Assembly: GCF_900890425.1 (NCBI RefSeq)
Contig: NZ_CAAHFG010000003.1
Location: 248,001-312,000 of the forward strand
Reading direction: 5' to 3'
Length of the DNA stretch: 64,000 nt
Origin: Pontiella desulfatans
Lineage (GTDB): Bacteria; Verrucomicrobiota; Kiritimatiellia; Kiritimatiellales; Pontiellaceae
The translations under genes were made by a program, and so were the position numbers. This document shows positions 1 through 64,000 of the stretch, piece by piece. The notes under the pieces were generated by a model. The model was not told the DNA's origin. It was given only the letters and a program-made list of their open reading frames with translations, and ran no database searches. The stretch's first letter is position 1, and the number at the start of each line of letters is the position of its first letter.

Positions 1-330
1 GCATTCGGTCGATAGCGGTTCGTAATGTTTTTCATAGTGCTTCAGCCAATGTGGCATAGCAGGCTTGAGGCGCTTCCCGCACAGTTGTCCAGAACGAAGC
101 CACAGAGTTTTGAGGGTCTTGCGCAATTCAGCAGAGTCGTACTCGCCTTTGCGGCCGCGTTTGCCCCTGGAGGGCGTAAACGAGTCGTTGAGCAGCTTGG
201 TGGCATGCTTGCGATCATAGCCGCATACCGCGCATACTTCATCGAGCAACCGGGTCTTGTAGGCCTTTTCCGCGCGCCTATAGCGGCGTTTTTGTACCGC
301 GATGTATTCCATTCTGGTTTCGCAACTCAT
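1..330 (-). CDS. Transposase / integrase-core protein, N-terminal part (runs off the window)
   Basis: An open minus-strand frame enters from the left edge, so only the N-terminal ~110 residues are visible. The protein begins MSCETRMEYIAVQKRRYRRA and continues with LLDEVCAVCGYDRKHATKLL. This helix-turn-helix pattern is typical of transposases with an integrase (DDE) core that scan DNA with an N-terminal HTH; the catalytic core lies outside the window. I start at 330 because AGGGAGG at 340-346 lies 9 nt upstream; an in-frame ATG at 339 touches the Shine-Dalgarno and is less likely. A 14-bp palindrome (343-356) sits directly upstream. Family assignment is from memory of similar proteins; intactness cannot be judged. 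Confidence 0.6.
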   Translation of the reverse strand, partial: MSCETRMEYIAVQKRRYRRAEKAYKTRLLDEVCAVCGYDRKHATKLLNDSFTPSRGKRGRKGEYDSAELRKTLKTLWLRSGQLCGKRLKPAMPHWLKHYEKHYEPLSTEC

Positions 331-342
331 CTCTTTCATCCT

Positions 343-356
343 CCCTGTATACAGGG
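343..356. repeat. 14-bp perfect palindrome before the transposase gene
   Basis: CCCTGTATACAGGG is a perfect palindrome overlapping the ribosome-binding region of the truncated transposase gene. It could be an operator for autoregulation or part of an insertion-element end. No matching copy is visible elsewhere in the window. Confidence 0.4.
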
Positions 357-539
357 TGTGATTTTTTGTGAGTCAACGAATCCTTTCCGCCCGCATCCTA
401 TCGGATGCTTCGGTGTCATTTAATTTGAGGCAACTCGACGGCTATGCATGTTATGGGGCCGGCCCTTGCTTCTGCGCGCGAGATAGGGCACATTTGCACC
501 CATAACGTATTAACGTGTTAGGAACGGAGGAACCAAACG

Positions 540-1520
540 ATGCCCACCAACTTCCAAGGAGTCGAATTTCCCAAGCCGCCGAATCTGGCGATTACACCGC
601 GGATGATTGCCTTTGCCGCTGTTGGGGTGCTTGCGGTCGGCACCGTGATAACCAGCATCTATACGGTTCCGGCGGAGTCGATCGCCGTGGTGCTGCGGTT
701 CGGGGAGGCCGTGGCGGAGGTGGAATCCGGGTTGCGCTTCAAGCTGCCCTTCGGAATCGACCGCATTCAGAAAGTGCCGGTGAAGCGGCAACTGAAGCAG
801 GAGTTCGGGTTCAGTACGCCGGGGGCGACCAACCCGGCACAAACCTCCCGCGAATCCATCCGGGAAACCGCCATGGTTACGGGCGATCTCAACGCGGCTC
901 TGGTTGAATGGATTATTCAGTACCGCATCGTGAAACCGACCGAATATCTTTTCAATGTTCGCGACCCGGCGGAAACGCTGCGCAATGTTTCGGAGTCGGT
1001 CATGCGCGAGGTCGTCGGCGACCGCACGGTCGATGAAGTCATCACCATCGGGCGCCAGGAGATCGAGGCGGAGGCGCTGGTGAAAATGCAGGAAGTGGTG
1101 AACCGGTATGCCATGGGCCTGATGATCGACCAAGTGCAGCTGAAAAATGTCAACCCGCCGCGTGCCGTGCAATCCTCGTTTGATGAGGTGAACAAAGCGC
1201 AGCAGGAGCGGGAAAAGCTGATCAACATGGCGAACGGCGAATACAACAAAGCCGTTCCCCGGGCGCGGGGCAAGGCCAACCGTCTGGTTTTGGAGGCGGA
1301 AGGCTACAAAACCAAGCGGATCAACGAGGCCCAGGGGGATACGGACCGGTTTAATGCGCTACTGGCGGAATACATCAAGGCGCCGGAAATTACCCGCCGC
1401 CGGCTTTATCTGGAATCCATGGCCGAGGTGCTTCCGCAGCTGGAGTCCAAAATCATTATTGATGAAAGCGCAAAAGGAATTTTGCCGCTGCTGCAGCTCG
1501 ACTCGGGAAAGGGGCAATAA
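540..1520 (+). CDS. hflK: HflK, SPFH-family modulator of FtsH protease
   Basis: This is a 326-residue membrane-anchored SPFH/prohibitin protein. One transmembrane helix lies at about residues 20-42 (MIAFAAVGVLAVGTVITSIY). It is followed by the SPFH domain (AESIAVVLRFGEAVAEVESG) and a C-terminal coiled coil rich in Glu and Ala (about 220-290). In the known family HflK and HflC form a periplasm-facing cage around the FtsH AAA protease and tune membrane-protein turnover. GGAGG about 10 nt upstream supports the ATG. The next gene starts directly after the stop codon and encodes the HflC partner, which fixes the assignment. The N-terminus lacks the long Gly-rich cytosolic segment of enterobacterial HflK. 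Confidence 0.93.
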   Translation: MPTNFQGVEFPKPPNLAITPRMIAFAAVGVLAVGTVITSIYTVPAESIAVVLRFGEAVAEVESGLRFKLPFGIDRIQKVPVKRQLKQEFGFSTPGATNPAQTSRESIRETAMVTGDLNAALVEWIIQYRIVKPTEYLFNVRDPAETLRNVSESVMREVVGDRTVDEVITIGRQEIEAEALVKMQEVVNRYAMGLMIDQVQLKNVNPPRAVQSSFDEVNKAQQEREKLINMANGEYNKAVPRARGKANRLVLEAEGYKTKRINEAQGDTDRFNALLAEYIKAPEITRRRLYLESMAEVLPQLESKIIIDESAKGILPLLQLDSGKGQ

Positions 1521-2483
1521 ATGAAAGCGCTAAATAAAGTAACGAGTGTTGGCGTGGCGGTCGTCATTTTGGGCGGAGTTGTTCTGCTGGCAAAAAGCCT
1601 CTATGTTTTGGACATGACCGAACAGGTCATTATCACCGCCTTTGGGAAACCGGTCGGCGATCCGGTCGTCGAGGCGGGGCTGCATCTGCGGACGCCGTTC
1701 ATCCAGAAAGCGAACCGGATCGAAAAACGGATTCTCGCCTGGGATGGCCAACCCAATGACATGCCGACGAAGGACAAGCTCTATATCACGGTCGATACCT
1801 TCGGGCGCTGGCGGATCAAGGATCCGCTGCAGTATTTCCTGCGCCTGCGCGATGAGCGCAGTGCCCAGTCGCGCCTCGACGACATCCTTGGCAGCGAAAC
1901 GCGCAATGCCGTGGCCAAGCATGAGCTGATCGAGATTGTGCGCACGACGCAGAATCGTCAGCCGATGGTCGACGATACCTTGGCCGAAGGGGTGCAGGCG
2001 TCCACGCAGCTGCTTCCGATTCGCAAAGGGCGCAACACGATTGAGCAGGAGATCTTCGCCAAGGCCGCCGACAAGCTGACGGACTTCGGAATCGAGCTGA
2101 TGGATATCCGCTTCAAACGGATTAACTATAATGAAAGTGTGCGGGCCAAAATCTATGACCGGATGATTTCCGAGCGCCTGCAGATTGCCAGTCGCTTCCG
2201 CTCCGAGGGCGAAGGTGAAGCGGAGATGATTCTGGGGGATATGGAAAAAGACCTGCAGGAGATCGAATCGGAAGCCTACAAAAAGATTCAGATCCTGAAG
2301 GGAGAGGCGGAGGCCCGCTCCACCGAAATCTATGCCAGCGCCTACAACCAGTCTCCCCAGGCCGCGAACCTGTACGAGTTTGTACAAATCCTCGAGACCT
2401 ACAAGACCGGGCTGGATAGCAAAACCCGCCTGATCCTCTCCACCGACAGCGACCTGTTCAAATACCTCAAAAGCATCGACTGA
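1521..2483 (+). CDS. hflC: HflC, SPFH-family modulator of FtsH protease
   Basis: This 320-residue protein has an N-terminal membrane anchor (about residues 9-29), an SPFH domain (TEQVIITAFGKPVGDPVVEAG) and a Glu/Ala-rich C-terminal helix containing RFRSEGEGEAEMILGDMEKD. That order matches HflC, the obligate partner of HflK. The ATG abuts the hflK stop with no gap, so the two are almost certainly translated from one mRNA. The family acts at the inner membrane in FtsH quality control. Nothing is missing; the C-terminal tail ends LILSTDSDLFKYLKSID, as expected. Downstream lies a repeat-filled gap with no obvious terminator. Confidence 0.93.
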   Translation: MKALNKVTSVGVAVVILGGVVLLAKSLYVLDMTEQVIITAFGKPVGDPVVEAGLHLRTPFIQKANRIEKRILAWDGQPNDMPTKDKLYITVDTFGRWRIKDPLQYFLRLRDERSAQSRLDDILGSETRNAVAKHELIEIVRTTQNRQPMVDDTLAEGVQASTQLLPIRKGRNTIEQEIFAKAADKLTDFGIELMDIRFKRINYNESVRAKIYDRMISERLQIASRFRSEGEGEAEMILGDMEKDLQEIESEAYKKIQILKGEAEARSTEIYASAYNQSPQAANLYEFVQILETYKTGLDSKTRLILSTDSDLFKYLKSID

Positions 2484-2525
2484 TTTTCCCGGTCGATCGA
2501 CGGTTGTGGGGCTGCGGTTTTAGGG

Positions 2526-2835
2526 TATTATACCCAATTAAACAGCTTTGTTTTTTTACCACAGAGGTCACCGAGACACAGAGCAATTGAACATTCCCGC
2601 TCCTCTGTGCCTTCGTACTACTATCCGTCAATTTCTTATTTTCCTGACAAGTTTTCACCACCCGCTGCGCTAGAGGACACTGAGGCTCAGAGGATTAGGA
2701 TGCTCTGTGTCTCTGTGTTCTCTGTGGTAAAAAAATCCGTGTCTTCGGTGTTCATCAGTGGTTCTAAACAATTGGGTTGCGGCTATGCCGCGCTAGGTCC
2801 TCTGTGGTGAGATTATTCAAGTTAAGTTCATATTA
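2526..2835. repeat. ACCACAGAGG-type inverted-repeat element, copy 1 (expanded)
   Basis: This fills the 349-bp gap between hflC and the desaturase gene; no gene is supported. The left edge reads TATTATACCCAATTAAACAG, followed by a T-run and ACCACAGAGGTCACCGAG. The right edge reads CCTCTGTGGTGAGATTATTC and then AAGTTAAGTTCATATTA. The interior contains extra nested words (GAGGACACTGAGGCTCAGAGG and its near complement). The same outer edges recur at 33879-34008 and 37715-37829, and the left edge again at 63977. The right-edge TTA is also the stop codon of the minus-strand desaturase gene. Confidence 0.8.
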
Positions 2836-4239
2836 AACTTCCGCTGGTTTCGGCAGTCCGAGTTCGAGCATGCCCTCCTTGAGGCGGACGGGATAGGTTG
2901 CGAGGTCGCGCTTGCCGGGGCGGGTGAGCACCTTGCCTGAGCATACATCATATTTTGCATTGTGCTTCGGGCAGGAGATGCAGCCGTCCTGCAGTACGCC
3001 GTTGGCCAGCAGGGCGAACTCGTGGGTGCAGACGCCTTCGGTGGCGCGGTAGTCGCCCGCCGCCAGTTGATAGACCGCATAGTGCTCCTCGCCGATCACG
3101 ACATCGATTGAATCGTTTTCATCCAGCTCGCCAACCTTCAAGGCCGGATGCCAAATCAGTTCCTTGCCCGGCGTTTCGCACTGCGGGATGTTGGTGGCTG
3201 TTCCGGCTTCTTCGGAGCCATCCTTGCGCTTTACGATCCGGCGCTCGGGTAAGGCACCTTGGATTTCGCGCTTGATGAAGAACGTCGTATCCTTCGCCTG
3301 CTGTTTTAGCGCCGGCAGCATTTCCTTATAGACGGCCCACATGCCTTTGTAGGGCGCAGGGAGCTGCTCTTTTACGCGTTCGTGGAATTTGGGCAGCGCA
3401 TGGAACGGCATGAGCGGATGCATGTGGTGCTCGATGTGGTACTGCATGTTCATGTAGAGAAAGCCGAGCAGGGGATTGACCTTGATGGTGCGCGAATTGG
3501 CGCGGTGGTCCCACACGTTTTCATCCAGCCCCGCATGCTGCGCCAGCACAAATGCGCGTTGCACGCCGTTGGCATAGAACTTTGGGCCAATGAAGTAGAG
3601 CAGGGGAATCCAGCTCTGGTAGACCACCGCGAGCGCAACAGGAACCAGGTTGAGGGCGAAGGAGAGCCGGGCCCAGAAAAACATCCGGCCATATTCTTCT
3701 TCGGGCACGAATTCCTTCGCGGCTTTGCTGGGGATGCCCAGCGTGTGCTGGATGAGGATGGGGAAATAGTAGGTGCATTCCTTCAGGCTGAAAAAATCGA
3801 GGAAGTGCGGCCAGAATTTCGGTGGGCGCGTAACGGTGATTTCCGGATCCACCTCGGTGATCACCGTGTAGGAATGGTGCCGGGCGTGCGACCAGGTGGT
3901 GAATACAATATCGCGCTGCTGCATGGCCGTGGCAAAAAAGTTGAGCGCCGTGTTCATCCACTGGGTCTTGAACACGGTGTTGTGCGAGCTTTCGTGCCAC
4001 CGCGCATCGCAGGCGCAGTAAAACATTCCATAGATCAGGAATGCGGGAATGGCAAAAAGCAGGCCGTGTGGAATCGCCAGCCAGGCGAGGGCTCCGGTAA
4101 GCAGCAGGGATGCAATCCACAGCGTGGTGTTGATGATTCCATGGATATCGTCCTTTTGCATGAGTGTCTTGAACTCGCGCCGGTCGATATCCGCCTTATA
4201 CCATTCTTCCTCGATAATGAGGTTGTGCGGGTTGGTCAT
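2833..4239 (-). CDS. Membrane fatty-acid desaturase fused to a C-terminal Rieske [2Fe-2S] domain
   Basis: The 468-residue protein has two parts. Residues about 1-330 are a membrane di-iron desaturase: hydrophobic helices near 40-75 and 175-210, and three histidine boxes HESSH (about 83-87), HARHH (about 118-122) and HIEHH (about 273-277). Residues about 365-468 are a Rieske ferredoxin with CTHEF and CISCPKHNAKYD, giving Cys-x-His and Cys-x2-His cluster ligands. Desaturases need an electron donor, so the fusion probably supplies its own last carrier. The substrate may be an acyl lipid or another lipid and cannot be told from sequence. No ferredoxin reductase is adjacent. A GGAGACAT-like site precedes the ATG. 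The stop codon lies inside the repeat at 2526-2835. Confidence 0.85.
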   Translation of the reverse strand: MTNPHNLIIEEEWYKADIDRREFKTLMQKDDIHGIINTTLWIASLLLTGALAWLAIPHGLLFAIPAFLIYGMFYCACDARWHESSHNTVFKTQWMNTALNFFATAMQQRDIVFTTWSHARHHSYTVITEVDPEITVTRPPKFWPHFLDFFSLKECTYYFPILIQHTLGIPSKAAKEFVPEEEYGRMFFWARLSFALNLVPVALAVVYQSWIPLLYFIGPKFYANGVQRAFVLAQHAGLDENVWDHRANSRTIKVNPLLGFLYMNMQYHIEHHMHPLMPFHALPKFHERVKEQLPAPYKGMWAVYKEMLPALKQQAKDTTFFIKREIQGALPERRIVKRKDGSEEAGTATNIPQCETPGKELIWHPALKVGELDENDSIDVVIGEEHYAVYQLAAGDYRATEGVCTHEFALLANGVLQDGCISCPKHNAKYDVCSGKVLTRPGKRDLATYPVRLKEGMLELGLPKPAEV

Positions 4240-4294
4240 GGTTATGTCTCCTGTTTAACATCCTCTTCCCCCGGTTCCGTTAAACCCCAACCCA

Positions 4295-4350
4295 AGCGGA
4301 GGGCCCGGTTTCACCCGGGCCGCAGGCGAGGTGGAACTCGCCCCTCCATT
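4295..4350. repeat. GGAGGG...GGTGGAACC-type repeat between desaturase and URO-D genes
   Basis: The stretch GGAGGGCCCGGTTTCACCC followed by GGGCCGCAGGCGAGGTGG and AACTCGCCCCTCC contains two nested inverted repeats. Related words occur at 37285-37465, 37970-38000 and 54690-54780. The 119-bp gap holds no gene. Confidence 0.7.
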
Positions 4351-4358
4351 TGTTAACG

Positions 4359-5411
4359 CTATGCCGTCGCCGGCAGTTTCAGTTTCGCACCCGGATAAAG
4401 CGCCTGGTAGCTCTCCTGCGCGAACGCTTCCTCGATGAAGGCGACCATGTTTTCAATGGAGGTGTCGCTTTCAACCGAGTGGGACGGCGAAAAGATATAG
4501 CCGCCGTCGGCGCCAAGCTTGAGCAGGCTGCGCGATTCGTTGCGGACATCCTCCGCCGTGCCGAAGGGGAGGGTCTTCTGCATGCTGAGTCCGCCGTGGA
4601 AGGCCAGGCGGCCGCGGTAGGCCGGCAGGATGGAATGAATGTCCATGACTTCCGGCTGGAAGGGGTTGAAGCAGTTGAGACCGGCATCAACCAGATCGTC
4701 GAACAGTTCATCCACATCGCCGCAGGAGTGGATCATGACAAACTTGCCCGCTTCGCGGACGTGGCCATACATGCGCTTAAGCTGGGGGAGGATATATTCG
4801 CGCCAGAACTTCGGGCCCATGATGAGACCGTGTTGCTGCCCCCAGTCGTCGCCAAAGTAGACGGCGTCGATGTCATACTTGAGCGCCTCTTCCACCTGCG
4901 CGAGGTTGTAGTCGGCAATGGCCGTCAACAGTTCATGCACGAACTCCGGCTCCTCGATCATGTCGATCATGAAGTTTTCCATGCCGCGGACCGTCCAGGC
5001 GCGTTCGTAGAGCGAAAAGCCGATTTCAAACACGCGGAAGCAGTCGGAATAGGTTGAAAGCTTTGGCTCAATGTTCTCAAAAAAGCGTTGATCGAGCGGG
5101 TCGGGGAATTCAAAGCCTTCCATGGTCGGTTCCGGGATCAGGCAGTTTTCAACCACACCGATATCCTTGTCGACGCTCCGGTCCCAAATCACGCCGAAGA
5201 CATCCCTCAGGCGGTCGTTGCCAATATCATCGAAAAAACCAATGTCGCTGCCGACCCGGACAATATGGTTGCCGAGCGTCTTCTCCAGGTCGTCGCAGCC
5301 CAGGTATTCCTGCAGGGCCTTTTCGGGTTCTTCCGTGAATTTATACGACCACGGTACATATGGCGGCTTTTCGCCGTTGAGCACGGCCCTAACTACTTCT
5401 CGTTTAGTCAT
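4359..5411 (-). CDS. URO-D-family (uroporphyrinogen decarboxylase-like) methyltransferase, intact
   Basis: This is a 350-residue TIM-barrel protein of the URO-D superfamily. It contains PYVPWSYKFT near the N-terminus, YFGDDWGQQHGLIMGPKFW in the middle, FVMIHSCGDVDELFDDLVDAG (barrel strand with His and Cys) and LAFHGGLSMQKTLPFGT late. Members outside heme synthesis are often corrinoid-dependent methyl transferases; true HemE is less likely because the HemE N-terminal signature is absent. The gene is divergent from a PocR-AraC regulator at 5641, a likely regulator-target pair. I start at 5411 because GGAGA lies 5 nt upstream; the longer frame begins at 5432. It is the only intact URO-D copy of three here. 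The substrate is unknown. Confidence 0.8.
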   Translation of the reverse strand: MTKREVVRAVLNGEKPPYVPWSYKFTEEPEKALQEYLGCDDLEKTLGNHIVRVGSDIGFFDDIGNDRLRDVFGVIWDRSVDKDIGVVENCLIPEPTMEGFEFPDPLDQRFFENIEPKLSTYSDCFRVFEIGFSLYERAWTVRGMENFMIDMIEEPEFVHELLTAIADYNLAQVEEALKYDIDAVYFGDDWGQQHGLIMGPKFWREYILPQLKRMYGHVREAGKFVMIHSCGDVDELFDDLVDAGLNCFNPFQPEVMDIHSILPAYRGRLAFHGGLSMQKTLPFGTAEDVRNESRSLLKLGADGGYIFSPSHSVESDTSIENMVAFIEEAFAQESYQALYPGAKLKLPATA

Positions 5412-5439
5412 CATTCTCTCCATCGTTAACACCGTTGGT

Positions 5440-5557
5440 TTTAATGCGTAACGGGTAATTCGTAATTGACTTGGCTTGTGGATGGTATGGCCAATTTACG
5501 CATTACGCATTACGCATTACGCATTACGCATTACGCATCACGCATCACGCATCACGA
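5440..5557. repeat. GCGTAAC/ACGCATT word repeat with 7-bp tandem tract
   Basis: The 229-bp gap between divergent URO-D and regulator genes opens with AATGCGTAACGGGTAATTCG and ends in a tandem run of ACGCATT (about six copies) drifting to ACGCATC (three copies) at 5497-5557. Related words occur at 10505-10580, 27140-27215 and 57525-57570. The divergent promoters must lie within or beside it. Confidence 0.75.
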
Positions 5558-5640
5558 ATGTATCACCACCCCCAAGAATGCCCATAGACACAGATGCTAA
5601 TAAAATGGACAAACATGCTGTTGTTGCATAAAAGAAGTCC

Positions 5641-6462
5641 ATGAACCCGCAGATGGACTATATTTTCAGCGATGAAATGCTCAAGTTGCTGGGGCAGTTC
5701 ACCTCCTTGACCGGGGTGCGCATTGCCTTTTTTTCAATGAGCGGCGAAGAACTGTGCATCGGCCGGAACCGGAGCATCTGTGGCTATTGCGCCATGCGGC
5801 GGCGGGAAAGGGGGTTCGATAACGCCTGCCTAGCGAATGACCGGCAGGGACGGGAGGCCGCACTGGATCGGGAGGGGGCGCATTTCTACCAATGCCATGC
5901 CGGGCTGTGCGAGGCGGTTATGGCGGTGCGTGTTGGGGAAACGCCGATCGGCTATGTCATGATCGGCCAGTTTCGGCTGGCGGGGGCGGCGGAGAGCATC
6001 CGCAACGGGCACGAAGCGGCCGCCATGGGAAACATGCCCGTCTTTGAGCGCGAGAAGGTGGATGATCTGCTAGGCATGTTCGAGGTGCTGATCCACTACA
6101 TTGCAAACCATGCCCTGGTTGGCCGGCGCGATTTCGACCTGCTCCATCCGCTGGTCGAGCGCATGCGGAGCAGCCCCGAGGTGGCGCTTTCCCTTTCCGA
6201 GGCGGCGCGGTTCATTGGTTTGAGCGCTTCCCGCCTATCGCACCTCTTCACTTCGATGATGGGCGTAAATTTCAAACGCTTTCAAATGCAACTGCGTCTG
6301 GAGACGGCCGACCGGTTGATGCAGTCGCACCCCGACTGGCGCATGGCACGCATTGCCGAAGCCTGCGGTTTCGAGGATCCCCTATACTTTTCACGCGCGT
6401 ACAAAAAGCACCGCGGCATTCCGCCTTCGAAGAGAGAAAAAGGGGTCAAACGCAAAATATAA
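5641..6462 (+). CDS. PocR-domain AraC-family transcriptional regulator
   Basis: The protein has 273 residues. Residues about 10-160 match the PocR ligand-binding domain, with the Cys pattern CGYCAMRRRERGFDNACL and YQCHAGLCEAVMAV. The C-terminus (about 180-265) carries two AraC helix-turn-helix motifs (LSEAARFIGLSASRLSHLF and IAEACGFEDPLYFSRAYKKH). PocR domains are known to sense small molecules in propanediol/corrinoid regulons and in anaerobes. Divergence from the URO-D gene suggests it controls that gene. The last nine residues (KGVKRKI and neighbours) are encoded by the 29-bp inverted repeat at 6439-6467, so the natural C-terminus was replaced when the element arrived; both HTH motifs are complete. 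Confidence 0.85.
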   Translation: MNPQMDYIFSDEMLKLLGQFTSLTGVRIAFFSMSGEELCIGRNRSICGYCAMRRRERGFDNACLANDRQGREAALDREGAHFYQCHAGLCEAVMAVRVGETPIGYVMIGQFRLAGAAESIRNGHEAAAMGNMPVFEREKVDDLLGMFEVLIHYIANHALVGRRDFDLLHPLVERMRSSPEVALSLSEAARFIGLSASRLSHLFTSMMGVNFKRFQMQLRLETADRLMQSHPDWRMARIAEACGFEDPLYFSRAYKKHRGIPPSKREKGVKRKI

Positions 6463-6467
6463 AGATT
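6439..6467. repeat. 29-bp REP-like inverted repeat, left arm
   Basis: The unit AAAGGGGTCAAACGCAAAAT followed by ATAAAGATT is repeated as a perfect inverted copy at 8880-8908. Together they bracket the RAYT and IS4-type transposase genes. The same 20-bp arm forms a palindrome at 9526-9590. REP-like arms of this kind are known to accompany RAYT transposases. Confidence 0.85.
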
Positions 6468-6500
6468 GACGGTGAGTCTGAATGCCGATAAACGTTTTCC

Positions 6501-7448
6501 ATGCCTCGCAAGCTACGAATCGAATATCCTGGAGCGACCTATCACGTGATCAGCCGGGGGAACTACCGAAAGGATTTGTTCGGGGATCGGGGTACCTGCG
6601 AGTCCTTCGAAAGTGCGATCTTCGAGACGGCGGACCGGTGCGGGTGGAAGCTTTTCGCCTATGTGATCATGCGCAACCACTATCATTTGGCCGTGGAAAC
6701 TCCGGAGGCGAATCTTGTCGATGGGATGCGCTGGCTTCAGAGTACCTTCGCCACCCGTTTCAATCGCTTTATGAATGAATCCGGCCATGTTTTCCAGGGA
6801 CGCTACAAATCGATCATTGTAAGCGAGGATCGACCATTGCTTGGATTGATCGATTATATACATCTGAATCCTGTTCGTGCCCGATTGTGTTCCATCGACC
6901 AGTTGCGAAACCATGCATTTTCAAGTTATCCGAAGTATTGGGAGCGTTCGCTTCGCTCTGGATTGCAGCGTTCCAGGATGCTTTCTTTTTGCGGTATGCC
7001 CGATACGCCGGCCGGTATGGAGTTATATGAACAGCGATTAAAGCTTGTAGATGAGGGCGACCCGGAAAAACACGACCTCATGAGCAAGGAATACTGCAAA
7101 GGGTGGTTCGTCGGAACCAATGAGGCAAAGCAAAAGTTGGCAAGTGAACTCGAAGATGCCAATCCCTTTGCGGTTTGGGATGGTGCCGATATGCGCGAGC
7201 TTAACGAATTGCGATGGGAAAGGTTGGTTCAAGAAGAACTGACGCGGGCTGGCAAGAGCGAAGCGTTTGTGATCGCTGATTCGAAAGGTGCCGCATGGAA
7301 AGTGGAGATCGCAAAGCGTCTGCGCAGGGAAACCACGGCGCGGAATCAATGGATCGCGGATCGTTTATGCATGGGGCATCCAAACTATGTCAGCAATTTA
7401 GTGAACCGAGACCACATTCATCCCATAGGTGGTGCTGACGGAGAGTAA
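6501..7448 (+). CDS. RAYT: REP-associated tyrosine transposase (Y1_Tnp)
   Basis: The 315-residue protein starts MPRKLRIEYPGATYHVISRG, the standard Y1-transposase opening. The HUH metal site is NHYHLAVETP (about residues 55-64), and YIHLNPVRA (about 119-127) ends the catalytic domain; the nucleophilic Tyr lies just before it. A C-terminal extension (about 150-315) contains an HTH-like segment near the end (NQWIADRLCMGHPNYVSNLV). RAYTs are single-strand transposases that mobilise REP palindromes. The gene lies inside a pair of perfect 29-bp inverted repeats, its likely cognate ends. It appears full length. An IS4-type gene lies between its 3' end and the right repeat. Confidence 0.9.
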   Translation: MPRKLRIEYPGATYHVISRGNYRKDLFGDRGTCESFESAIFETADRCGWKLFAYVIMRNHYHLAVETPEANLVDGMRWLQSTFATRFNRFMNESGHVFQGRYKSIIVSEDRPLLGLIDYIHLNPVRARLCSIDQLRNHAFSSYPKYWERSLRSGLQRSRMLSFCGMPDTPAGMELYEQRLKLVDEGDPEKHDLMSKEYCKGWFVGTNEAKQKLASELEDANPFAVWDGADMRELNELRWERLVQEELTRAGKSEAFVIADSKGAAWKVEIAKRLRRETTARNQWIADRLCMGHPNYVSNLVNRDHIHPIGGADGE

Positions 7449-8879
7449 AACCCCGTTTTTGTTAAGGTTTCTGATGTCCGATTCATTTAGTCAATTCCGA
7501 TTTTTTGTTGAAGGTTAACCATGGTTCCGCGCTTTGTGCATATGGCTGTCCCACAGCTCTTAGACAAACCCCGGCAGATACGCCTGTTCCGGCGCACCCC
7601 GTATGCGGCCGGGCGGTTTGGCTGTCCCATAGGAATCCAGCAAGGCGGGCAGGTTCCACCGGCGCCAAAGCACCGCGCGCACAACAGTGAACTGCCGCTT
7701 GAAGCTGTGCTCCCATCCGTGCATGAACGCGAGGCAGCGCATCAGCAGGTGGACCAGCAGCCCCATCCAGATCTGCCAGCGCACGGCGTTGGCGCTGTAG
7801 CCCAGGAAGTCGGAGAGTTGGAGCGTCTGCTTGATCTCCTTGAAGAACACCTCGATGTCCCAGCGGCAACGGTAGAGTTCGGCGACCGTCCACGCGCTCC
7901 ACTCCAGGTGATTGGTGATGAAGGCGATTTCGACATCCTTGCCGTTAATCTCGACCAGCGCCACGACCCGGCGCAACTCGCACGGATAGGCTTTCTTCGA
8001 TGCTTCGACCACCATCTCGATGACCTCGTCGCGCAGGATGCGCTTGTGCCCGGTGGTTTCGAGGGTGCGCACCACCTTGTACTGCATGTTGTCCTTCGCC
8101 CGGCCAACCCACCAGACACCGCGCACCGTCAGCTCGAAAAGATGCTTGAACTTGTTGTAGGCCTTGTCGAACACGGCGATTTCACCGGGTTTGAGCTCGG
8201 CGCACAGGCTTTGGGTCATCGTGCTGTCATGGTGCTTCGCCGTGTCGATGATGGCGCACCGGGGCAGGAAGCTTTGCAGGTCGAGGCGCAGGTGGCACTT
8301 GGCCGCAGCCTTGCGGCGGCGATGCTTCGCCCAGTCCATGCAGTTGGCGACGAGCTGGATCGTGGTCGAGTCCAGCGCATGGATCGTCTTGCTGAAGCGC
8401 CGGAGGTATCCGCGCCGAACCTTGCCCTTCGCGAAGCCCGGGACTGTATCCATCAGATGCTTCATCATGCACCAGTAGAGCTCTTCGGCCATGTCCGCGT
8501 TGCGGATCTTGTTCGCGTGGCTCAGGTTGTTACGCGACGGAGGAACCGCGCCGCGGATGGTAGAGAGCGCCGCCGCGTTCATCTGGAGCGCGTCGCACAC
8601 ATCGTTGAGTCCGAGTGCATGGGAGAAGTGGGCGTACAGCAAAGAAACCACATGGCTCCACGGCGTGTACGTCCGGCTTTGAATGTCCACGCCATGCTTC
8701 TGCGCAAGGCTCGACACCATGTGTCCGGGAATCAGATTGCACAATTGTTTCAAGGTTGTATACCTATGTCCGGCTGGCTTGTGTTTATGTTGTTTTTTCA
8801 TACCCTCCGAGTGGAGGATTTCAACGGCACATGCCAGCCTTTTTTTTCAATATCTATGGGATGACAATGAACCGAGACT
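7449..8879. mobile_element. IS4-type insertion between RAYT gene and right REP arm (ends not resolved)
   Basis: The RAYT gene ends at 7448 and the right 29-bp arm begins at 8880. The intervening DNA holds the minus-strand IS4-family gene plus about 110 bp on its left and 80 bp on its right. The simplest reading is that an IS landed inside a RAYT transposon. The limits given are outer bounds only. Confidence 0.55.
7560..8801 (-). CDS. IS4-family DDE transposase (DUF4372-type N-terminus)
   Basis: This 413-residue transposase has the RNase-H-like DDE core: Asp in HALDSTTIQLVA, Asp in IAVFDKAYNKF, and Glu in the YREK-type motif CRWDIEVFFKEIKQTL. The N-terminal HTH-like segment and the SHANKIRNADMAEELYW region match IS4 members with a DUF4372 domain. 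The reading frame is complete, so the element may be active. I could not fix terminal inverted repeats or a target duplication; the insertion lies somewhere in 7449-8879, probably within the 3' part of a RAYT element. Confidence 0.9.
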   Translation of the reverse strand: MKKQHKHKPAGHRYTTLKQLCNLIPGHMVSSLAQKHGVDIQSRTYTPWSHVVSLLYAHFSHALGLNDVCDALQMNAAALSTIRGAVPPSRNNLSHANKIRNADMAEELYWCMMKHLMDTVPGFAKGKVRRGYLRRFSKTIHALDSTTIQLVANCMDWAKHRRRKAAAKCHLRLDLQSFLPRCAIIDTAKHHDSTMTQSLCAELKPGEIAVFDKAYNKFKHLFELTVRGVWWVGRAKDNMQYKVVRTLETTGHKRILRDEVIEMVVEASKKAYPCELRRVVALVEINGKDVEIAFITNHLEWSAWTVAELYRCRWDIEVFFKEIKQTLQLSDFLGYSANAVRWQIWMGLLVHLLMRCLAFMHGWEHSFKRQFTVVRAVLWRRWNLPALLDSYGTAKPPGRIRGAPEQAYLPGFV

Positions 8880-8908
8880 AATCTTTATATTTTGCGTTTG
8901 ACCCCTTT
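8880..8908. repeat. 29-bp REP-like inverted repeat, right arm
   Basis: This is the exact reverse complement of 6439-6467. It abuts the stop codon of the decayed URO-D gene to its right (TGA at 8908-8910 on the minus strand). Confidence 0.85.
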
Positions 8909-9498
8909 CACCTCTTGCCGAATTCGCGGACGGCTTCCTGATAGGCTAGGATGTTCTCGGGCGGGGTCTTGCCGGTCATGGTGTCGGTGGAGAAAAAGTA
9001 GCCGGGTTCCTTGATTGCGAGTTTTACGGTTTCGCGCACCATGTCGCGGATCTCTTCCTTTGAGCCAAAGTTGATGATTTTCGGATTCTTCATGCAGGCG
9101 AAGATGGTTTTTCCCCTCCAGACATCGAGTACGGTTTCGAGGAACTGCTGAAGGATTTCCTCGAACCGCCCTGGATCGTCCATGGCCGCCATCATGAAGT
9201 TTTCCCAGCCGAAGAGTTCGACCGGCCACATGAACAGGGTGTGGTTGTACCAGCCCATCACCATCGTCGAATCGCCGAGCAGGGTCTGCTTTTGTGCATA
9301 GTGGTTCTTGAAGAACGCCGAGCGTTCCTCCTTGTTTTGGTAAAAGTAATCCTTTGGCTGGAATTCCAGCACCTCTTCGGCCTGGACGTCGTAGTCGAAA
9401 AGCTGCTCCGCCAAGGCGGGGCAGCCGGGGACATCCCACTGCGGAATGCGGTCGGTCATTTCGCCGTTGAACGCGGCTTTGGCTTTTTCCCTGCTCAT
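8908..9498 (-). pseudogene. URO-D-family gene with a large internal in-frame deletion
   Basis: The frame is open for 196 residues, against 340-380 usual for the family. The N-terminal third is present (REKAKAAFNGEMTDRIPQWD; NHTLFMWPVELFGWENFM) and so is the C-terminal quarter (GSKEEIRDMVRETVKLAI; GYFFSTDTMTGKTPPENI). The central barrel, including the His/Cys strand seen in the intact paralogue, is missing between about residues 127 and 135 (FLETVLDVW to RGKTIFACM). A good GGAG precedes the ATG. Without the centre of the barrel the product cannot form the fold. It lies immediately beside the right REP arm. Confidence 0.75.
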
Positions 9499-9525
9499 AT
9501 CAAACTCCTTCGTTTCTGTTTCAAA

Positions 9526-9590
9526 AAAGGGGTCAAACGCAAAATATTAAGATACTACATCGATATTTAGATTTTGCGTTTGACCCCTTT
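9526..9590. repeat. REP-like palindrome: two 20-bp arms, 25-bp loop
   Basis: Arms 9526-9545 (AAAGGGGTCAAACGCAAAAT) and 9571-9590 are perfect complements and share sequence with the arms at 6439 and 8880. It sits in the gap between the two decayed URO-D genes, as expected for a RAYT-mobilised REP unit. Confidence 0.85.
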
Positions 9591-9592
9591 CG

Positions 9593-10452
9593 TTAGCGTT
9601 TGGCGAGTTCCTCGTGGGCCTCGTTGTGGTATAGGGCGTTTTCGACCGGGGTGTTGGCGGGGATGTGGTTGCCGATGGCCATGATGAAGCCGGGGTATTT
9701 TTTACCGATATCCATGCATCGCTGCACCTCGGCGCGGATTTCCTCCTTGGTTCCGCCTAGCAGGATGCGGGTGTCGGCATTGCCGACGAAGGCGTGGGGC
9801 TTGCCGTAGTTTTCGGCGATGTAGGCCATGTCGGTCGTCGGTTCCATGATTAAGCCATCGACGCCGACTTTGGCGATGTCGTCGTGGATCATCACGCATG
9901 GCGCATCGGAGTCGGTCAGCGCATCGAAATATTGCTGGATCCAGGAGGCATAGCGATGGGGCATTTCGCCGAAGGCCTCGGCCATGGCCATAAGCATCAT
10001 GTCCCGGCCAAGATTTCAATCAGGCCGGACATGAGCGAAACATAGATTCCAGTCATGTTGACCGTGTCGGGATAGCGCTGGCGGAGCGTGGCATAGTGAT
10101 CGTTGTATTCCTCCACCAGCGTGGCGTGGTTGCGCTCGCCATAGACCGCCCACGGATCAAGCGCGAGAACGTCGTCGGGATCCTCGAACGGGCATTCCAC
10201 CTCGTCGCACCGGTCGCTCCCTTCAGAGGCATATTCCGCATGCCCCATCTTGGTGCGGCATTCCTCCAGGACCTGGCTATGGGTGAGGATCGACCAAAAC
10301 ATGCCATAGTCCCACTCCTTGACGAACCGGTTCCCGGCGGTTTCGCGTTCCGTCTGCGAGGACTCCGCGGTGATGCGGGATCCGGTCACTGCATTGAGCA
10401 ATTCCCAGAGGAACTGCGGTGAATACTCCGTCCGCGGCACTTTCGGGGGCAT
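9593..10452 (-). pseudogene. URO-D-family gene broken by a frameshift and an internal deletion
   Basis: Two overlapping frames (9997-10452 and 9593-10000) together resemble one URO-D paralogue. The first ends GIYVSLMSGLIEILAGT-stop; the second begins MMLMAMAEAFGEMPHRYASW. One missing base near 10005 would rejoin them. In the second part, VMIHDDI runs directly into AKVGVDGLIMEPTTDM. Roughly 50 residues normally separate two DDI-like words, so a deletion between short direct repeats is likely. In-frame residues ENGWAAINLE upstream of 10452 look native but have no start codon. The gene is divergent from an AraC regulator at 10649, mirroring the intact URO-D/PocR pair. Confidence 0.8.
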
Positions 10453-10504
10453 CTCAAGGTTGATTGCCGCCCATCCATTTTCATATCCGATTTCCCTTTG
10501 GTGG

Positions 10505-10580
10505 TTTAATTCGTAACGGGTAATCCGTAATTGATTGGGCTTTCGGATTGCATGACCAATTTACGCATTACGCATTATTG
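10505..10580. repeat. TTCGTAACGGGTAAT / GCATTACG word repeat
   Basis: TTCGTAACGGGTAATCCGTA and TTTACGCATTACGCATTA repeat the words seen at 5440-5557, with matching intervening ATGACCAATTTACG. It again lies between a URO-D gene and a divergent AraC-type gene. The 196-bp gap holds no other feature. Confidence 0.75.
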
Positions 10581-10648
10581 CCATGGACATTCCTAAGGCA
10601 ATATGCGAAAGGTGCATTGTTTCTTAAACTTGAACAAAACACAGATCG

Positions 10649-11500
10649 ATGGGTTGGAACAGGAATCTAAAAATCGACACCCTGCGTCTGGGGCTTTATG
10701 AAGCAGGGCATTGCCGGCTCTCCCGCGAGTGGAACTATCCACGGCTCGCGAGTCCCTTTTCCCGGATTTACCTGATCGAGGAAGGCGAGGCGGTGATCCG
10801 CCATTCGGGGCTGACGCATCATTTGAAAAAAGGCGACCTGCATTTGGTTCCGTGCCATGTGACGGCGGATTACCAATGCCCGGATTTCCAAACCCAGTAT
10901 TTCGTGGGCTTCACGACCAAGCTCGAGATTGGCGCCGACCTGTTTGCCCTGCGCCGATGCGATCCGACGCTCAAGGCGGATGGGACGCATTGGGAAATCT
11001 TCAAGCGGTTGGTCGGGTTGCTGGAGCCCTTGGCGGGGGGGTATGGGCGCCTTGCCCACGTGGAGATTCCCCTGGCCGTCAGTGTGGAAGTGCGCGGTTT
11101 GGTGCTCCAGCTGGCAGCGGCGTTTCTGCGGACGGCCCACGAGCCAACGGATGTTGAGCTGGAGCGGGAGGGGCGCTTTGCCCCGATCCTCCAGTTTGTG
11201 GATGAAAACCTCCAGCGCGACATCGCGCTCGAAACCCTGGCCGAGCTGGCCGGCCTGACTCCCACCTATTTTTCCGACCTCTTTGTCAAGACCATCGGCG
11301 TGCGCCCGGTGGAGTTCATTAACCGGCGGCGCATCGAACGAGCGCAGCTCCTGCTGGGTTCCACCCGGATGACCGTCCAGGAGGTTGCCGATGCGGTTGG
11401 CATCAATAGCTCGGCCTATTTTTCCCGCCTGTTCCACCGGGTGGCGGGGATCCCTCCGCGGCGATACCGCCAGTTGTTGCTTGGCGAGGAATCGCCATAA
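10649..11500 (+). CDS. AraC-family transcriptional regulator with cupin-like N-terminus
   Basis: The 283-residue protein has an N-terminal beta-rich sensing domain (FSRIYLIEEGEAVIRHSG; HHLKKGDLHLVPCHVTADY), as in AraC/cupin regulators that bind sugars or small metabolites. The C-terminus carries two HTH motifs (LETLAELAGLTPTYFSDLF and VQEVADAVGINSSAYFSRLF). The C-terminal end GIPPRRYRQLLLGEESP is intact. It is divergent from a decayed URO-D gene and may be an orphan of that unit. No strong Shine-Dalgarno is visible before the ATG. A bidirectional terminator follows 6 bp after the stop. Confidence 0.87.
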   Translation: MGWNRNLKIDTLRLGLYEAGHCRLSREWNYPRLASPFSRIYLIEEGEAVIRHSGLTHHLKKGDLHLVPCHVTADYQCPDFQTQYFVGFTTKLEIGADLFALRRCDPTLKADGTHWEIFKRLVGLLEPLAGGYGRLAHVEIPLAVSVEVRGLVLQLAAAFLRTAHEPTDVELEREGRFAPILQFVDENLQRDIALETLAELAGLTPTYFSDLFVKTIGVRPVEFINRRRIERAQLLLGSTRMTVQEVADAVGINSSAYFSRLFHRVAGIPPRRYRQLLLGEESP

Positions 11501-11506
11501 AAAAAA

Positions 11507-11534
11507 CACCCCGTAGTGAACGGGGTGTTTTGCA
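11507..11534. terminator. Bidirectional rho-independent terminator
   Basis: AAAACACCCCGTAGTGAACG and GGGTGTTTTG form a hairpin with an A-run on the left and a T-run on the right. It can serve the AraC gene on the plus strand and the parvulin gene on the minus strand, which converge here. Confidence 0.85.
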
Positions 11535-11554
11535 ACGAAGAGGGCTGCAACGGG

Positions 11555-12631
11555 CTACATTGCGATTTCTTCGATGGTGGCACTGTCGCGCAGGCTCTTG
11601 ATGAAGTCGGCAACGGCCTGTTGCTTTTTCTGCCCGCTCAGGAAGGCAACAATCTGTTCCTTGGCTTCGTCGTAGGAAACAACGCCTTCTTCGGTGCGCT
11701 CGGTTACCTTGATGATGTGGAAGCCGAACTGGGTTTCCACCACGTCGCCGACTTCGCCGATTTCCTGGGTGAAGGCGGCCACTTCAAACTCGGGAACCAT
11801 ACGGCCTTTGCCGAAGGTGCCGAGTGAGCCGCCCTGCTCCTTGCTCGGGCAGCCAGAGTGCTGGGTGGCCGCATCTTCGAAGGTGATGGTGCCGGCGATG
11901 ATGTTTGCACGGATGGCTTCGAGTTCGGTCTTCTTCTTTGCTTTTGCTTCGTCGGTTTCGCCTTCTTCGAAGTTCAGCAGAATGTGGCTTGCCGTAACGG
12001 CCTCCGGCTTCTGGAAGCGGTCGGGGTTGGCATCGTAGTATTCCTTGGCCTCCGCTTCGGTGGCTTCCGGGATGCCGGTCGTCTTGGTGTCGAGGAATTG
12101 GCGGGTGGCCAGGTCGTTCTTGATGTTTTCGGTTAGTTCCGCAAGCGTGGTTCCCTGTGCGGCCAGGGCACTGTCGAGCGTCTGCCCTTCGGGGATGCGG
12201 GTTTTGATCTGCTCGATGGTTTCGGTAACCTTGGCATCTTCAACCACAACGTCGGCCTTGGCAACCGCCGCGTCGATGAGCTTCTTGGTGATGAGGTCGT
12301 TCTTGATCTGTTCGTACATCTGACCCTGGATCTGCTGCATCTGCTGCGGGGGGACACGTCCGCCCAGCTGCTGCATGGCGATATTCATCATTTCCAGGAT
12401 TTCGCCGCGGGTGATGTCTTCGCCATTAACGCGTACAACGACTGCGCTTGGATCGGAGGTCAGCGGGTTGGCCTTAACCGGCTCCGCGAAGAGATCCTCG
12501 GTCGCCGCCAAGTCTACGGGTTCCGGGGCGGGGGCGGCGGTTGCTTCGTCTTCCTTGCAGCCGACCAGCATGATCATTACCGCAACGGGAAGCACCATGA
12601 GTGACTTCTTGTTCGAAAATTTGTGGAACAT
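11555..12631 (-). CDS. Parvulin-type peptidyl-prolyl isomerase lipoprotein (SurA/PrsA-like)
   Basis: The 358-residue protein has a lipoprotein signal peptide ending VMIMLVGC, so it is probably anchored to a membrane by lipidated Cys-25. An alpha-helical chaperone domain follows (about 60-215), containing a SurA-N-like stretch (VVVRVNGEDITRGEILEMMN). One parvulin domain lies at about 222-325 (TASHILLNFEEGE; GGSLGTFGKGRMVPEFEVAA; TQFGFHIIKV). Such proteins fold secreted or outer-membrane proteins. The TPA-rich linker after the lipobox (EDEATAAPAPEPVDLAATED) is low complexity. It converges on the AraC gene and shares its terminator. Confidence 0.88.
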   Translation of the reverse strand: MFHKFSNKKSLMVLPVAVMIMLVGCKEDEATAAPAPEPVDLAATEDLFAEPVKANPLTSDPSAVVVRVNGEDITRGEILEMMNIAMQQLGGRVPPQQMQQIQGQMYEQIKNDLITKKLIDAAVAKADVVVEDAKVTETIEQIKTRIPEGQTLDSALAAQGTTLAELTENIKNDLATRQFLDTKTTGIPEATEAEAKEYYDANPDRFQKPEAVTASHILLNFEEGETDEAKAKKKTELEAIRANIIAGTITFEDAATQHSGCPSKEQGGSLGTFGKGRMVPEFEVAAFTQEIGEVGDVVETQFGFHIIKVTERTEEGVVSYDEAKEQIVAFLSGQKKQQAVADFIKSLRDSATIEEIAM

Positions 12632-12761
12632 CGTTCTTGATCCTTTCTTCAGGTTTCAACTAATTACACCGCACCTGTGTGAATGCATATGAAGGGCAGA
12701 TAGTGTGCCCAACGGGGGCAAATGTCAACGCATTCAGACGGTTTTAAAGGACGTGTGTTCA

Positions 12762-13127
12762 ATGGTAAACCAGGAAATCCTAGATCGTTTCAAATGCTCC
12801 GGCTGCGGCGAATGCTGTCGATGGACCGGATCGGTGCTGCTGACCAAGGCCGACATTCCCAGAATGGCGTCCCTGTTGGGGACGTCCGAACAGGAGTTCA
12901 TCGATGCGCATACCCGTTTGGCACCCAACCGGAAGCAATTGGCCTTGCTGGACCAATCCGATGGAAGCTGTGCATTCCTGCAAGGGGATCGTTGCTCGAT
13001 CTACGAGGCCCGACCCGAACAGTGCCGAACCTTCCCCTTCGCCTGGAGCGTGCGCGAGGGATGCCCCGAGCTCGACAAACTCCTGGCCGAACAGAAAAAC
13101 ATTGAACAACACGCCGGGAACCCCTAG
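12762..13127 (+). CDS. YkgJ-family cysteine-cluster protein
   Basis: The 121-residue protein has the family Cys pattern: FKCSGCGECCRWTG near the N-terminus, DGSCAFLQGDRCSIYEARPE in the middle and QCRTFPFAW after it. The family is thought to bind an Fe-S cluster or zinc; its reaction is unknown. The start at 12762 (MVNQEILDRF) has AAAGGA upstream; the longer frame from 12705 adds residues unlike the family. It precedes fabZ by about 40 bp on the same strand. Confidence 0.8.
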   Translation: MVNQEILDRFKCSGCGECCRWTGSVLLTKADIPRMASLLGTSEQEFIDAHTRLAPNRKQLALLDQSDGSCAFLQGDRCSIYEARPEQCRTFPFAWSVREGCPELDKLLAEQKNIEQHAGNP

Positions 13128-13167
13128 CTTTTTCCAGCCTTTTTCACAAATACTAAGGAGTAGAGAC

Positions 13168-13602
13168 ATGTCTGTAATGAACGTAAATGAAATTATGAAG
13201 ATTCTTCCCCACCGCTATCCGTTCCTGATGGTCGACCGCATCGTCGAGATGGATATGGAGGCCTGCACGGTGGTGGGCATCAAGAATCTCACCATGAACG
13301 AGGAATTCTTCCAGGGCCATTTCCCCGGCAACCCGGTCATGCCCGGCGTATTGCAGATGGAAGCCATGGCCCAGGTGGCGGGCATCATGCTCAATTCCCG
13401 TGAAGGCAACGAAGGCAAGACCGCCTACTTCATGTCGATGAACAAGGTGAAGTTCCGCAAGATGGTGATTCCCGGCGACCAACTGCGCATCGAGATCGAG
13501 GTCATCCGCATGCGTTCGAAAATCGCTACGGTGCAGGGCAAGGCCTATGTGGATGGCGCCGTTGTCAGCGAAGCAGAGCTCACCTTCGGATACGTTGCAT
13601 AG
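13168..13602 (+). CDS. fabZ: FabZ, 3-hydroxyacyl-ACP dehydratase
   Basis: This 144-residue hotdog-fold enzyme dehydrates 3-hydroxyacyl-ACP in fatty-acid synthesis. The signatures are ILPHRYPFLMVDRI (catalytic His) and GHFPGNPVMPGVLQMEAMAQ (catalytic Glu). The ATG at 13168 has AAGGAG 8 nt upstream (13155-13160); the longer frame from 12904 runs through the preceding gene and is rejected. lpxA follows 4 bp after the stop, the classic fabZ-lpxA pairing that links fatty-acid and lipid A synthesis, both drawing on hydroxyacyl-ACP. Confidence 0.95.
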   Translation: MSVMNVNEIMKILPHRYPFLMVDRIVEMDMEACTVVGIKNLTMNEEFFQGHFPGNPVMPGVLQMEAMAQVAGIMLNSREGNEGKTAYFMSMNKVKFRKMVIPGDQLRIEIEVIRMRSKIATVQGKAYVDGAVVSEAELTFGYVA

Positions 13603-13606
13603 AACC

Positions 13607-14380
13607 ATGGCGAAAATCCACCCAACGGCCATTGTGGCAGAAGGCGCGCAACTTGCGGACGACGTGATCGTCGGCCCGTTCTGCACGGTAAGCGACCAGG
13701 CGGTGATTGGCTCGGGCACCGAGCTGGTCTCGCACGTGGTGATCGAAGGCAACACGACGCTCGGTTGCGGAAACCGCGTTTCCCCGTTCGCCGTGCTTGG
13801 CGGAAAGACGCAGGACCTTAAGTTCAAGGGCGGAACCCCGGGCGTTAGGATTGGCAACAACAACACCATCCGTGAATATGTCACCATCAACGCGGCAACC
13901 AACGATGGCGACTACACCACGGTCGGCAATGATTGCCATATTCTGGCCTATTCGCATATCGCCCATTGCTGCCACATTGGCAACAGCGTGGTCATTGTCA
14001 ACGCCTGCCAGATTGCCGGGCATGTGGTGATCGAGGATATGGCCACGATCGAGGGATCGGTCGGCATTGTCCAGTTCATCCGCGTTGGTTCCATGGCCTA
14101 TGTGGGGGCCATGTCGAAGATCACCAAGGACGTTCCGCCCTACATGATTGGCCATGGCGATCCGCTCGAAATCCGCAGCTTCAACCGCATCGGCATGGAG
14201 CGCCGCGGCGTGGACGAGGCCGGGCGCAAGGCCATCAAGGAAGCCTACCGCATCCTCTACCGCCAGGAAGGCCCCGTTGCCGACGCCCTCGACAAGATCG
14301 AGGCCGAGGTTGAACAGACGGCGGAGATCAAGCATCTGCTCGAATTCTGCCGCGCCTCCGAGAACGGAATCGCCCGCTAG
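13607..14380 (+). CDS. lpxA: LpxA, UDP-N-acetylglucosamine O-acyltransferase
   Basis: The 257-residue protein is a left-handed beta-helix made of hexapeptide repeats (IHPTAIVAEGAQLADDVIVG onward), with the C-terminal helical cap typical of LpxA. HILAYSHIAHCCHIGNSVVI carries the expected catalytic His region, and GNNNTIREYVTIN is the conserved loop. It performs the first step of lipid A synthesis, transferring 3-hydroxyacyl from ACP to UDP-GlcNAc. One position differs from many LpxA proteins: the AGHV(V/E)IED loop is followed by EGSVGIVQFIRVG. It is tightly linked to fabZ. It shows the cell makes a lipid A-bearing outer membrane. Confidence 0.94.
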   Translation: MAKIHPTAIVAEGAQLADDVIVGPFCTVSDQAVIGSGTELVSHVVIEGNTTLGCGNRVSPFAVLGGKTQDLKFKGGTPGVRIGNNNTIREYVTINAATNDGDYTTVGNDCHILAYSHIAHCCHIGNSVVIVNACQIAGHVVIEDMATIEGSVGIVQFIRVGSMAYVGAMSKITKDVPPYMIGHGDPLEIRSFNRIGMERRGVDEAGRKAIKEAYRILYRQEGPVADALDKIEAEVEQTAEIKHLLEFCRASENGIAR

Positions 14381-14397
14381 TACTCTGTGGGGAATTA

Positions 14398-14910
14398 ATG
14401 ACCGCTAGGACACCACGTCGCGAAGATTTGTTTTCTTTGTTTCTTGGCGTCTTTGCGGTCAAACACCCCGGAAGGGCAGAGCGCGGACTTGGAGCTTCCC
14501 GCAAAGGTTTCACCATTCTCGAGCTGCTGGCGGTGATGGCCATCATCGCCGTCCTGGCCGGCATCGGCGCAACGGGCATGCGCCTGGCGCGCCGCCAGGC
14601 CAAGGAGAGCCGCGCCAAGGCCGATATCGAAACCCTGCGCAACGCCCTCAACGAATACCGCGTGGAGTTTGGCTTCTATCCCGAGGCCGACGACACCTTC
14701 TCCAACATGGTGGCCGCACTCAGGGCCGAACAGCAAAAGGTGATGGCCGATGCCGTCGGCGAGTTGCCTTATGTGGACCCGTGGCAGCATCCCTACATGT
14801 ATTACCGCGATAGCGAGCCAACCAACCGCTTCCGTTACAGCATCTGGTCGATGGGGCAGGATACCAATTCCGCGGCCGACGACATCAATCCCGCCCAATC
14901 CGGCTATTGA
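14398..14910 (+). CDS. Type II secretion/pilin-like pseudopilin 1
   Basis: This is a 170-residue prepilin-like protein. The cleavage and hydrophobic motif KGFTILELLAVMAIIAVL starts near residue 36, with Glu at position +5 after the cleaved Gly. The remainder resembles GspG-type pseudopilins (ADIETLRNALNEYRVEFGFY; PYVDPWQHPYMYY). The leader is unusually long (about 36 residues). Part of it (LFSLFLGVFAVK) is encoded by TTTCTTGGCGTCTTTGCGGT, a word known from intergenic repeats, so the true start may be later or the repeat has been absorbed. The next gene encodes a second pseudopilin. Confidence 0.75.
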   Translation: MTARTPRREDLFSLFLGVFAVKHPGRAERGLGASRKGFTILELLAVMAIIAVLAGIGATGMRLARRQAKESRAKADIETLRNALNEYRVEFGFYPEADDTFSNMVAALRAEQQKVMADAVGELPYVDPWQHPYMYYRDSEPTNRFRYSIWSMGQDTNSAADDINPAQSGY

Positions 14911-14943
14911 CTTTCAACCCGCAGACCTGCGACTTTCGGGGCG

Positions 14944-15465
14944 ATGAAAAAGCATGCATTCACGTTGATCGAGTTGCTGGTGGTGATCGTTATCCTCGGC
15001 ATCCTCGTCACCCTCGGTTCAAAAGGGATCCGCAATGCCCGCCTGAGTGCCAAGAAGGCGCAGGCTATGGTGGAGATGAAGGCCATCGAAACCGCCATCA
15101 TGGCCTACCAAAGCAAATACGGAAAGCTTCCGGTTCCCGTTGAAAACCAAGGCGCGGATGAAGAGGATGTGGAGTTCGATGCCGTTTTCAGCACCGATAC
15201 CATCCTGGCGCTCGGCGGGGATACCACGATGAATCCTGCGGGGATCGTCTTCCTTGAACCCCAGGGTGTTTCCTCGAACGGGGTCTTCCAGGATCCGTGG
15301 GGCGAGCAATATCTCATCTTCATGGACACCAACTACGATGGAGAGCTTCCCGTGGGTTTCGGGGAGCTGGATCTGGTTGTCCGCCGTAAGCTGGCCATCC
15401 TTTCGGTCGGTCTATACAACTTGAAAAAAGAGCCAACCGAGAGCGATATTATCACGAGTTGGTGA
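14944..15465 (+). CDS. Type II secretion/pilin-like pseudopilin 2
   Basis: The 173-residue protein starts MKKHAFTLIELLVVIVILGI, a short leader and class III signal with the conserved Glu. A helix follows (KKAQAMVEMKAIETAIMAYQ) and then a GspG-like beta region containing QDPWGEQYLIFMDTNYDGEL, where Asp-rich residues may bind calcium. It lies 33 bp after pseudopilin 1, so the two probably form an operon. No ATPase or secretin is nearby, so the rest of the machine is encoded elsewhere. Confidence 0.8.
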   Translation: MKKHAFTLIELLVVIVILGILVTLGSKGIRNARLSAKKAQAMVEMKAIETAIMAYQSKYGKLPVPVENQGADEEDVEFDAVFSTDTILALGGDTTMNPAGIVFLEPQGVSSNGVFQDPWGEQYLIFMDTNYDGELPVGFGELDLVVRRKLAILSVGLYNLKKEPTESDIITSW

Positions 15466-15597
15466 GAGGGCATCGCCCTCCGGATTGCCCGCGGAGCCGG
15501 TTGTGATTTATTTTTCCATTCTTTGAACATAATCCGTTGCCGATACTCTAAGTTCCCGTATTTATTGTTTAACGAACATTAACCAGGAGTAGGAAAA

Positions 15598-17019
15598 ATG
15601 TGTGGTGGTAGATATGTTTTGGTTGGTTTGCTGTCGGTGTCCCTGTTTGCGACCGTCCCGGTCGATGCCGGGAAGAGCGATGTGCTGCGGGAGACCGGCA
15701 GCGCATTTTCGGAGATTGCGAAGCAGGCCTTGCCCGCCGTTGTGTTCATCGATGTGGAGACCACGGTCGAGGTGCCCCGCTACCATTCCCGGAATCCCTT
15801 GGAACAATTCTTTGGCCGCGGCTACCGGGGCTATCAGCAGGAAGAACCCGAAACTCAGAAATACCACCAGCAGGGGCAGGGCTCTGGTTTCATCATTTCC
15901 AAGGATGGCTACATCCTCACCAACAACCATGTGGTCAACGATGCCGACCGCATCACCGTCACCCTCGGTGACGGCCGCGAGTTCGATGCCAAGCTGATCG
16001 GGGCCGATCCCAAGACGGAGGTGGCGCTCATCAAGATCGAGGATGGCGACGAGCTTCCGGTCATCGAGCTGGGCGACTCCGACGCGCTCGACGTGGGCGA
16101 GTGGGTGCTGGCCGCCGGCAATCCGTTCGGCCTCTCGCAAACCATCACCGCCGGCATCGTCAGCGCCAAGGGGCGCGATGAAGTGGGCATTGCCGAATAC
16201 GGCAGTTTCATCCAGACCGACGCCGCCATCAACCCCGGCAACTCCGGCGGCCCCTTGCTGGACATCGATGGCAAGGCCATCGGCATCAATACCGCGATCT
16301 ATACCCGCACCGGCGGCTACATGGGGATCGGTTTCGCCATTCCGATCAACCAGGCCATCACGATCAAGGACCAGCTCATCAAGCATGGCAAGGTGTCGCG
16401 CAGCGTGCTCGGCGTCTACATCCAGGAAGTGGACGAAGACCTCGCCAAGAGCTTCGGGCTCGAGGAGACCGGCGGCATCCTGATCAACCAGGTGCTCGAG
16501 GAATCCGCCGCCGCCGAAGCCGGCCTCAAAGAGGGCGACATCGTCGTCGAAATGAATGGCAGCAAGGTGGAAAAACTCAGTGTGTTCCGCAGCCGCGTGG
16601 CCTCCACTCCGCCGAACTCCAAGCTCGACCTGAAGGTTTTCCGCAACGGGAAATACAAGAATATTTCCGCCATCACCAAGGAGATGGAAGGCGAAGAGGG
16701 GGCCGTTGCTGCGGAGGGCGGGTCGGAACGTTACGACAAGCTGGGGGCCACCGTTGAAAGCCTTGAAAGCGAAGCCGCCCGCAGGCTCGGCTATGAGGAT
16801 CTCGAAGGGGTGCTCGTTACGGAAGTGGAACAGGGTAGCCCCGCGTGGCGCGCCGGCCTGCAACCCGGGCAGGTCATCACCAGCGTCGACCGCCAGCCCG
16901 TTGAAAGCGTCCGCGAATTCAAGGAAATGCTCGCCCAATCCGAATCAGGAAAAATCCTCTTCCTCGTAACCGACGGCCGCAGCTCCCGCTTCGTCGTCGC
17001 CACCATCGAAGACGACTAA
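15598..17019 (+). CDS. HtrA/DegP-type periplasmic serine protease with two PDZ domains
   Basis: The 473-residue protein has a signal peptide (about 1-23), a trypsin-like domain (about 40-270) and two PDZ domains (about 275-365 and 385-465). The catalytic His is in YILTNNHVVNDADR and the Ser in INPGNSGGPLLDIDGKA. At the usual Asp position the sequence reads DPKTEVALIKIE, where most relatives have Asp (KTD-x-AL). The loop HSRNPLEQFFGRGYRGYQQE resembles the DegP LA loop. It degrades or refolds damaged envelope proteins. The stop overlaps the convergent kinase gene by 4 bp. An AGGAG site precedes the ATG. Confidence 0.9.
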   Translation: MCGGRYVLVGLLSVSLFATVPVDAGKSDVLRETGSAFSEIAKQALPAVVFIDVETTVEVPRYHSRNPLEQFFGRGYRGYQQEEPETQKYHQQGQGSGFIISKDGYILTNNHVVNDADRITVTLGDGREFDAKLIGADPKTEVALIKIEDGDELPVIELGDSDALDVGEWVLAAGNPFGLSQTITAGIVSAKGRDEVGIAEYGSFIQTDAAINPGNSGGPLLDIDGKAIGINTAIYTRTGGYMGIGFAIPINQAITIKDQLIKHGKVSRSVLGVYIQEVDEDLAKSFGLEETGGILINQVLEESAAAEAGLKEGDIVVEMNGSKVEKLSVFRSRVASTPPNSKLDLKVFRNGKYKNISAITKEMEGEEGAVAAEGGSERYDKLGATVESLESEAARRLGYEDLEGVLVTEVEQGSPAWRAGLQPGQVITSVDRQPVESVREFKEMLAQSESGKILFLVTDGRSSRFVVATIEDD

Positions 17020-17945
17020 TGCGGTGTCTCGATAAATTCCTGGAGGATGGAATCCTCCGGGACGAGTGACGCATCGATTGCTTCGAAATGACCCAGGAAC
17101 TCCAGCAGTTCCTGGGCTTTGTTTTGCCCGGGGTGCGAGGTTGGAAGGGAGTGGAGCAAGGGTTCCACCAGGGGCTTCAGCACGGGGATTTCGTAGCCCA
17201 GCGCCGAGTTGTATTCCTGGTCGGCCAAGGGCTGGAACGGAAAGATCCACTGGTCTTCGCCGGCCCGTACCGAGGGCCACAGCGTAAAAGTTTTTTCCAC
17301 CGGGTTGCCGCGGTAGTTGTGGTCGCGGATCATGCGGCGCATCATGCGGTGGTTCGTGCTGGAGATCCGTGTGTCGACATCCTTCATCAACGTCGTGCGT
17401 GCGCCGATATAAACCTTGAAAGCCTGGGCCGGGTTCACGAACGACGTGATGCGCGGGTTCAACCCGTGGATGCCCTCGATCAGCGCCAGCTCATCCGGTT
17501 CGAGGCGGATGATTTCCCCTCGGAACTCCCTTTTGCCATGCAGGAATTTGAAATGCGGCATCTCGATAGGGTTGCCATTGCCCAGCTTGTCCAGATGGCG
17601 CTCCAGCAGGGGGAGGTCGATCGCCTCGATATGCTCATAGTCGTATTCGCCCTTGGGATTCTTGGGCGTCAGCTCGCGGTTGACGAAATAGTTGTCCAGG
17701 CTGATCACGTGCGTCTTCACGCCCTGGTGGTTCAGCTCCGCCGCCAACCGCCTGGTGAAGGTGGTTTTGCCCGCCGACGAAGGCCCCGCCAGCCAGATCC
17801 ACTTTAGCTGGTGGTTCTTCTGCGCAACCCGATCCGCGATTGCCCGGATTTCCGCCAGCTTGCGCTCTTCCTCTGCGTGGATGTATTCCCCGATCCGCCC
17901 CGTCCGGATCACCTCGTTCAACTCTTCAACCGTCTGCACATTCAT
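17016..17945 (-). CDS. Uridine-kinase / phosphoribulokinase-family nucleoside kinase
   Basis: The 309-residue P-loop kinase has Walker A GPSSAGKTTFTRR (about 50-62), DNYFVNRELTPKNPKGEYDY (the substrate-binding region of the family) and LIEGIHGLNPRI. It matches the C-terminal uridine-kinase domain found alone or fused to TGS/threonyl-tRNA-synthetase-like domains in many bacteria; only the kinase portion is present here. It probably phosphorylates uridine/cytidine, but the substrate is inferred. I start at 17945 (MNVQTVEELNEVI) rather than 17996 because the upstream part lacks family resemblance. Confidence 0.8.
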   Translation of the reverse strand: MNVQTVEELNEVIRTGRIGEYIHAEEERKLAEIRAIADRVAQKNHQLKWIWLAGPSSAGKTTFTRRLAAELNHQGVKTHVISLDNYFVNRELTPKNPKGEYDYEHIEAIDLPLLERHLDKLGNGNPIEMPHFKFLHGKREFRGEIIRLEPDELALIEGIHGLNPRITSFVNPAQAFKVYIGARTTLMKDVDTRISSTNHRMMRRMIRDHNYRGNPVEKTFTLWPSVRAGEDQWIFPFQPLADQEYNSALGYEIPVLKPLVEPLLHSLPTSHPGQNKAQELLEFLGHFEAIDASLVPEDSILQEFIETPH

Positions 17946-17999
17946 GGAACCATCATACGCAAGCGGGGTGCTGATGCAACCATGGGGCATTGCCAAAAC

Positions 18000-18319
18000 T
18001 GAAGAGGGCAGTGGGGTGTTTCAAGTCGGCCGTGGCCTTCGCGTATCCTATGCAACGTAAAGATGTGCGAAGGCCGGGCCATGCAGCTGTTCGTGGCGTT
18101 CTATTCCCCGGTTGAAACAGGGGGATCGTATCCTTCAACTCCAGGAGGAGTAATTCAATCGAATAGAACCGTTCTAATAACCATACCCACGATTCGGGGC
18201 GAGCTGTTCAGGATGGCGAATGGGATTCGTTGACACCTTAAATCAGTCAACACGAGGCATAAATATTGCCTTCAACTCCGTACGTCGCACCTTGACTGCT
18301 TCACACTCTGGTTCCGCAA
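18000..18319. other. Gene-poor stretch
   Basis: No gene is supported. The only structure is a weak inverted repeat, GGCCTTCGC at about 18030 and GCGAAGGCC at about 18069. Confidence 0.5.
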
Positions 18320-18706
18320 TCAATATCTTCGTGCGGTATAGGTGACTCCATAATCAACCCATGTCATAGTGTCATCATTTAAAATCGTCCAGCTCATGGT
18401 GCGGCCACCATCTAATGTCACGATCAACTGGTCGCCTGATGTTTTGTATGTGCCAGAACCGCTCTCTTCCATATAACCCCGTTCAAATTCGTTGAAAGTG
18501 AAAGTCCCTCCAAATCTAAATGTGTTTAAAACATACCACCCCGTATTATCGCCTGGCTGAGCCTCATTTGTTGACTTCCAAGACCCAACAACCCAGTCTT
18601 GATCGTCACTTCCTCCCCCCTCATCATCATCTCCACCGCAACCGAAAAGCGCTACCGACACAGTTAAAATCATGATTGTCATTAGTCTTCTGCTTAGCTC
18701 TTTCAT
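18320..18706 (-). CDS. Small lipoprotein, lipocalin-like
   Basis: The 128-residue protein has a lipoprotein signal ending VSVALFGCGG and a short acidic Gly-rich linker (DDDEGGGSDDQD). A beta-rich domain follows with VVGSWKSTN, FRFGGTFTFNEFERGYMEES and LIVTLDGGRTMSWTILNDDT, resembling small lipocalin-like domains. The function is unknown. Base composition here is noticeably more AT-rich than in neighbouring core genes, which may indicate acquired DNA. Confidence 0.65.
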   Translation of the reverse strand: MKELSRRLMTIMILTVSVALFGCGGDDDEGGGSDDQDWVVGSWKSTNEAQPGDNTGWYVLNTFRFGGTFTFNEFERGYMEESGSGTYKTSGDQLIVTLDGGRTMSWTILNDDTMTWVDYGVTYTARRY

Positions 18707-18784
18707 TTCTTCTCACATTCCTTTTTTATGATTCCCTAGGGCCTAAATGCCACTAGACTCAGTCCATTTGAAACTCACATTCAC

Positions 18785-19216
18785 CTAGTACTTTCCGACA
18801 GTCCAAACGCCATTGCCATCATTGGATATTCCTCGAGCCGAGCTGTCTACCTTTATTAATTGCATGCTTCGAACTACCTCAAAGTCAGGGCCAGTATCTC
18901 CGTGATAAAACTCGATGTCTTCAAAGCGGTCACCAGGCTCACAGGCAAACCTATGAGTCTGGCCCTTTCCAATCCACGTTTCCCACCTCTCGTTAATACG
19001 CGTGTGGTAATGCGCTATATGTATCGCCCCCCAGAAATCCGCGTTCTCAACTGTGACATAGATTGGGTCTTCGATTGGAGGCGCGCTACCATTTGACACT
19101 CCACCTTGACCATCATCTTCATCCATACATCCGACCATAGCACATGGAAGGATTGCACTAGCTGTAATTAAGATCGTTCGTCTTGCGAGTTTCCGCCATT
19201 TTTTTTCTGATTTCAT
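18785..19216 (-). CDS. Small lipoprotein of unknown function
   Basis: The 143-residue protein has a lipoprotein signal ending ILPCAMVGCMDEDD. The mature part has WGAIHIAHYHTRI and WIGKGQTHRFACEPGDRFED, which looks like a small beta-sandwich. I do not recognise the family. It shares strand and composition with the lipoprotein at 18320-18706 and may be co-transcribed with it (78-bp gap). Confidence 0.6.
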   Translation of the reverse strand: MKSEKKWRKLARRTILITASAILPCAMVGCMDEDDGQGGVSNGSAPPIEDPIYVTVENADFWGAIHIAHYHTRINERWETWIGKGQTHRFACEPGDRFEDIEFYHGDTGPDFEVVRSMQLIKVDSSARGISNDGNGVWTVGKY

Positions 19217-19390
19217 ATTTCACCTATTGTTTAGAGCAGCCACCATGGACGCAGATACTAATTAATACGGATTGATTTTATAAATCTTATGCGATCATCA
19301 ATTTTTTTTTTAACATCACTTGTGCTGGTGATACGCATTTTTCAGACCAAGACGTATTTGCACTGTGTTACTTGAAACAATGACAGCTTT

Positions 19391-19660
19391 TTACGCCTTT
19401 ATTGTAATTATCCCTTGACCAAAAAGGCCGGCATCGGAAAGAAGCTCTTCGAGCTTTTCGAAATCGGGCTCCAGGCCATCCATGCAGCCGAGGTTATCCA
19501 TGATGACGGCCAGTTGTTCAGGCAACACGCTTTCATGCTGCTCAACACGCTGCTTTGCCGTTACGAACAATTGTTGCGCCCTGGACTGGGTTACAACGAT
19601 ACGGAAACGAGCGAAACGTAGATTTGCAATAAAAGGGATTTCATTAAAAGGGCATCTCAT
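19391..19660 (-). CDS. Hypothetical small protein, second ORF of an overlapping pair
   Basis: The frame encodes 89 residues (MRCPFNEIPFIANLRFARFR; VTAKQRVEQHESVLPEQLAV). Its start overlaps the end of the upstream 57-residue ORF by 17 nt in another frame. The body is charged and helix-prone, like a real protein. Either the pair is translationally coupled or this is one gene broken near 19646. There is no recognisable family. Confidence 0.45.
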   Translation of the reverse strand: MRCPFNEIPFIANLRFARFRIVVTQSRAQQLFVTAKQRVEQHESVLPEQLAVIMDNLGCMDGLEPDFEKLEELLSDAGLFGQGIITIKA

Positions 19661-19817
19661 CCATTACCCTGAAGTTGTCCAGGAGGCGCTTGTGTTTATC
19701 GGGAAGGTCGTCTTCCTGGATGACCGTACGGGTCGTGATTGGGCGTTTGCGCTCGATTCCCTGGTTGCAGTATTCCGAGATCTCTTCTAAGGCTCTAATT
19801 TCGGCCCGTTTCGGCAT
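19644..19817 (-). CDS. Hypothetical 57-residue protein, first ORF of an overlapping pair
   Basis: It begins MPKRAEIRALEEISEYCNQG and ends VMDEMPF. GGGGAA lies 6 nt before the ATG. The composition (Lys/Glu/Arg helices) is protein-like. It overlaps the next ORF at the CCCTTTTAA stop. A toxin-antitoxin-like pair is conceivable but not supported by any motif. Upstream at 19869-19913, a GGTGCAGTAAAA / GGTGCACTAAAA direct repeat could be an operator. Confidence 0.45.
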   Translation of the reverse strand: MPKRAEIRALEEISEYCNQGIERKRPITTRTVIQEDDLPDKHKRLLDNFRVMDEMPF

Positions 19818-20007
19818 CGTTTATTCCCCACGTTTCAAGAGTCCATTCCGCCCCCGTCGTGGTGTTGCCATGGTGCAGTAAAATCCCGCAGGTGCAGTTT
19901 GGTGCACTAAAAAACGGTCTGCGGCTGTCTTGCGTTGTCCATGGCCGGAGGTTCGGAAACTCTCACGATATCCCTGTAAATATTAGTTCTAATGCGTTTG
20001 GGCAACA

Positions 20008-20036
20008 AAAAAAGGCCAGTCGTGATGACTGACCTT
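20008..20036 (-). terminator. Terminator downstream of tRNA-Pro
   Basis: On the minus strand AAAGGTCAGTCATCACGAC and TGGCCTTTTTTTTG form a hairpin followed by a T-run, 8 nt beyond the tRNA 3' end. Confidence 0.75.
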
Positions 20037-20043
20037 TTTAAGA

Positions 20044-20120
20044 TGGTCGGGGCGGAGAGATTCGAACTCCCGACCTATTGCTCCCAAAGCAACCGCGCTA
20101 CCAGACTGCGCTACGCCCCG
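20044..20120 (-). tRNA. tRNA-Pro (anticodon UGG), CCA encoded
   Basis: The minus strand folds as a full cloverleaf. The 5' acceptor strand CGGGGCG (20120-20114) pairs with CGCCCCG (20054-20048). The D arm contains AGTCTGGTAGC. The anticodon loop TTTGGGA gives UGG. The T arm has GGTTCGAATC-like sequence (AGTTCGAATCTC). Discriminator A is followed by an encoded CCA at 20046-20044. It is transcribed alone with its own terminator. Confidence 0.93.
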
Positions 20121-20369
20121 TTTCCTCGGTTTGGAATCTTCCAAATCCCGGAAAGCGCAGGAATATCGGGCAATCGACGGGGAAAGGCAACCCCTTTTTT
20201 CGGGTAATGCGGACATCGGCGATTTCCGACGGCATGAAAAGCTAGCGGACGAAATGCGTAAAACATGATCGTTAATACCTGTTAAAAAGCCTTGTTCGGG
20301 GGGTTTGTTCTTTTTAGGTTCCGTGTTCAGGCGGAACCCAACCGCGTTGAGTCAACAAAGGAGCAAGGC

Positions 20370-22906
20370 ATGAAGATGATGAAGGCATTCGGTTTTACGG
20401 TGGCATTGATCCTGGGGGCAGCGGCGTCCCTGTCGCATGCCGACAAGGTTTACACGACCCATACCGGAGGAAGTGGCAACATTTCCGACGGCACGACGGC
20501 AACGAATGCCGTTACGTTGACTACGGCGCTTGCCATTGCCAATGCGGATCCGGCCCGACGGCACATTGTTTTACTGGGCGGAGCCTACAACGGCCTTCCT
20601 CGGCTGGAAATTACAGCGAACGATGTGATGCTCGACGGCGGGTACGAGGATGTCGGCGGTGTGTGGCGCAAGAGCTACGAACCTTCGGTTTTGAATATTG
20701 TTTCGAGCGACGAGGCCTACAGCAGTTCGATCGCCCATCGTCGGGGCATTGTTGCGGCGAACCGGACAGGGCTCCTGCTCCAGGATTTAACCATCAACTT
20801 GTCGGGGCCTACGGGAACAAGCGGCAGTGGTGAAGGCAAATCGGCCTATGGCATCTATCTCGATGGTTGCAGCAACTATGCGGTTCGTCGGGTCGGCATC
20901 TCCACGGGGAATGCGACGAGCGGCAATGTCGGGCGCTATGGCCTTTCCGGAAATACGGGGAATACCGGAAGCTCGGGGGGAGCCGGCAGCAACGCTTCGG
21001 GGGCTGCGAATGGCGGTAACGGGGGCTATGGAGGCCTAGGCGGTGTCGGATCTAAATATTGGTCGGGAGGGGGGGCTGCCGATGCTTCCGCATGGGGGGA
21101 GGATGGGCAGTTCGGCGGTTGCGGCGGGGAAGGGGCGCGTGATGACGTTGGACAAACGAGTTGGCATGGCAACCGTGGTGGCGCAAACCGAACAAACGAC
21201 CGGGCCGGCCCCGGTTCCGGTAGTGGAGGGACGTATGGTTTGGGCGGCAAGGGCGAAGATGGCGGAAACGGCGGTAACGGCGGCGTAGGCTCCAGCGGGG
21301 GGACGGGTTCTTCCGGTTCTGCCGGTGTTGCAACCTATTCCAGCGGATTCTTTGTACCCGGCAATGGCTCGCATGGTTCGGGCGGTGCCGCCGGAAAAGG
21401 TGGCCGGCGGTGGTGGCGGCGGCTGGCACAACGATGGGCTTTTGGCGGCCGATGAATCCGGTGGCGGCGGTGGCGGCGGTGGGCGGCGGGCGGGCGGGTA
21501 CCGGGGGCGAAGGCGGTCATGGCGGCGGCAGCGCATATGCAATTTTCCTGTGGAACAATGGAGCCGGTGGCCTGATTGAGGACTGCTCAGTGATTCCCGG
21601 TAGCCGAGGAAGCTATGGTGTCGGAGGGTCTGGCGGAAACGGGGGAGGCTACGGTAGCGGCGGCACCCGGGGCAATGCGGCGGATGATGGTTACTACGGT
21701 GGTTATGGAGGCCGTGGAGGTTATGGTGGAGCCGGTGGTGCTGGTGGTAATGGCGCGTATGGCGTTCGATATGCGGTTGGTCTTCAGGGTGGTTCCAGTC
21801 CGGCCTTTTTGGGAACCATGGCCGGTTGTTCGGTAAACGGCGACGAAACCTTTGGTTCGCTTCCCGACCTGCCACCGGTTCCGGTAAATGTGGCTGCAAC
21901 CGATGGAGATTATAACGACAAGGTCGCCGTTTCATGGACATCGGTAGCCGAGGCCACGAGCTACCAAATCTATCGCAGCACGACCAACGACTCGGCAACG
22001 GCCGGGGCCCCGATAGGCTCTTCGCCAATCCCGTCATACGAAGATTCACTATCCGCCGCAGGAGTGACCTACTACTATTGGGTTAAATCGGTCGGCGTCG
22101 GAGGAACCAGCGATTTCAGCGAACCCGATTCGGGATTCAGCGCGCTGGAGCTGATCGCGGGCGCAGGCCCCAACGGATCAATTTCTCCCACAGGCACGGT
22201 CGTCGTAAGCTATGGCGGTTCAACCAACTTTGTGATCACGGCCGAACCCTATTTCCATATTGAAGAGGTGAAGACCAACGATGTTTCCGTGGGGGCGGTA
22301 TCCGGAGTGCTCTGGTCGAATATCGTTGCGCCGGGAACGATCCATGCAACCTTCGCGCCGGATCTGGCCACGAACAACGTTCCGCATTGGTGGCTGGCCT
22401 CGTTTGGCTATACCAACGATTTCGACCAAGCGGCACTGGGCAATCAGGATGGGGACACGCTACTCACTTGGGAGGAATATTTCCAGGGAACCAGCCCCAA
22501 CGACGAGGATACCGATAACGACACGGTCTTCGACGGCATGGAGGTCGCGTTGGCGGATCTCGGTTTTGTGAACGGGGTCTCCGATACAAACCTACTGGCG
22601 CTCATCCAGAACTATGCGGATGTGCTCGGGGTCTTTACCTCAGCCGAGCTCAATGCGGCCATCGCGCAGGGCGAGGCGAACGTGACGAACGCGCCCGGCA
22701 GCTATGGGCTCTACACCCCCGAAGCCTTGCTGGATCTCGGGGTCGGGGATATCGGGCTCCAGGTCAGCAACGGCGTCGCGGAGCTTTCCGTGCAACTCTG
22801 GCAGTCGGAGGATCTCAACATCTGGACGAATGCCGGCGGCGAGGTCGAGTGGCAGCTGCCGGTTGATGCGGAGAAGAAATTCTACCGCGTCCGCGCCGAG
22901 CCTTAG
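20370..22906 (+). pseudogene. Secreted Gly-rich / fibronectin type III protein, frame disrupted in the Gly tract
   Basis: The gene starts MKMMKAFGFTVALILGAAAS, a clear signal peptide with AAGGAG upstream. Frame 1 runs to 21455 through a beta-helix-like region and Gly-rich repeats (GGNGGNGGVGSSGGTGSSG). Continuity then needs a shift near 21400 into a frame reading GGGGGGWHNDGLLAADESGG, and a second near 21480 into the frame open to 22906. The last part has a fibronectin type III domain (PPVPVNVAATDG to YYYWVKSVG), a repeat domain and a Ca-binding-like NQDGDTLLTWEEYFQGTSPN / DEDTDNDTVFDG segment. GGCGGCGGT runs make slippage or sequencing error plausible. It is probably a surface or exported protein; its role is unknown. 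Confidence 0.7.
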
Positions 22907-23604
22907 CGCCGGCCGGCGGCCACATAGACGGCACCCACCGAGGTGCCGCCGGTGATGGGATTGTTGAATTCGATGGTGTGCGCTTTGGTCTCGGCGAAAA
23001 CCAGGCCAAGGCGTTCCGCAAAAAAATCTTCCGGAGCGCCATCCGCCCACATGGCAAACACGCCGTCCGGCTTCAGGTGTTGCGCCATTTCGGCCAAACC
23101 CTCTTCCGTATAGAAATGGGTGTTGGATTGGTGCAGCACGTTGGTCGGCGTATGGTCGATATCCAGCAGGATGGCATCGAGCTGCTTTTCCGGGGCGTTG
23201 CGCATTAGGGCGAAAAAGTCGGCCTGCCTTAGTGAGCAACGGAGATCATCGTTCAGCGTTTTGCCCAACGGCACCAGCTCGGACTGGTGCCAACCGATTA
23301 CCGCTTCGAGAAAATCGACGACCACCAACGAGGCAACCCGTGCATCCTTCAGCGCCTCGACGGCGGTATAGCCCAGGCCAAGCCCGCCGACCACCACGTC
23401 GAGATCGCCCCGATCCAAAGCAGCCAGCCCCTTGATGGCCAGTTGCGATTCCGCCTCATGGAACAGGCTGGTCATCAGGAAATCCTCCGCCAGCTTCACT
23501 TCATAGATATCCGTGTCGCCAAACTGCGGCATCCGACGCCTTCGCAGCATCAGGTCACCGATCGGCGTGGGGCGGAAGTCCAACTCTTCATAGAAAATAC
23601 TCAT
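22903..23604 (-). CDS. Spermidine-synthase-like SAM-dependent protein
   Basis: The 233-residue protein has a Rossmann SAM-binding motif (VVVGGLGLGYTAVEAL, about 72-87), VVDFLEAVIGWH after strand 2, and ILLDIDHTPTNVLH at the active-site strand. This matches the spermidine synthase / spermine synthase-like superfamily. The usual substrate residues of true SpeE are not all recognisable, so methyltransferase or aminopropyl transfer cannot be decided. It starts MSIFYEELDF at 23604; the longer frame adds eight odd residues. The stop overlaps the end of the Gly-rich gene by 4 bp. Confidence 0.7.
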   Translation of the reverse strand: MSIFYEELDFRPTPIGDLMLRRRRMPQFGDTDIYEVKLAEDFLMTSLFHEAESQLAIKGLAALDRGDLDVVVGGLGLGYTAVEALKDARVASLVVVDFLEAVIGWHQSELVPLGKTLNDDLRCSLRQADFFALMRNAPEKQLDAILLDIDHTPTNVLHQSNTHFYTEEGLAEMAQHLKPDGVFAMWADGAPEDFFAERLGLVFAETKAHTIEFNNPITGGTSVGAVYVAAGRR

Positions 23605-23668
23605 GCCGCACCATGCTTGGCTTTGCATGCCATTGGAAGCCCTATCCCCAATTTGTTCAGTTTTTCGC

Positions 23669-23776
23669 GGATTTTTATGGGAGCAATTCTTAGCTCATGT
23701 GCCCCTACGGTATGACGATGAAGTCGACCGCATCTGGCGCATGATCTACTACATCGAACCCAGCCAGCCGGCCTAA
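23669..23776 (+). pseudogene. Possible relic of a RAYT (Y1) transposase C-terminal end
   Basis: The plus strand reads GFLWEQFLAHVPLRYDDEVD then RIWRMIYYIEPSQPA-stop. This resembles the final helix of Y1 transposases (W-Q-x-x-x-x-H-x-x-R-(D/N)-E-x-x-x-x-R-I-x-x-Y-I-x-x-N-P). No start or catalytic HUH site remains. A 28-bp palindrome follows 2 bp later. This 363-bp gap contains no other gene. Confidence 0.4.
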
Positions 23777-23777
23777 T

Positions 23778-23805
23778 CCAAGCACACTTGCGCAAGTGTG
23801 CTTGG
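23778..23805. repeat. 28-bp perfect palindrome (REP-like)
   Basis: The sequence beginning CCAAGCACACTTGC at 23778 is exactly its own reverse complement through 23805. It sits just after the RAYT-like relic. Confidence 0.8.
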
Positions 23806-23825
23806 GCGGCATGTCGGTTTGGTGG

Positions 23826-23887
23826 ACAGCAACTCCTGCACGTCGTTCCAGCTGAGGAGGGGGCAAGGTCGCCGTCCTTTTCGAGGG
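23826..23887. repeat. Partial duplication of the SNF2 gene 3' end
   Basis: About 62 bp here closely match 23976-24038, the last ~60 bp of the helicase gene (shared: TCCTGCACGTCGTTCCAGCT and GGTCGCCGTCCTTTTCGAGG). The copies are 88 bp apart. The spacer holds a CTCGCAT...ATATGCGAG inverted repeat. Confidence 0.8.
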
Positions 23888-23967
23888 AACCTGTTGCGTT
23901 GTCGTTCGTGGCGCGGATATCCGATCCGCGTTCCGTGCGCACTGCAAACTCGCATCAGATATGCGAG

Positions 23968-26900
23968 CTACACCGACAGCAGCTCCTGCACGTCGTTCCA
24001 GCTGAGGGAGGTGCCGAGGTCGCCGTCCTTTTCGAGGGTGGCGTCGATGATGCCCTTTTTCTTTTGCTGCATCTGGAGCACCTTTTCCTCGACGGTGCCC
24101 TTGGTGATGAGCTTGACGCTGTAGACGGTGTTTTTCTGGCCGATGCGGTGGGCGCGGTCGGTGGCCTGGTCTTCGACGGCGGGGTTCCACCACGGGTCGA
24201 AGTGGATCACCATGTCGGCGCCAGTCAGGTTCAGTCCGCTACCGCCGGCCTTAAGGCTGATGAGGAAGAGCGGGATGGAGCGGTCGGAGTTGAAGGTCTT
24301 GACGCGCTCCTGCCGATCCTTGGTCGAACCGTCGAGGTAGCAATATTTCAGCTCCCGCGCCTCCAATTCCTCGCGGATGATGGCGAGCATCGAGGTGAAC
24401 TGCGAAAAGACGAGGATGCGGTGGCCGGCGTCGAGCGCTTCGTCAACCAGCTCGAAAAAGAGTTCGAGCTTGGCGGAGGGGAACTCGCTCTTGAGGTTGG
24501 GCAGTTTGAGCAGGTCGAGGTGGCAGCAGGTCTGGCGCAGCTGGAGCAGGATTTTTAGAATCTGCATGCGCGACTTGTTGAAGCCCTGGCTGTCGACGAG
24601 GTTGTTGATCTCTTTCTTGGCGGTTTCGGCCAGTTGCTTGTAGACCTTGGCCTGGTCGCCGGAAAGCGAGCAGTGGGCGATGCGCTGGATCTTGTCGGGC
24701 AAATCCTTGGCGACATCCTTCTTGAGGCGGCGCAAGAGGAAGGGGTGGAGCTTGCGGCGCAGCTTGATCTGCGCCAGCTCGGCATCGGGGCCGCCGTTTT
24801 GGATAGGCAGCTCATAGTTTTCGCGGAACGCCTTGTGGTGGCCGAGGTAGCCGGGCATCAGGAAATCCATGATCGACCAAAGATCGGTCACGCTGTTTTC
24901 AATCGGCGTACCGGTCAGTACCAGCTTGTGGTGCGCCTGCACCTTCTTGACGGCGGTCGCGTTCTGCGTGGTGCGGTTTTTGATGTGTTGCGCCTCGTCG
25001 AGCGCGACGACCGAAAACTTGTGCTGCATGTATTGGTCGAGATCGCGGCGGATCAGGGCGTAGGAGGTAATGATCAGGTCGGTGTCCGGCAATTTGTCCC
25101 AATGTTCATGGCGGTCGGCGCCGTGCATCTTTTGCACCCGCAGGTGGGGTACGAATTTTTCGGCCTCCTCGGCCCAGTTGTCGACCAGGCTGGTGGGGCA
25201 AATGATCAGGGCGGGGGACTCCTGTGCATCTTCCTTTTCCCTTTCGAGCGCGAGCCAGGTGAGGGTTTGCAGGGTTTTACCCAGGCCCATCTCGTCGGCG
25301 AGGATGCCGGCGAAGCCGGAGCGTTCGAGGAAGCTCAGCCAGTAGACGCCATCCTTCTGGTAGTCGCGCAGGGTTTTTTCCAGTTCGTCGCCCAGCGGCA
25401 CCGGCTCAACCTTGGCCTTGCGGTTTTGCGCCTCGGCCTTGTCCATCCATTCCGGCGCGGTTTCCACGTCGATGCCGTCGAGCGACAACAGCGACGACTG
25501 GACATAGGCCGCATGGATATCGTTCATCCGGAACGAGCCGGGCGCTTCGCCGGCGCCCACCGCGCAATCGCTGAAGACCTCGCGCGCGGTCTCGATGGCG
25601 TTGATATCGAGCAGGATGGTGCGGCCCTTCTTTTCGATGAAGGCCTCGCCCATGTTGATGGCGCGTTGGATGTCGGCGTCGTCGAGGCTTTGTCCGCCAA
25701 GCGTTTCGTATTCGTAGCCGACTTCGAAGAAGCCGGAGCTGGCGGAAGTGTTGATGTGTACCACCGGCATGGTCGATTCGGCCTGATCCATGAACGCCGC
25801 CACCATGCCCTCGAGGTCGATGCTCCAGCCCATGCGCTGCAGACGTGGCATGCCGCCGCCGAGAAAGTTGAGCACCTCGCGGGTGCCGCGGATCTGCATC
25901 AGCAGGTCGCCGCGCCGACCGCGGAAGCCGATGTCGGTAATGATTTCAAGCGCCTGTTGCTCGGCGTCGGGATTGCGCACCTGGAAATCGAGCAGGTCGT
26001 CCTCCGAGGGAATGGAAAAGCTGCCGAGCGCCTCCTCGCGCCCGGCCACCAGCTGGGCCATGCCATATTCGGCGAAGAGCGTGGCCGAGAGCGTATGCTG
26101 TGTTCCCTCGACCTTCAGGCGGAAACGCGGCTTGGCCGGGCTAAGCGAGAGCATGTCCGGCGTAACGTTGGTCTCCACCTCGACCAGCTTGGAGAGCATC
26201 GGCAGCTCGTTCTTCATGAAGGCCGGGATGGCGTTACGCGGGATTCGGATGGCCGCGTCGTAGATCGCGCGCAGCGGACCGGGCAACACCTTCTCCAGTT
26301 TGGTGAACATTTCGTCCTGCAAAATCCAGCCGTTGCCGCCGCTGACGATGCAGTCGAAGTCGTTGCCGGCATTGGTTTGGAGTGTCAGCACCAGTTCGCC
26401 GGTGTCTTCGTCGAGTTTCATGTCGACCGCTGTGGAGGTGGTGCTTTCGTCCACCATCAGGTAGCCGTCAACTCCGCCTTCGTAGATCGGCTTGCCGCCG
26501 CAGAGTTCGAGAATGTTGATGAAGTCGGAGAGGGTGGCGTTGAACTTGGCCTTGGCCGGCCCTTCGCAAATATCCTCGATCACGAACAGCAGGTTGTCGT
26601 CGGTTGGGCTCAAAGCCATCGCGTGGTTCTTGGGGACTTCGTTCAGGGGGATGACCTGTCCGCCGATTTCGACGGCGCAACGCATCGGCACCGTTTGTTC
26701 GGCCAAATGCTCGCGCCAACTTTGCTTCAGGATGATCCGCAGGGAGGCGGGCGTGCCGTTGGGATCGCGGGTGTGGTAGGCGGAATCGTCGAACGAGGCG
26801 AGCCGTTCGGCGCGGCGCTTTTCCTCCTCCATCTTATCCACGCGGTGCGGGTCGGAATAGAGCCGGACGGCCTCGAGGCCAAGGGCCACCAGGTGGGCGC

Positions 26901-27138
26901 AGATCTTGCCCTCTTCCCGGTTGTCGCGGCAGGGGCAATGGTTTTCGACAAAGCCGTCCTTCAGCACCTCGAACTTGCTGCGCATGCCCCGGATGCCGAT
27001 CGACAGCTGCCCGGTCACGAACGGCGGATCGAACTCCACCTTTTCCACTTTGCCCTTTTCGAACAGCGTGGTTCCATCCTTGAACGCCTGCTGGCCGGCC
27101 CAATCCTTCAAAATCTTGTGTGTAAACGGTACGTGCAT
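23968..27138 (-). CDS. SNF2-family helicase with N-terminal SWIM zinc finger
   Basis: The 1056-residue protein starts MHVPFTHKILKDWAGQQAF. A SWIM-type zinc finger (HCPCRDNREEGKICAHLVAL, about 67-86) is followed by a long beta-rich middle region and the SNF2 ATPase (about 590-1050): Walker A ADEMGLGKTLQTLTWLA, DEAQ box VVALDEAQHIKN, motif III LTGTPIENSVTDLWS, and helicase C-terminal motifs VFSQFTSML and WNPAVEDQATDRAHRIGQ. Bacterial relatives (RapA/HepA-like) remodel nucleoprotein or RNA polymerase complexes; the target here is unknown. The start is set at 27138 because upstream codons lie in a repeat. There is no clear Shine-Dalgarno. Confidence 0.9.
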   Translation of the reverse strand: MHVPFTHKILKDWAGQQAFKDGTTLFEKGKVEKVEFDPPFVTGQLSIGIRGMRSKFEVLKDGFVENHCPCRDNREEGKICAHLVALGLEAVRLYSDPHRVDKMEEEKRRAERLASFDDSAYHTRDPNGTPASLRIILKQSWREHLAEQTVPMRCAVEIGGQVIPLNEVPKNHAMALSPTDDNLLFVIEDICEGPAKAKFNATLSDFINILELCGGKPIYEGGVDGYLMVDESTTSTAVDMKLDEDTGELVLTLQTNAGNDFDCIVSGGNGWILQDEMFTKLEKVLPGPLRAIYDAAIRIPRNAIPAFMKNELPMLSKLVEVETNVTPDMLSLSPAKPRFRLKVEGTQHTLSATLFAEYGMAQLVAGREEALGSFSIPSEDDLLDFQVRNPDAEQQALEIITDIGFRGRRGDLLMQIRGTREVLNFLGGGMPRLQRMGWSIDLEGMVAAFMDQAESTMPVVHINTSASSGFFEVGYEYETLGGQSLDDADIQRAINMGEAFIEKKGRTILLDINAIETAREVFSDCAVGAGEAPGSFRMNDIHAAYVQSSLLSLDGIDVETAPEWMDKAEAQNRKAKVEPVPLGDELEKTLRDYQKDGVYWLSFLERSGFAGILADEMGLGKTLQTLTWLALEREKEDAQESPALIICPTSLVDNWAEEAEKFVPHLRVQKMHGADRHEHWDKLPDTDLIITSYALIRRDLDQYMQHKFSVVALDEAQHIKNRTTQNATAVKKVQAHHKLVLTGTPIENSVTDLWSIMDFLMPGYLGHHKAFRENYELPIQNGGPDAELAQIKLRRKLHPFLLRRLKKDVAKDLPDKIQRIAHCSLSGDQAKVYKQLAETAKKEINNLVDSQGFNKSRMQILKILLQLRQTCCHLDLLKLPNLKSEFPSAKLELFFELVDEALDAGHRILVFSQFTSMLAIIREELEARELKYCYLDGSTKDRQERVKTFNSDRSIPLFLISLKAGGSGLNLTGADMVIHFDPWWNPAVEDQATDRAHRIGQKNTVYSVKLITKGTVEEKVLQMQQKKKGIIDATLEKDGDLGTSLSWNDVQELLSV

Positions 27139-27139
27139 G

Positions 27140-27215
27140 GTTTCGTGATGCGTAATTCGTGATGCGTGATTTTCCGATTCAGTGAATTGAGCCCTCGTCA
27201 CGCCTCACGGCTCAA
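27140..27215. repeat. CGTGATGCGTAATTCGTGATG word repeat upstream of the helicase
   Basis: GTGATGCGTAATTCGTGATG followed by CGTGATTTTCC and GTCACGCCTCACGG matches the GCGTAAT family at 5440 and 10505. It begins 2 bp before the helicase start codon, so any promoter or ribosome site lies in or beyond the repeat. Confidence 0.7.
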
Positions 27216-27315
27216 TCATCAAAGTCGCACGTTCTACCATAGCGCACTGCCCGGATAACACCGCTTTTGATGCGAAAGTGTTTTTTTTGCAAGGCCGGGG
27301 TGCGCGGCGTCGGGG

Positions 27316-27424
27316 CAAAAAAAGAACCCCGGGGGTTAGTCGGGGTTGCTCTCGGAGTAACGGGCGGCGGTGAGTTTGGGTTCACTTGGGTTACCGCTTG
27401 TGCCCTGAATCAAATTGTTGGGTT
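27316..27424 (-). ncRNA. Candidate small RNA, copy A
   Basis: This has no open frame but is conserved with copies at 30416-30525 and 43682-43782. The transcript is predicted to start near 27424 with ACGAACCCAACAATTTG. A stem GCGGT/ACCGC (with outer GGGC/GCCC) holds the loop AACCCAAGTGAACCCAAACTC. Next comes a constant ACTCCGA, and then a terminator hairpin (AACCCCG/CGGGGTT) with a T-run at 27323-27317. It lies between the sigma gene and the helicase gene. The start, strand and function are inferred from conservation. Confidence 0.7.
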
Positions 27425-27430
27425 CGTTAA

Positions 27431-27479
27431 TGTATACGAGGGCGGAACCGGGAGCGTTACCCGGAAACGCACTTTTTTT
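27431..27479 (-). promoter_or_regulatory. Predicted promoter of small RNA copy A
   Basis: On the minus strand: an A-run (27479-27473), CGGGTAACGC (27463-27454), a 17-nt spacer of unconserved sequence, and TATACA (27436-27431). All three copies share this order and the exact 17-nt spacing. The -35-like box is not the housekeeping TTGACA. Confidence 0.65.
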
Positions 27480-27528
27480 AGATCTTTTTTTCGGATTGAT
27501 CTAAAAATGGCGCTTTTGCTGGGGTTTT

Positions 27529-28137
27529 CTATCCTAATTCGCGGTTGAGCCGGGTGATTTCCGCGCGCATTTTTTCGAAAACCTCGGCCTTATAGACCCG
27601 GACGCTGGCTTCGGAGATGCCCAGTTGCTGCGCGATTTCCTTGGTGGGGGTCTCGGCCGAGACGAGTTTGAAGACCTCGCGCTTGGTTTCGTAGATGTCG
27701 TCCTTGATGTTGTCCCAGGCCAGGTTGGTGATGTGCAGCACCCATTCCTCGCGGGCGAGGTTTTCGATGTCCGGCAGCACCTGCTCCTCGATGGAGACAT
27801 ATTGTTCCTGATATTCGACCGAATCGCGCCCGGTGATGAAGTTTTTCTTGGTGCGGAAAAAATCCTTCACGGTGTTGCGGGTCATGGCGGCGAGCCAGTT
27901 GTGGAACTTGCCTTTGTTTTCGTTGTATTCAAAATCCTCGATCTTTTGCCAAACCTTGGTGAGCACGGCCTGGCTGATGTCCTCCGCATCGTCGGCGTTG
28001 ATGCCCATGCGCAGGATCAGGCTGAGGATGAAGCCGCGGTAGATGGTTTCGAATTCAAGCCACGCCTCATGGTTTTCGGTCTTCTTGAGTTTGGCCAGCA
28101 GGGTGACCCTCGTTTGATATTGGTTTTCTTCGCCCAT
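27529..28137 (-). CDS. ECF-type RNA polymerase sigma factor
   Basis: This is a 202-residue sigma-70-family protein. Region 2 contains FETIYRGFILSLILRMGINA, DAEDISQAVLTKVWQKIEDF and FHNWLAAMTRNTVKDFFRTK. Region 4 is at the end (TPTKEIAQQLGISEASVRVY). The start at 28137 (MGEENQYQTRVTLLAKLKK) is 2 nt after the stop of the kinase gene, so the two are co-translated; the longer frame from 28512 is a shadow of the kinase. In Planctomycetes and Verrucomicrobia such sigma genes next to Ser/Thr kinases are common, and phosphorylation may control the sigma. Its promoter targets are unknown; see the flanking small RNAs. Confidence 0.87.
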   Translation of the reverse strand: MGEENQYQTRVTLLAKLKKTENHEAWLEFETIYRGFILSLILRMGINADDAEDISQAVLTKVWQKIEDFEYNENKGKFHNWLAAMTRNTVKDFFRTKKNFITGRDSVEYQEQYVSIEEQVLPDIENLAREEWVLHITNLAWDNIKDDIYETKREVFKLVSAETPTKEIAQQLGISEASVRVYKAEVFEKMRAEITRLNRELG

Positions 28138-28139
28138 GG

Positions 28140-30359
28140 TCAGTTGTCGGAGTAGATGATAATGACGCCGCGGCGCGTCAGGTTGATGATGGTCTGATCG
28201 TTCCGGAATGCTTCGGCCACCGTGAGCATTTTGAGGTTTTGGTTCCAGATCAGCTGCGGCGAGATGGCCAGCTCTTCGATTCCGCTGAGATCGAGCGCCC
28301 GCAGCTTGGGATAGCGGATGATGTTGGCCAGGTTGCGGATGCGCGTCCCGCTGATGTCGAGCACTTGCAACCCCTCGAGTTGATCCAATTCGGGCAGATG
28401 GTTGAGCTGGGTTTCGGCCAGACGGAGTTCCACCAATCCATCCTCGGTCAGCAGGTTGAGGTCGGGGGAGCCGATGCGGCTGGCGTTGAGGATCAGGATA
28501 TGGAGGCCGCACAGTGGCGAAATATCATTCAGCCCCGGATTGTTGCCGATATCGATGATCCATCCCAATGAGCCGGTCGGCTGCCAGTTGAAGTTGAGGG
28601 TTTCCACTTCCGGATTAAGGATCTGCAGTGCTTCGGCAAGGGCCGGGAAGCGGGTTTCGGGATCGAAGGCGCTCTGGTTGAGGTGGTAGAACAGGCGGGG
28701 CAGGCCATCGGCGATGCCGTAGGTCTTGAAATCCTTCACCAGCCTCGGCAGGTCGGCATCCGTAATGGCGCCGGTCTCCATGTATTTCTTGGCCAGCCGG
28801 ATGGCCGGCGGGTTTTTCTCCACCGGATGGCCGTGGTTCCCGGAGAGGATTTGCCATGCATTCGTGAAGTCCAGTTGCGAAATCAGCATCTTGCCCTTGC
28901 GCATCCATGCGGATTCAAGGTTCGGGTCGAAGGCCAGGCTGGTGTCCAGCGACTGCTTGGCGGCGGCGAACTTGAAGTCCTGTTCCTGCTGCGCCATCAG
29001 GTTGAGGTAGTCCGGCGCCACTTTTTGGGCGGTTGAGGCGATATATTCGTTTTTAACCTGGAGCCGATCCAGTGCATCGAGCGCGACCCGTTCGCTTTCC
29101 TTGATGGATGAAAAGCTCTGCGCCAGAATCGTGGCGATGATGGCCGCCATGGCCGCAATCAGGCTGACCGCCAGCTTGTGGCGTTTGATCAGCAGGGCGA
29201 CGTGCGTGATGAAGGTTGGGTTTTCGGCGGTGGTGGCGAAGCCGTCCTGGTATTGGTGGACATCGCGGATGAGCGCGGCCACGTTGGGGTAGCGGTCGGC
29301 GGGATCCGTTGCCATGGCCTTCATGGCGATGGCCGCCAGCGCGGCCGGGATGCGCAGCTCGGGGGCCCGCTTGCCCGGGGGCGGGAAGTCGCCCCGAACC
29401 GTGCGTTGCAACGACTCCTTGACGGTGCCGCCCTCGATGGGGCAGTGGTGCGTCAGGATTTCGTAGAGTACGGCGCCGAGCATGTAGACGTCGGTCTGGA
29501 AATCGATGTCGGACGGGACGCCCTGCGCCTGCTCCGGCGACATGTAGCCCGGGGTTCCGCCCACCACATTCTTGTGTTCGCGCCGCTTGGCGGTTTTTTC
29601 TAGATAGCGCGTGAGCGTTTGCCCGTTTTCCAGCGAGACATCGTCGAGGCTCTTCCACGAAACGGGCTCGCCGTCGTATTCGTTCAGGTGGGTGATGAGC
29701 GTCGAGAGTCCCCAGTCGAGCACATGCACGTCGCCGAAGTCGCCGACATTCACGTTCGAGGGTTTCAGGTCGAGATGGATGACGCCCTTGGTGTGGGCAT
29801 AGTCGATGGCGTTGCAGACCTTGAGAAAGATGGCCAGCAGGCGGGTGAGGGTGTAGCGTTTTTGGTATTCCGAGTTCTGGTTTCGCAGTTTCCGGATGAT
29901 TTCGCCCAGGGTTTCGCCCTTGAGCGCCTTCATGGTGAAATAGGGATTCCCGTTTTCATCGAGGGCAATGTCGTAGATCGGGATAATGTTCGGGTGCTGC
30001 AGGTTGGCGGTCAGTCGGGCTTCATAGAGAAATGAATCGATGTCGTTTTCAGAGGCGATTTTGGAATCCTGGATCAGCGCCATGGCCACTTTGCGGGCCG
30101 TGCGGTGGTCGTCGACCTCCCAGATGGCCTTCATGCCGCCCTGGTTCAGTTTTTTGTTGGCGGAGTAGCGGTCGGCCGGGTTCCCATCCATCAAGCCGTC
30201 GCGATTCGACGCGTTTTCATGCAAATCCTCCTCGAACAGGATTTTTTCGGTATCCGAGAAGACGATGTCATCCGCGAAAAGATTGGCATTGCCGATTTCG
30301 CGACGGGGCGGCTCGGTTTTGTCCCCGGTTTCGCGTTTTATATCTGCGGATTCGTCCAT
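28140..30359 (-). CDS. Membrane Ser/Thr protein kinase with leucine-rich-repeat C-terminus
   Basis: The 739-residue protein has a cytoplasmic kinase domain (about 65-385): the loop NQGGMKAIWEVDDHRTARKV with the ATP Lys, HLDLKPSNVNVGDFGDVHVL (catalytic loop, HRD changed to HLD), LDWGLS in place of DFG, and GGTPGYMSPEQAQG. A transmembrane helix follows (SLIAAMAAIIATILAQSF, about 398-416), then a TPR-like stretch (ALDRLQVKNEYIAS...SLAFDPNLESAWMRKG). Leucine-rich repeats lie at about 620-735 (LVELRLAETQLNHLPELDQL; LQVLDISGTRIRNLANI). HLD and DWG variants are usual in this PVC kinase family. It is co-transcribed with the ECF sigma gene. The start at 30359 (MDESADIKRE) avoids a longer frame that runs into the terminator region. 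Confidence 0.88.
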   Translation of the reverse strand: MDESADIKRETGDKTEPPRREIGNANLFADDIVFSDTEKILFEEDLHENASNRDGLMDGNPADRYSANKKLNQGGMKAIWEVDDHRTARKVAMALIQDSKIASENDIDSFLYEARLTANLQHPNIIPIYDIALDENGNPYFTMKALKGETLGEIIRKLRNQNSEYQKRYTLTRLLAIFLKVCNAIDYAHTKGVIHLDLKPSNVNVGDFGDVHVLDWGLSTLITHLNEYDGEPVSWKSLDDVSLENGQTLTRYLEKTAKRREHKNVVGGTPGYMSPEQAQGVPSDIDFQTDVYMLGAVLYEILTHHCPIEGGTVKESLQRTVRGDFPPPGKRAPELRIPAALAAIAMKAMATDPADRYPNVAALIRDVHQYQDGFATTAENPTFITHVALLIKRHKLAVSLIAAMAAIIATILAQSFSSIKESERVALDALDRLQVKNEYIASTAQKVAPDYLNLMAQQEQDFKFAAAKQSLDTSLAFDPNLESAWMRKGKMLISQLDFTNAWQILSGNHGHPVEKNPPAIRLAKKYMETGAITDADLPRLVKDFKTYGIADGLPRLFYHLNQSAFDPETRFPALAEALQILNPEVETLNFNWQPTGSLGWIIDIGNNPGLNDISPLCGLHILILNASRIGSPDLNLLTEDGLVELRLAETQLNHLPELDQLEGLQVLDISGTRIRNLANIIRYPKLRALDLSGIEELAISPQLIWNQNLKMLTVAEAFRNDQTIINLTRRGVIIIYSDN

Positions 30360-30415
30360 TGCGGTTCCTAGGCTGATGAATAGTGCGGGAGAGTAGCATT
30401 GCCGCCGCATATGGG

Positions 30416-30525
30416 CAAAAGAAAACCCCGCTGGGGGGGCGGGGTTGTCGGAGTAACTTTCAAGAAGCTTGCAACAGGTTTGGGTTCACTTGAGCCGCGT
30501 GCTTCAGTTGGGTTGTTGTTGGGTT
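30416..30525 (-). ncRNA. Candidate small RNA, copy B
   Basis: Related to copies A and C but divergent in its stem. The predicted 5' end is AACCCAACAACAACCC near 30525. The stem GAAGC/GCTTC plus GCGGC/GTTGC (two G-U pairs) encloses TCAAGTGAACCCAAACCT; different bases from A and C keep the same pairing. Then come ACTCCGA and a terminator (AACCCCGC/GCGGGGTT) with a T-run to 30416. It ends about 57 nt before the kinase start codon, so it could also act as a 5' leader or attenuator of that gene. Confidence 0.7.
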
Positions 30526-30531
30526 CGCTTA

Positions 30532-30581
30532 TTAATACGTAGGCAAAAATCCAACCGTTACCCGAAAAACGACTTTTTTTT
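30532..30581 (-). promoter_or_regulatory. Predicted promoter of small RNA copy B
   Basis: On the minus strand: an A-run (30581-30574), CGGGTAACGG (30564-30555), a 17-nt spacer and TATTAA (30537-30532). The spacer sequence differs from the other copies while its length is identical. Confidence 0.65.
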
Positions 30582-30657
30582 CACTTTTTCCGGAAACTGC
30601 GGGAAACCCTAATAAAAGCGGTTGTTTTTAGGGCGGAAAAAAATGTCGGAAACAGAA

Positions 30658-30699
30658 AGGTGACATCCATTTGCGCGATCGTGCAAATGGATGTCACCT
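30658..30699. repeat. REP-like inverted repeat, 17-bp perfect arms
   Basis: AGGTGACATCCATTTGC (30658-30674) and its exact complement (30683-30699) flank an 8-bp loop. It resembles RAYT-type REP units, but its core differs from the GGGGTCAAACGC family at 9526. The gap 30582-30887 holds no gene. Confidence 0.8.
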
Positions 30700-30887
30700 C
30701 AAATGCTACTCATGCGAGAGGGGGTGGGGGTTGGAAGCGGAAGGTTCCGCGGAGCCAGATGACGGTTTCGTCGTTCGAGAAGTTGCCGGCCCCGTTTTCG
30801 CCTTTCAGGTAGAAGGCGGCAGTGGCGGTTGTGTCGATGTGGGCATTCGGCCTTGGAAAAGCCTGCGGTATCAAATAGAAAGCCAGC

Positions 30888-31202
30888 ATGAACCTTGAAG
30901 CCCGAACCGTTGCGGCGATGATCCTCATCTATTGCAAGGCCCACCATGCTCCGGGCGGAGGGCTATGCCCGGATTGCGCAGATCTGATGGGCTATGCGGG
31001 GCGGCGCATCGAAAAATGCCCCTTCGGCGCCGGCAAGCCCGTTTGCAATCAATGCACGGTTCATTGCTACAAACCCGACATGCGGGAGCGTATCCGGGAG
31101 GTTATGCGCTATGCCGGCCCGCGCATGCTGGCCTATCATCCCGTTTTAGCGGTTCGGCACCTGCTAAGGTCGAGGAGAAAAACTTCGAACATCGAACGTT
31201 GA
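30888..31202 (+). CDS. Nitrous-oxide-stimulated-promoter family protein
   Basis: The 104-residue protein matches a small conserved family of unknown role: TVAAMILIYCKAHH, LCPDCADLMGYAGRRIEKCP, KPVCNQCTVHCYKPDMRERI and VMRYAGPRMLAYHP. The Cys/His pattern suggests metal binding. The family name comes from a promoter region in which it was first noted; it does not imply a regulatory function. The last few residues (KTSNIER) fall in a repeat (31175-31266), so the natural C-terminus may be altered. Confidence 0.75.
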   Translation: MNLEARTVAAMILIYCKAHHAPGGGLCPDCADLMGYAGRRIEKCPFGAGKPVCNQCTVHCYKPDMRERIREVMRYAGPRMLAYHPVLAVRHLLRSRRKTSNIER

Positions 31203-31266
31203 ACTTCGAACTTCCAACTTCGGTCGGCTGGCTTGCTGTTCAACGTTCCGTGTTCGCAGTCCGCTT
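31175..31266. repeat. GAACTTCGAAC-type word repeat
   Basis: AACTTCGAACATCGAACGTT and GAACTTCGAACTTCCAAC are followed by the near-complement GTTCAACGTTCCGTGTTCG. Related words are at 37078-37120. It overlaps the end of the preceding gene. Confidence 0.75.
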
Positions 31267-31267
31267 T

Positions 31268-32272
31268 CTATTCGGGGAATCGCTCGAAATAGACCACGCC
31301 CTGCTTGGGGCAGATGGTGATCAGGTAGTTTTCGAGCATCAGGCGCCCGGCGCGGGGAGGCGGGTTTGCCGTACGGGTTGGATCCACGGGATAGAGCATG
31401 GTCGGCACCTTGCGATAGACCACGTCGCCAATGCTCACCTGCTTGGTCTTGCTCACCTTGACATCGCTGCGGATAAAGTGGTAGTCGCCCGCAACGTCGA
31501 GGATGATCGGGGTGGGCTCGCCGAAGATGGCTCCTTCGACCGCAAGTCCATAGCCCCGGAGCCCGACCATCTTTGCCTCCGTCATCAGCAAGTCCTGATG
31601 GGGGATATAGGGGATGCTCGCTGAAAAATGGACGGCCTCTTCCCTGAAATCGAACTGGATGTATTCGAAATGGACTAGGTTGTCCCAGCCGAACACGGCC
31701 TCCACCTTGGGTTTCTGGATGCCGCGTTCCAGCGGACCGAGCGAATTCATGGCCATGCGGACATAGAGCGGTACGTTTTCCATGAAGAGTTGGTCGATGC
31801 GAATCTGCCTGACCACGGCGGCATAGGCCTCCACCCCGCCGGTGTTGTATCCCCCGCGGTAGGGAATCGACTGATCGTCGACTCCCAGGAACGTGGCCTC
31901 GAATTCCTGGGAGGCCTTGAATTCCATCCACGACGTAGGCGAGCTGGTGTCGAGCAGCAATTTAAGCTTCATGCGGGGGGAGCGGCCGCGCACTTCGATG
32001 ACGGGAATTTTCCCTTTCTCAAAGTCGACCGTGGCCATGTGGTTCGGGTGCATCCTGGCATGGCCCCGAAAATCGAGGCCGCCTCTGACGGCATAGGCTT
32101 CGAATCCGAAATACTGCGGCATCTTGGAGTGCGCGAGGTAGGTGTTTTGCTGCATCTTCGGCAAAACGAATTCGTCGCCGTCGTCGGCCATCGTTTTTTC
32201 ATCGGCCGATTTGCAACCACCCAGCAACAAAATCGAGAGCAGGCAGGGGATAGCGAGTTCTGGCATCTTCAT
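31268..32272 (-). CDS. Lipoprotein with aspartyl-protease-like (retropepsin) fold
   Basis: The 334-residue protein has a lipoprotein signal (IPCLLSILLLGGCKSADE). Two Asp motifs resemble clan AA proteases: KLLLDTSSPTSWMEF at about 106-120 (D-T-S) and PIILDVAGDYHFIRS near 255 (D-V-A-G). Whether it cuts protein or is a non-catalytic relative is uncertain, because the second motif departs from D-(T/S)-G. It overlaps the start of the next gene (32269) by 4 bp, so they form an operon. Localisation to the periplasm or outer membrane is inferred. Confidence 0.6.
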   Translation of the reverse strand: MKMPELAIPCLLSILLLGGCKSADEKTMADDGDEFVLPKMQQNTYLAHSKMPQYFGFEAYAVRGGLDFRGHARMHPNHMATVDFEKGKIPVIEVRGRSPRMKLKLLLDTSSPTSWMEFKASQEFEATFLGVDDQSIPYRGGYNTGGVEAYAAVVRQIRIDQLFMENVPLYVRMAMNSLGPLERGIQKPKVEAVFGWDNLVHFEYIQFDFREEAVHFSASIPYIPHQDLLMTEAKMVGLRGYGLAVEGAIFGEPTPIILDVAGDYHFIRSDVKVSKTKQVSIGDVVYRKVPTMLYPVDPTRTANPPPRAGRLMLENYLITICPKQGVVYFERFPE

Positions 32273-32865
32273 GGTTGTTGTCCTTGGGTATGGGCGGGGG
32301 CCCGTTGGTCGTAGGTGTCGAGCAAATGGAGGATGTCCGCCGGCGATTCCGAAAGGCAGGCCAGGAGCAGGTTGTCGGTCAGCGCAAAGGTCAGGCTCTT
32401 GCCGCGGGCAATGTTGGGCGGGCTATATTGCCAGATCGGCCACACCGCATGCTTGCCGAGCAACTCCAGGTTTTCGTTGCGCGTGTGTTCCAGCTTCCAG
32501 CGTAGCCAGGGGCTGCGCCAGCCCACCCAGCTTGCCGCCGCCCAGCTCTTGCTGCGCCCGGCGTTGCGAAAGGGGATGTCGGCCACGGCGATTTCCGATG
32601 CCGCCGCAAGTTTAATCCAGCCGTTGGCGTCCGTGAGTTCCTTCAGGGTGTTGCCGGCGCCGAGCGCCTTGTCGAGCTGCCCGCAGACCGGGCTCTGCAA
32701 AAGCTCGCCCAGGTCGTTTGCCTTGAAGACGAAGGTGGCCCGGGCGGGGATCGCCTCCAGCACCGCATTGGGTTTGAAGGGTTGGCAAAACGAATAGCCG
32801 AAAATCGCCGCCGCAAAAACAGCGCCCAGTCCAATCGTCAGTGCAAATTGCAATTTCCTGTTCAA
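32269..32865 (-). CDS. Membrane-anchored hypothetical protein
   Basis: The 198-residue protein has an N-terminal membrane anchor or signal (LTIGLGAVFAAAIFGYSF) and a soluble body with AIPARATFVFKANDLGELLQ. The family is not recognised. It overlaps the downstream lipoprotein gene by 4 bp (ATGA), so the two products probably act together. It starts 5 bp downstream of the pyrD gene region on the same strand (pyrD begins at 33784 and ends at 32870). Confidence 0.6.
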   Translation of the reverse strand: MNRKLQFALTIGLGAVFAAAIFGYSFCQPFKPNAVLEAIPARATFVFKANDLGELLQSPVCGQLDKALGAGNTLKELTDANGWIKLAAASEIAVADIPFRNAGRSKSWAAASWVGWRSPWLRWKLEHTRNENLELLGKHAVWPIWQYSPPNIARGKSLTFALTDNLLLACLSESPADILHLLDTYDQRAPAHTQGQQP

Positions 32866-32869
32866 ATCA

Positions 32870-33784
32870 TTAGGCCTTTACGGTTCCCACGATGTCGGCT
32901 ACTGAAGAGTGACCCTTTTTGATGAGATAATGTTCAATCCCGTCGATCACGCGGTCAATCGTGGAGGGGTCAACAAAGTTGGCCGTGCCCACGGCAACCG
33001 CCGTTGCCCCGGCAATCATGAATTCAATGGCGTCCTCCGGCTCGAAGATGCCGCCCATGCCGATGATCGGGATATCGATCGCCCTGGCCGCATCGAAAAC
33101 CAGCTTGATCGCGATCGGTTTGATCGGCGGGCCGCTCAGGCCGCCAAACTTGTTGGCGAGCTCCGGCTCCAGCGTATCGATGTTGATCGCCATGGCCGGC
33201 ATCGTGTTCATGATCGAGATGGCGTCCGCGCCGCTATTCTCGGCCGCCTTGGCGAACGCCGCGATATTCGGCACATTCGGCGCCAGCTTCGGGATGATCG
33301 GCTTCTGCGTCTTGCCGCGCACCAGCTCGATCACGCGCGAAAAGGTGTCCACCTCCGTGCCGAAGGCCGATCCGCCCTCCTTCACGTTCGGGCAGGAGAG
33401 GTTGATCTCGTAGGCCGAAACCGTCTCTTCGCCATCGAGCATTTCCACAACCGTTCCATAGTCGTCCATGCCCTTGCCCCAAATATTCACGATCACCGGG
33501 GTGTCGTACTGCTTCAGGAACGGTACATATTTTTCAATGAAGCCCTTGGCGCCCGGGCCCGGCAGGCCAATCGCGTTGAGCATGCCGCCGCGCGTCTCGA
33601 ACGTGCGCGGGGTGGAATTGCCCACGTGCTCGTCCGGGCAGATGCCCTTCACGGTAATCGCGCCCAGCCGGTTCAGGTCCACGAGCTCCGCATATTCCGG
33701 CCCGTAGCCAAACGTCCCCGAAGCAACCGTCACCGGGTTCTTCATCTCCATCGAGCCAATTTTAATTTTCAGATCAACACTCAT
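32870..33784 (-). CDS. pyrD: Dihydroorotate dehydrogenase, class 1B catalytic subunit
   Basis: This 304-residue FMN TIM barrel has NPVTVASGTFGYGPEYAELV near the N-terminus, INLSCPNVKEGGSAFG carrying the catalytic Cys, GGLSGPPIKPIAIKLV and IPIIGMGGIFEPEDAIEFM. Class 1B enzymes pair with PyrK, which passes electrons to NAD+. pyrK lies upstream at 34006 on the same strand, separated by a 221-bp repeat block that may have been inserted in a former operon. It catalyses the fourth step of UMP synthesis. Confidence 0.94.
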   Translation of the reverse strand: MSVDLKIKIGSMEMKNPVTVASGTFGYGPEYAELVDLNRLGAITVKGICPDEHVGNSTPRTFETRGGMLNAIGLPGPGAKGFIEKYVPFLKQYDTPVIVNIWGKGMDDYGTVVEMLDGEETVSAYEINLSCPNVKEGGSAFGTEVDTFSRVIELVRGKTQKPIIPKLAPNVPNIAAFAKAAENSGADAISIMNTMPAMAINIDTLEPELANKFGGLSGPPIKPIAIKLVFDAARAIDIPIIGMGGIFEPEDAIEFMIAGATAVAVGTANFVDPSTIDRVIDGIEHYLIKKGHSSVADIVGTVKA

Positions 33785-33798
33785 TACAAACCTTTGTT

Positions 33799-34008
33799 AA
33801 GGATCGCCACGAAGAGGCACAAAAGGCTCAAAGACCCGAACCGCTTTTGTCTTTGTGATTCTTGTTACTCTTTGTGGCTATTATACCAAATTAAACTGAT
33901 TCCTTTTTTTACCACAGAGGGCACTGAGGCACAGAGGAGCGGGATTGCTATATTTCTCTGTGCCTCCGTGTCCTCTGTGGTGAGACCATTCAAGCTAAGT
34001 TCCTATTA
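33799..34008. repeat. AACCACAAAGG-type and ACCACAGAGG-type repeats in tandem (copy 2 of the latter)
   Basis: The first part (33799-33880) is an imperfect inverted repeat (GCCACGAAGAGGCACAAAAG; CTCTTTGTGGC). The second (33879-34008) has the same edges as 2526-2835, TATTATACCAAATTAAACTG and CCTCTGTGGTGAGACCATTC, ending AAGCTAAGTTCCTATTA. The final TTA is the stop codon of pyrK. Confidence 0.8.
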
Positions 34009-34785
34009 CTCGTTCCAGAGAATCTCGCGGGATTCGAAGATGGGGCCATCCTTGCAGCAGCGCGCCCATTCCCAGCCCTCGCCCGTCTTGCGCTTGATGA
34101 CGCACGTCAGGCAGGCGCCAACGCCGCACGCCATGTTGCGGTCGAGCGACAGCCACGCCGTGAACTTGTTTGCGATGGCGCGGTCGCCCATGGCCTTCAG
34201 CATCGGGTTGGGGCCGCAGACGAACAGCTCGAGCGTTTCAATCTCCTGCTCCTTCATCCACGGATCAAACGCCGCCGTAACCAAGCCCTTGGTTCCGAGC
34301 GTGCCGTCGTCCGTCGTCGGGCGCACCTCCCAGCCGAGCGCCTCGAACTCCTTCACCAGCAGGATGTCGATTTCCGAGCGGCCGCCAAAAAAGGCGATCC
34401 CCGTCTTTTCCATGCGCTGCGCCAGAATGTAGAGCGCCGCGTTGCCGTAGCCTCCGGCCACGAGTACCGGTGTCTTGTTGGCGTCCGCTTCCGGGTAGCC
34501 GTTGCCCAGCGAGCCGATAATATCGACCTCGTCGCCCGGTTGGATGGCCGCCATCGCCTCGGTGCCGCGTCCGACCGCCTTGTAAAGGACGGCCACGCCC
34601 TCGGCATCGGCCTGGTAGATTGAAAACGGACGGCGGAGGATCCGCTCGTCCAGCCGGGGCACCTGGAGCTCAAGGAATTGGCCGGGTTTCACCAGGGGGC
34701 CGACGACCGGCGCGGCCAGGCGCAGGATGCGGTATTCGCCCTGGAAATTATGATGTTCTACTACGGTTGCTTTTTCCTGTTTCAT
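34006..34785 (-). CDS. pyrK: Dihydroorotate dehydrogenase electron-transfer subunit
   Basis: The 259-residue protein has an FAD domain (about 1-100: PGQFLELQVP and RRPFSIYQADAEGVAVLYKA), an NAD domain (VAGGYGNAALYILAQRM; FVCGPNPMLKAMG) and a C-terminal [2Fe-2S] cluster (CGVGACLTCVIKRKTGEGWE, then WARCCKDGPIF). It shuttles electrons from PyrD to NAD+. The stop codon coincides with the end of an ACCACAGAGG repeat. Confidence 0.92.
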   Translation of the reverse strand: MKQEKATVVEHHNFQGEYRILRLAAPVVGPLVKPGQFLELQVPRLDERILRRPFSIYQADAEGVAVLYKAVGRGTEAMAAIQPGDEVDIIGSLGNGYPEADANKTPVLVAGGYGNAALYILAQRMEKTGIAFFGGRSEIDILLVKEFEALGWEVRPTTDDGTLGTKGLVTAAFDPWMKEQEIETLELFVCGPNPMLKAMGDRAIANKFTAWLSLDRNMACGVGACLTCVIKRKTGEGWEWARCCKDGPIFESREILWNE

Positions 34786-34837
34786 ATAGGGGCGGGATAA
34801 TGGGGATTTCCCCCAATCGGGTCAAACGAATATGGAG

Positions 34838-35074
34838 TTACGACAGGGCATCGAACAAGACCTGCCACTCAGCCTCTAAAGAGGTGCGGCACTCCGGCCT
34901 ACCGGCGCGGCGATACCAATAGGCCGCATTGCCGAGGTCGCCCTCCACCCGGTGGAGGTAGGCATGCACCCACGCCGCCTCCGCCGTATCGATCTCCTGC
35001 ACAATCCGGTGCGCCCGATCCCAATCGCCCGCCCGTTCGGTCTCCAATGCCTGAATACATTCGTTGGTCTTCAT
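34838..35074 (-). CDS. Small conserved hypothetical protein
   Basis: The 78-residue protein (MKTNECIQALETERAGDWDR; WVHAYLHRVEGDLGNAAYWY; RRAGRPECRTSLEAEW) is helical and TPR-like. The start at 35074 is set because the longer frame from 35233 lacks protein-like composition. No signal or known domain is seen. It lies 52 bp upstream of pyrK on the same strand. Confidence 0.6.
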   Translation of the reverse strand: MKTNECIQALETERAGDWDRAHRIVQEIDTAEAAWVHAYLHRVEGDLGNAAYWYRRAGRPECRTSLEAEWQVLFDALS

Positions 35075-35258
35075 GCGCAGACCATAGCCGGAAAATCCGG
35101 TGCATCCCCGTTTTTTCCGCAAAAAACCGCGGATGGGCAATAAACCTAGATCCGGGGATGGCCATCCACGATGCGCCCCTTCCTGAAACTCCCGGAAAGG
35201 CACAACAAACGCAACGGGATCGTCGGCAAACAAGCATTCGCAACAAAACCATGGCCTT

Positions 35259-36434
35259 TTGTGGAAGGTCGATAGCCTCGCCGACCGGGCATCGGGGCCG
35301 ATGCCCCTCCAGCGCTTAATCGACGCGGATACGCCATTTCTTAAAAGTGCTCAAGCTGCCCCGAAAGTGGATGGATCGACCGGGCACATGTTCTGCGTCT
35401 TCGACGGCGGCCTGAGCATCCAGGAATACGAAGTGCCTGCCCCTGATAGCCAATACCTGATAACTGATAACCTACGAACGGAGTTCGTAAGAGGCGAAGG
35501 CATGGGCGGCGGCGTTGGCGGCATGGTCTACAGCCTCAAGCACCAAGGATCCAGCATCGAGAATCCAGCAATTATCTGCTCGCACGCCAACCATCGCGGT
35601 GATGTAATCGCCCGCAGTAACGCAAGTGGTTCTTTGACATCTTTCGCACTGTACGAGGCGTACGGAACCCGTCCATACGAATGGGGCGATGATCCAGACC
35701 GCCAGAAAGCGAATACCAAAGAAGAAGAGAAGGATTTGGGGCTGTTGAATGAGAGAATGCGCTTCAGGGATTTGGAGACTGGCGTATTTCTGACGAGGGA
35801 CCCTATTGGGTATGCGGATGGACCGAATGTATATTGTTATGTGCATAGCAACCCGATTACGCAATTTGATCCCCTTGGTCTTGAGCTTGCCGTGGCAATG
35901 TCACCTGCTGAAACAGTGGATGAGTATATTGCAAATTGTGACGTATTGCTCGCAGCGATAGAGTATTTAGAGCAGTCGGGTGTTGCTTTGGAGTTGCTGG
36001 GTGATATTGCAGAGTGGGGTGAAACTGTAAGTATTAGCTTCAACGACAGCGATGATAATAGATATATCGATGCAGATAATACCATAAAGTGGGATTCAAA
36101 TTCAGGATTGGGAGTTGGCGAAAATGGTGATGTGCAAAGTGCTGCATTAGGACTCGCGCATGAGCTTGGACATGCAGCGAAAGACAAAGCGGGCATTGAT
36201 CAAAGTGCTGCGGATGTTGTTTTGGAGAATGAGATTATAGCTGAATATGAAACGCCGATAGCTAATGAATTGGGGGAACCTACCAGGGAACACTATTCTG
36301 ATATAAACTGGGAGAGTCCCGATAATACAATGCCTGATTCAACAACATTCATTAACAATACTGAGACAGAATCCAATGGCGAAGCGGAAAAGGAGAGCCC
36401 TTCTGTGCCTGACGATGACGAAACGGGGGATTAG
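35259..36434 (+). CDS. Orphan Rhs tip with C-terminal metalloprotease-like toxin domain
   Basis: The open frame has 391 residues. Residues about 140-210 hold the Rhs-associated core (GDVIARSNASGSLTSFALYE; GLLNERMRFRDLETGVFLTR; DPIGYADGPNVYCYVHSNPI). A variable C-terminal domain follows (about 215-391) with a zinc-metalloprotease motif GLAHELGHAAKD (HExxH-like). Only the tip of an Rhs protein is present; no signal or full YD-repeat shell is seen, so it is a displaced or truncated cassette. The extension is AT-rich compared with the core, typical of polymorphic toxin ends. The start is uncertain; MFCVFDGGLSIQEY (residue 44) is an alternative. The next gene is the likely immunity protein. Confidence 0.65.
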   Translation: MWKVDSLADRASGPMPLQRLIDADTPFLKSAQAAPKVDGSTGHMFCVFDGGLSIQEYEVPAPDSQYLITDNLRTEFVRGEGMGGGVGGMVYSLKHQGSSIENPAIICSHANHRGDVIARSNASGSLTSFALYEAYGTRPYEWGDDPDRQKANTKEEEKDLGLLNERMRFRDLETGVFLTRDPIGYADGPNVYCYVHSNPITQFDPLGLELAVAMSPAETVDEYIANCDVLLAAIEYLEQSGVALELLGDIAEWGETVSISFNDSDDNRYIDADNTIKWDSNSGLGVGENGDVQSAALGLAHELGHAAKDKAGIDQSAADVVLENEIIAEYETPIANELGEPTREHYSDINWESPDNTMPDSTTFINNTETESNGEAEKESPSVPDDDETGD

Positions 36435-36435
36435 T

Positions 36436-36927
36436 GTGAAAAGCTCAGGGAAAATTTATTGCGCACTTTTGTTGTGTTCACTGGGTATTATATCTAGCGG
36501 TTCTAAGCACAAGCATAGAGGCCTGTCTTCCGAGATAAAGGTAGGAGTGGGTAGGGAGCAACTCGTATTTTATTGTATTCCATTCACTGTGCAAACTCGC
36601 AGGCCGCTGTCGGTCGAAGATGTGAAAAACAGATACGACTTCAAAGTCGAGATTCGCCATATCGGGGCTGATATTTGGTATGAGATCGATTCGGAGGTGA
36701 ATAAGCTGAAGGCATCCGGACTCAAAGCATCCGATAAGCGAATTAATGTACGACTGGTGTGTGAGGTGATATTGAATGGGGAGTTAAAAACCACCTTCTG
36801 CTATGGTGCTGATAGGACAGGCATTATTGTGGATGGTGAGGTACTTCAGTCCCATGCTGACGATCTTTATAGTCTTGTTCGGGACTACATTCCGTCTCGT
36901 ATCGGAGAAAGAAGGGGGACGAAGTGA
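36436..36927 (+). CDS. Probable immunity protein for the Rhs toxin
   Basis: The 163-residue protein starts at GTG 36436, 1 bp beyond the toxin stop; GGGGG lies 6 nt upstream. The N-terminus KSSGKIYCALLLCSLGIISS is hydrophobic and signal-like. The body (YDFKVEIRHIGADIWYEIDS; RINVRLVCEVILNGELKTTF) looks like a beta-rich secreted or membrane-attached protein. Assignment as immunity is by position and low GC content only. The alternative longer frame (36376) overlaps the toxin gene. Confidence 0.5.
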   Translation: MKSSGKIYCALLLCSLGIISSGSKHKHRGLSSEIKVGVGREQLVFYCIPFTVQTRRPLSVEDVKNRYDFKVEIRHIGADIWYEIDSEVNKLKASGLKASDKRINVRLVCEVILNGELKTTFCYGADRTGIIVDGEVLQSHADDLYSLVRDYIPSRIGERRGTK

Positions 36928-37720
36928 GGGAAAAAGGGTCAACCAAAAAGGGTCAGGCCGCCTATTTCGTCATTTTTAATTTTGGGATGTTTTAGGGCGT
37001 TGTTATTTCATCTGCACCAGCCGCTGATTGCGGCTGTTTTTGTAAGGAGCCCTCTGTTCATCAGCAACGCTGATGAACAGAATATTGAACACCGAATGTA
37101 GAACATGGAACTTCGAAGGAATGCTATGAGAAGAGTGGTGTACATTGTTGCAGGGTTGGCGGTCGTGGTTGGTGCGGTGGTTTTGATTAACCGCGAACCT
37201 CCTTCGCCAAGGCTGCGGAGGTCAAGTATCGCGCAAGGAGCGCAAAAGAAAACGGAGGAGTGTTCGAGTTGCCCGGGGTGTTCCTCTTCTGATGGAGGGT
37301 CGTTGGCCTCAACGACCGATGCCGACCGAGCGGCAGACCGGGTGGAACCGTTCCCTCCAAATGTGGAGCGGGCTTTCTTGCCTGCTTCAGGGCCGGGATG
37401 GGCAGGCTGGAAAGCCTGCCCCACGGGACGGCGGGCGGCTCGGGTGGAACCTCGCCCTCCAACCAGTTTTTTCACAAGACGATTTATAACAGGACTATTT
37501 CCGGTGCGGGCGCAGAGGGGAATTCGGGTTCATTGGTTCCTTGCATTCTCACTTCTTACCATTTTGCGTTCCTAAACGAACCACCCATAACCTCTTCTTG
37601 TGCAATTTTTCTGACAGAATAATTAGGACAAAATAATTCATGGTTACGGCATAAAGGAAATCATTCTGTCCTAATTGTTCTGTCATTTTTTCTACTGCAA
37701 AGCCGCTTTGGTGTGAATCA
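36928..37720. repeat. Repeat mosaic with no supported gene
   Basis: Contents in order: REP-like AAAAAGGGTCAGGCCGCC (36947-); a terminator-like hairpin CAGCCGCTGATTGCGGCTG with a T-run (37018-37041); a perfect 12-bp inverted repeat (37054-37080); GAACATGGAACTTCG words; a possible short membrane segment from 37126 (MRRVVYIVAGLAVVVGAVVL) that soon runs into repeat sequence; GGGTGGAACC-type words (37285-37465); and a 37610-37690 inverted repeat of GACAGAATAATTAGGACAAA with its complement. Confidence 0.7.
37018..37041 (+). terminator. Terminator after the Rhs immunity gene
   Basis: CAGCCGCTGATTGCGGCTG forms a stem of 7-8 bp followed by TTTTTG, about 90 nt after the immunity-gene stop. Confidence 0.6.
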
Positions 37721-37829
37721 TGACCAATTAAACAGATTTGTTTTTTACCACAGAGGTCACCGAGACACAGAGCAATTGAACAATCCCGCTCCTCTGTGGT
37801 GAGACCATTCAAGTAAAGTTCATGGTAGG
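37715..37829. repeat. ACCACAGAGG-type inverted-repeat element, copy 3 (short)
   Basis: Left edge AATCATGACCAATTAAACAG, core TTACCACAGAGGTCACCGAG, right edge CCTCTGTGGTGAGACCATTC then AAGTAAAGTTCATGGTA. The core matches copy 1 closely (GACACAGAGCAATTGAACA). Confidence 0.8.
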
Positions 37830-37830
37830 G

Positions 37831-37917
37831 ATGAAGAGCCTGGCTGTGGTCTTTGTGCTATGCGCGCAATTGCTTCTCAATTGTGTGGCCAACAAAACCG
37901 CCCGCACCGGTTTTTAA
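37831..37917 (+). CDS. Possible entericidin-like mini-lipoprotein
   Basis: The 28-residue frame MKSLAVVFVLCAQLLLNC then VANKTARTGF has a lipobox-like LLLNC. The start at 37831 follows GGTAGGG directly (37822 is an in-frame alternative). It begins just after the repeat element. Entericidin-like mini-lipoproteins have this size. Low confidence, as the sequence is short and lies in repeat-rich DNA. Confidence 0.35.
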   Translation: MKSLAVVFVLCAQLLLNCVANKTARTGF

Positions 37918-37969
37918 AGCGGCGTGGCCTTTCAGTTCCCGCCGCCCTCCAAAAAATCTTTCCGCCCCT

Positions 37970-38165
37970 CCACGGGCGGCTCGGGTGGAACCTCGCCCTC
38001 CACACAGAGGCTCAAGATTCATGAGCTTGGAAACGTAAATGAACCACAGATGAACGCAGATAAACACAGAACCAAAAACAGGATATGCATAACCGATATC
38101 CAGTGGGGCCAATATCGTATCTTCTGAATGTCAGCGTCCATCGGTGTTCATCCGTGGTTCCCTTC
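37970..38165. repeat. GGTGGAACC and ACCACAGATGAACGC word repeats
   Basis: GGGCGGCTCGGGTGGAACC (repeated from 37435) is followed by GAACCACAGATGAACGCAG and its near-complement TCGGTGTTCATCCGTGGTTC. No gene is supported between 37918 and 38268. Confidence 0.7.
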
Positions 38166-38268
38166 CCGAATTAAGGATTATTTTGTGCAGGTTGCGCGTC
38201 GGGGATTCGCTGAATATTAACCGTGTTGGGGTTTTCATTTTGGCGGATTCGGTGTATTGCATGTTTCC

Positions 38269-39165
38269 ATGCATTTGAAACTCTTTTGTCTTTTGTTGGT
38301 TTCTGGCACCGCCTTCGCGGCGACCAATGGGCCGCCGGCCATTACATTCCCGCGTTGGGCGCCGTCGGTGCGGGCGGGGTCGGTCTATCATTTCGATGCC
38401 GATATCGAGGGCGACGGTCCTTTCTCGGTCAACCGCTATTATATCGAGGCGGGATTGTCGCGGATGTGGGATTTTAGCCGGATGCTCTCTTTTTCCGTTG
38501 GGTATGGCCAGGAGGATTATAATTTCAACGACCTGGCGGAGGAGCCGTGGAACAATATCGATAGCTACAGCGTTGGACTGTTCGCCCGCTGGGCACTGAA
38601 TGAGGAGTGGATGCTTTTTGCGGCACCGTCGGTGAGGTCGTATGTCGAAACCGGGGCGGATGTGGCCGATGGGCTTGGGGCTTCGTTTTTCGGCGGGGTG
38701 GGGTATCGGTTTGGCGAGTCGTTGTTTTTGGGGCCGGCGTTCGGTGTCTTTGGCCGGATTGAGGATGATCCGCTGGTGATTCCGATTCTTCTGGTTAATT
38801 GGGATATCACGGAGCGCCTTAATTTTAGTACGGGGGGCGGTTTTGCGGCAACGGCCGGGCCGGGGCTTGGGTTTACCTATGAACTGTCGAAGCATTGGAA
38901 GCTGGGGCTGCTGGGGCGCTATGAAAGCTTCCGGTTCCGGTTGTCGCCGGGAAATAGCCAGCCCGATGGCCTGGGGGAGGATAAATCCTTTTCACTTGTG
39001 GGTTCTGTTATGTATGAATTTTTCCCGGGAACCTACGTCTCTGGTATTTTTGGGTCTAAAATGGGTGGAGAAATGTCGGTCAGCGATGCGGATGATCATG
39101 AGATAGCATCTTTTGACTATGGAAGTGGTCTTGTTGGTGGTTTGGTTTTAGGTTTTAGGATGTAA
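38269..39165 (+). CDS. Outer-membrane beta-barrel-like protein
   Basis: The 298-residue protein starts MHLKLFCLLLVSGTAFA, a signal peptide. The mature part alternates aromatic and small residues in antiparallel strands (YIEAGLSRMWDFSRMLSFSV; LFARWALNEEWMLFAAPSVR; GLGFTYELSKHWKLGLLGRY; GGLVLGFRM at the end). A C-terminal aromatic/Met finish is common for barrels. It resembles DUF6268-type barrels. No function is assigned. The upstream gap is a repeat mosaic. Confidence 0.7.
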   Translation: MHLKLFCLLLVSGTAFAATNGPPAITFPRWAPSVRAGSVYHFDADIEGDGPFSVNRYYIEAGLSRMWDFSRMLSFSVGYGQEDYNFNDLAEEPWNNIDSYSVGLFARWALNEEWMLFAAPSVRSYVETGADVADGLGASFFGGVGYRFGESLFLGPAFGVFGRIEDDPLVIPILLVNWDITERLNFSTGGGFAATAGPGLGFTYELSKHWKLGLLGRYESFRFRLSPGNSQPDGLGEDKSFSLVGSVMYEFFPGTYVSGIFGSKMGGEMSVSDADDHEIASFDYGSGLVGGLVLGFRM

Positions 39166-39302
39166 TATTCGTGCCTTTCAACTGTTTGGCTCAAAAAGCC
39201 GACTTAAATGGAGCATGTTTTTGCGGTAGATTATTTGTTGGCCAAAAATGTTGACAAAATTTAGGCATGTTTTAGTGTGCATGTACTTTTGGAGGTAAAA
39301 AG

Positions 39303-41024
39303 ATGACAAATAAAACCATGGAAGGTGGCCAGGCGATTATCAAGTGCCTGGAAAACGAGGGAGTTGAATATATTTTCGGCTACTCCGGAGGATCGGTTAT
39401 TCCGATCTTCGATGCGTTGGTGACTACCAACACCAAGATTAATTTTGTTTTGACGCGCCACGAGCAGGGGGCCGCCCATATGGCCGATGGCTATGCGCGC
39501 GCCACCGGCAAGCCGGCGGTGGTGCTGATTACCAGCGGCCCCGGTGCGACCAACACGCTGACGGGCCTGCTGACCGCCCACATGGATTCGGTGCCGATGA
39601 TTGTTCTTTCGGGCCAGTCGGTTTCGTGGATGCTCGGAAAGGATGCCTTCCAGGAGGCGGATATCTTCGGCATCACCATGCCCGTTGTTAAGCATTCCTA
39701 TCTTCTGAAGGAGACCAACGAGATTCCCCGGGTCATTCGCGAGGCGTTCCACATTGCCACCACCGGGCGGCCGGGGCCGGTTTTGATCGATATTCCCAAG
39801 GATATCAGTGCCGGGCCCTGCACGGCCGATCTCCATGCCGAGATGGATTTGCCGGGCTACACGGTCGATGGCTCGGTCGACAACGATACGGTTCTGGAAA
39901 TTGCCGAGGCGCTTTCGAAGTCGAAGCGCCCGTTGATCCTCGCGGGGCACGGCGCCATGATTTCCGGCGCGGACGACAGCCTGAGGGCCTTGGCCGAGAA
40001 GGCGCAGATTCCGGTAACAACCACCTTGCTGGGCAAGGGCGTGTTCCCGGAAACCCATGAGCTTTCGCTGGGCATGCTGGGCATGCACGGAACGGCCTAT
40101 GCCAACAAGGCGATCTGCGAGTGCGACCTGTTGCTGAACATTGGATCGCGGTTCGACGACCGCATCCTGGGCAAGCCGGCCGAGTTCTGCAAGAACGCCA
40201 CCATCATCCACATCGATATCGATGCCGCGGAGATTGGAAAGATGATCCAGCCGCAGATTGCCTGCGTTGCCGACGCCAAGACGGCGATCGACGAGCTGGT
40301 CAAGCATGTTCCGGTTCTGGAGACGCTGGCGTGGCGCAAGCATCTCGAGGGCTACAAGGCCAAGTATCCGCTCAAGTTCAAGCGGCAGGGCAGCCTCAAG
40401 ATGCAGCATATCATCGACGAGTTCTACAAGCTGACCGATGGCAAGGCCGTTGTTGCCACCGATGTTGGCCAGCACCAGATGTGGGCGGCTCAGTTCTATA
40501 AGAACGACTCCCGCTACAACTGGCTGAGCTCCGGCGGCGCCGGTACGATGGGCGTTGGCCTGCCATACTGCATTGGCTCGGCGTTCGGCCGCCCGAACGA
40601 CATCAACGTCTGTTTCGTTGGCGACGGCGGGTTCCAGATGACCTTCTTCGAGCTGGCGACCGCCGCGTTGCACAAGCTGCCGATCAAGGTGGTTGTTTTG
40701 AACAACCACTACCTCGGCATGGTGCGCCAGTGGCAGGAGCTGTTCTACGACGACCGCAAGAGCGGCGTTGACCTCGAGGGCAACCCGGACTTCGTCAAGC
40801 TGGCCGAGTCGTTCGGCATCAAGGGCTTCAACCTGCGGCGCCCCGGCGATGTCAAGCGCGTGCTCCAGAATGCGCTGGAATACAACGAAGGCCCGTGCCT
40901 GATCAACTGCGAAGTTGAGAAGACCGATAACGTGTTCCCGATGATTCCCGCCGGTGCGGCCATCGAGGATATGTTGATCGAGCCGCCGAGCATCAAGCTG
41001 GAAAAACCGACGGGATCGACCTAG
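39303..41024 (+). CDS. ilvB: Acetolactate synthase large subunit
   Basis: This 573-residue ThDP enzyme has the N-terminal Glu motif (ALVTTNTKINFVLTRHEQGA), the FAD-associated central domain, and the ThDP motif GDGGFQMTFFELATAALH with NNHYLGMVRQWQELFY. It condenses pyruvate to acetolactate in valine, leucine and isoleucine synthesis. The small subunit IlvN follows at 41142 with a repeat block between. GGAGG lies 7 nt before the ATG. A TTGACA box at 39250 is a possible -35 element; the -10 is weak. Confidence 0.95.
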   Translation: MTNKTMEGGQAIIKCLENEGVEYIFGYSGGSVIPIFDALVTTNTKINFVLTRHEQGAAHMADGYARATGKPAVVLITSGPGATNTLTGLLTAHMDSVPMIVLSGQSVSWMLGKDAFQEADIFGITMPVVKHSYLLKETNEIPRVIREAFHIATTGRPGPVLIDIPKDISAGPCTADLHAEMDLPGYTVDGSVDNDTVLEIAEALSKSKRPLILAGHGAMISGADDSLRALAEKAQIPVTTTLLGKGVFPETHELSLGMLGMHGTAYANKAICECDLLLNIGSRFDDRILGKPAEFCKNATIIHIDIDAAEIGKMIQPQIACVADAKTAIDELVKHVPVLETLAWRKHLEGYKAKYPLKFKRQGSLKMQHIIDEFYKLTDGKAVVATDVGQHQMWAAQFYKNDSRYNWLSSGGAGTMGVGLPYCIGSAFGRPNDINVCFVGDGGFQMTFFELATAALHKLPIKVVVLNNHYLGMVRQWQELFYDDRKSGVDLEGNPDFVKLAESFGIKGFNLRRPGDVKRVLQNALEYNEGPCLINCEVEKTDNVFPMIPAGAAIEDMLIEPPSIKLEKPTGST

Positions 41025-41039
41025 GCCGCTTGCGGCCGG

Positions 41040-41130
41040 GTGGTCGCTGGTCGGGAGGTCGAAAGTCGGAGGTCTTTCGATCCATGGCCGACCTTCGACC
41101 TTTGACCAACAGACCTTCGACCCTAAAACG
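41040..41130. repeat. GGTCGGGAGGTCG / CGACCTTCGACC word repeat in the ilvB-ilvN gap
   Basis: GGTCGCTGGTCGGGAGGTCG is echoed by GGTCTTTCGATCC and CGACCTTCGACCTTTGACC. It lies inside an operon between ilvB and ilvN (117-bp gap), so it is transcribed. Confidence 0.75.
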
Positions 41131-41141
41131 GAGTTTTTAAA

Positions 41142-41645
41142 ATGCCGAATTCAGATAAAAACATGCACACCTTGAGCGTTTACGTTTCGAACAAACCGGG
41201 GGCGCTTGCGCGTATCGCGCAGGTCTTCTCGCGGCGCGGCTTCAACATTGAGTCGTTGGTGGTTTCGCCTGCCGTCGATGGCCACTTCTCGCGGATGACC
41301 ATCACGTGCAGCGGCGACCCGACCGGGCTGGAGCAGATCATCAAGCAGCTCCTGAAGCTGATCGATGTGCTGAACTGCATCGACCACACCTACGACGAGT
41401 CTGTCATGAAGGAGATGGGGCTGATCAAGATCGCCGTCGATAGCGAGGGCCGTTCCGAGGCGCTGCAGATTGCGGAGCACTATGGATGCAAAACCGTCGA
41501 CCTGACCCCGGACTCGATGATTCTGCAGGTGGTCGGAAACCCCAGCAAGATCGACGCCCTCGAGGAAATGATTGCCAAGTTCACGATTATCGAGCTGGTT
41601 CGCACCGGCAAGGTGGTCATGAGCCGCGGGCAGGACGTGACGTAG
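41142..41645 (+). CDS. ilvN: Acetolactate synthase small (regulatory) subunit
   Basis: The 167-residue protein has an N-terminal ACT domain (HTLSVYVSNKPGALARIAQV; GFNIESLVVSPAVDGHFSRM), which binds valine for feedback control in the family. The C-terminal ALS-small domain (MKEMGLIKIAVDSEGRSEAL; GNPSKIDALEEMIAKFTIIE) is complete. It works with IlvB upstream. A terminator follows 28 bp after the stop. Confidence 0.94.
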   Translation: MPNSDKNMHTLSVYVSNKPGALARIAQVFSRRGFNIESLVVSPAVDGHFSRMTITCSGDPTGLEQIIKQLLKLIDVLNCIDHTYDESVMKEMGLIKIAVDSEGRSEALQIAEHYGCKTVDLTPDSMILQVVGNPSKIDALEEMIAKFTIIELVRTGKVVMSRGQDVT

Positions 41646-41673
41646 CCCCGCTTTGCGGAAAGGATTGCGAAAG

Positions 41674-41695
41674 AGGCGGGGAAACCCGCCTTTTG
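41674..41695 (+). terminator. Terminator of ilvBN
   Basis: GGCGGGGAAACCCGCCTTTT: a 6-bp GC stem with a GAAA loop and a short T-run. Confidence 0.8.
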
Positions 41696-41705
41696 TGTGT
41701 GTGGG

Positions 41706-43370
41706 TCAGCTGGCCTGCTGCATCAGGATGACTTCTTCACTGGTCGTGTGGAAGCGGCTGTCGACCCCCTTGTTGGTGGGGCAGCCGACGATCTCGATCA
41801 GCTCCCTCATCAGATACTTGAGGTGCTCGCCGCTGTTGGAGGCCAGGTTGAGCAGGTCGCGCTGCTCCTCGGAGATTTCGCCCACATAGCCGTGCATCAT
41901 CATTTCGAGCGAGGCGTTGATGGCGGTGAGCGGTTGCATGAGTTCCTGCGCCACTTCCGAAAGAGCGGCCAGCAGCTCTGCCTGGTTCATGTTGCGTCCC
42001 TGGCCGCCAATGGTTCCGGTCTCGTCGTCCTTGAGGTGCTGCGAGAGGACATCGAGTTTTTCCTTGGTGGTAAAGATGGTGTCGTCGAGGTTGTTGCTGG
42101 CTTCGCCGAGCAGATCCTTCACCAGGGCGCCATCGGCCGAGTCCGACTTCATCAGGTTTTCGAGTTTCTCGAAGACCGTGGCCAGCGTATTGATGCCGGC
42201 GGCGATGGGCGGGTTGGATTCGCCTCCGGGAGCCTTGCGGCTGTCCACGACAATCCGGCGCCATTCGGAGGCCGGGAATTCGGATTCGGAGAGCAACCCT
42301 TCGGCCGCGGTTGCCCCGTGCGCCTTCACATAGGCTTGCAGCTCCTCTTTGCTGTGTTCGATGGCATCGCGATGTTCCATGTATTGCATCGCGGCCATTT
42401 CGAAGCCGAGGCTTTCATCCATTTCGCGGATGGTTTGAACAATTTGACGGTCGAGCTCCGGGTTGGAATCGCCGGTTAGGTCGCGCATGCGGTCGAGCAC
42501 GCTTTCCTCAAGCAGCAGGAGCGCCTTGCGCATGTCGGCAACGCCTTCCGAGGATTGGAAGGCCGCCTGCTTGCGCAATCCATTGAACGTGCGGCGCAGG
42601 CAGCCCAGTACAATGTCGCCAAGCGATTCGCCGGAAAGTTCCGAAACCGATTGCCGGACGGCGACCGATTCCATAATCATCTTGCCCAGCCGGGCGGGGT
42701 CCGAGGCCAGCTCCGCAAGTTCTTCCCCGATTTCCCCTTTGTCGTCCAAATCGATGTCGCCTTTTAGAAACGCAACGATCTGCTCCACATGGACATCGCT
42801 TGAACCGCCCTGGCAGGAAGAGCCGGCTTCATCTTCCAGGGAGTCGTCTTCCAGCACGAGCACGCCGCTGCCACCCATCCCGGCCAGGTCGCTCGTGTTG
42901 GCAACGGTTTGGTCTTCGCGAACGGCTTCGAAACGGGTTTCTTCCGTTGAGATGTGGGCGAGGCCGGCCTGGCCCATGCCGGCCTGGAAATCGTTGGCTT
43001 CCTTGCAGGAGAGCAGTTCGGCCAGTTGCAGCAGTTCGTCGTTGCTGATTTTTGAATCAATCTTCAGTCCGGTGATGCGCAGGCGCGACAGCCGTCGTTC
43101 GAGCGATTTGAGCAGGGCGCCGCTGGCGGTAACCTGGACCCCGTCAACGGTAAGAGCGCCGCTGAAGCTACCGATGATGACCTTCCTGCGCTGCGTGAAG
43201 AGGGCGGTCATGGCCTCGATCGTTGTGGTGGCGGCTTGCTGTACTGCCGGATGGTGGTTTCCGTAGGTCGTAATGATGTTGATGGTGCGGCTAAGCTCAG
43301 TTAGTGCATGCTGCAAGGCCGCGTCTTCGATGGTTTGGGACGGTATGGTTTTATGTTCTTCGGCTGCCAT
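41706..43370 (-). CDS. Large coiled-coil protein with a degenerate histidine-kinase dimerisation domain
   Basis: The 554-residue protein starts MAAEEHKTIPSQTIEDAALQ. The C-terminal region (about 460-530) resembles the HisKA domain (LLAALSEVAQELMQPLTAIN; LLNLASNSGEHLKYLMRELI), but the H-box His is Gln (VAQELMQP), and no ATPase domain follows. The N-terminus (about 20-120) is a helical bundle with ITTYGNHHPAVQQAATTTIE. It may scaffold or receive signals without phosphoryl chemistry. The start at 43370 is chosen over 43415. The convergent ilvN terminator lies just downstream. Confidence 0.6.
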   Translation of the reverse strand: MAAEEHKTIPSQTIEDAALQHALTELSRTINIITTYGNHHPAVQQAATTTIEAMTALFTQRRKVIIGSFSGALTVDGVQVTASGALLKSLERRLSRLRITGLKIDSKISNDELLQLAELLSCKEANDFQAGMGQAGLAHISTEETRFEAVREDQTVANTSDLAGMGGSGVLVLEDDSLEDEAGSSCQGGSSDVHVEQIVAFLKGDIDLDDKGEIGEELAELASDPARLGKMIMESVAVRQSVSELSGESLGDIVLGCLRRTFNGLRKQAAFQSSEGVADMRKALLLLEESVLDRMRDLTGDSNPELDRQIVQTIREMDESLGFEMAAMQYMEHRDAIEHSKEELQAYVKAHGATAAEGLLSESEFPASEWRRIVVDSRKAPGGESNPPIAAGINTLATVFEKLENLMKSDSADGALVKDLLGEASNNLDDTIFTTKEKLDVLSQHLKDDETGTIGGQGRNMNQAELLAALSEVAQELMQPLTAINASLEMMMHGYVGEISEEQRDLLNLASNSGEHLKYLMRELIEIVGCPTNKGVDSRFHTTSEEVILMQQAS

Positions 43371-43681
43371 GTGTCTCTCTCGTTTGCGTCTAAATTGATG
43401 ATTGCAAGTTAGCACAAAGCATGCCTACTGGTGGGCCCGCAGAAGAAAAGACGCACGGGTTGCAGGAGTTTCCGTGGCGAGGTGAATAGATGGAAAAAGG
43501 GGGTGGGGTTCTCCGGGTATGGGCATGGCCCTGGGTATCGATGGAGATCGCTTCCTGAACGGTCTCTGTGGCTTCGGCCGATGTCCCCGCTTGTTCTCGA
43601 TGCTGGGAATTCGTGTTTCAAAAAGGCCGCCCTTGTCGATGCCCTTTTCATGCAGGGGAAAGGGGGCGCCGGTGTCTGGGC
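43371..43681. other. Gap between small RNA copy C and the coiled-coil gene
   Basis: No gene is supported. Minor words repeat (AAAGGCCGCCCTTGTCG; CGATGCCC). Confidence 0.4.
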
Positions 43682-43782
43682 AAAAAGAAACCCCGCTGGG
43701 TTAGGGCGGGGTGCTCTTCGGAGTGGGCGGTGAATGAGTTGGGTTCACTTGGGTTACCGCCGCTTATTAAATTGTTGGGTTC
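43682..43782 (-). ncRNA. Candidate small RNA, copy C
   Basis: Start near 43782 (GAACCCAACAATTTAATAAG). Stem GGCGGT/ACCGCC around AACCCAAGTGAACCCAACTC; then ACTCCGA and a terminator (CCCCGC/GCGGGG) with T-run TTTTT to 43682. It lies between the fusA terminator (43858-43884) and the coiled-coil gene start (43370), so it is an independent transcription unit. Confidence 0.75.
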
Positions 43783-43787
43783 ATTCA

Positions 43788-43836
43788 TGTATACGAGGGT
43801 ATTTCCCGCAGCGTTACCCGAATTGGACTTTTTTTT
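43788..43836 (-). promoter_or_regulatory. Predicted promoter of small RNA copy C
   Basis: On the minus strand: A-run (43836-43829), CGGGTAACGC (43820-43811), a 17-nt spacer, TATACA (43793-43788). Confidence 0.7.
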
Positions 43837-43857
43837 GAAAAAAGTTCGGGATACGAA

Positions 43858-43884
43858 AAAAGGCCGCCCCGGAGGACGGCCTTT
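43858..43884 (-). terminator. Terminator of fusA
   Basis: On the minus strand AAAGGCCGTCCTCCGGGGCG and GCCTTTTTTCG form a GC-rich hairpin followed by a T-run, about 20 nt after the fusA stop. Confidence 0.8.
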
Positions 43885-43906
43885 TCGGAATCGCATAGGC
43901 GGTTGC

Positions 43907-45991
43907 CTATTTGACTTTGCCTTCCGCGCGGCGCTTCTCGACCACTTCGTTCGCGATGTTGATCGGAACGGCTTCGTAGTGTTCGAAGGTCATGGAGAAG
44001 GATGCACGTCCCTGGGTGAGGGAGCGGATGGTGTTGGAGTAGCCGAACATTTCGCTCAGCGGAACCATGCCCTTGACGATCTTCATGCCGCCCCGCTCGT
44101 CCATGGATTCGATGCGTCCACGGCGCTGAGCGATGGTGGAGTTGCACGGGCCCATGAATTCTTCCGGGGTGGTGATTTCGATGCTCATGATCGGTTCCAG
44201 CAGTTGCGGGTTGCCCTTCATGAAGAGCTCCTTGAAGCCCTGGCGACCGGCAATCTGGAAGGCGAAGTCCGAGGAGTCGACATCGTGGTAGGAGCCGTCC
44301 AGCAACGTGGCTTTCATGTCGACGACGGGATAGCCGGCAAACGGGCCGGCTTCGAGCGCCTGGATGATGCCTTTCTCAACCGACGGAATGTATTCGGAAG
44401 GAATACGGCCACCAACGACTTTGTTTTCGAATTCGAAACCGTCGCCCGGCTTGCCCGGCGCAACCGACATAACAACGTGGCCATACTGACCGCGACCACC
44501 GGACTGCTTGGAGTGCTTGTAGGAACCTTCCGCAGGGGAGGTGGCGGTTTCGCGGTAGGCCACTTCCGGGCGGCCAACTTCTGCCACAACGCCGAACTCG
44601 CGCTTGAGGCGGTCCACGATGATTTCGAGGTGAAGCTCGCCCATGCCGGCAATGATGGTTTCGCTGGTTTCGTGGTCGAAGGAGACGGTGAAGGTCGGGT
44701 CTTCGTCGGCCAGGCGGTGCAGGGCTTCGCCCAGTTTTTCGTTGTCGGCGTTGGATTCCGGCTTGATGGAAATCGAGATTACCGGTGCCGGGAAGTCCAT
44801 GGACTCGAGGAAGATTTCATTTTCCTTTTCGCAGAGGGTGTCGCCGGTTTTGGTTTCGGTAAGTCCCGCAACGGCTACAATGTCGCCGGCCACGGCAATG
44901 TCGATGGCTTCCTGGCGGTTGGAGTGCATGCGGAGCAGGCGGCCAATGCGCTGTTTCTTCTGCTGGGAGGAGTTCCAGATGTTGGTGCCGGCAGTCATGG
45001 TTCCGGAGTAGATGCGCAGGTAGGTCAACTTGCCCATGTGCTTATCGGACATGATCTTGAACGCCAGGGCGGAGAAGACTTCGTTGTCATCGACCTTGCG
45101 CTGGTTTTCCGGGTTCTTGGTGCAGATGATCGGCGGGATTTCGTTCGGGGCCGGCAGAATCTTGATGACGCCGTCGAGAACCTGCTGAACGCCTTTGTTC
45201 TTGAAGGCGGAGCCGCAGTATACCGGCACCACCTGGCGGGCGCAGGTGGCCTTGCGCAGAATCGTCCAGATTTCTTTTTCGGAAAGGTCGCCTTCCTCGA
45301 AATATTTTTCGAGCAGCGCTTCGTCCATCTCGGCACATTTTTCAACGAGGTTGTTGCGCCATTCCTTGGCGGTTTCAACGAGATCGTCCGGAACATCAAC
45401 TTCGTCCCACTCGGCACCCTTGGAGTCTTCCTTGAAGATCAGGGCCTTCATGGTAATCAGGTCAACCACGCCGATGAAGGAGTCGGAGGCGCCGATTGGT
45501 ATAACGACCGGCACGGCGTTCGCGCCCAGCATGTCCTGGATGCCTTCAACGACCGAGTAGAAGTCGGCGCCGATGCGGTCCATCTTGTTGACGAAGGCGA
45601 TCTTCGGTACTTCGTAGCGCTCGGACTGGTGCCAAACGGTTTCGGACTGGGGTTGGACGCCGCCCACCGCGCAGTAGAGGGCAATGGCGCCATCGAGTAC
45701 GCGCAGGGCGCGTTCCACTTCCATCGTGAAATCCACGTGGCCGGGGGTGTCGATGATCGAGATCATGTGGTCTTTCCACATGCAGGTGGTTGCCGCGGAG
45801 GTGATCGTGATGCCGCGTTCCTGTTCCTGTTCCATCCAGTCCATGGTGGCTGCGCCGTCATGAACCTCGCCAATCTTGTGCGAGCGACCGGTGTAGTAAA
45901 GGATGCGTTCAGACACGGTGGTCTTGCCGGCGTCAATATGCGCCATAATGCCGATGTTGCGGACATTCTTCAATGGGACTGTTCTGGCCAT
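43907..45991 (-). CDS. fusA: Elongation factor G
   Basis: The 694-residue GTPase moves tRNAs on the ribosome. G1 is [21 protein letters not shown]2 contains [13 protein letters not shown]3 [19 protein letters not shown] and G4 [13 protein letters not shown]. Domains II-V follow to the end, with [17 protein letters not shown] in domain IV. It ends GKVK. A GAGGA site precedes the ATG. It is not next to rpsL/rpsG/tuf here, so it may be one of two EF-G copies or lie outside the str operon. Confidence 0.96.
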
Positions 45992-46211
45992 TAGTTTTCC
46001 TCGTTAATAATTAACGTTTTGCGGCACCGCTTCCCGGCGCCTTGCTTGTGGATACAAATCTTCTTTAACCCTCTAAAGGCGCGCAAATATGCCGATTGCC
46101 CCCCACGTCTTCAAGGGTTATTTCGTTAAAAGTTGGGGTTCTGGGGAATACGCATTTTCGGGGAATAAAACTCGCAGGCAACCCAATGATTTCGCTTTAC
46201 TGCTGTGCCTT

Positions 46212-46988
46212 ATGTTTATTGATACGCATGTACATTTTGATCGGTTCGTGAAAGACGGCACCTTCGGGGAGGTGCTGGAGCGGGCGAAAGAGGCGCAACT
46301 CCATGAAATGGTGGCCATCGGCGGGACGGCCGAGGCCAACGCGCTATCGCTCAAGCTGGCGGAGGAGCATCCCGGCCGGATCTTCGGCTGCGCGGGCTAC
46401 GACCGCGACGAGGCAACGAACAACAACGATTTCGCCGCATTGAAGGGGCAGGTGGCCGATCCGCTCGTGAAGGCCGTCGGCGAAACGGGCCTCGATTATT
46501 ATTACACGGCGGAGACCGCGGCGGAGCAAAAGAAGCTGTTTGCCGAAAACCTGGCGCTGGCCATCGAGTTCGAAAAGCCCGTGGTGGTGCATACGCGCGA
46601 CGCCGACGCGGATACCGCTGCCCTGCTCACGGATTATGCCAAGGCCTGGAAAGGGGATGCCGCCCGGCTGGGGGTGCTCCACTGTTTCACGCGCGATACG
46701 AAATTTGCCCGGCAGGTGCTCGATCTCGGCCTGATGATCAGCTTCAGCGGAATTGTCACGTTCGCCAACGCCGATCCGTTGCGGGACGTGGTGGGCTATG
46801 TTCCGGACGACCGCCTTTTGATCGAAACGGATTCCCCCTATCTCGCCCCGGTTCCCATGCGCGGAAGCCGCTGCGAACCGGCCTTCGTGGTTCATACGGC
46901 TAATCGGCTTGCCGAACTCAAGGGGTGTTCTGTAGAATCCCTCGCGAATTTAACTGCAGGAAACGCGCGAACCCTCTTTGCGCTCTAA
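46212..46988 (+). CDS. TatD-family metal-dependent hydrolase
   Basis: This 258-residue amidohydrolase-like TIM barrel starts MFIDTHVHFDRFVKDGTFGE (HxH metal site). It has VGETGLDYYYTAETAAEQKK (Glu ligand), VVHTRDADADTAALL (His ligand), LHCFTRD and LLIETDSPYLAPVPMRG (Asp ligand). TatD proteins act as 3'-5' DNA exonucleases in repair. The start at 46212 is used because the upstream 41 residues in the longer frame are not family-like. The SH3 gene begins 19 bp later. Confidence 0.9.
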   Translation: MFIDTHVHFDRFVKDGTFGEVLERAKEAQLHEMVAIGGTAEANALSLKLAEEHPGRIFGCAGYDRDEATNNNDFAALKGQVADPLVKAVGETGLDYYYTAETAAEQKKLFAENLALAIEFEKPVVVHTRDADADTAALLTDYAKAWKGDAARLGVLHCFTRDTKFARQVLDLGLMISFSGIVTFANADPLRDVVGYVPDDRLLIETDSPYLAPVPMRGSRCEPAFVVHTANRLAELKGCSVESLANLTAGNARTLFAL

Positions 46989-47007
46989 CACAACCCGGGG
47001 GATGGGT

Positions 47008-47826
47008 ATGAGATTTTTACTAGTGCTGTTGGCCGCCGTTGCAACGGCAGGCGCCCAAACGAACGAGGCGCCCAAGGTTCGCGTGACCGGCGACCGCGTG
47101 AGCCTCCGCGCAAAGCCGTCGCTCGATGGGGAGCTGCTCGACCGGGCCATGCGTGGCGAGGAAATGGTCTGTTTTGAAAAAACGAACGGCTGGGTGGCGG
47201 TGCAGGCGCCCGAGAGCCTTAATTTTTGGGTGGCCGGTGAATATATCAAGCTTTCGCCGGAAGATGCCGGCAAGGGCATCGTTACCCCCAAGAAGCTGAA
47301 TGTCCGCTCCGGCCCCAGCAAAAACTACAATGTCGTGGCCGTCGTTCAGGGCGATGATGCGGTTTCCGTGCGCGGTGAATTCAACGATTGGCTGAAGATT
47401 TCCCCCCCCATTGGAAGCCGGGTCTGGATCAGCGAAGACTATGTTGAAATCGTCGAGGCCCCCGGGCCCGAACCCGTGGCCGTGGCCACGCCGGAACCTT
47501 CGACCGTGCCCGAACCCGCGGCCGAGGACGAAGACGAAGACGAGCTGCCGCCCCTGATGCTGGTGCTCGACGATTCCAAGCCGCAGGGCAAGGTGGACCG
47601 GATCCCCGGGGTGCTGCGACGCGCAAATCCCGGACTCTACAAACTGGTGCTGATTGCCGGCGAAATCGAGGAGCCGATCTGCCTGGTGCGCGGTCGCGAA
47701 AGCCAGCTGGAAAAAATGCTGAACCGCTCCCTCTTGATCGAAGGCAAGATCTATTGGGTCAAGGATGTGGATCTTCCCGTCATCCAGCCCGATAAAATCA
47801 ACCTCGATCCGATCATCGTAGACTAA
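47008..47826 (+). CDS. Secreted protein with two bacterial SH3 domains
   Basis: The 272-residue protein has a signal peptide (MRFLLVLLAAVATAGA). Two SH3b-like modules follow at about 20-85 (DRVSLRAKPSLDGELLDRAM) and 90-150 (KLNVRSGPSKNYNVVAVVQG), typical of proteins that bind peptidoglycan or envelope partners. A Pro/Glu-rich acidic linker (EPVAVATPEPSTVPEPAAED) leads to a C-terminal domain of unknown type (GVLRRANPGLYKLVLIAGEI). GGGGG 6 nt before ATG 47008 supports the start. Confidence 0.75.
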   Translation: MRFLLVLLAAVATAGAQTNEAPKVRVTGDRVSLRAKPSLDGELLDRAMRGEEMVCFEKTNGWVAVQAPESLNFWVAGEYIKLSPEDAGKGIVTPKKLNVRSGPSKNYNVVAVVQGDDAVSVRGEFNDWLKISPPIGSRVWISEDYVEIVEAPGPEPVAVATPEPSTVPEPAAEDEDEDELPPLMLVLDDSKPQGKVDRIPGVLRRANPGLYKLVLIAGEIEEPICLVRGRESQLEKMLNRSLLIEGKIYWVKDVDLPVIQPDKINLDPIIVD

Positions 47827-47834
47827 GGGGGGAA

Positions 47835-47938
47835 TTAGGAGTGCAGATTTAAGAATGAAGAATGATTGGTCTGCGACGGCCTTTGTTTTGATGGGGCACG
47901 CTCCGTTCTTAATTCTGAAATCTTAATTCTTCATCACC
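47835..47938. repeat. AAGAATGAAGAATGATTGG-type word repeat upstream of comF
   Basis: TTTAAGAATGAAGAATGATTGG and the near-complement TTCTTAATTCTGAAATCTTAA are separated by about 40 bp. The block runs to the comF start codon, so the comF ribosome site lies in repeat sequence. Confidence 0.7.
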
Positions 47939-48643
47939 ATGAAATGGTTTCTCGATATGGTCTATCCCCGCAACTGCATCGGCTGCGGGGTTCCTTCGCC
48001 CGAGACCTTCCGGTTCATCTGCTGGGACTGCTGGACCGATGCGGCAAAGGTTGAACCCCCGTTCTGCAAGCTGTGCGGAGATCCGGTCGCCGGCGCGGTC
48101 GACCACGGTTTCACCTGCTATTCCTGCACCGCCGCAAAACCCTCCTTCGATGCCGCCCGCTCGGCAACCCGCTACGACGGGGTGGTGGGCGAGGCGCTCC
48201 GGCAGCTTAAATACGATAAGGCGCTCTGGCTTGCGCCGGATTTGGCCGCCGTGCTCAGGAATTGCCTTTTGGCGGAATATCCGGGACGTCGGTTCGACCT
48301 GGTGGTCCCCGTGCCGCTATACCATGTCCGCCGCCGGGGCCGCGGCTACAACCAGTCGGCCGTGCTCGCCAAGGAGCTGGGCCGGCGAATCGGCTGCCCA
48401 TCCATGCCCGGAATGCTCCGCCGAATTCAGCCCACCACCACGCAAACGAATTTGACAGCCCCGCAACGGCTTAGTAACGTCAAGAACGCTTTTGAATCGA
48501 GGAGACAGAAGTGGCTGGCTGGACGACGCGTCCTGCTGGTCGATGATGTGATGACCACGGGAGCAACCGTGGATGCATGCGCAAAAGCCCTTAAACAGGG
48601 TGGGGCGTCGTCGGTACATGTGCTGACGGTGGCGCGCGGATAA
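47939..48643 (+). CDS. comF: ComF-family phosphoribosyltransferase-like protein
   Basis: The 234-residue protein has an N-terminal double zinc-finger region (PRNCIGCGVP; FICWDCWTDA; PFCKLCGDPV; CYSCTAAKP) and a phosphoribosyltransferase domain with VPVPLYHVRRRGRGYNQSAV and the PRPP motif VLLVDDVMTTGATVDACAKA. ComF proteins assist DNA uptake and recombination in transformable bacteria; dprA occurs nearby at 58775. The gene overlaps nothing and is followed by accD 15 bp later. Confidence 0.87.
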   Translation: MKWFLDMVYPRNCIGCGVPSPETFRFICWDCWTDAAKVEPPFCKLCGDPVAGAVDHGFTCYSCTAAKPSFDAARSATRYDGVVGEALRQLKYDKALWLAPDLAAVLRNCLLAEYPGRRFDLVVPVPLYHVRRRGRGYNQSAVLAKELGRRIGCPSMPGMLRRIQPTTTQTNLTAPQRLSNVKNAFESRRQKWLAGRRVLLVDDVMTTGATVDACAKALKQGGASSVHVLTVARG

Positions 48644-48658
48644 CGAGAGGATTTGATC

Positions 48659-49507
48659 ATGGCTTTGTTTGGCAGCAGCAAAAAAAACTATTCAACCATC
48701 ACCGTCAAAAAGCGCGATGTGCCCGACGGCCTGTGGATGAAGTGCCCGTCCTGCGGCGAAATCGTCTATAAGGAAGAGGTTGCCGACAACCTTGAAGTCT
48801 GCACCAAGTGCGGCCACCATTTTACGCTGGGCCGCCAGGCGCGCATCGATCTGTTGTCCGATGCAGGCACCTTCGAGGAGTGGGCCGGTGGCATCAAATC
48901 GGTCGACACCCTCGGCTTCACCGGCCAGCAGTCCTATATCGACAAGCTCAAGGCCAACCAGGAAAAATCGGGATGGGACGACGCCATCACCGTTGGCGGC
49001 TGCAAGCTCAATGGACGCGAGATCGGCCTGGGGGTGATGGACTTTTCGTTCCTGGGCGCCTCCATGGGCAGCGTGGTTGGTGAACGGGTAACCTATCTCA
49101 TCGAGCGCAGCACCCGCGAAGGCCGCCCGGTATTGCTTTCGTGTGCATCGGGCGGTGCCCGCATGTACGAAGGCCTGCTGAGCCTCATGCAAATGGCCAA
49201 GACCAGCGCCGCGTTGGCCCGGCACGCCTCCGCCGGATTGGCGTTCATCCCGATCCTGACCCACCCGACCATGGCCGGCGTCATGGCCAGTTTCGCCACC
49301 TTGGGCGACCTCATCGTCGCCGAGCCCGAGGCGCTCATTGGCTTTGCCGGTCCGCGCGTCATCAAGGAAACCACCCAGCAGGATCTGCCGGAAGGTTTCC
49401 AGCGTTCCGAATTCCTCCAGCAGCACGGCCTCATCGATATGGTGGTTCCGCGCAAGGAACTGCGCGACCGCATGGCCCTCGTGCTCGAATACCTCTGCGA
49501 CGAGTAG
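48659..49507 (+). CDS. accD: Acetyl-CoA carboxylase carboxyltransferase beta subunit
   Basis: The 282-residue protein has the zinc finger CPSCGEIVYKEEVADNLEV with CTKCGHH, and the carboxyltransferase fold (DAITVGGCKLNGREIGLGVM; SGGARMYEGLLSLMQMAKTS; GFAGPRVIKETTQQDLPEGF). It transfers CO2 from carboxybiotin to acetyl-CoA in fatty-acid synthesis. The start is ATG 48659 with GAGAGG 8 nt upstream; a TTG 6 nt before it is less likely. accA is not adjacent. Confidence 0.94.
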   Translation: MALFGSSKKNYSTITVKKRDVPDGLWMKCPSCGEIVYKEEVADNLEVCTKCGHHFTLGRQARIDLLSDAGTFEEWAGGIKSVDTLGFTGQQSYIDKLKANQEKSGWDDAITVGGCKLNGREIGLGVMDFSFLGASMGSVVGERVTYLIERSTREGRPVLLSCASGGARMYEGLLSLMQMAKTSAALARHASAGLAFIPILTHPTMAGVMASFATLGDLIVAEPEALIGFAGPRVIKETTQQDLPEGFQRSEFLQQHGLIDMVVPRKELRDRMALVLEYLCDE

Positions 49508-49517
49508 CGCAAAATTA

Positions 49518-49584
49518 GCAACGAATGAATGTAAAGCAACGAATTAGGAGTGATTGGATTCGTTGCTTTACATTCATTCGTTGC
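49518..49584. repeat. Perfect 27-bp inverted repeat in the accD-folC gap
   Basis: Arms 49518-49544 (GCAACGAATGAATGTAAAGC...) and 49558-49584 are exact complements with a 13-bp loop. It could form a long hairpin in the accD-folC mRNA. Confidence 0.85.
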
Positions 49585-49600
49585 AGGTAAAATTTTCCGG

Positions 49601-50854
49601 ATGAGTGATTCGTATAAGAAGCTGTTTCAACGAACCACCGCGGGGATCAAACCCGGGCTGGATGTCATCGCGGCATTGCTGGAAGCGCTCGGTAATCCGC
49701 ACCATCGGCTCGCGGTGCTCCACGTGGCCGGCACCAACGGCAAGGGCTCCGTCTGCGCCATGCTCGAATCGGTGTTGCGTGCTTCCGGCTTCAAGACCGG
49801 CCTCTACACCTCGCCGCACCTCATCGACTTTTCGGAACGCTTCGTGGTTGATGGGAAACGGATTCCCGAAGATAGGCTCAACGACTATATCTGGCTCATG
49901 GAGGAAAAGGCCGACGCGGTGGAGCAATCAACCGGGCTTCGCGGAGCCACCTTCTTCGAAATGTCCACCGCCATGGCCTTCCAATATTTCGCCGACGAAA
50001 AAGTGGATGTCGCAATCATCGAAACCGGCATGGGCGGACGGTGGGATGCAACCAACGTCGTGATTCCGCTCGTATCGGTCGTCACGCACATCGATATCGA
50101 CCACACCAACTTCCTTGGCGACACCATCGGAAAGATCGCCGCCGAGAAAGCCGGCATCATCAAACCCGGAAGGCCCGTGGTCTCCGCGCAGCAATGCGCC
50201 GACGCCCTGGCGGAACTGCGGCAGATGGGCGAGCCCGTCATCTGCAGCGCGGAAGCGGTGTCGGTGCTGAAGATCGGTGAGCCGCAACGGCTGAAAATAG
50301 AAACCCATTCGCGCAACCTGCCGCCCATCAACCTGCCGTTGCTCGGTGGGTGCCAGCGCGAAAACTGCGCCGTTGCCGTTGCCGCGCTTGAAGTGCTGGC
50401 GGACATCGTTGATTTCGAACCGGCCTTCAAGAAAGGGTTGGAGTCGGTGGAATGGGGCGCCCGGTTCCAGACGCTTCTAACGGAACCCCTGATGATCCTC
50501 GATGGCGCCCACAATCCATCGGCGGCCCGGGCTCTGGCCAAAACACTCCGGGAACTCCATTCCGGGAAACAGATCGGTTTCATTTTTGGATTTCTCGAAG
50601 ACAAGGAGTCGGTGGAATTCCTGCGCGAGCTCAAACCGCTCGCCTCCAAGGTGTGGACCCTTCCCATCGATGCGCCGCGCGGCATCACGGCTGAACAAGC
50701 CGCCGTTCAATGCCGGGTCGCCGGCCTCGAAGCAACGCCAGCCGGGCCTTCCACGGCATGGGATTCCGCGCGGGAGTGGGCATCCGCCGATCCCGATCGC
50801 CTGATCGTCATCACCGGTTCGCTCTACCTGAAGCAGGCCCTGTCAGGTATGTAG
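49601..50854 (+). CDS. folC: Bifunctional folylpolyglutamate / dihydrofolate synthase
   Basis: This is a 417-residue Mur-ligase-like enzyme. The P-loop is HVAGTNGKGSVCAMLE (about 44-59), followed by TGLYTSPHLIDFSERF, IETGMGGRWDATNVV, DIDHTNFLGDTIGKIAAEKA and DGAHNPSAARALAK. It adds glutamate to folates. The start at 49601 (MSDSYKKLFQRT) is used because the preceding codons lie in the inverted repeat. The stop codon lies in the next repeat (50851-50891). Confidence 0.93.
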   Translation: MSDSYKKLFQRTTAGIKPGLDVIAALLEALGNPHHRLAVLHVAGTNGKGSVCAMLESVLRASGFKTGLYTSPHLIDFSERFVVDGKRIPEDRLNDYIWLMEEKADAVEQSTGLRGATFFEMSTAMAFQYFADEKVDVAIIETGMGGRWDATNVVIPLVSVVTHIDIDHTNFLGDTIGKIAAEKAGIIKPGRPVVSAQQCADALAELRQMGEPVICSAEAVSVLKIGEPQRLKIETHSRNLPPINLPLLGGCQRENCAVAVAALEVLADIVDFEPAFKKGLESVEWGARFQTLLTEPLMILDGAHNPSAARALAKTLRELHSGKQIGFIFGFLEDKESVEFLRELKPLASKVWTLPIDAPRGITAEQAAVQCRVAGLEATPAGPSTAWDSAREWASADPDRLIVITGSLYLKQALSGM

Positions 50855-50891
50855 TCCCGCCTTCAGGCGAGCCGCTTGAAGGCGGAACTAC
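50851..50891. repeat. GTAGTCCCGCCTTCAGGCG-type inverted repeat
   Basis: GTAGTCCCGCCTTCAGGCG and CGCTTGAAGGCGGAACTAC are near-perfect complements around GAGC. The folC stop TAG (50852-50854) is inside it. Confidence 0.8.
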
Positions 50892-50899
50892 AAACCTTT

Positions 50900-51580
50900 C
50901 TACGTACCCATTTTCAGTTTATAGCCCTTGCCGTAGACCGATATCAGGTGTTTGGGATGTTTGGGTTCGGGTTCGATCTTTTGGCGGAGTTTGACGATGT
51001 GGTTGTCGATGGTGCGGTTGGAGGGGAAGGCCTCCATGCCCCAGACGGCATCGAGAATGTCGGCACGGGAAAACACGTGCCCGGGATCGGAGGCGAGCAG
51101 TTGCAGGATGTCGGCCTCGTAGCGTCCAAGCTCCTCCTCGTTGCCCCCCGAGGAAACGCTTAGCTTCCTGAAATCGATCAGCGCATTTCCGAGCTGCAGG
51201 GTCGCGATGCCCGAACCGGGCGCGGTGCGGTTGAGCACGGCCTTTACGCGCGCAACCAGTTCAAGGATGCTGAACGGCTTCACCACATAGTCGTCGGCGC
51301 CCAGGCCCAGGCCGCGTAGCTTGTCGGCTTCGGCCGAGCGGGCGGTGAGGAAGATGACCGGCGTGCGGTCGGCGTTGGAACGGAGCTGCTCGAGAACGTT
51401 GAAACCGTCGATGTCCGGCATCATGACATCGAGGATGACGAGCGCGTATTTTTCTCCGAGCAACCGGTCGAGGGCGTCCTGTCCGCCGTAGGCGCAATCC
51501 GCCTTGTAGCCCTCGAACTCAAGGTTGTCGCGGATGGCATTGGCCATCGCCTTTTCATCGTCAACCACCAGTAGCTTCAT
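50900..51580 (-). CDS. OmpR-family response regulator
   Basis: The 226-residue protein has a receiver domain (LLVVDDEKAMANAI; phospho-Asp in LVILDVMMPDIDGFNVLEQL; Thr and Lys in IFLTARSAEADKL and YVVKPFSILEL) and a winged-helix DNA-binding domain (VFSRADILDAVWGMEAFPSN; NRTIDNHIVKLRQKI). It is the last gene of a six-gene minus-strand operon and pairs with the kinase at 51657. Target genes are unknown, possibly the operon itself. Confidence 0.92.
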   Translation of the reverse strand: MKLLVVDDEKAMANAIRDNLEFEGYKADCAYGGQDALDRLLGEKYALVILDVMMPDIDGFNVLEQLRSNADRTPVIFLTARSAEADKLRGLGLGADDYVVKPFSILELVARVKAVLNRTAPGSGIATLQLGNALIDFRKLSVSSGGNEEELGRYEADILQLLASDPGHVFSRADILDAVWGMEAFPSNRTIDNHIVKLRQKIEPEPKHPKHLISVYGKGYKLKMGT

Positions 51581-51597
51581 TGCTGTCCTTTCCCTGT

Positions 51598-51656
51598 CGT
51601 AGAAGCGGTGCCCTCACCGCTTGGAGGCCTTCGGGAATGCGATGAGGGCATCGCAT
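51598..51656. repeat. CGTAGAAGCGGTGCCCTCACC inverted repeat in the kinase-regulator gap
   Basis: CGTAGAAGCGGTGCCCTCAC and GATGAGGGCATCGCATCTACG form imperfect arms. The repeat sits inside the operon. Confidence 0.7.
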
Positions 51657-53285
51657 CTACGAAACTAATCGAACGGTAAATATCGATCCTTGCGGTTGGT
51701 TGTCGGTCACTTCGATGGTTCCACCCATTTTATCCGCCAGGCGTTGCGCAATACTCAAACCGATCCCGCTGCCGCGCCGCGCCGTCACCTTGCTGTCGTC
51801 CGAACGGACAAACTCCTCGAAAATGTGTTTCTTGAGTTTGTCCGGTATGCCGATGCCTTGGTCGGCAACGGTCAGGATATTCCAACCCTCGCAAACGTCC
51901 AGCCCGATCCGAATGGTTTTGGCGCCGTCGGAATATTTGATGGCATTGTCGAGCAGGTTGAAAACAATCTGTGAATAGGCGAGGCGATCAACGGTGCCCA
52001 TGATGCCTGGGGGGATGCTCCTTTCGAGCGTGAATCCCTCCTGCATGAGCCGGTCGTTGAAGGCATCCATCGTTTGTTCCGTGAGTTCGGACAGGTTGAC
52101 GTGTTCGGGATGGATTTGGAGTTGGTCGCGTTCCATGCGCGAAAAATCCAGCACGTTGTTCACAATGCCCGTCAACCGTTCGGCTTCGGTGAGAAGCGTC
52201 TGGTGGTATTCCGCAACCTTCGCTTCCGGCACGCGCCCATGTTTCAGCGTTTCCGCATGCAGGCGGATCAGCGAAAGCGGGGTGCGCAACTCGTGCGATA
52301 CGGTGGCGATGAATTCGGTTCGCATGGCATTGAGCCGCCGTTGTCGGCTCGCTATGGCCATGGTTCCTGAAACCAGCGCACTGCCCATCCCCGCCAGGAT
52401 AAGCAGGATGATGTTGCCGGCCCGGTATTGCCTGCGAATGTCGGTTTTTGCCTCGTCAATCGTGGAGTCGGGAAGCACGAAATAGTGTCCCGGTAGTATT
52501 TCCCGGTGGATCAGTCCGCTGGGTTCGGTCTCAAGTGTTGGTTCGGATTTATCCCTGAACCGAATGGTATGGAGGACGGCTAGGCCGTCATTTCTGATTG
52601 AAAGAATTTCGTCGTCGATCAGGACTCGCCGGGCTCCATTGCGGTTAATCAGCTGGTGGTCTATCGAAGCGGCTTTTTGTTGAAGTTGGGAAAGCCGCTT
52701 GCGGACATAAGCACCATGGGCATCGGATTCGGAGAGCAGATTGTTGAAAAACTGTTTTTGGGGTTCGGTCAACGAAATGTCGGAGCGGTTGATCTGATAC
52801 AGGATCCGGCAGGCCGTTAGATTGTCCTTGCGGTATTCGTGCAGGTTAAACAGAGCACCGATTTTTTGATACAGATCGTCAGGTGTTTTCGCCTCCAGTC
52901 TGGCCGCTGTTTCAAAATAGGGAATGGCTTGCCAGTCCGGCATGAGCGAGAGGCCTTGTGCAAAAGCCTCATCGGCCACCTTCCGGGAGACCGGTGGTGG
53001 CGGATCAACGACGCACGCCGGCACAACACGCTCTTTGGATATGATGAACAGGTCATGGGCCAAGGCTTGCGGTGTATCCAATGTATCGAACATGCTTTTT
53101 TCGGCAGATTCGATATGGCTTATCAAAGCATCGGCTTCGGCGTTGAATCCTTTGATGGCTATCGATTCCACAACGGATGCAGAGGATTCGTAATTCTTCC
53201 GGTTCAGCAAAAATGCGGCAATGAACAGCCCGGCCATGAGCATGGCCAAACCAATATTCAGTAGCTTTGGAAGCCGGGCGTTCAT
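51657..53285 (-). CDS. Sensor histidine kinase with TPR-like periplasmic domain
   Basis: The 542-residue kinase has a first membrane helix (about 10-28), a large extracytoplasmic region (about 30-290), a second helix (about 291-313), and a cytoplasmic HisKA-HATPase core. The H-box is FIATVSHELRTPLSLIRLHA, the N-box is YSQIVFNLLDNAIKYSD, and G boxes are VADQGIGIPDK and RRGSGIGLSIAQRLADKMGG. The outer region contains AIPYFETAARLEAKTPDDLY and NLHEYRKDNLTACRIL, similar in flavour to the ETAKG modules of the four genes upstream, so it may sense them. It starts 6 bp after the stop at 53292. Confidence 0.85.
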   Translation of the reverse strand: MNARLPKLLNIGLAMLMAGLFIAAFLLNRKNYESSASVVESIAIKGFNAEADALISHIESAEKSMFDTLDTPQALAHDLFIISKERVVPACVVDPPPPVSRKVADEAFAQGLSLMPDWQAIPYFETAARLEAKTPDDLYQKIGALFNLHEYRKDNLTACRILYQINRSDISLTEPQKQFFNNLLSESDAHGAYVRKRLSQLQQKAASIDHQLINRNGARRVLIDDEILSIRNDGLAVLHTIRFRDKSEPTLETEPSGLIHREILPGHYFVLPDSTIDEAKTDIRRQYRAGNIILLILAGMGSALVSGTMAIASRQRRLNAMRTEFIATVSHELRTPLSLIRLHAETLKHGRVPEAKVAEYHQTLLTEAERLTGIVNNVLDFSRMERDQLQIHPEHVNLSELTEQTMDAFNDRLMQEGFTLERSIPPGIMGTVDRLAYSQIVFNLLDNAIKYSDGAKTIRIGLDVCEGWNILTVADQGIGIPDKLKKHIFEEFVRSDDSKVTARRGSGIGLSIAQRLADKMGGTIEVTDNQPQGSIFTVRLVS

Positions 53286-53291
53286 TTTGTT

Positions 53292-53978
53292 CTAGTGGAT
53301 CGTGTTGTCGGTCACGTAAAGGGCGAAGAGCACGTCCTGCTTGAAGAAAAGGCGCAGTCCGTTCTTGGCCAGGTAGGCCTGTCCCGCCCATTTTCCGCCG
53401 GTTGCCAGATAGAGCGTGTCTTCCTCCCAGTCGATGCGATCCGCCCGGATGGTTTTTTTCGGTTGGCCAAGAATTTTCAGGGCGTCGTCCAGCGAGATGC
53501 CGTTGCGGATTCCCCCGGCATCGTAGGCCTTGGAACCCTCGAACCTAAACTCCTCCACCCGGTTGTCTTTCATCAGGATCGTGAACTTTTCAGGATACAA
53601 CATCACATACACGGTCGGCAGGTTGTCTTTCGTGAAGCGGTCCTGGCCATAGACATAGCTGTTGGGTTCTCCGAAAACGCGGGTCACGTCGTCGAGCGTT
53701 CCGCGCTTCATGTCGAAGCCATCCACCTTGGCCTGCAACGGGGTGTGGTCTTCAACGGAATACAGGAAGCGCATCCGATCCAGCGTGTTGAGGATCGTTG
53801 CCCGGTTTTCATCGGTGGCCTTGGTCGCCGCGATCCGCCGGTAGAGTACCAGCGCCTGTTCCGTCTGTCCCTTGGCGGTTTCGAGGAAATAGGCTTTTTC
53901 GTAGAGCTGGGAAAGGTCATCCGCTTGGGCAAAGGAACTAATCAATAATGGAAGTAGGGCATACATGATGATTTTCAT
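53292..53978 (-). CDS. Secreted ETAKG-module protein with BamE-like C-terminus, paralogue 1
   Basis: The 228-residue protein has a signal peptide (MKIIMYALLPLLISSFAQA). The N-terminal module reads DDLSQLYEKAYFLETAKGQT, EQALVLYRRIAATKATD. The C-terminal part has GTLDDVTRVFGEPNSYVYG and GISLDDALKILGQPKKTI. Two such Gly-x-Pro motifs recall BamE/SmpA-like domains. It shares both modules with the next gene (53975). AGGAG is 7 nt before the ATG. Overlap with the upstream stop is 4 bp. The role is unknown; an envelope location is inferred. Confidence 0.65.
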   Translation of the reverse strand: MKIIMYALLPLLISSFAQADDLSQLYEKAYFLETAKGQTEQALVLYRRIAATKATDENRATILNTLDRMRFLYSVEDHTPLQAKVDGFDMKRGTLDDVTRVFGEPNSYVYGQDRFTKDNLPTVYVMLYPEKFTILMKDNRVEEFRFEGSKAYDAGGIRNGISLDDALKILGQPKKTIRADRIDWEEDTLYLATGGKWAGQAYLAKNGLRLFFKQDVLFALYVTDNTIH

Positions 53979-54805
53979 TGCTGGATCTCCTGCGATCGAG
54001 TTGGGTTGTTGCCGGGCATGAAATCCTTGTTTAGATAGAGGCCGTAGACCTTGCCTTGGGTGAAAAAGAAGCGAACGCCATATTTGGTCGGATACGAATG
54101 AGCTCCATTTTTATAAATATTCGTGAAAAGTATCCCTTTTTCAACGTGGGGTGATTCCGCTTGGTCGCGGATCTCGTCCGGAGGGAAAGCTGCAACGACT
54201 TCTTCCAGCGTCGAGCCTATGGAAATCCCACGGATGCTGAAGTTCGGTTCCAGGAACCCAAGCTCAGTAATTTTCCCCATGGAAATCCGGATCGAAAACC
54301 CATTTGCATAGGTCATTGTATAGCCGGTTTCGGGCAGGTTTTCGCGGGTGAAGACCTTCTCGCTACCGACATAGGAGTCCGGTTCGCCAAAGGTATCGAC
54401 TATACGGTCGAGGGTGCTGGGTAGAATGGTGAAATTGTCGACTTTCTCTTGCAGCGTTTTGTCCCTTTGTTTCTTGTGCAAGGTTAACATCCGTTGCAAG
54501 GATTGGATCAGGATCTGCCGATTCCCATCCGTGGCATTGGTCGCAATGATGGTTTTATAAACCTCCAGCGCCTCCTGGGTCTGTCCCTTGGCGGTTTCGA
54601 GGAAGTAGGCCTTTTCGTAGAGCTGCGAGAGGTCGTCGGCGAAAGAGGTAATTACGAGGGATAGAGCAATGAAGAGGATACAGGCGGGAGATAACGTGGA
54701 GGGTCGAGTTCCACCTCGACTGAATACGTTGGTGCAGGTTTTGGCGATGGGGTGGCCCGGGTGGAACCGGGCCCTCCATTGGTATTGTTCGGTATGATGG
54801 TTCAT
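53975..54805 (-). CDS. Secreted ETAKG-module protein with BamE-like C-terminus, paralogue 2
   Basis: The 276-residue protein shares DDLSQLYEKAYFLETAKGQT and the C-terminal pattern PSTLDRIVDTFGEPDSYVGS and SIRGISIGSTLEEVVAAFPP with its neighbour. The signal peptide (ACILFIALSLVITSFA) is preceded by about 40 residues encoded by GGTGGAACC-type repeats (54690-54780), giving an unusual extended N-region. No later start codon is available, so the repeat may have been absorbed into the gene. It overlaps the downstream paralogue by 4 bp. Confidence 0.6.
   Translation of the reverse strand: MNHHTEQYQWRARFHPGHPIAKTCTNVFSRGGTRPSTLSPACILFIALSLVITSFADDLSQLYEKAYFLETAKGQTQEALEVYKTIIATNATDGNRQILIQSLQRMLTLHKKQRDKTLQEKVDNFTILPSTLDRIVDTFGEPDSYVGSEKVFTRENLPETGYTMTYANGFSIRISMGKITELGFLEPNFSIRGISIGSTLEEVVAAFPPDEIRDQAESPHVEKGILFTNIYKNGAHSYPTKYGVRFFFTQGKVYGLYLNKDFMPGNNPTRSQEIQQ
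54690..54780. repeat. GGTGGAACC-type repeat inside the 5' end of a gene
   Basis: GTGGAGGGTCGAGTTCCACC and GGCCCGGGTGGAACCGGGCC are nested inverted words of the family seen at 4295 and 37435. It lies within the N-terminal codons of the gene at 53975-54805. Confidence 0.75.
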
Positions 54806-54826
54806 TTACACGATCTCCATACGAGG

Positions 54827-55546
54827 TTAGTCGACAAATTCAATGTTGATGTCGTCGATCCACAGCGTTCCGCTACCGCTCATCAGCGCACCAAAGTTAA
54901 TGTTGTCCACGCCGGCCGGGATGATGAGCTCGAATGAATAATGCTTCCAGTCTTTGGAGCCTTTCAGTTGTTGATCGGCCATGTTGTAGAACGCGGCGGG
55001 TTTGTTGTCCTGGTCGGCGCGCAGCCAAAGGCCGGCCATGTTGGAGACGTCGTCGAGTTTCAGATAGCCACTCATCCGCACCTTGCGCCCCGCCAGCAGC
55101 TTGGGTTCGAGTGTTCCGGTGATGGTAGCGAAGCCGCCTTGCCCCGTCTGCCGGATGCGGCAGGTGTGGTTCCCATTTTTCTTCTCCTTGGAATCGATGG
55201 CGATTTCATAGCCGTTGCCTCCGCCGCCCCACATGGCTGGGTAGGGGTTGGAGGGCGCCATGGCTCCTTGCTCGAAATCCAGGTTCAGCTTAGCCAACGC
55301 CGCCTGCATATCTTCGCCGGTCGATGCTTCGTAGAGGACAAGCATGCGCCGCAAGGTTTTAATGATCGTCTCTTGGTTCCTGTCGGTGGCAGGTGTTGCC
55401 GCAATCTCGCGATAGATCTTCAGCGACGCCTCCCGTTCGCCCTTGGCGGTTTCGAGGAAATAGGCTTTTTCGTAGAGCTGCGAGAGGTCGTTGGCCGATG
55501 CGATAGATGCCAGTAGTAGCGTTGCTGCAATGATCGTCGTTTTCAT
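54827..55546 (-). CDS. Secreted ETAKG-module protein with carbohydrate-binding-like C-terminus
   Basis: The 239-residue protein has a signal peptide (MKTTIIAATLLLASIASA). The ETAKG module reads NDLSQLYEKAYFLETAKGER, EASLKIYREIAATPATD. The C-terminus (about 90-239) looks like a carbohydrate-binding or discoidin-type beta-sandwich: YEIAIDSKEKKNGNHTCRIR, GRKVRMSGYLKLDDVSNMAG and NFGALMSGSGTLWIDDINIE. The start at 55546 has AGGAGG 7 nt upstream and overlaps the preceding stop (ATGA). Confidence 0.65.
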   Translation of the reverse strand: MKTTIIAATLLLASIASANDLSQLYEKAYFLETAKGEREASLKIYREIAATPATDRNQETIIKTLRRMLVLYEASTGEDMQAALAKLNLDFEQGAMAPSNPYPAMWGGGGNGYEIAIDSKEKKNGNHTCRIRQTGQGGFATITGTLEPKLLAGRKVRMSGYLKLDDVSNMAGLWLRADQDNKPAAFYNMADQQLKGSKDWKHYSFELIIPAGVDNINFGALMSGSGTLWIDDINIEFVD

Positions 55547-56967
55547 TTGCAGGCCTCCTCGTATTTTTTCCATAGCGTTGAAATAACGTCGGGGTTCACC
55601 AGGCCGTGCCCTTCGGATTTGACGGTCTTGTTGCCCGCGGAAAAGTCGCCGTTCTTGGCATCGGCAAACTTCGGGTCCTCCATGATCGTGGAGGAGGGGA
55701 GGTCGTAGTCGGTGCTCGGTTGGCCGTTGCCGTGGAAGGTGTTTTTGCCCACCTTGAACTTGGTGCTGCCCTCTTCGAACACGGCGAAGCCGGTTTTTTC
55801 ATTGTTGGCGATGATGTTGTTCTTGACGGTGATTTGGCCGTAGTAGCGGGTATCGATTCCGGAAAACCCGTTGCCGAGGATGACGTTGTTTTCGATTTCG
55901 ATGTCGGACGAGGCGAAGGTACTGATCCCGCAGCCGTTTTCGACGATGGCGGTGTTCGTGATTTCTCCGTGGGTGGTCTTGTTGCCGAGATAGATGCCGC
56001 GGTTGCGGTTCTTGACGATCAGGTTGTTTTTCAAATGGATCGTTCCGCCGGTGGAACGAACGCCGTGTTTCGCCGAGCCTGCGAAAATAGAATTCTCGAT
56101 CGCCACTTCGCTGTCCGCATGCGACATGAACCCGCAGTCCGCCGGATTCTTGACCAGGCAACCCTTAACAAGCCCCTCGGTTCCATCGGCGAAAAAGATC
56201 GGATAGGCGTAGCCCTCGAACACACTATCCAGCAGCTGCACGTCCGAAAAGCCCTGCACATAGACCCCGAGCGGGCAGCGGTTCGCATCCTTCAAGGCCA
56301 TGACGGCGCAGTCTTTCAACGTTGCCTTGGCATCCTGGACCAGCAGCGCACAACCCGGCGGATCGGTGCGTTCGCTGGTTTCGAGCTGGCTCTTCAGCGT
56401 TAGCGATGCAATCACCACCTCCTGCTTCTTCGGCACATGGATCAGCGGTTTATCGGATGTTGCTTCCAGAATCGAAGCACCTCGCCCGGCTCCTTGCAGT
56501 GTCAGGTTTTTTCCGAGAACAACCGTGCCTTCGTGTGTGCCGGCGGGAATGAAGACGGTTCCGCCCTCCGCCGTGGCATCCACCAGTTCCTGTACCGACG
56601 TATCAGTCTTCGACAGCAGCTTTTCATGGCAGTCGCGAATGGTGGCTTCGTGTTTGCGTTTCGTGCCGATGTCCAGCAGGCGAAGCAGGCTCTTCTTGAT
56701 CGCCTCCTGGTTGGCATCCGTCGGCTCTTCATCCGCGATGGCGCTATAGATGGCCGCCGCTTCCTTGGCCTTCCCCTTGGCTGTTTCAAGGTAGTAGGCC
56801 TTTTCGTACTTTTGCAGCAGATCGTTTGCAAGGCCTGTGGTTGATAGGCTCAATGCCACGAGCAGCGGGAGCACCCCCTTTGGGTGCGGAGGATTGGCTC
56901 CGCATTTAAATGCCTTGCGTCCGGTTTCAAAGCGCTGTCGAGCCAGCGCACTCCAAAGTAAACTCAT
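55543..56967 (-). CDS. Secreted ETAKG-module protein with right-handed beta-helix
   Basis: The 474-residue protein begins MSLLWSALARQRFETGRKAF (partly repeat-encoded) and has a signal peptide at about 30-47 (VLPLLVALSLSTTGLA). The ETAKG module follows (NDLLQKYEKAYYLETAKGKA; AAAIYSAIADEEPTDANQ). Residues about 130-440 are a parallel beta-helix with pectate-lyase-like coils (GGTVFIPAGTHEGTVVLG; KNLTLQGAGRGASILEATSD; IEIENNVILGNGFSGIDTRY). GGAGG 7 nt before ATG 56967 fixes the start. It is the first gene of the operon. The function may be polysaccharide binding or cutting; no catalytic residues were identified. Confidence 0.65.
   Translation of the reverse strand: MSLLWSALARQRFETGRKAFKCGANPPHPKGVLPLLVALSLSTTGLANDLLQKYEKAYYLETAKGKAKEAAAIYSAIADEEPTDANQEAIKKSLLRLLDIGTKRKHEATIRDCHEKLLSKTDTSVQELVDATAEGGTVFIPAGTHEGTVVLGKNLTLQGAGRGASILEATSDKPLIHVPKKQEVVIASLTLKSQLETSERTDPPGCALLVQDAKATLKDCAVMALKDANRCPLGVYVQGFSDVQLLDSVFEGYAYPIFFADGTEGLVKGCLVKNPADCGFMSHADSEVAIENSIFAGSAKHGVRSTGGTIHLKNNLIVKNRNRGIYLGNKTTHGEITNTAIVENGCGISTFASSDIEIENNVILGNGFSGIDTRYYGQITVKNNIIANNEKTGFAVFEEGSTKFKVGKNTFHGNGQPSTDYDLPSSTIMEDPKFADAKNGDFSAGNKTVKSEGHGLVNPDVISTLWKKYEEACK
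56880..56966. repeat. Repeat words absorbed into the N-terminus of the beta-helix protein
   Basis: TTTACTTTGGAGTGCGCTGG and GGAGCCAATCCTCCGCACC are common intergenic words here placed within codons 2-30 of the gene at 55543-56967, before its signal peptide. Confidence 0.55.
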
Positions 56968-57047
56968 GATACACCTCCAGTTGAACGATGAAGGTAACGT
57001 ACAACAAGCGAACGGGCAAATTGTCACGACAATGTAAAATGGCAGCG

Positions 57048-57081
57048 CAAAAAAAAAAGAACCGCCCGGCGGGCGGTTCTT
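57048..57081 (-). terminator. Terminator of the small gene at 57150
   Basis: AAGAACCGCCC (57057-57067) and GGGCGGTTCTT (57071-57081) with a 10-A run on the left (T-run on the minus strand). Confidence 0.85.
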
Positions 57082-57087
57082 GAATCT

Positions 57088-57134
57088 GTAGCCGCGATCC
57101 TTGATCGCGGAACGAGTTCATGGAACTCGTCTAC
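57088..57134. repeat. GTAGCCGCGATCCTTGATCGC inverted repeat
   Basis: GTAGCCGCGATCCTTGATCG followed by GAACGAGTTCATGGAACTCG and TCTAC has two nested hairpins. No gene is supported. Confidence 0.75.
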
Positions 57135-57149
57135 AATCGACGAGGCCGA

Positions 57150-57314
57150 TTAATGGCCTTCGTCGACAATGTTGCCGGCTTCAACCTGCTCGATGATCTT
57201 GGCATAGTCATCGTTCAGCGGGCAGCCGCACTTGTGGCCTTCTTCCACGGTGGCGTGAAGGCGGGCCTGTTCGATATGCCAGGTTGCAACTTTCAGATGC
57301 TGGTCAACGTTCAT
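57150..57314 (-). CDS. Small conserved 54-residue protein
   Basis: Minus-strand frame MNVDQHLKVATWHIEQARLH then ATVEEGHKCGCPLNDDYAKI and IEQVEAGNIVDEGH. AAGGAG precedes the ATG and a strong terminator lies about 70 nt downstream, so it is a compact complete transcription unit. The CGC pair might bind metal. No family was recognised. Confidence 0.65.
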   Translation of the reverse strand: MNVDQHLKVATWHIEQARLHATVEEGHKCGCPLNDDYAKIIEQVEAGNIVDEGH

Positions 57315-57390
57315 GTTTTTCTCCTTGGTTAGGTTGGGGCACTCTCAAGTAGTACCAATGCGGTCTAATATACATGCCCCGTTTTCCGGA

Positions 57391-57543
57391 TCAACCCAGA
57401 AGTTCGATATTTTTTGACCAGAACTCCTTCGATAGGCGACCGCTGACGACGGCGGAGGCCCAGTCGCCATCGAGGACGAGGATCTTCCCCGTCGCCTTGG
57501 TGTTGCGTATTGCCCTGCGCCTGTCCCATGGCAAGCCCTCCAA
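57391..57543 (-). pseudogene. Possible coding remnant upstream of aroB
   Basis: The minus strand reads LEGLPWDRRRAIRNTKATGK then ILVLDGDWASAVVSGRLSKE and FWSKNIELLG-stop. The composition is protein-like, but there is no ATG or ribosome site; the frame's first codon would be TTG in a repeat. The rest of the gap (57315-57607) holds GCGTAT-type words only. Confidence 0.3.
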
Positions 57544-57607
57544 TACGAAATACGCAATACGAAATTGTTTGACTTGCCCCCATGCCAGCCCCTACACACT
57601 CCGAGCT

Positions 57608-58693
57608 ATGTTATACGACGTACCAGTGAATCTAGGCGAGCGCTCCTACCAAATCCATATCGGGGCGGGTGTTTTGGACCGGATCGGCGGGCTTTGCGCC
57701 GATGTGGGTCTGAAGGGGAAATGTTTGGTGATCACCGACGAAAACGTGGGTGGGCATTATGCGGAACCCGTGCTGCAATCGTTGGAGGGCGCCGGTTTTT
57801 CGGCCCGCCTTGCCACGCTGCCGCCCGGCGAGCAGACCAAGTGCGGCGACCAGGTGTTTTCCCTATATAGTGAATGCATCAAGGCCGGGCTCGACCGAAA
57901 GTCGTTTGTCGTGGCGCTGGGCGGCGGGGTGATCGGCGATCTGGCCGGTTTCGTGGCCGCCACCTATTTAAGGGGCATCCCGTTCGTGCAGGTGCCGACC
58001 TCCCTGCTTTCGATGGTCGATAGCTCCGTCGGCGGCAAGACCGGCATCAACATTCCCGAGGGTAAAAACCTGGTCGGGGCCTTCTACCAGCCGCAGCTCG
58101 TGCTGGCCGACCTCGACACGCTCAAAACCCTCCCGCCGCGCGAATATGCCGCCGGCCTGGCCGAAGTGGTCAAATACGGCATTATCTACGACGCACCGTT
58201 CTTCAAGACGCTTGAAGAAAACATCCACGCGTTGGCCGATGTAAACAATTCGGAACTGCTGGCCAAGATGGTTGGGCGCAGCTGCGAGGTGAAGGCCGAG
58301 GTGGTGGCGCAGGATGAGCGCGAGGGCGGGCTGCGCGCCATTCTGAACTTTGGCCACACCGTCGGCCACGCGGTCGAGAATGTTGCCGGATACGGCACCT
58401 ATGTGCATGGCGAGGCCGTGGCCATCGGTTCCGTCTATGCCGCCCGGGCTTCCGCCGAACTAACGGGGCTCTCCAAGGAAGAGACCGAACGGATCGAACA
58501 GATTTTCAAGGCCTTGGGCCTTCCGGTAACCGCCCCGGGCCTGGAATGGCCGGCCCTGCGCGAGGCGCTTACGGTCGACAAGAAGACCATTGGCGGCATG
58601 CCCAAGTTTGTCCTCGCCTCCGAAATCGGCGCCGTCACCTTCGGCAACGAAGTCCCCGAAGCCCTCATGGAAACCCTCTGGAACGGTTTGTGA
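57608..58693 (+). CDS. aroB: 3-dehydroquinate synthase
   Basis: This 361-residue NAD/metal enzyme performs the second shikimate-pathway step. Motifs: VALGGGVIGDLAGFVAATYL, RGIPFVQVPTSLLSMVDSSV, GGKTGINIPEGKNLVGAF, LNFGHTVGHAVENV (metal His) and GEAVAIGSVYAARASAELTG. The start at 57608 (MLYDVPVNLGERSY) is used; the longer frame adds repeat-encoded residues. No other aro gene is adjacent. Confidence 0.95.
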   Translation: MLYDVPVNLGERSYQIHIGAGVLDRIGGLCADVGLKGKCLVITDENVGGHYAEPVLQSLEGAGFSARLATLPPGEQTKCGDQVFSLYSECIKAGLDRKSFVVALGGGVIGDLAGFVAATYLRGIPFVQVPTSLLSMVDSSVGGKTGINIPEGKNLVGAFYQPQLVLADLDTLKTLPPREYAAGLAEVVKYGIIYDAPFFKTLEENIHALADVNNSELLAKMVGRSCEVKAEVVAQDEREGGLRAILNFGHTVGHAVENVAGYGTYVHGEAVAIGSVYAARASAELTGLSKEETERIEQIFKALGLPVTAPGLEWPALREALTVDKKTIGGMPKFVLASEIGAVTFGNEVPEALMETLWNGL

Positions 58694-58696
58694 ACC

Positions 58697-58768
58697 ACTA
58701 ATTAACACTAATGGACACTAATCTCCCTACATCCGCAATTAGTGAAGATTAGTGAAAATTAGTGGTTG
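58697..58768. repeat. CCACTAATTAACACTAATGG inverted repeat
   Basis: CCACTAATTAACACTAATGG and AGTGAAGATTAGTGAAAATT then AGTGGTTGG are near complements. It spans the aroB-dprA gap up to 6 bp before the dprA start. Confidence 0.75.
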
Positions 58769-58774
58769 GAAATA

Positions 58775-59899
58775 ATGCAGGATCGAGAAGCATATATTGT
58801 CTTGAACATGATCGAGGGGCTGGGGCCGGTGAGCGTCCGCCGCCTGGTCGATTGCCTCGGTTCGCCCAAGGCGATTCTCGAAGCCGACCGCGAGGCGCTG
58901 ATGGAGGCGCGCGGCGTGGGCGAAAAGCTGGCTCTCAAGATTCTGGTTCAACGCGACTCGATCGATGTGGAGGCCGAGATGGAGAAGGCCGCCGACCTCG
59001 GCGCACGGATCGTGGTTCCGTTGGACGATGAATATCCGGAGGCGCTCAAGGCCATTCATGATCCGCCGCTGGCCCTGTATGTTAAAGGGCGCTTGCTGCC
59101 CACCGACTCAAAGGCATTGGGCATCGTGGGGTCGCGCTCGACGTCGCACTACGGCCTGACCGCCGCCGACCGGCTGGCCTATCAGCTGGGGCAGACCGGC
59201 TTCACGGTGGTTAGCGGCCTGGCGCGCGGAACCGACACGGCGGCGCACATGGGCGCGCTCAAGAGCAGCGGCCGAACCATCGCGGTGCTGGGCGGTGCGC
59301 TCGATTGCCTCTACCCTCCGGAAAACGCCGAGCTGGCCGGCCGGATTGCCAAGCAGGGCGCGGTGATCAGTGAATATCCGATGGGACGGCAGGCCGACCG
59401 CATGACGTTCCCCTACCGCAACCGCATCATCAGTGGTTTGAGCATGGGCGTGTTGTTGATCGAATCCGACCTCAAGGGCGGCTCGATGCACACCACCGAA
59501 GCGGCGATGGAGCAGGGGCGCACCGTCTTTGCTCTGCCGGGACGGATCGATACGCCCGGCGCCAAGGGGCCGCACTTCTTGATCAAGAACGGGGCCAAGC
59601 TGGTCGAGCGGCTCGACGATATTTTGGAAGAATATGAATTCCTGATTCCGCCCGGGGAGCTGGAGGCGCCGGCAGGGGCTCCTGCCGCCCGCCCCGACGT
59701 TCCGATGACGGAGCAGGAAACGCAGATTGTGGAAGCCCTGTGGCAGGAGCCGATGGATGTCGACTCCCTCGCCCGGGCCATCGGCCTGCAAAGCCACGAA
59801 CTCAGTGGTTTGTTATTGGGATTGGAAATGAAGCGGGTCATCAAAACCCTGCCCGGCCGCATGGTCGAACTGGCGGAAGACCTTCGACGGATGCATTAA
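58775..59899 (+). CDS. dprA: DNA-processing protein DprA
   Basis: The 374-residue protein has an N-terminal SAM-like domain (GLGPVSVRRLVDCLGSPKAI), the Rossmann-like core (IVGSRSTSHYGLTAADRLAY; SGLARGTDTAAHMGALKSSG; LGGALDCLYPPENAELAGRI; FPYRNRIISGLSMGVLLIES) and a C-terminal winged-helix (PDVPMTEQETQIVEALWQEP). It loads RecA on incoming single-stranded DNA in natural transformation. The stop TAA is shared with the left arm of the repeat flanking the next gene. Confidence 0.93.
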   Translation: MQDREAYIVLNMIEGLGPVSVRRLVDCLGSPKAILEADREALMEARGVGEKLALKILVQRDSIDVEAEMEKAADLGARIVVPLDDEYPEALKAIHDPPLALYVKGRLLPTDSKALGIVGSRSTSHYGLTAADRLAYQLGQTGFTVVSGLARGTDTAAHMGALKSSGRTIAVLGGALDCLYPPENAELAGRIAKQGAVISEYPMGRQADRMTFPYRNRIISGLSMGVLLIESDLKGGSMHTTEAAMEQGRTVFALPGRIDTPGAKGPHFLIKNGAKLVERLDDILEEYEFLIPPGELEAPAGAPAARPDVPMTEQETQIVEALWQEPMDVDSLARAIGLQSHELSGLLLGLEMKRVIKTLPGRMVELAEDLRRMH

Positions 59900-59924
59900 C
59901 CACAAAGGAACTAAGGACTCTAAG
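59898..59924. repeat. AACCACAAAGG-type arm, left of GxxExxY gene
   Basis: AACCACAAAGGAACTAAGGA then CTCTAAG. Its reverse complement matches 60324-60350 at 24 of 27 positions. Confidence 0.8.
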
Positions 59925-59926
59925 AA

Positions 59927-60322
59927 ATGGATTATGAACCGCTGACAGATGAGCTTGAACGAATCGGAAAGGAAATTGTCGATTCGGCTCATCGTGTTCA
60001 TAAGGAATTGGGGCCTGGGTTGCTTGAGTCGGTTTATGAAGAGTGCATGGTCTACGACTTAAGGCGAAAAGGTTTGAAGGCCGAGACCCAAGTCGATCTT
60101 CCCATTGAGTTTGACGGCCATGTGCTGAAAGGGAATAAGCTAAGAATCGATATGGTGGTCGAGGGAAAGGTTGTTGTTGAAAACAAGGCCGTGGTCGAAA
60201 TGATTCCGCTCTATGAAGCCCAGGCGCTGACCTATATCAGACAAGGGAAGATGCGGTTGGGGTATTTAATAAACTATAACGTAACTTTAATTAAGAACGG
60301 CATTAAGCGCTTCGTGATCTAG
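59927..60322 (+). CDS. GxxExxY protein (PD-(D/E)XK-like)
   Basis: This 131-residue protein has the family signature HKELGPGLLESVYEECMVYD. It also carries IDMVVEGKVVVENKAV (D and E-x-K spaced as in PD-(D/E)XK nucleases) and LRIDM. The biochemical role is unknown. It is flanked by inverted AACCACAAAGG arms directly at its ends; the left arm provides the ribosome region and the stop codon sits 1 bp before the right arm. This placement supports the gene and its repeats being one unit. Confidence 0.85.
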   Translation: MDYEPLTDELERIGKEIVDSAHRVHKELGPGLLESVYEECMVYDLRRKGLKAETQVDLPIEFDGHVLKGNKLRIDMVVEGKVVVENKAVVEMIPLYEAQALTYIRQGKMRLGYLINYNVTLIKNGIKRFVI

Positions 60323-60323
60323 T

Positions 60324-60350
60324 CTTTGAGTCCTTGGTGCCTTTGTGGTT
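60324..60350. repeat. CCTTTGTGGTT-type arm, right of GxxExxY gene
   Basis: CTTTGAGTCCTTGGTGCCTTTGTGGTT, in inverted relation to 59898-59924. Confidence 0.8.
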
Positions 60351-60369
60351 GTAAACAGTAGGAAGTGAA

Positions 60370-62922
60370 ATGAGCAAGAATCTAGTGATTGTGGAGTCGC
60401 CGGCGAAGGCGAAGAAGATTAACCAGTTCCTCGGCAAGGACTATTGCGTGATGGCCTCCGTGGGCCATGTGCGCGATCTGCCGGCCAAGAAGCTGGGCGT
60501 GGATGTCGAAAAGGGTTTTGAGCCGGACTATGTGGCAACGACGCGCGGCAAGAAGGTGCTGAAGGAGCTCAAGGCCGAGGCCAAGAAATGCGAAAACGTC
60601 TATCTCGCGCCCGACCCCGACCGCGAAGGGGAAGCCATTGCGTGGCACCTCTACGAAGCGCTCAAGAAAACCGTGCCGGAAGAAAACTTTTTCCGCGTCA
60701 CCTACAACGAAATCACCAAGCCCGCCATCCTCGCCGCATTCGAACAACCCGAAAAGATCGATATGGACCGGGTCAACGCGCAGCAGGCGCGGCGCATCCT
60801 CGACCGCCTCGTCGGCTTCCAGGGCAGCCCGGTGGTGCGCAAGCAGATCCGCGGGGCGCAGAGCGTCGGCCGCGTGCAGACCGTTGCGCTGCGGTTGGTG
60901 GTGGAGCGCGAAAACGAGATTACCGGCTTCGAACCCGAAACCTATTTCACGGTCGGTGCGCAGGTCCGCAAGCAGGAGGCGCCGCTCGATCCCTTCACCG
61001 TCAAGCTCGCCCGCATCAACAACGAACCGGTCGGCATCAAGGATCGCAAGCTGCTGCCCGGCGCCGTCAAGACGATGGAGCAACTCGATGGCATCCGGCA
61101 GGAGCTGGAAAACAGCCCGCTCAAGGTCAGCGATGTGGTCACCAAGGAAGTCACCCGTCGGGCGCGTCCGCCTTTCATTACGTCCACGCTGCAGCAGTCG
61201 GCCTCCGGTTCGTGCGGCTTTGCCCCGGCGCGCACGATGGGCATCGCGCAAAAGCTGTACGAAAGCGGACTCATCACCTACATGCGTACCGACTCGTTCA
61301 ACATTGCCAAGAGCGCGCAGGACGAGTGCCGGGCGTTCGTAACCGAAAACTATGGTTCCGAATACCTGCCCGAAAAGCCCAACTTCTACAAAAGCAAAGG
61401 GGCCGCGCAGGAAGCCCACGAAGCCATCCGCCCCACCGACGTGACCATTGAGCCCGGCCGCGAGGGCGTGAAGCTCGATGGTGCGGAGCAAAAGCTCTAT
61501 AAGCTGATCTGGGAACGCTTCGTCGCCAGCCAGATGGTGCCGGCGCGCATTGCCCGCCGTACGGTCGAGGTGGAGGCCGGTTCCGAAAACACCTATCTCT
61601 TCCGCGCCACCGCTTCCGAGATCGCCTTCCCCGGCTACATGAAGGCCAGCGGCATCGAGGCCGCCGCCGACAAGCCGAAGGAGGGCGAGGACAACGAAAC
61701 CGAAACCATTCCGCCGCTCGCCAAGGATGAAAACCTCGATGTGCTCGACTGGCTTTCCGAACAGAAGGAAACCAAGCCGGTTGCGCGCTATACCGAGGCA
61801 TCGCTCATCCGCGCGCTGGAGGAAAACGGCGTGGGCCGCCCCTCCACCTATGCCGCCATCATGTCGAAGCTCGACGAGCGCGAATATGTGATCAAGGATA
61901 AGCGCTCGCTCATCCCGACCGACCTCGGCAAGGAGCTGGTGACGCTCGTGCTGCGGACGGAGCAAAAGCTTAAGTCCGACAACAAGGTCGATCTGTTCGA
62001 AGTCCACTTTACCGCCGACATGGAAACCAAGCTCGACGAGGTCGAGGAAGGCAAGATCGAGTGGACGGCCATGATGCGGGAGTTTTATCCGTCGTTGCTC
62101 GAATGGATCGAGCATGCGAAGGAGACCGCGGAGCCGGCCTTTGTGGCCCAATGTTTCGAGGCCTTGGCGAATGTCTCCGAGTGGGCGCCGGCCGTCAAGT
62201 CCGGCCGCCGCACCTACGACGACCACAAAACCTTCGAAGACCTCCAGGAAAAGGTGGGCGAGGGCGAGCTGCTCTCCAAGCGCCAGGGCGAAATGCTGCA
62301 CAAGATGTGCTGCCGCTACATCAAGCAGGTTCCCGCCGCGTTGGCGGCCGAGCTGGAGCTGGTCGAGCCCGAAGCCGTGCGCGGCGACACGCCCCGCAAG
62401 CTCCAGATCCTGGCCAACGTGAAGTTCGAAGAACCCCGCAGCGTCGGCAAGCGCACCTACGACGACAAAAAGTTTGTCGGTTCCCTGGCCGACCAGATCA
62501 CCATGGGCAAACGCCTCAGCGAGCGCCAGGTGGCCTATCTCGATACGCTGCTCACCAAATATTCCGACCAGCTCGAAAACTTCGAGGCCATCAAGGCCGA
62601 GTTCAAGCTCGACGAAAAGAAGGAGGTCGAGGCCGATCCCACCACCGCACCGGTGATTGCGCTGATGCAGCACATTACCGAATGGGCCGAGCCGACCATG
62701 CGCGGCAAGCGCGAGTTCAACGATAAGACGTTCTTCGATTCCATCTCCACCCAGTTCAAGGGCAAGGGGGCGCTCTCCGATCGCCAGCTCGCCGCCCTCA
62801 AGAAGATGGCCGCGCGCTATGCCGACCAGATCCCGAACTATCAGGACGCGATGGATCAATACGGCCTGCCCGCCCCCCGCAAGCCCAAGCCGAAGAAGGA
62901 AGAAACTCCTGCTTCTGAATAA
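60370..62922 (+). CDS. topA: DNA topoisomerase I with unusual C-terminal repeats
   Basis: The 850-residue type IA topoisomerase has a Toprim domain (LVIVESPAKAKKINQFLGKD; YLAPDPDREGEAIAWHLYEA), the active-site Tyr in ESGLITYMRTDSFNIAK, and EENGVGRPSTYAAIMSKLDE. Instead of the usual four-Cys zinc fingers the C-terminus (about 610-835) holds three repeats of about 75-85 residues (SGRRTYDDHKTFEDLQ, VGKRTYDDKKFVGSLA, RGKREFNDKTFFDSIS, each followed by LS(K/E/D)RQ). The tail is Lys/Pro-rich. It relaxes negative supercoils; the repeats may replace DNA-binding fingers. Confidence 0.93.
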   Translation: MSKNLVIVESPAKAKKINQFLGKDYCVMASVGHVRDLPAKKLGVDVEKGFEPDYVATTRGKKVLKELKAEAKKCENVYLAPDPDREGEAIAWHLYEALKKTVPEENFFRVTYNEITKPAILAAFEQPEKIDMDRVNAQQARRILDRLVGFQGSPVVRKQIRGAQSVGRVQTVALRLVVERENEITGFEPETYFTVGAQVRKQEAPLDPFTVKLARINNEPVGIKDRKLLPGAVKTMEQLDGIRQELENSPLKVSDVVTKEVTRRARPPFITSTLQQSASGSCGFAPARTMGIAQKLYESGLITYMRTDSFNIAKSAQDECRAFVTENYGSEYLPEKPNFYKSKGAAQEAHEAIRPTDVTIEPGREGVKLDGAEQKLYKLIWERFVASQMVPARIARRTVEVEAGSENTYLFRATASEIAFPGYMKASGIEAAADKPKEGEDNETETIPPLAKDENLDVLDWLSEQKETKPVARYTEASLIRALEENGVGRPSTYAAIMSKLDEREYVIKDKRSLIPTDLGKELVTLVLRTEQKLKSDNKVDLFEVHFTADMETKLDEVEEGKIEWTAMMREFYPSLLEWIEHAKETAEPAFVAQCFEALANVSEWAPAVKSGRRTYDDHKTFEDLQEKVGEGELLSKRQGEMLHKMCCRYIKQVPAALAAELELVEPEAVRGDTPRKLQILANVKFEEPRSVGKRTYDDKKFVGSLADQITMGKRLSERQVAYLDTLLTKYSDQLENFEAIKAEFKLDEKKEVEADPTTAPVIALMQHITEWAEPTMRGKREFNDKTFFDSISTQFKGKGALSDRQLAALKKMAARYADQIPNYQDAMDQYGLPAPRKPKPKKEETPASE

Positions 62923-62925
62923 GAA

Positions 62926-63008
62926 TTAACCACAAAGGCACAAAGGACTCGAAGAGGTGACTATACTCGTTTTCGTGTTCCTTTGTGAACTTGGTGCCTT
63001 TGTGGTTA
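62926..63008. repeat. AACCACAAAGG-type inverted repeat without a gene
   Basis: TTAACCACAAAGGCACAAAG and CTTGGTGCCTTTGTGGTTAA are inverted arms with about 40 bp between, like the arms around the GxxExxY gene but empty. It fills the topA-xer gap. Confidence 0.85.
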
Positions 63009-63021
63009 AAAGCGATTCGCC

Positions 63022-63978
63022 ATGAACGATCCGTGCGTTGAACATTTTGTGCAGTATCTCGAAGGCGAGAAAAACGCCTCCGAGCATACGATCAGCAACT
63101 ACCTGATCGATATCCGGCAGTATTGCGAGATCGTGTGGGGCGAGGAGGCCACCGCGCCCTTCAAATGGAAGGAGGCCGACCGCTTTACCGCGCGCAAGTT
63201 TCTCGTCTTTTTCCAGAAGCTGGAAATGGCGCCGGCCACCACGGGGCGCAAGCTTTCGGCGTTGCGCTCGTTCTATCGGTTTTTGCTGCGCGAGGAATAT
63301 GTGGAGCACAATCCGTTCAGCGGGTTGAACCTGCCGAAGAAGGGGAGCTATCTGCCGCAAATCCTTTCAACCACCGAGGTGGTGCGGTTGCTCGACGCTC
63401 CTGCGAAATACAACGAACAGCAGGTGCTCACCAACAATCCGAAGATCAAGATTTGGCGCGAATACATGGTCGCGCGCGATGCCGCCATCCTGGAACTGCT
63501 CTATTCCACCGGCATGCGCATCAACGAGTTGGTCAAGTTGCCGGAGGAGGGCATCGACCTGCTCTCCGGCGTGGCGCGCGTCCGCGGCAAAGGCAAGAAG
63601 GAGCGGCTCTGCCCGTTGGGGTCGCCGGCGGAACGGGCTCTGACCAACAACCTTCAGCTTCGCGAAAACGTTTGGCTGTTGGAAGGCAAGCGCGATGTGC
63701 GAAGCCCGGTCTTCCTGAATAAAAGCGGCGGCCCCATCACCGCGCGCTCCATCGAACGCATGATGAAAAAATATGTGCTGTTTTGCCACTTGAACGCCGA
63801 ACTGACCCCGCACAGCCTGCGCCATAGCTTTGCCACCCACCTGCTCGATGCCGGCGCCGATCTGCGCAGCGTCCAGGAGTTGCTCGGCCACGCCTCGCTC
63901 TCCACCACCCAAATCTACACCCACGTCTCCGTCGAGCGCCTCAAGGAAGTCTACCAGCTGGCCCATCCAAGGGCGTAA
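63022..63978 (+). CDS. Xer-type tyrosine recombinase
   Basis: The 318-residue protein has an N-terminal SAM-like DNA-binding domain (FVQYLEGEKNASEHTISNYL) and the catalytic core with the first Arg in STGMRINELVKLPEEG, Lys in RGKGKKERLCPLGSPAERA, H-x-x-R in PHSLRHSFATHLLDAGADLR, LLGHASLSTTQIYTHVSVER including the last His and the Tyr nucleophile. XerC and XerD resolve chromosome dimers at dif; which of the two this is cannot be told, and it lies in the topA region as xer genes often do. The stop TAA merges with a repeat edge. Confidence 0.88.
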   Translation: MNDPCVEHFVQYLEGEKNASEHTISNYLIDIRQYCEIVWGEEATAPFKWKEADRFTARKFLVFFQKLEMAPATTGRKLSALRSFYRFLLREEYVEHNPFSGLNLPKKGSYLPQILSTTEVVRLLDAPAKYNEQQVLTNNPKIKIWREYMVARDAAILELLYSTGMRINELVKLPEEGIDLLSGVARVRGKGKKERLCPLGSPAERALTNNLQLRENVWLLEGKRDVRSPVFLNKSGGPITARSIERMMKKYVLFCHLNAELTPHSLRHSFATHLLDAGADLRSVQELLGHASLSTTQIYTHVSVERLKEVYQLAHPRA

Positions 63979-64000
63979 TACCAATAAACTGATTTGTTTT
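63977..64000. repeat. Left edge of a fourth ACCACAGAGG-type element (window end)
   Basis: AATACCAATAAACTGATTTG then TTTT matches the left edges at 2526, 33879 and 37715. The element continues beyond the window. Confidence 0.7.

Follow-up and report, generated by a model that had tools for sequence, protein, structure and literature searches.

Pontiella desulfatans and its relatives carry a genus-wide multicopy family of predicted RNA genes of ~100 nt, previously undescribed, with promoters of ECF-sigma type; two of the three P. desulfatans copies flank a Ser/Thr kinase–ECF sigma factor gene pair. We put the probability at about one half that these are multicopy trans-acting sRNAs transcribed by the adjacent kinase-controlled ECF sigma factor, and that they act by pairing with mRNAs through unpaired AACCCA and ACUCC segments. 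No paper on small RNAs in Kiritimatiellota was found in the literature searched.

Three RNA copies in Pontiella desulfatans

The window analysed here is a 64,000 bp stretch of the P. desulfatans genome and contains three copies of the RNA gene, A, B and C (Table 1). They share a minus-strand layout of A-tract, CGGGTAACG, TATACA or TATTAA, GAACCCAAC, stem-loop, ACTCCGA and a terminator with T-run, all of which are present at the sites given in the preliminary description; the stem pairing in each copy is also as described there, with promoter and terminator both indicating the minus strand. Each of the copies folds into a hairpin with an AACCCA-containing loop, followed by the terminator. There are 11 occurrences of GAACCCAA in the window compared with 2.6 expected, and six of these are inside the three copies. 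In the whole 8.66-Mb genome the strict copies are A, B and C only, and all are within 16.4 kb; a further covariance-model match at window position 11499 has no promoter and was dropped.

Table 1. Coordinates in the window of the RNA copies, their promoters and the kinase–ECF sigma genes.
Feature	Coordinates	Strand	Details
RNA copy A	27317..27425	-	Ends in terminator
Copy A 5' GAACCCAAC	27417-27425	-	
Copy A outer stem	27402-27405 with 27362-27365	-	GGGC/GCCC
Copy A inner stem	27393-27397 with 27367-27371	-	GCGGT/ACCGC
Copy A loop and 3' segment	27352-27358 (ACTCCGA)	-	Loop AACCCAAGTGAACCCAAACTC; ACTCCGA, then terminator
Copy A promoter	27434..27479	-	A7 tract 27473-27479; GGGTAAC (TAAC 27456-27459); 17 nt; CGTAT 27434-27438
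RNA copy B	30417..30526	-	5' GAACCCAAC; outer stem GAAGC/GCTTC; inner stem GCGGC/GTTGC; loop TCAAGTGAACCCAAACCT; ACTCCGA; terminator
Copy B promoter	30535..30581	-	A-tract 30574-30581; GGGTAAC (TAAC 30557-30560); 17 nt; CGTAT 30535-30539
RNA copy C	43682..43782	-	5' GAACCCAAC; single stem GGCGGT/ACCGCC; loop AACCCAAGTGAACCCAACTCATTC; ACTCCGA; terminator
Copy C promoter	43791..43836	-	A-tract 43829-43836; GGGTAAC (TAAC 43813-43816); 17 nt; CGTAT 43791-43795
Ser/Thr protein kinase gene	28140..30359	-	Directly 3' of copy B; Pfam Pkinase 7e-29
Kinase ORF opening	30410	-	Likely start ATGGACGAA at 30359
ECF sigma factor gene	27529..28137	-	Adjoins kinase, directly 5' of copy A; Pfam Sigma70_r2 5.5e-12; NCBIfam sigma70-ECF 6.6e-20

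A covarying hairpin with unpaired AACCCA motifs

In the alignment of 43 copies 97.4% of cells are paired, a value favoured by the alignment having been fitted to the structure itself. Thirteen of the 16 pairs have changed on both sides, including all ten of the two-part main stem, and the covariation score is 0.365, compared with 0.138 for shuffled alignments and no more than 0.106 for slid partners. The covarying stem proposed from the three copies is borne out, with covariation that exceeds every control. A first alignment mispaired the stem so that RNAalifold saw the terminator alone, and a model built from eight similar copies resolved it; when single copies are folded without constraint, nearly all form this hairpin, with a mean z of about -2.

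The motif AACCCA occurs 127 times in the 43 RNAs (median three per RNA), is mostly unpaired, and ranks top among its own permutations. ACTCC is present in 40 of 44 model matches. In the most diverged genomes the promoter, the hairpin, the unpaired AACCCA and the terminator are kept and the rest of the RNA body has changed. The 5' GAACCCAAC is absent from the most diverged members, and the working motif is therefore better given as AACCCA. Inspection of the alignments revealed no conserved ORF. The family has the general attributes of sRNA genes, namely its own promoter, a conserved structure, an intrinsic terminator, no ORF and no fixed single neighbouring gene, and we infer from promoter, structure and terminator that it is transcribed.

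Distribution of the family

A transcript-only covariance model identified 43 copies in the loci examined across the genus Pontiella, to which three diverged ones can be added. There are usually one to four copies per genome, and the family is present in all 14 good-quality genomes of the genus. The simple pattern GAACCCAA...GTGAACCCAA matches in 18 of the 29 family genomes, including 13 of the 14 good ones, and the reversed pattern used as a control matches in none of the 29; in the good genome that the pattern missed (G012), copies were recovered through the promoter together with the model. One example of local multiplicity is a tandem pair in G020 (L059, G020:C200, positions 906 and 1117), whose members are ~210 bp apart and have a promoter each.

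The covariance-model search of 388 genomes of the phylum gave convincing copies in Pontiella only. Matches outside the genus in G060, G065 and G296 represent terminator or stray motif likeness at most, without promoter and body, and exact-pattern matches in unrelated phyla, which came from a contig scan mixed with genus members, are taken as chance. Copies A, B and C reach no Rfam 15 family at gathering thresholds, and the only match in the window is a tRNA; a sub-threshold scan of the three copies gave chance-level matches, the best being istR with 21.5 bits where 45 are needed. The preliminary description knew of no named family, and none in Rfam matches. It proposed a conserved trans-acting RNA: relatives do contain further copies, and the conserved multicopy family with its own promoter and covarying stem stands, although it is genus-restricted and AACCCA describes its working motif better. 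Trans action of the RNAs is plausible.

An ECF-type promoter class

All 43 copies have the promoter A-tract...RRTAAC-N17-CGTA, in which TAAC and CGTA are always 17 nt apart; an A-run lies ~15–20 nt further upstream of RRTAAC, and CC precedes CGTA. The model covered the transcript only, and every copy that it found has the promoter. The spacer of exactly 17 nt noted earlier holds for TAAC to CGTA; from CGGGTAACG to TATACA or TATTAA, the boundaries given for it, the gap is 18 nt in copies A and B. An AAC at -35 with a CGT at -10 is a hallmark of ECF promoters (PMC8103513), and no sigma-70-like site was found at copies A, B and C, where there is no sigma-70 -35 element at the right spacing. Because of these hallmarks at a fixed spacing and the lack of a sigma-70 site, the predicted promoter is by its sequence of ECF-sigma and not sigma-70 type, a class that the preliminary description does not mention.

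The strict promoter pattern has three matches in the 8.66-Mb genome, one at each of the RNAs A, B and C. In the family as a whole it has 41 matches: 27 belong to such RNAs, and the remaining 14 are to be set against 11 matches of reversed-pattern controls. In 2 Mb of other DNA the 17-nt spacing shows no excess, and the version with the A-tract does not occur.

The kinase–ECF sigma operon and its surroundings

Copy B lies between the pyrK/pyrD cluster and the kinase–ECF pair, just 5' of the pair, copy A is just 3' of the ECF gene, and copy C follows fusA; the operon between copies A and B had gone unnoticed. These three loci recur across species, with copies A and B flanking the pair in several, and for 25 of 32 copies (12.7 expected) the nearest neighbour from another genome occupies a locus of the same type. 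G004 and G005, which are the most diverged genomes with the ECF gene, have RNAs under this promoter on either side of the pair. Most copies of the RNA lie around the pair, but the linkage is not absolute, since RNA and pair are apart in G007, G018, G022, G024 and G026, where no such promoter was seen at the pair. An ECF ortholog is present in all 14 good genomes of the genus and in no other member of the class at E<=1e-60, a distribution shared with the RNA at genus level but confounded by ancestry. There are dozens of ECF-like candidates in the P. desulfatans genome, so another sigma factor could read these promoters.

Kinase-activated ECF sigma factors are known, among them EcfP/PknT and EcfK/PknS of group ECF43, which resemble the Pontiella pair in having a Ser/Thr kinase gene beside the sigma gene (PMC8999054). 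ECF43 members have no DAED in sigma region 2.2, and their known outputs are protein genes, whereas the translated Pontiella ECF has DAED (ADDAEDISQ) and falls outside ECF43 in spite of the adjacent kinase; kinase-linked ECF groups other than ECF43 do carry DAED (PMC8999054).

We note several other features near the copies. Close upstream of copy B and on the opposite strand (30888-31202, +) is a gene for a YgbA-type 'nitrous oxide-stimulated promoter' protein (Pfam PF11756, 1e-43), and an 18-pair inverted repeat at 30657-30700 (GAGGTGACATCCATTTGC...GCAAATGGATGTCACCTT) probably serves as terminator for the gene that lies upstream of copy B. Two fast-evolving proteins without a family (198 and 334 aa; 31268-32865, -) are encoded between pyrD and copy B throughout the genus, the larger with a weak aspartyl-protease hint. 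The 569-aa protein encoded 3' of copy C (41706-43415, -) matches no curated family above threshold and has a weak HisKA-like stretch.

Possible modes of action

In the model we favour, the kinase would sense a signal and activate the ECF sigma factor, which would recognise the promoters described above and transcribe the sibling RNAs. The AACCCA repeats and the ACUCC segment would then pair with G-rich translation-initiation regions (UGGGUU, GGAGU) and block translation. MicA, RybB and MicL of E. coli depend on Hfq, whereas no match to Hfq (PF17209) was found in the P. desulfatans genome, and control genomes did match; given this, the Pontiella RNAs may act by themselves or together with the only RRM-1 protein of the genome, encoded at C2:97058-97270.

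Predicted duplexes with translation-initiation regions are no stronger than those of shuffled motifs in the P. desulfatans genome and in G011, and TTGGGTT is not enriched at translation-initiation regions of the P. desulfatans genome. Several candidates were set aside. An antisense match of -30.7 kcal/mol is to an ORF antisense to copy C itself, a G011 target candidate with GTTGGGTT at its start has no ortholog in the DNA examined, and a possible complementarity of AACCCAA to conserved 16S rRNA was left as chance. An identical AACCCAAGGAGGCATCAAATG leader present six times in G020 (contigs C20, C44, C195, C235, C236 and C242) probably belongs to a mobile element gene.

The main rival of antisense pairing is that the RNAs are decoys, in which the repeated unpaired AACCCA titrates an RNA-binding protein that otherwise binds AACCCA in mRNA leaders, a CsrB-like logic with a different motif. 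Consistent with this, the multiple AACCCA motifs occupy loops and single strands and have persisted through the changes of the stems. One RRM-1 protein is encoded as well, and in 1.26 Mb of the P. desulfatans genome AACCCAA occurs just upstream of Shine-Dalgarno sequences 12 times compared with a mean of 2.4 for permutations. However, this enrichment was not replicated in G011 (no hits) or in the outgroup genome G107, and members of the order that do not have the RNA show AACCCA-SD-ATG at a similar density per Mb; we regard the decoy as rather unlikely. Antisense pairing through AACCCA and ACUCC remains our first choice by likeness to FopS (PMC11697453) and LhrC.

A different sigma factor, either housekeeping or another ECF, could transcribe the same RNA family, with the kinase–sigma neighbourhood being inherited and functionally irrelevant. 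The many ECF-like candidates and the genomes in which RNA and kinase–ECF genes are separated leave this as a tentative possibility, although there is no sigma-70 -35 element at the right spacing and the flanking positions are retained even in the most diverged genomes. All three P. desulfatans copies have a terminator followed by a same-strand gene (a SNF2 helicase gene for A, the kinase for B and the 569-aa gene for C), as would a cis-acting leader or attenuator of the next gene. The following genes vary between copies and genomes, though, copy B persists where the kinase gene has moved away, and no alternative antiterminator was identified by eye, so that a cis role is improbable. Several copies per genome and the G020 tandem pair could also reflect a mobile repeat that happens to bear a promoter and terminator, but the shared loci across species and the compensatory stem changes make this the most remote of the alternatives.

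Relation to known systems and significance

The FopS sRNAs of Bacteroides thetaiotaomicron, which act with the RRM-1 protein RbpB (PMC11697453), are like the Pontiella RNAs paralogous, with a common single-stranded motif and a Rho-independent terminator, and both hosts are polysaccharide-degrading anaerobes that encode an RRM-1 protein. There are also differences, in that the FopS RNAs, 14 in number, use a linear 5' seed and have housekeeping-type promoters, whereas the Pontiella RNAs display AACCCA on a covarying hairpin, are present in one to four copies and have a promoter of ECF type; the two were not seen to be related in sequence. Listeria LhrC RNAs have repeated unpaired UCCC motifs in loops, which are C-rich like the Pontiella motif. 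LhrC1-5 are also multicopy and their transcription is stress-linked, but they are under the response regulator LisR and in a different phylum (PMC5880928), and the Pontiella RNAs have no Rfam match.

As to promoters, the Pontiella RNAs can be compared with MicA, RybB and MicL of the E. coli sigma-E system, sRNAs with strong ECF-dependent promoters (PMC8103513). Sigma-E also has a large protein regulon, whereas the strict Pontiella promoter was found at sRNAs only. What is new about the family among sigma-controlled sibling sRNAs is a promoter class that apparently serves RNAs alone, together with the position of its copies around the gene for the sigma factor. It is conceivable, if doubtful, that the kinase-linked ECF sigma factor controls nothing but a few sibling sRNAs, of which two lie on either side of its own gene; the pathway would then have RNA as its sole direct output, and this RNA would reprogram translation independently of Hfq.

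The sequence evidence for this family is unusually firm. Its copies link RNA genes with a single class of promoter and a single kinase–sigma operon close by, which suggests a stress-type regulator with RNA instead of protein output. If the sigma factor does drive sRNAs only, the system would be unusually RNA-centred for an ECF sigma factor, in a lineage that degrades polysaccharides and has no Hfq match.
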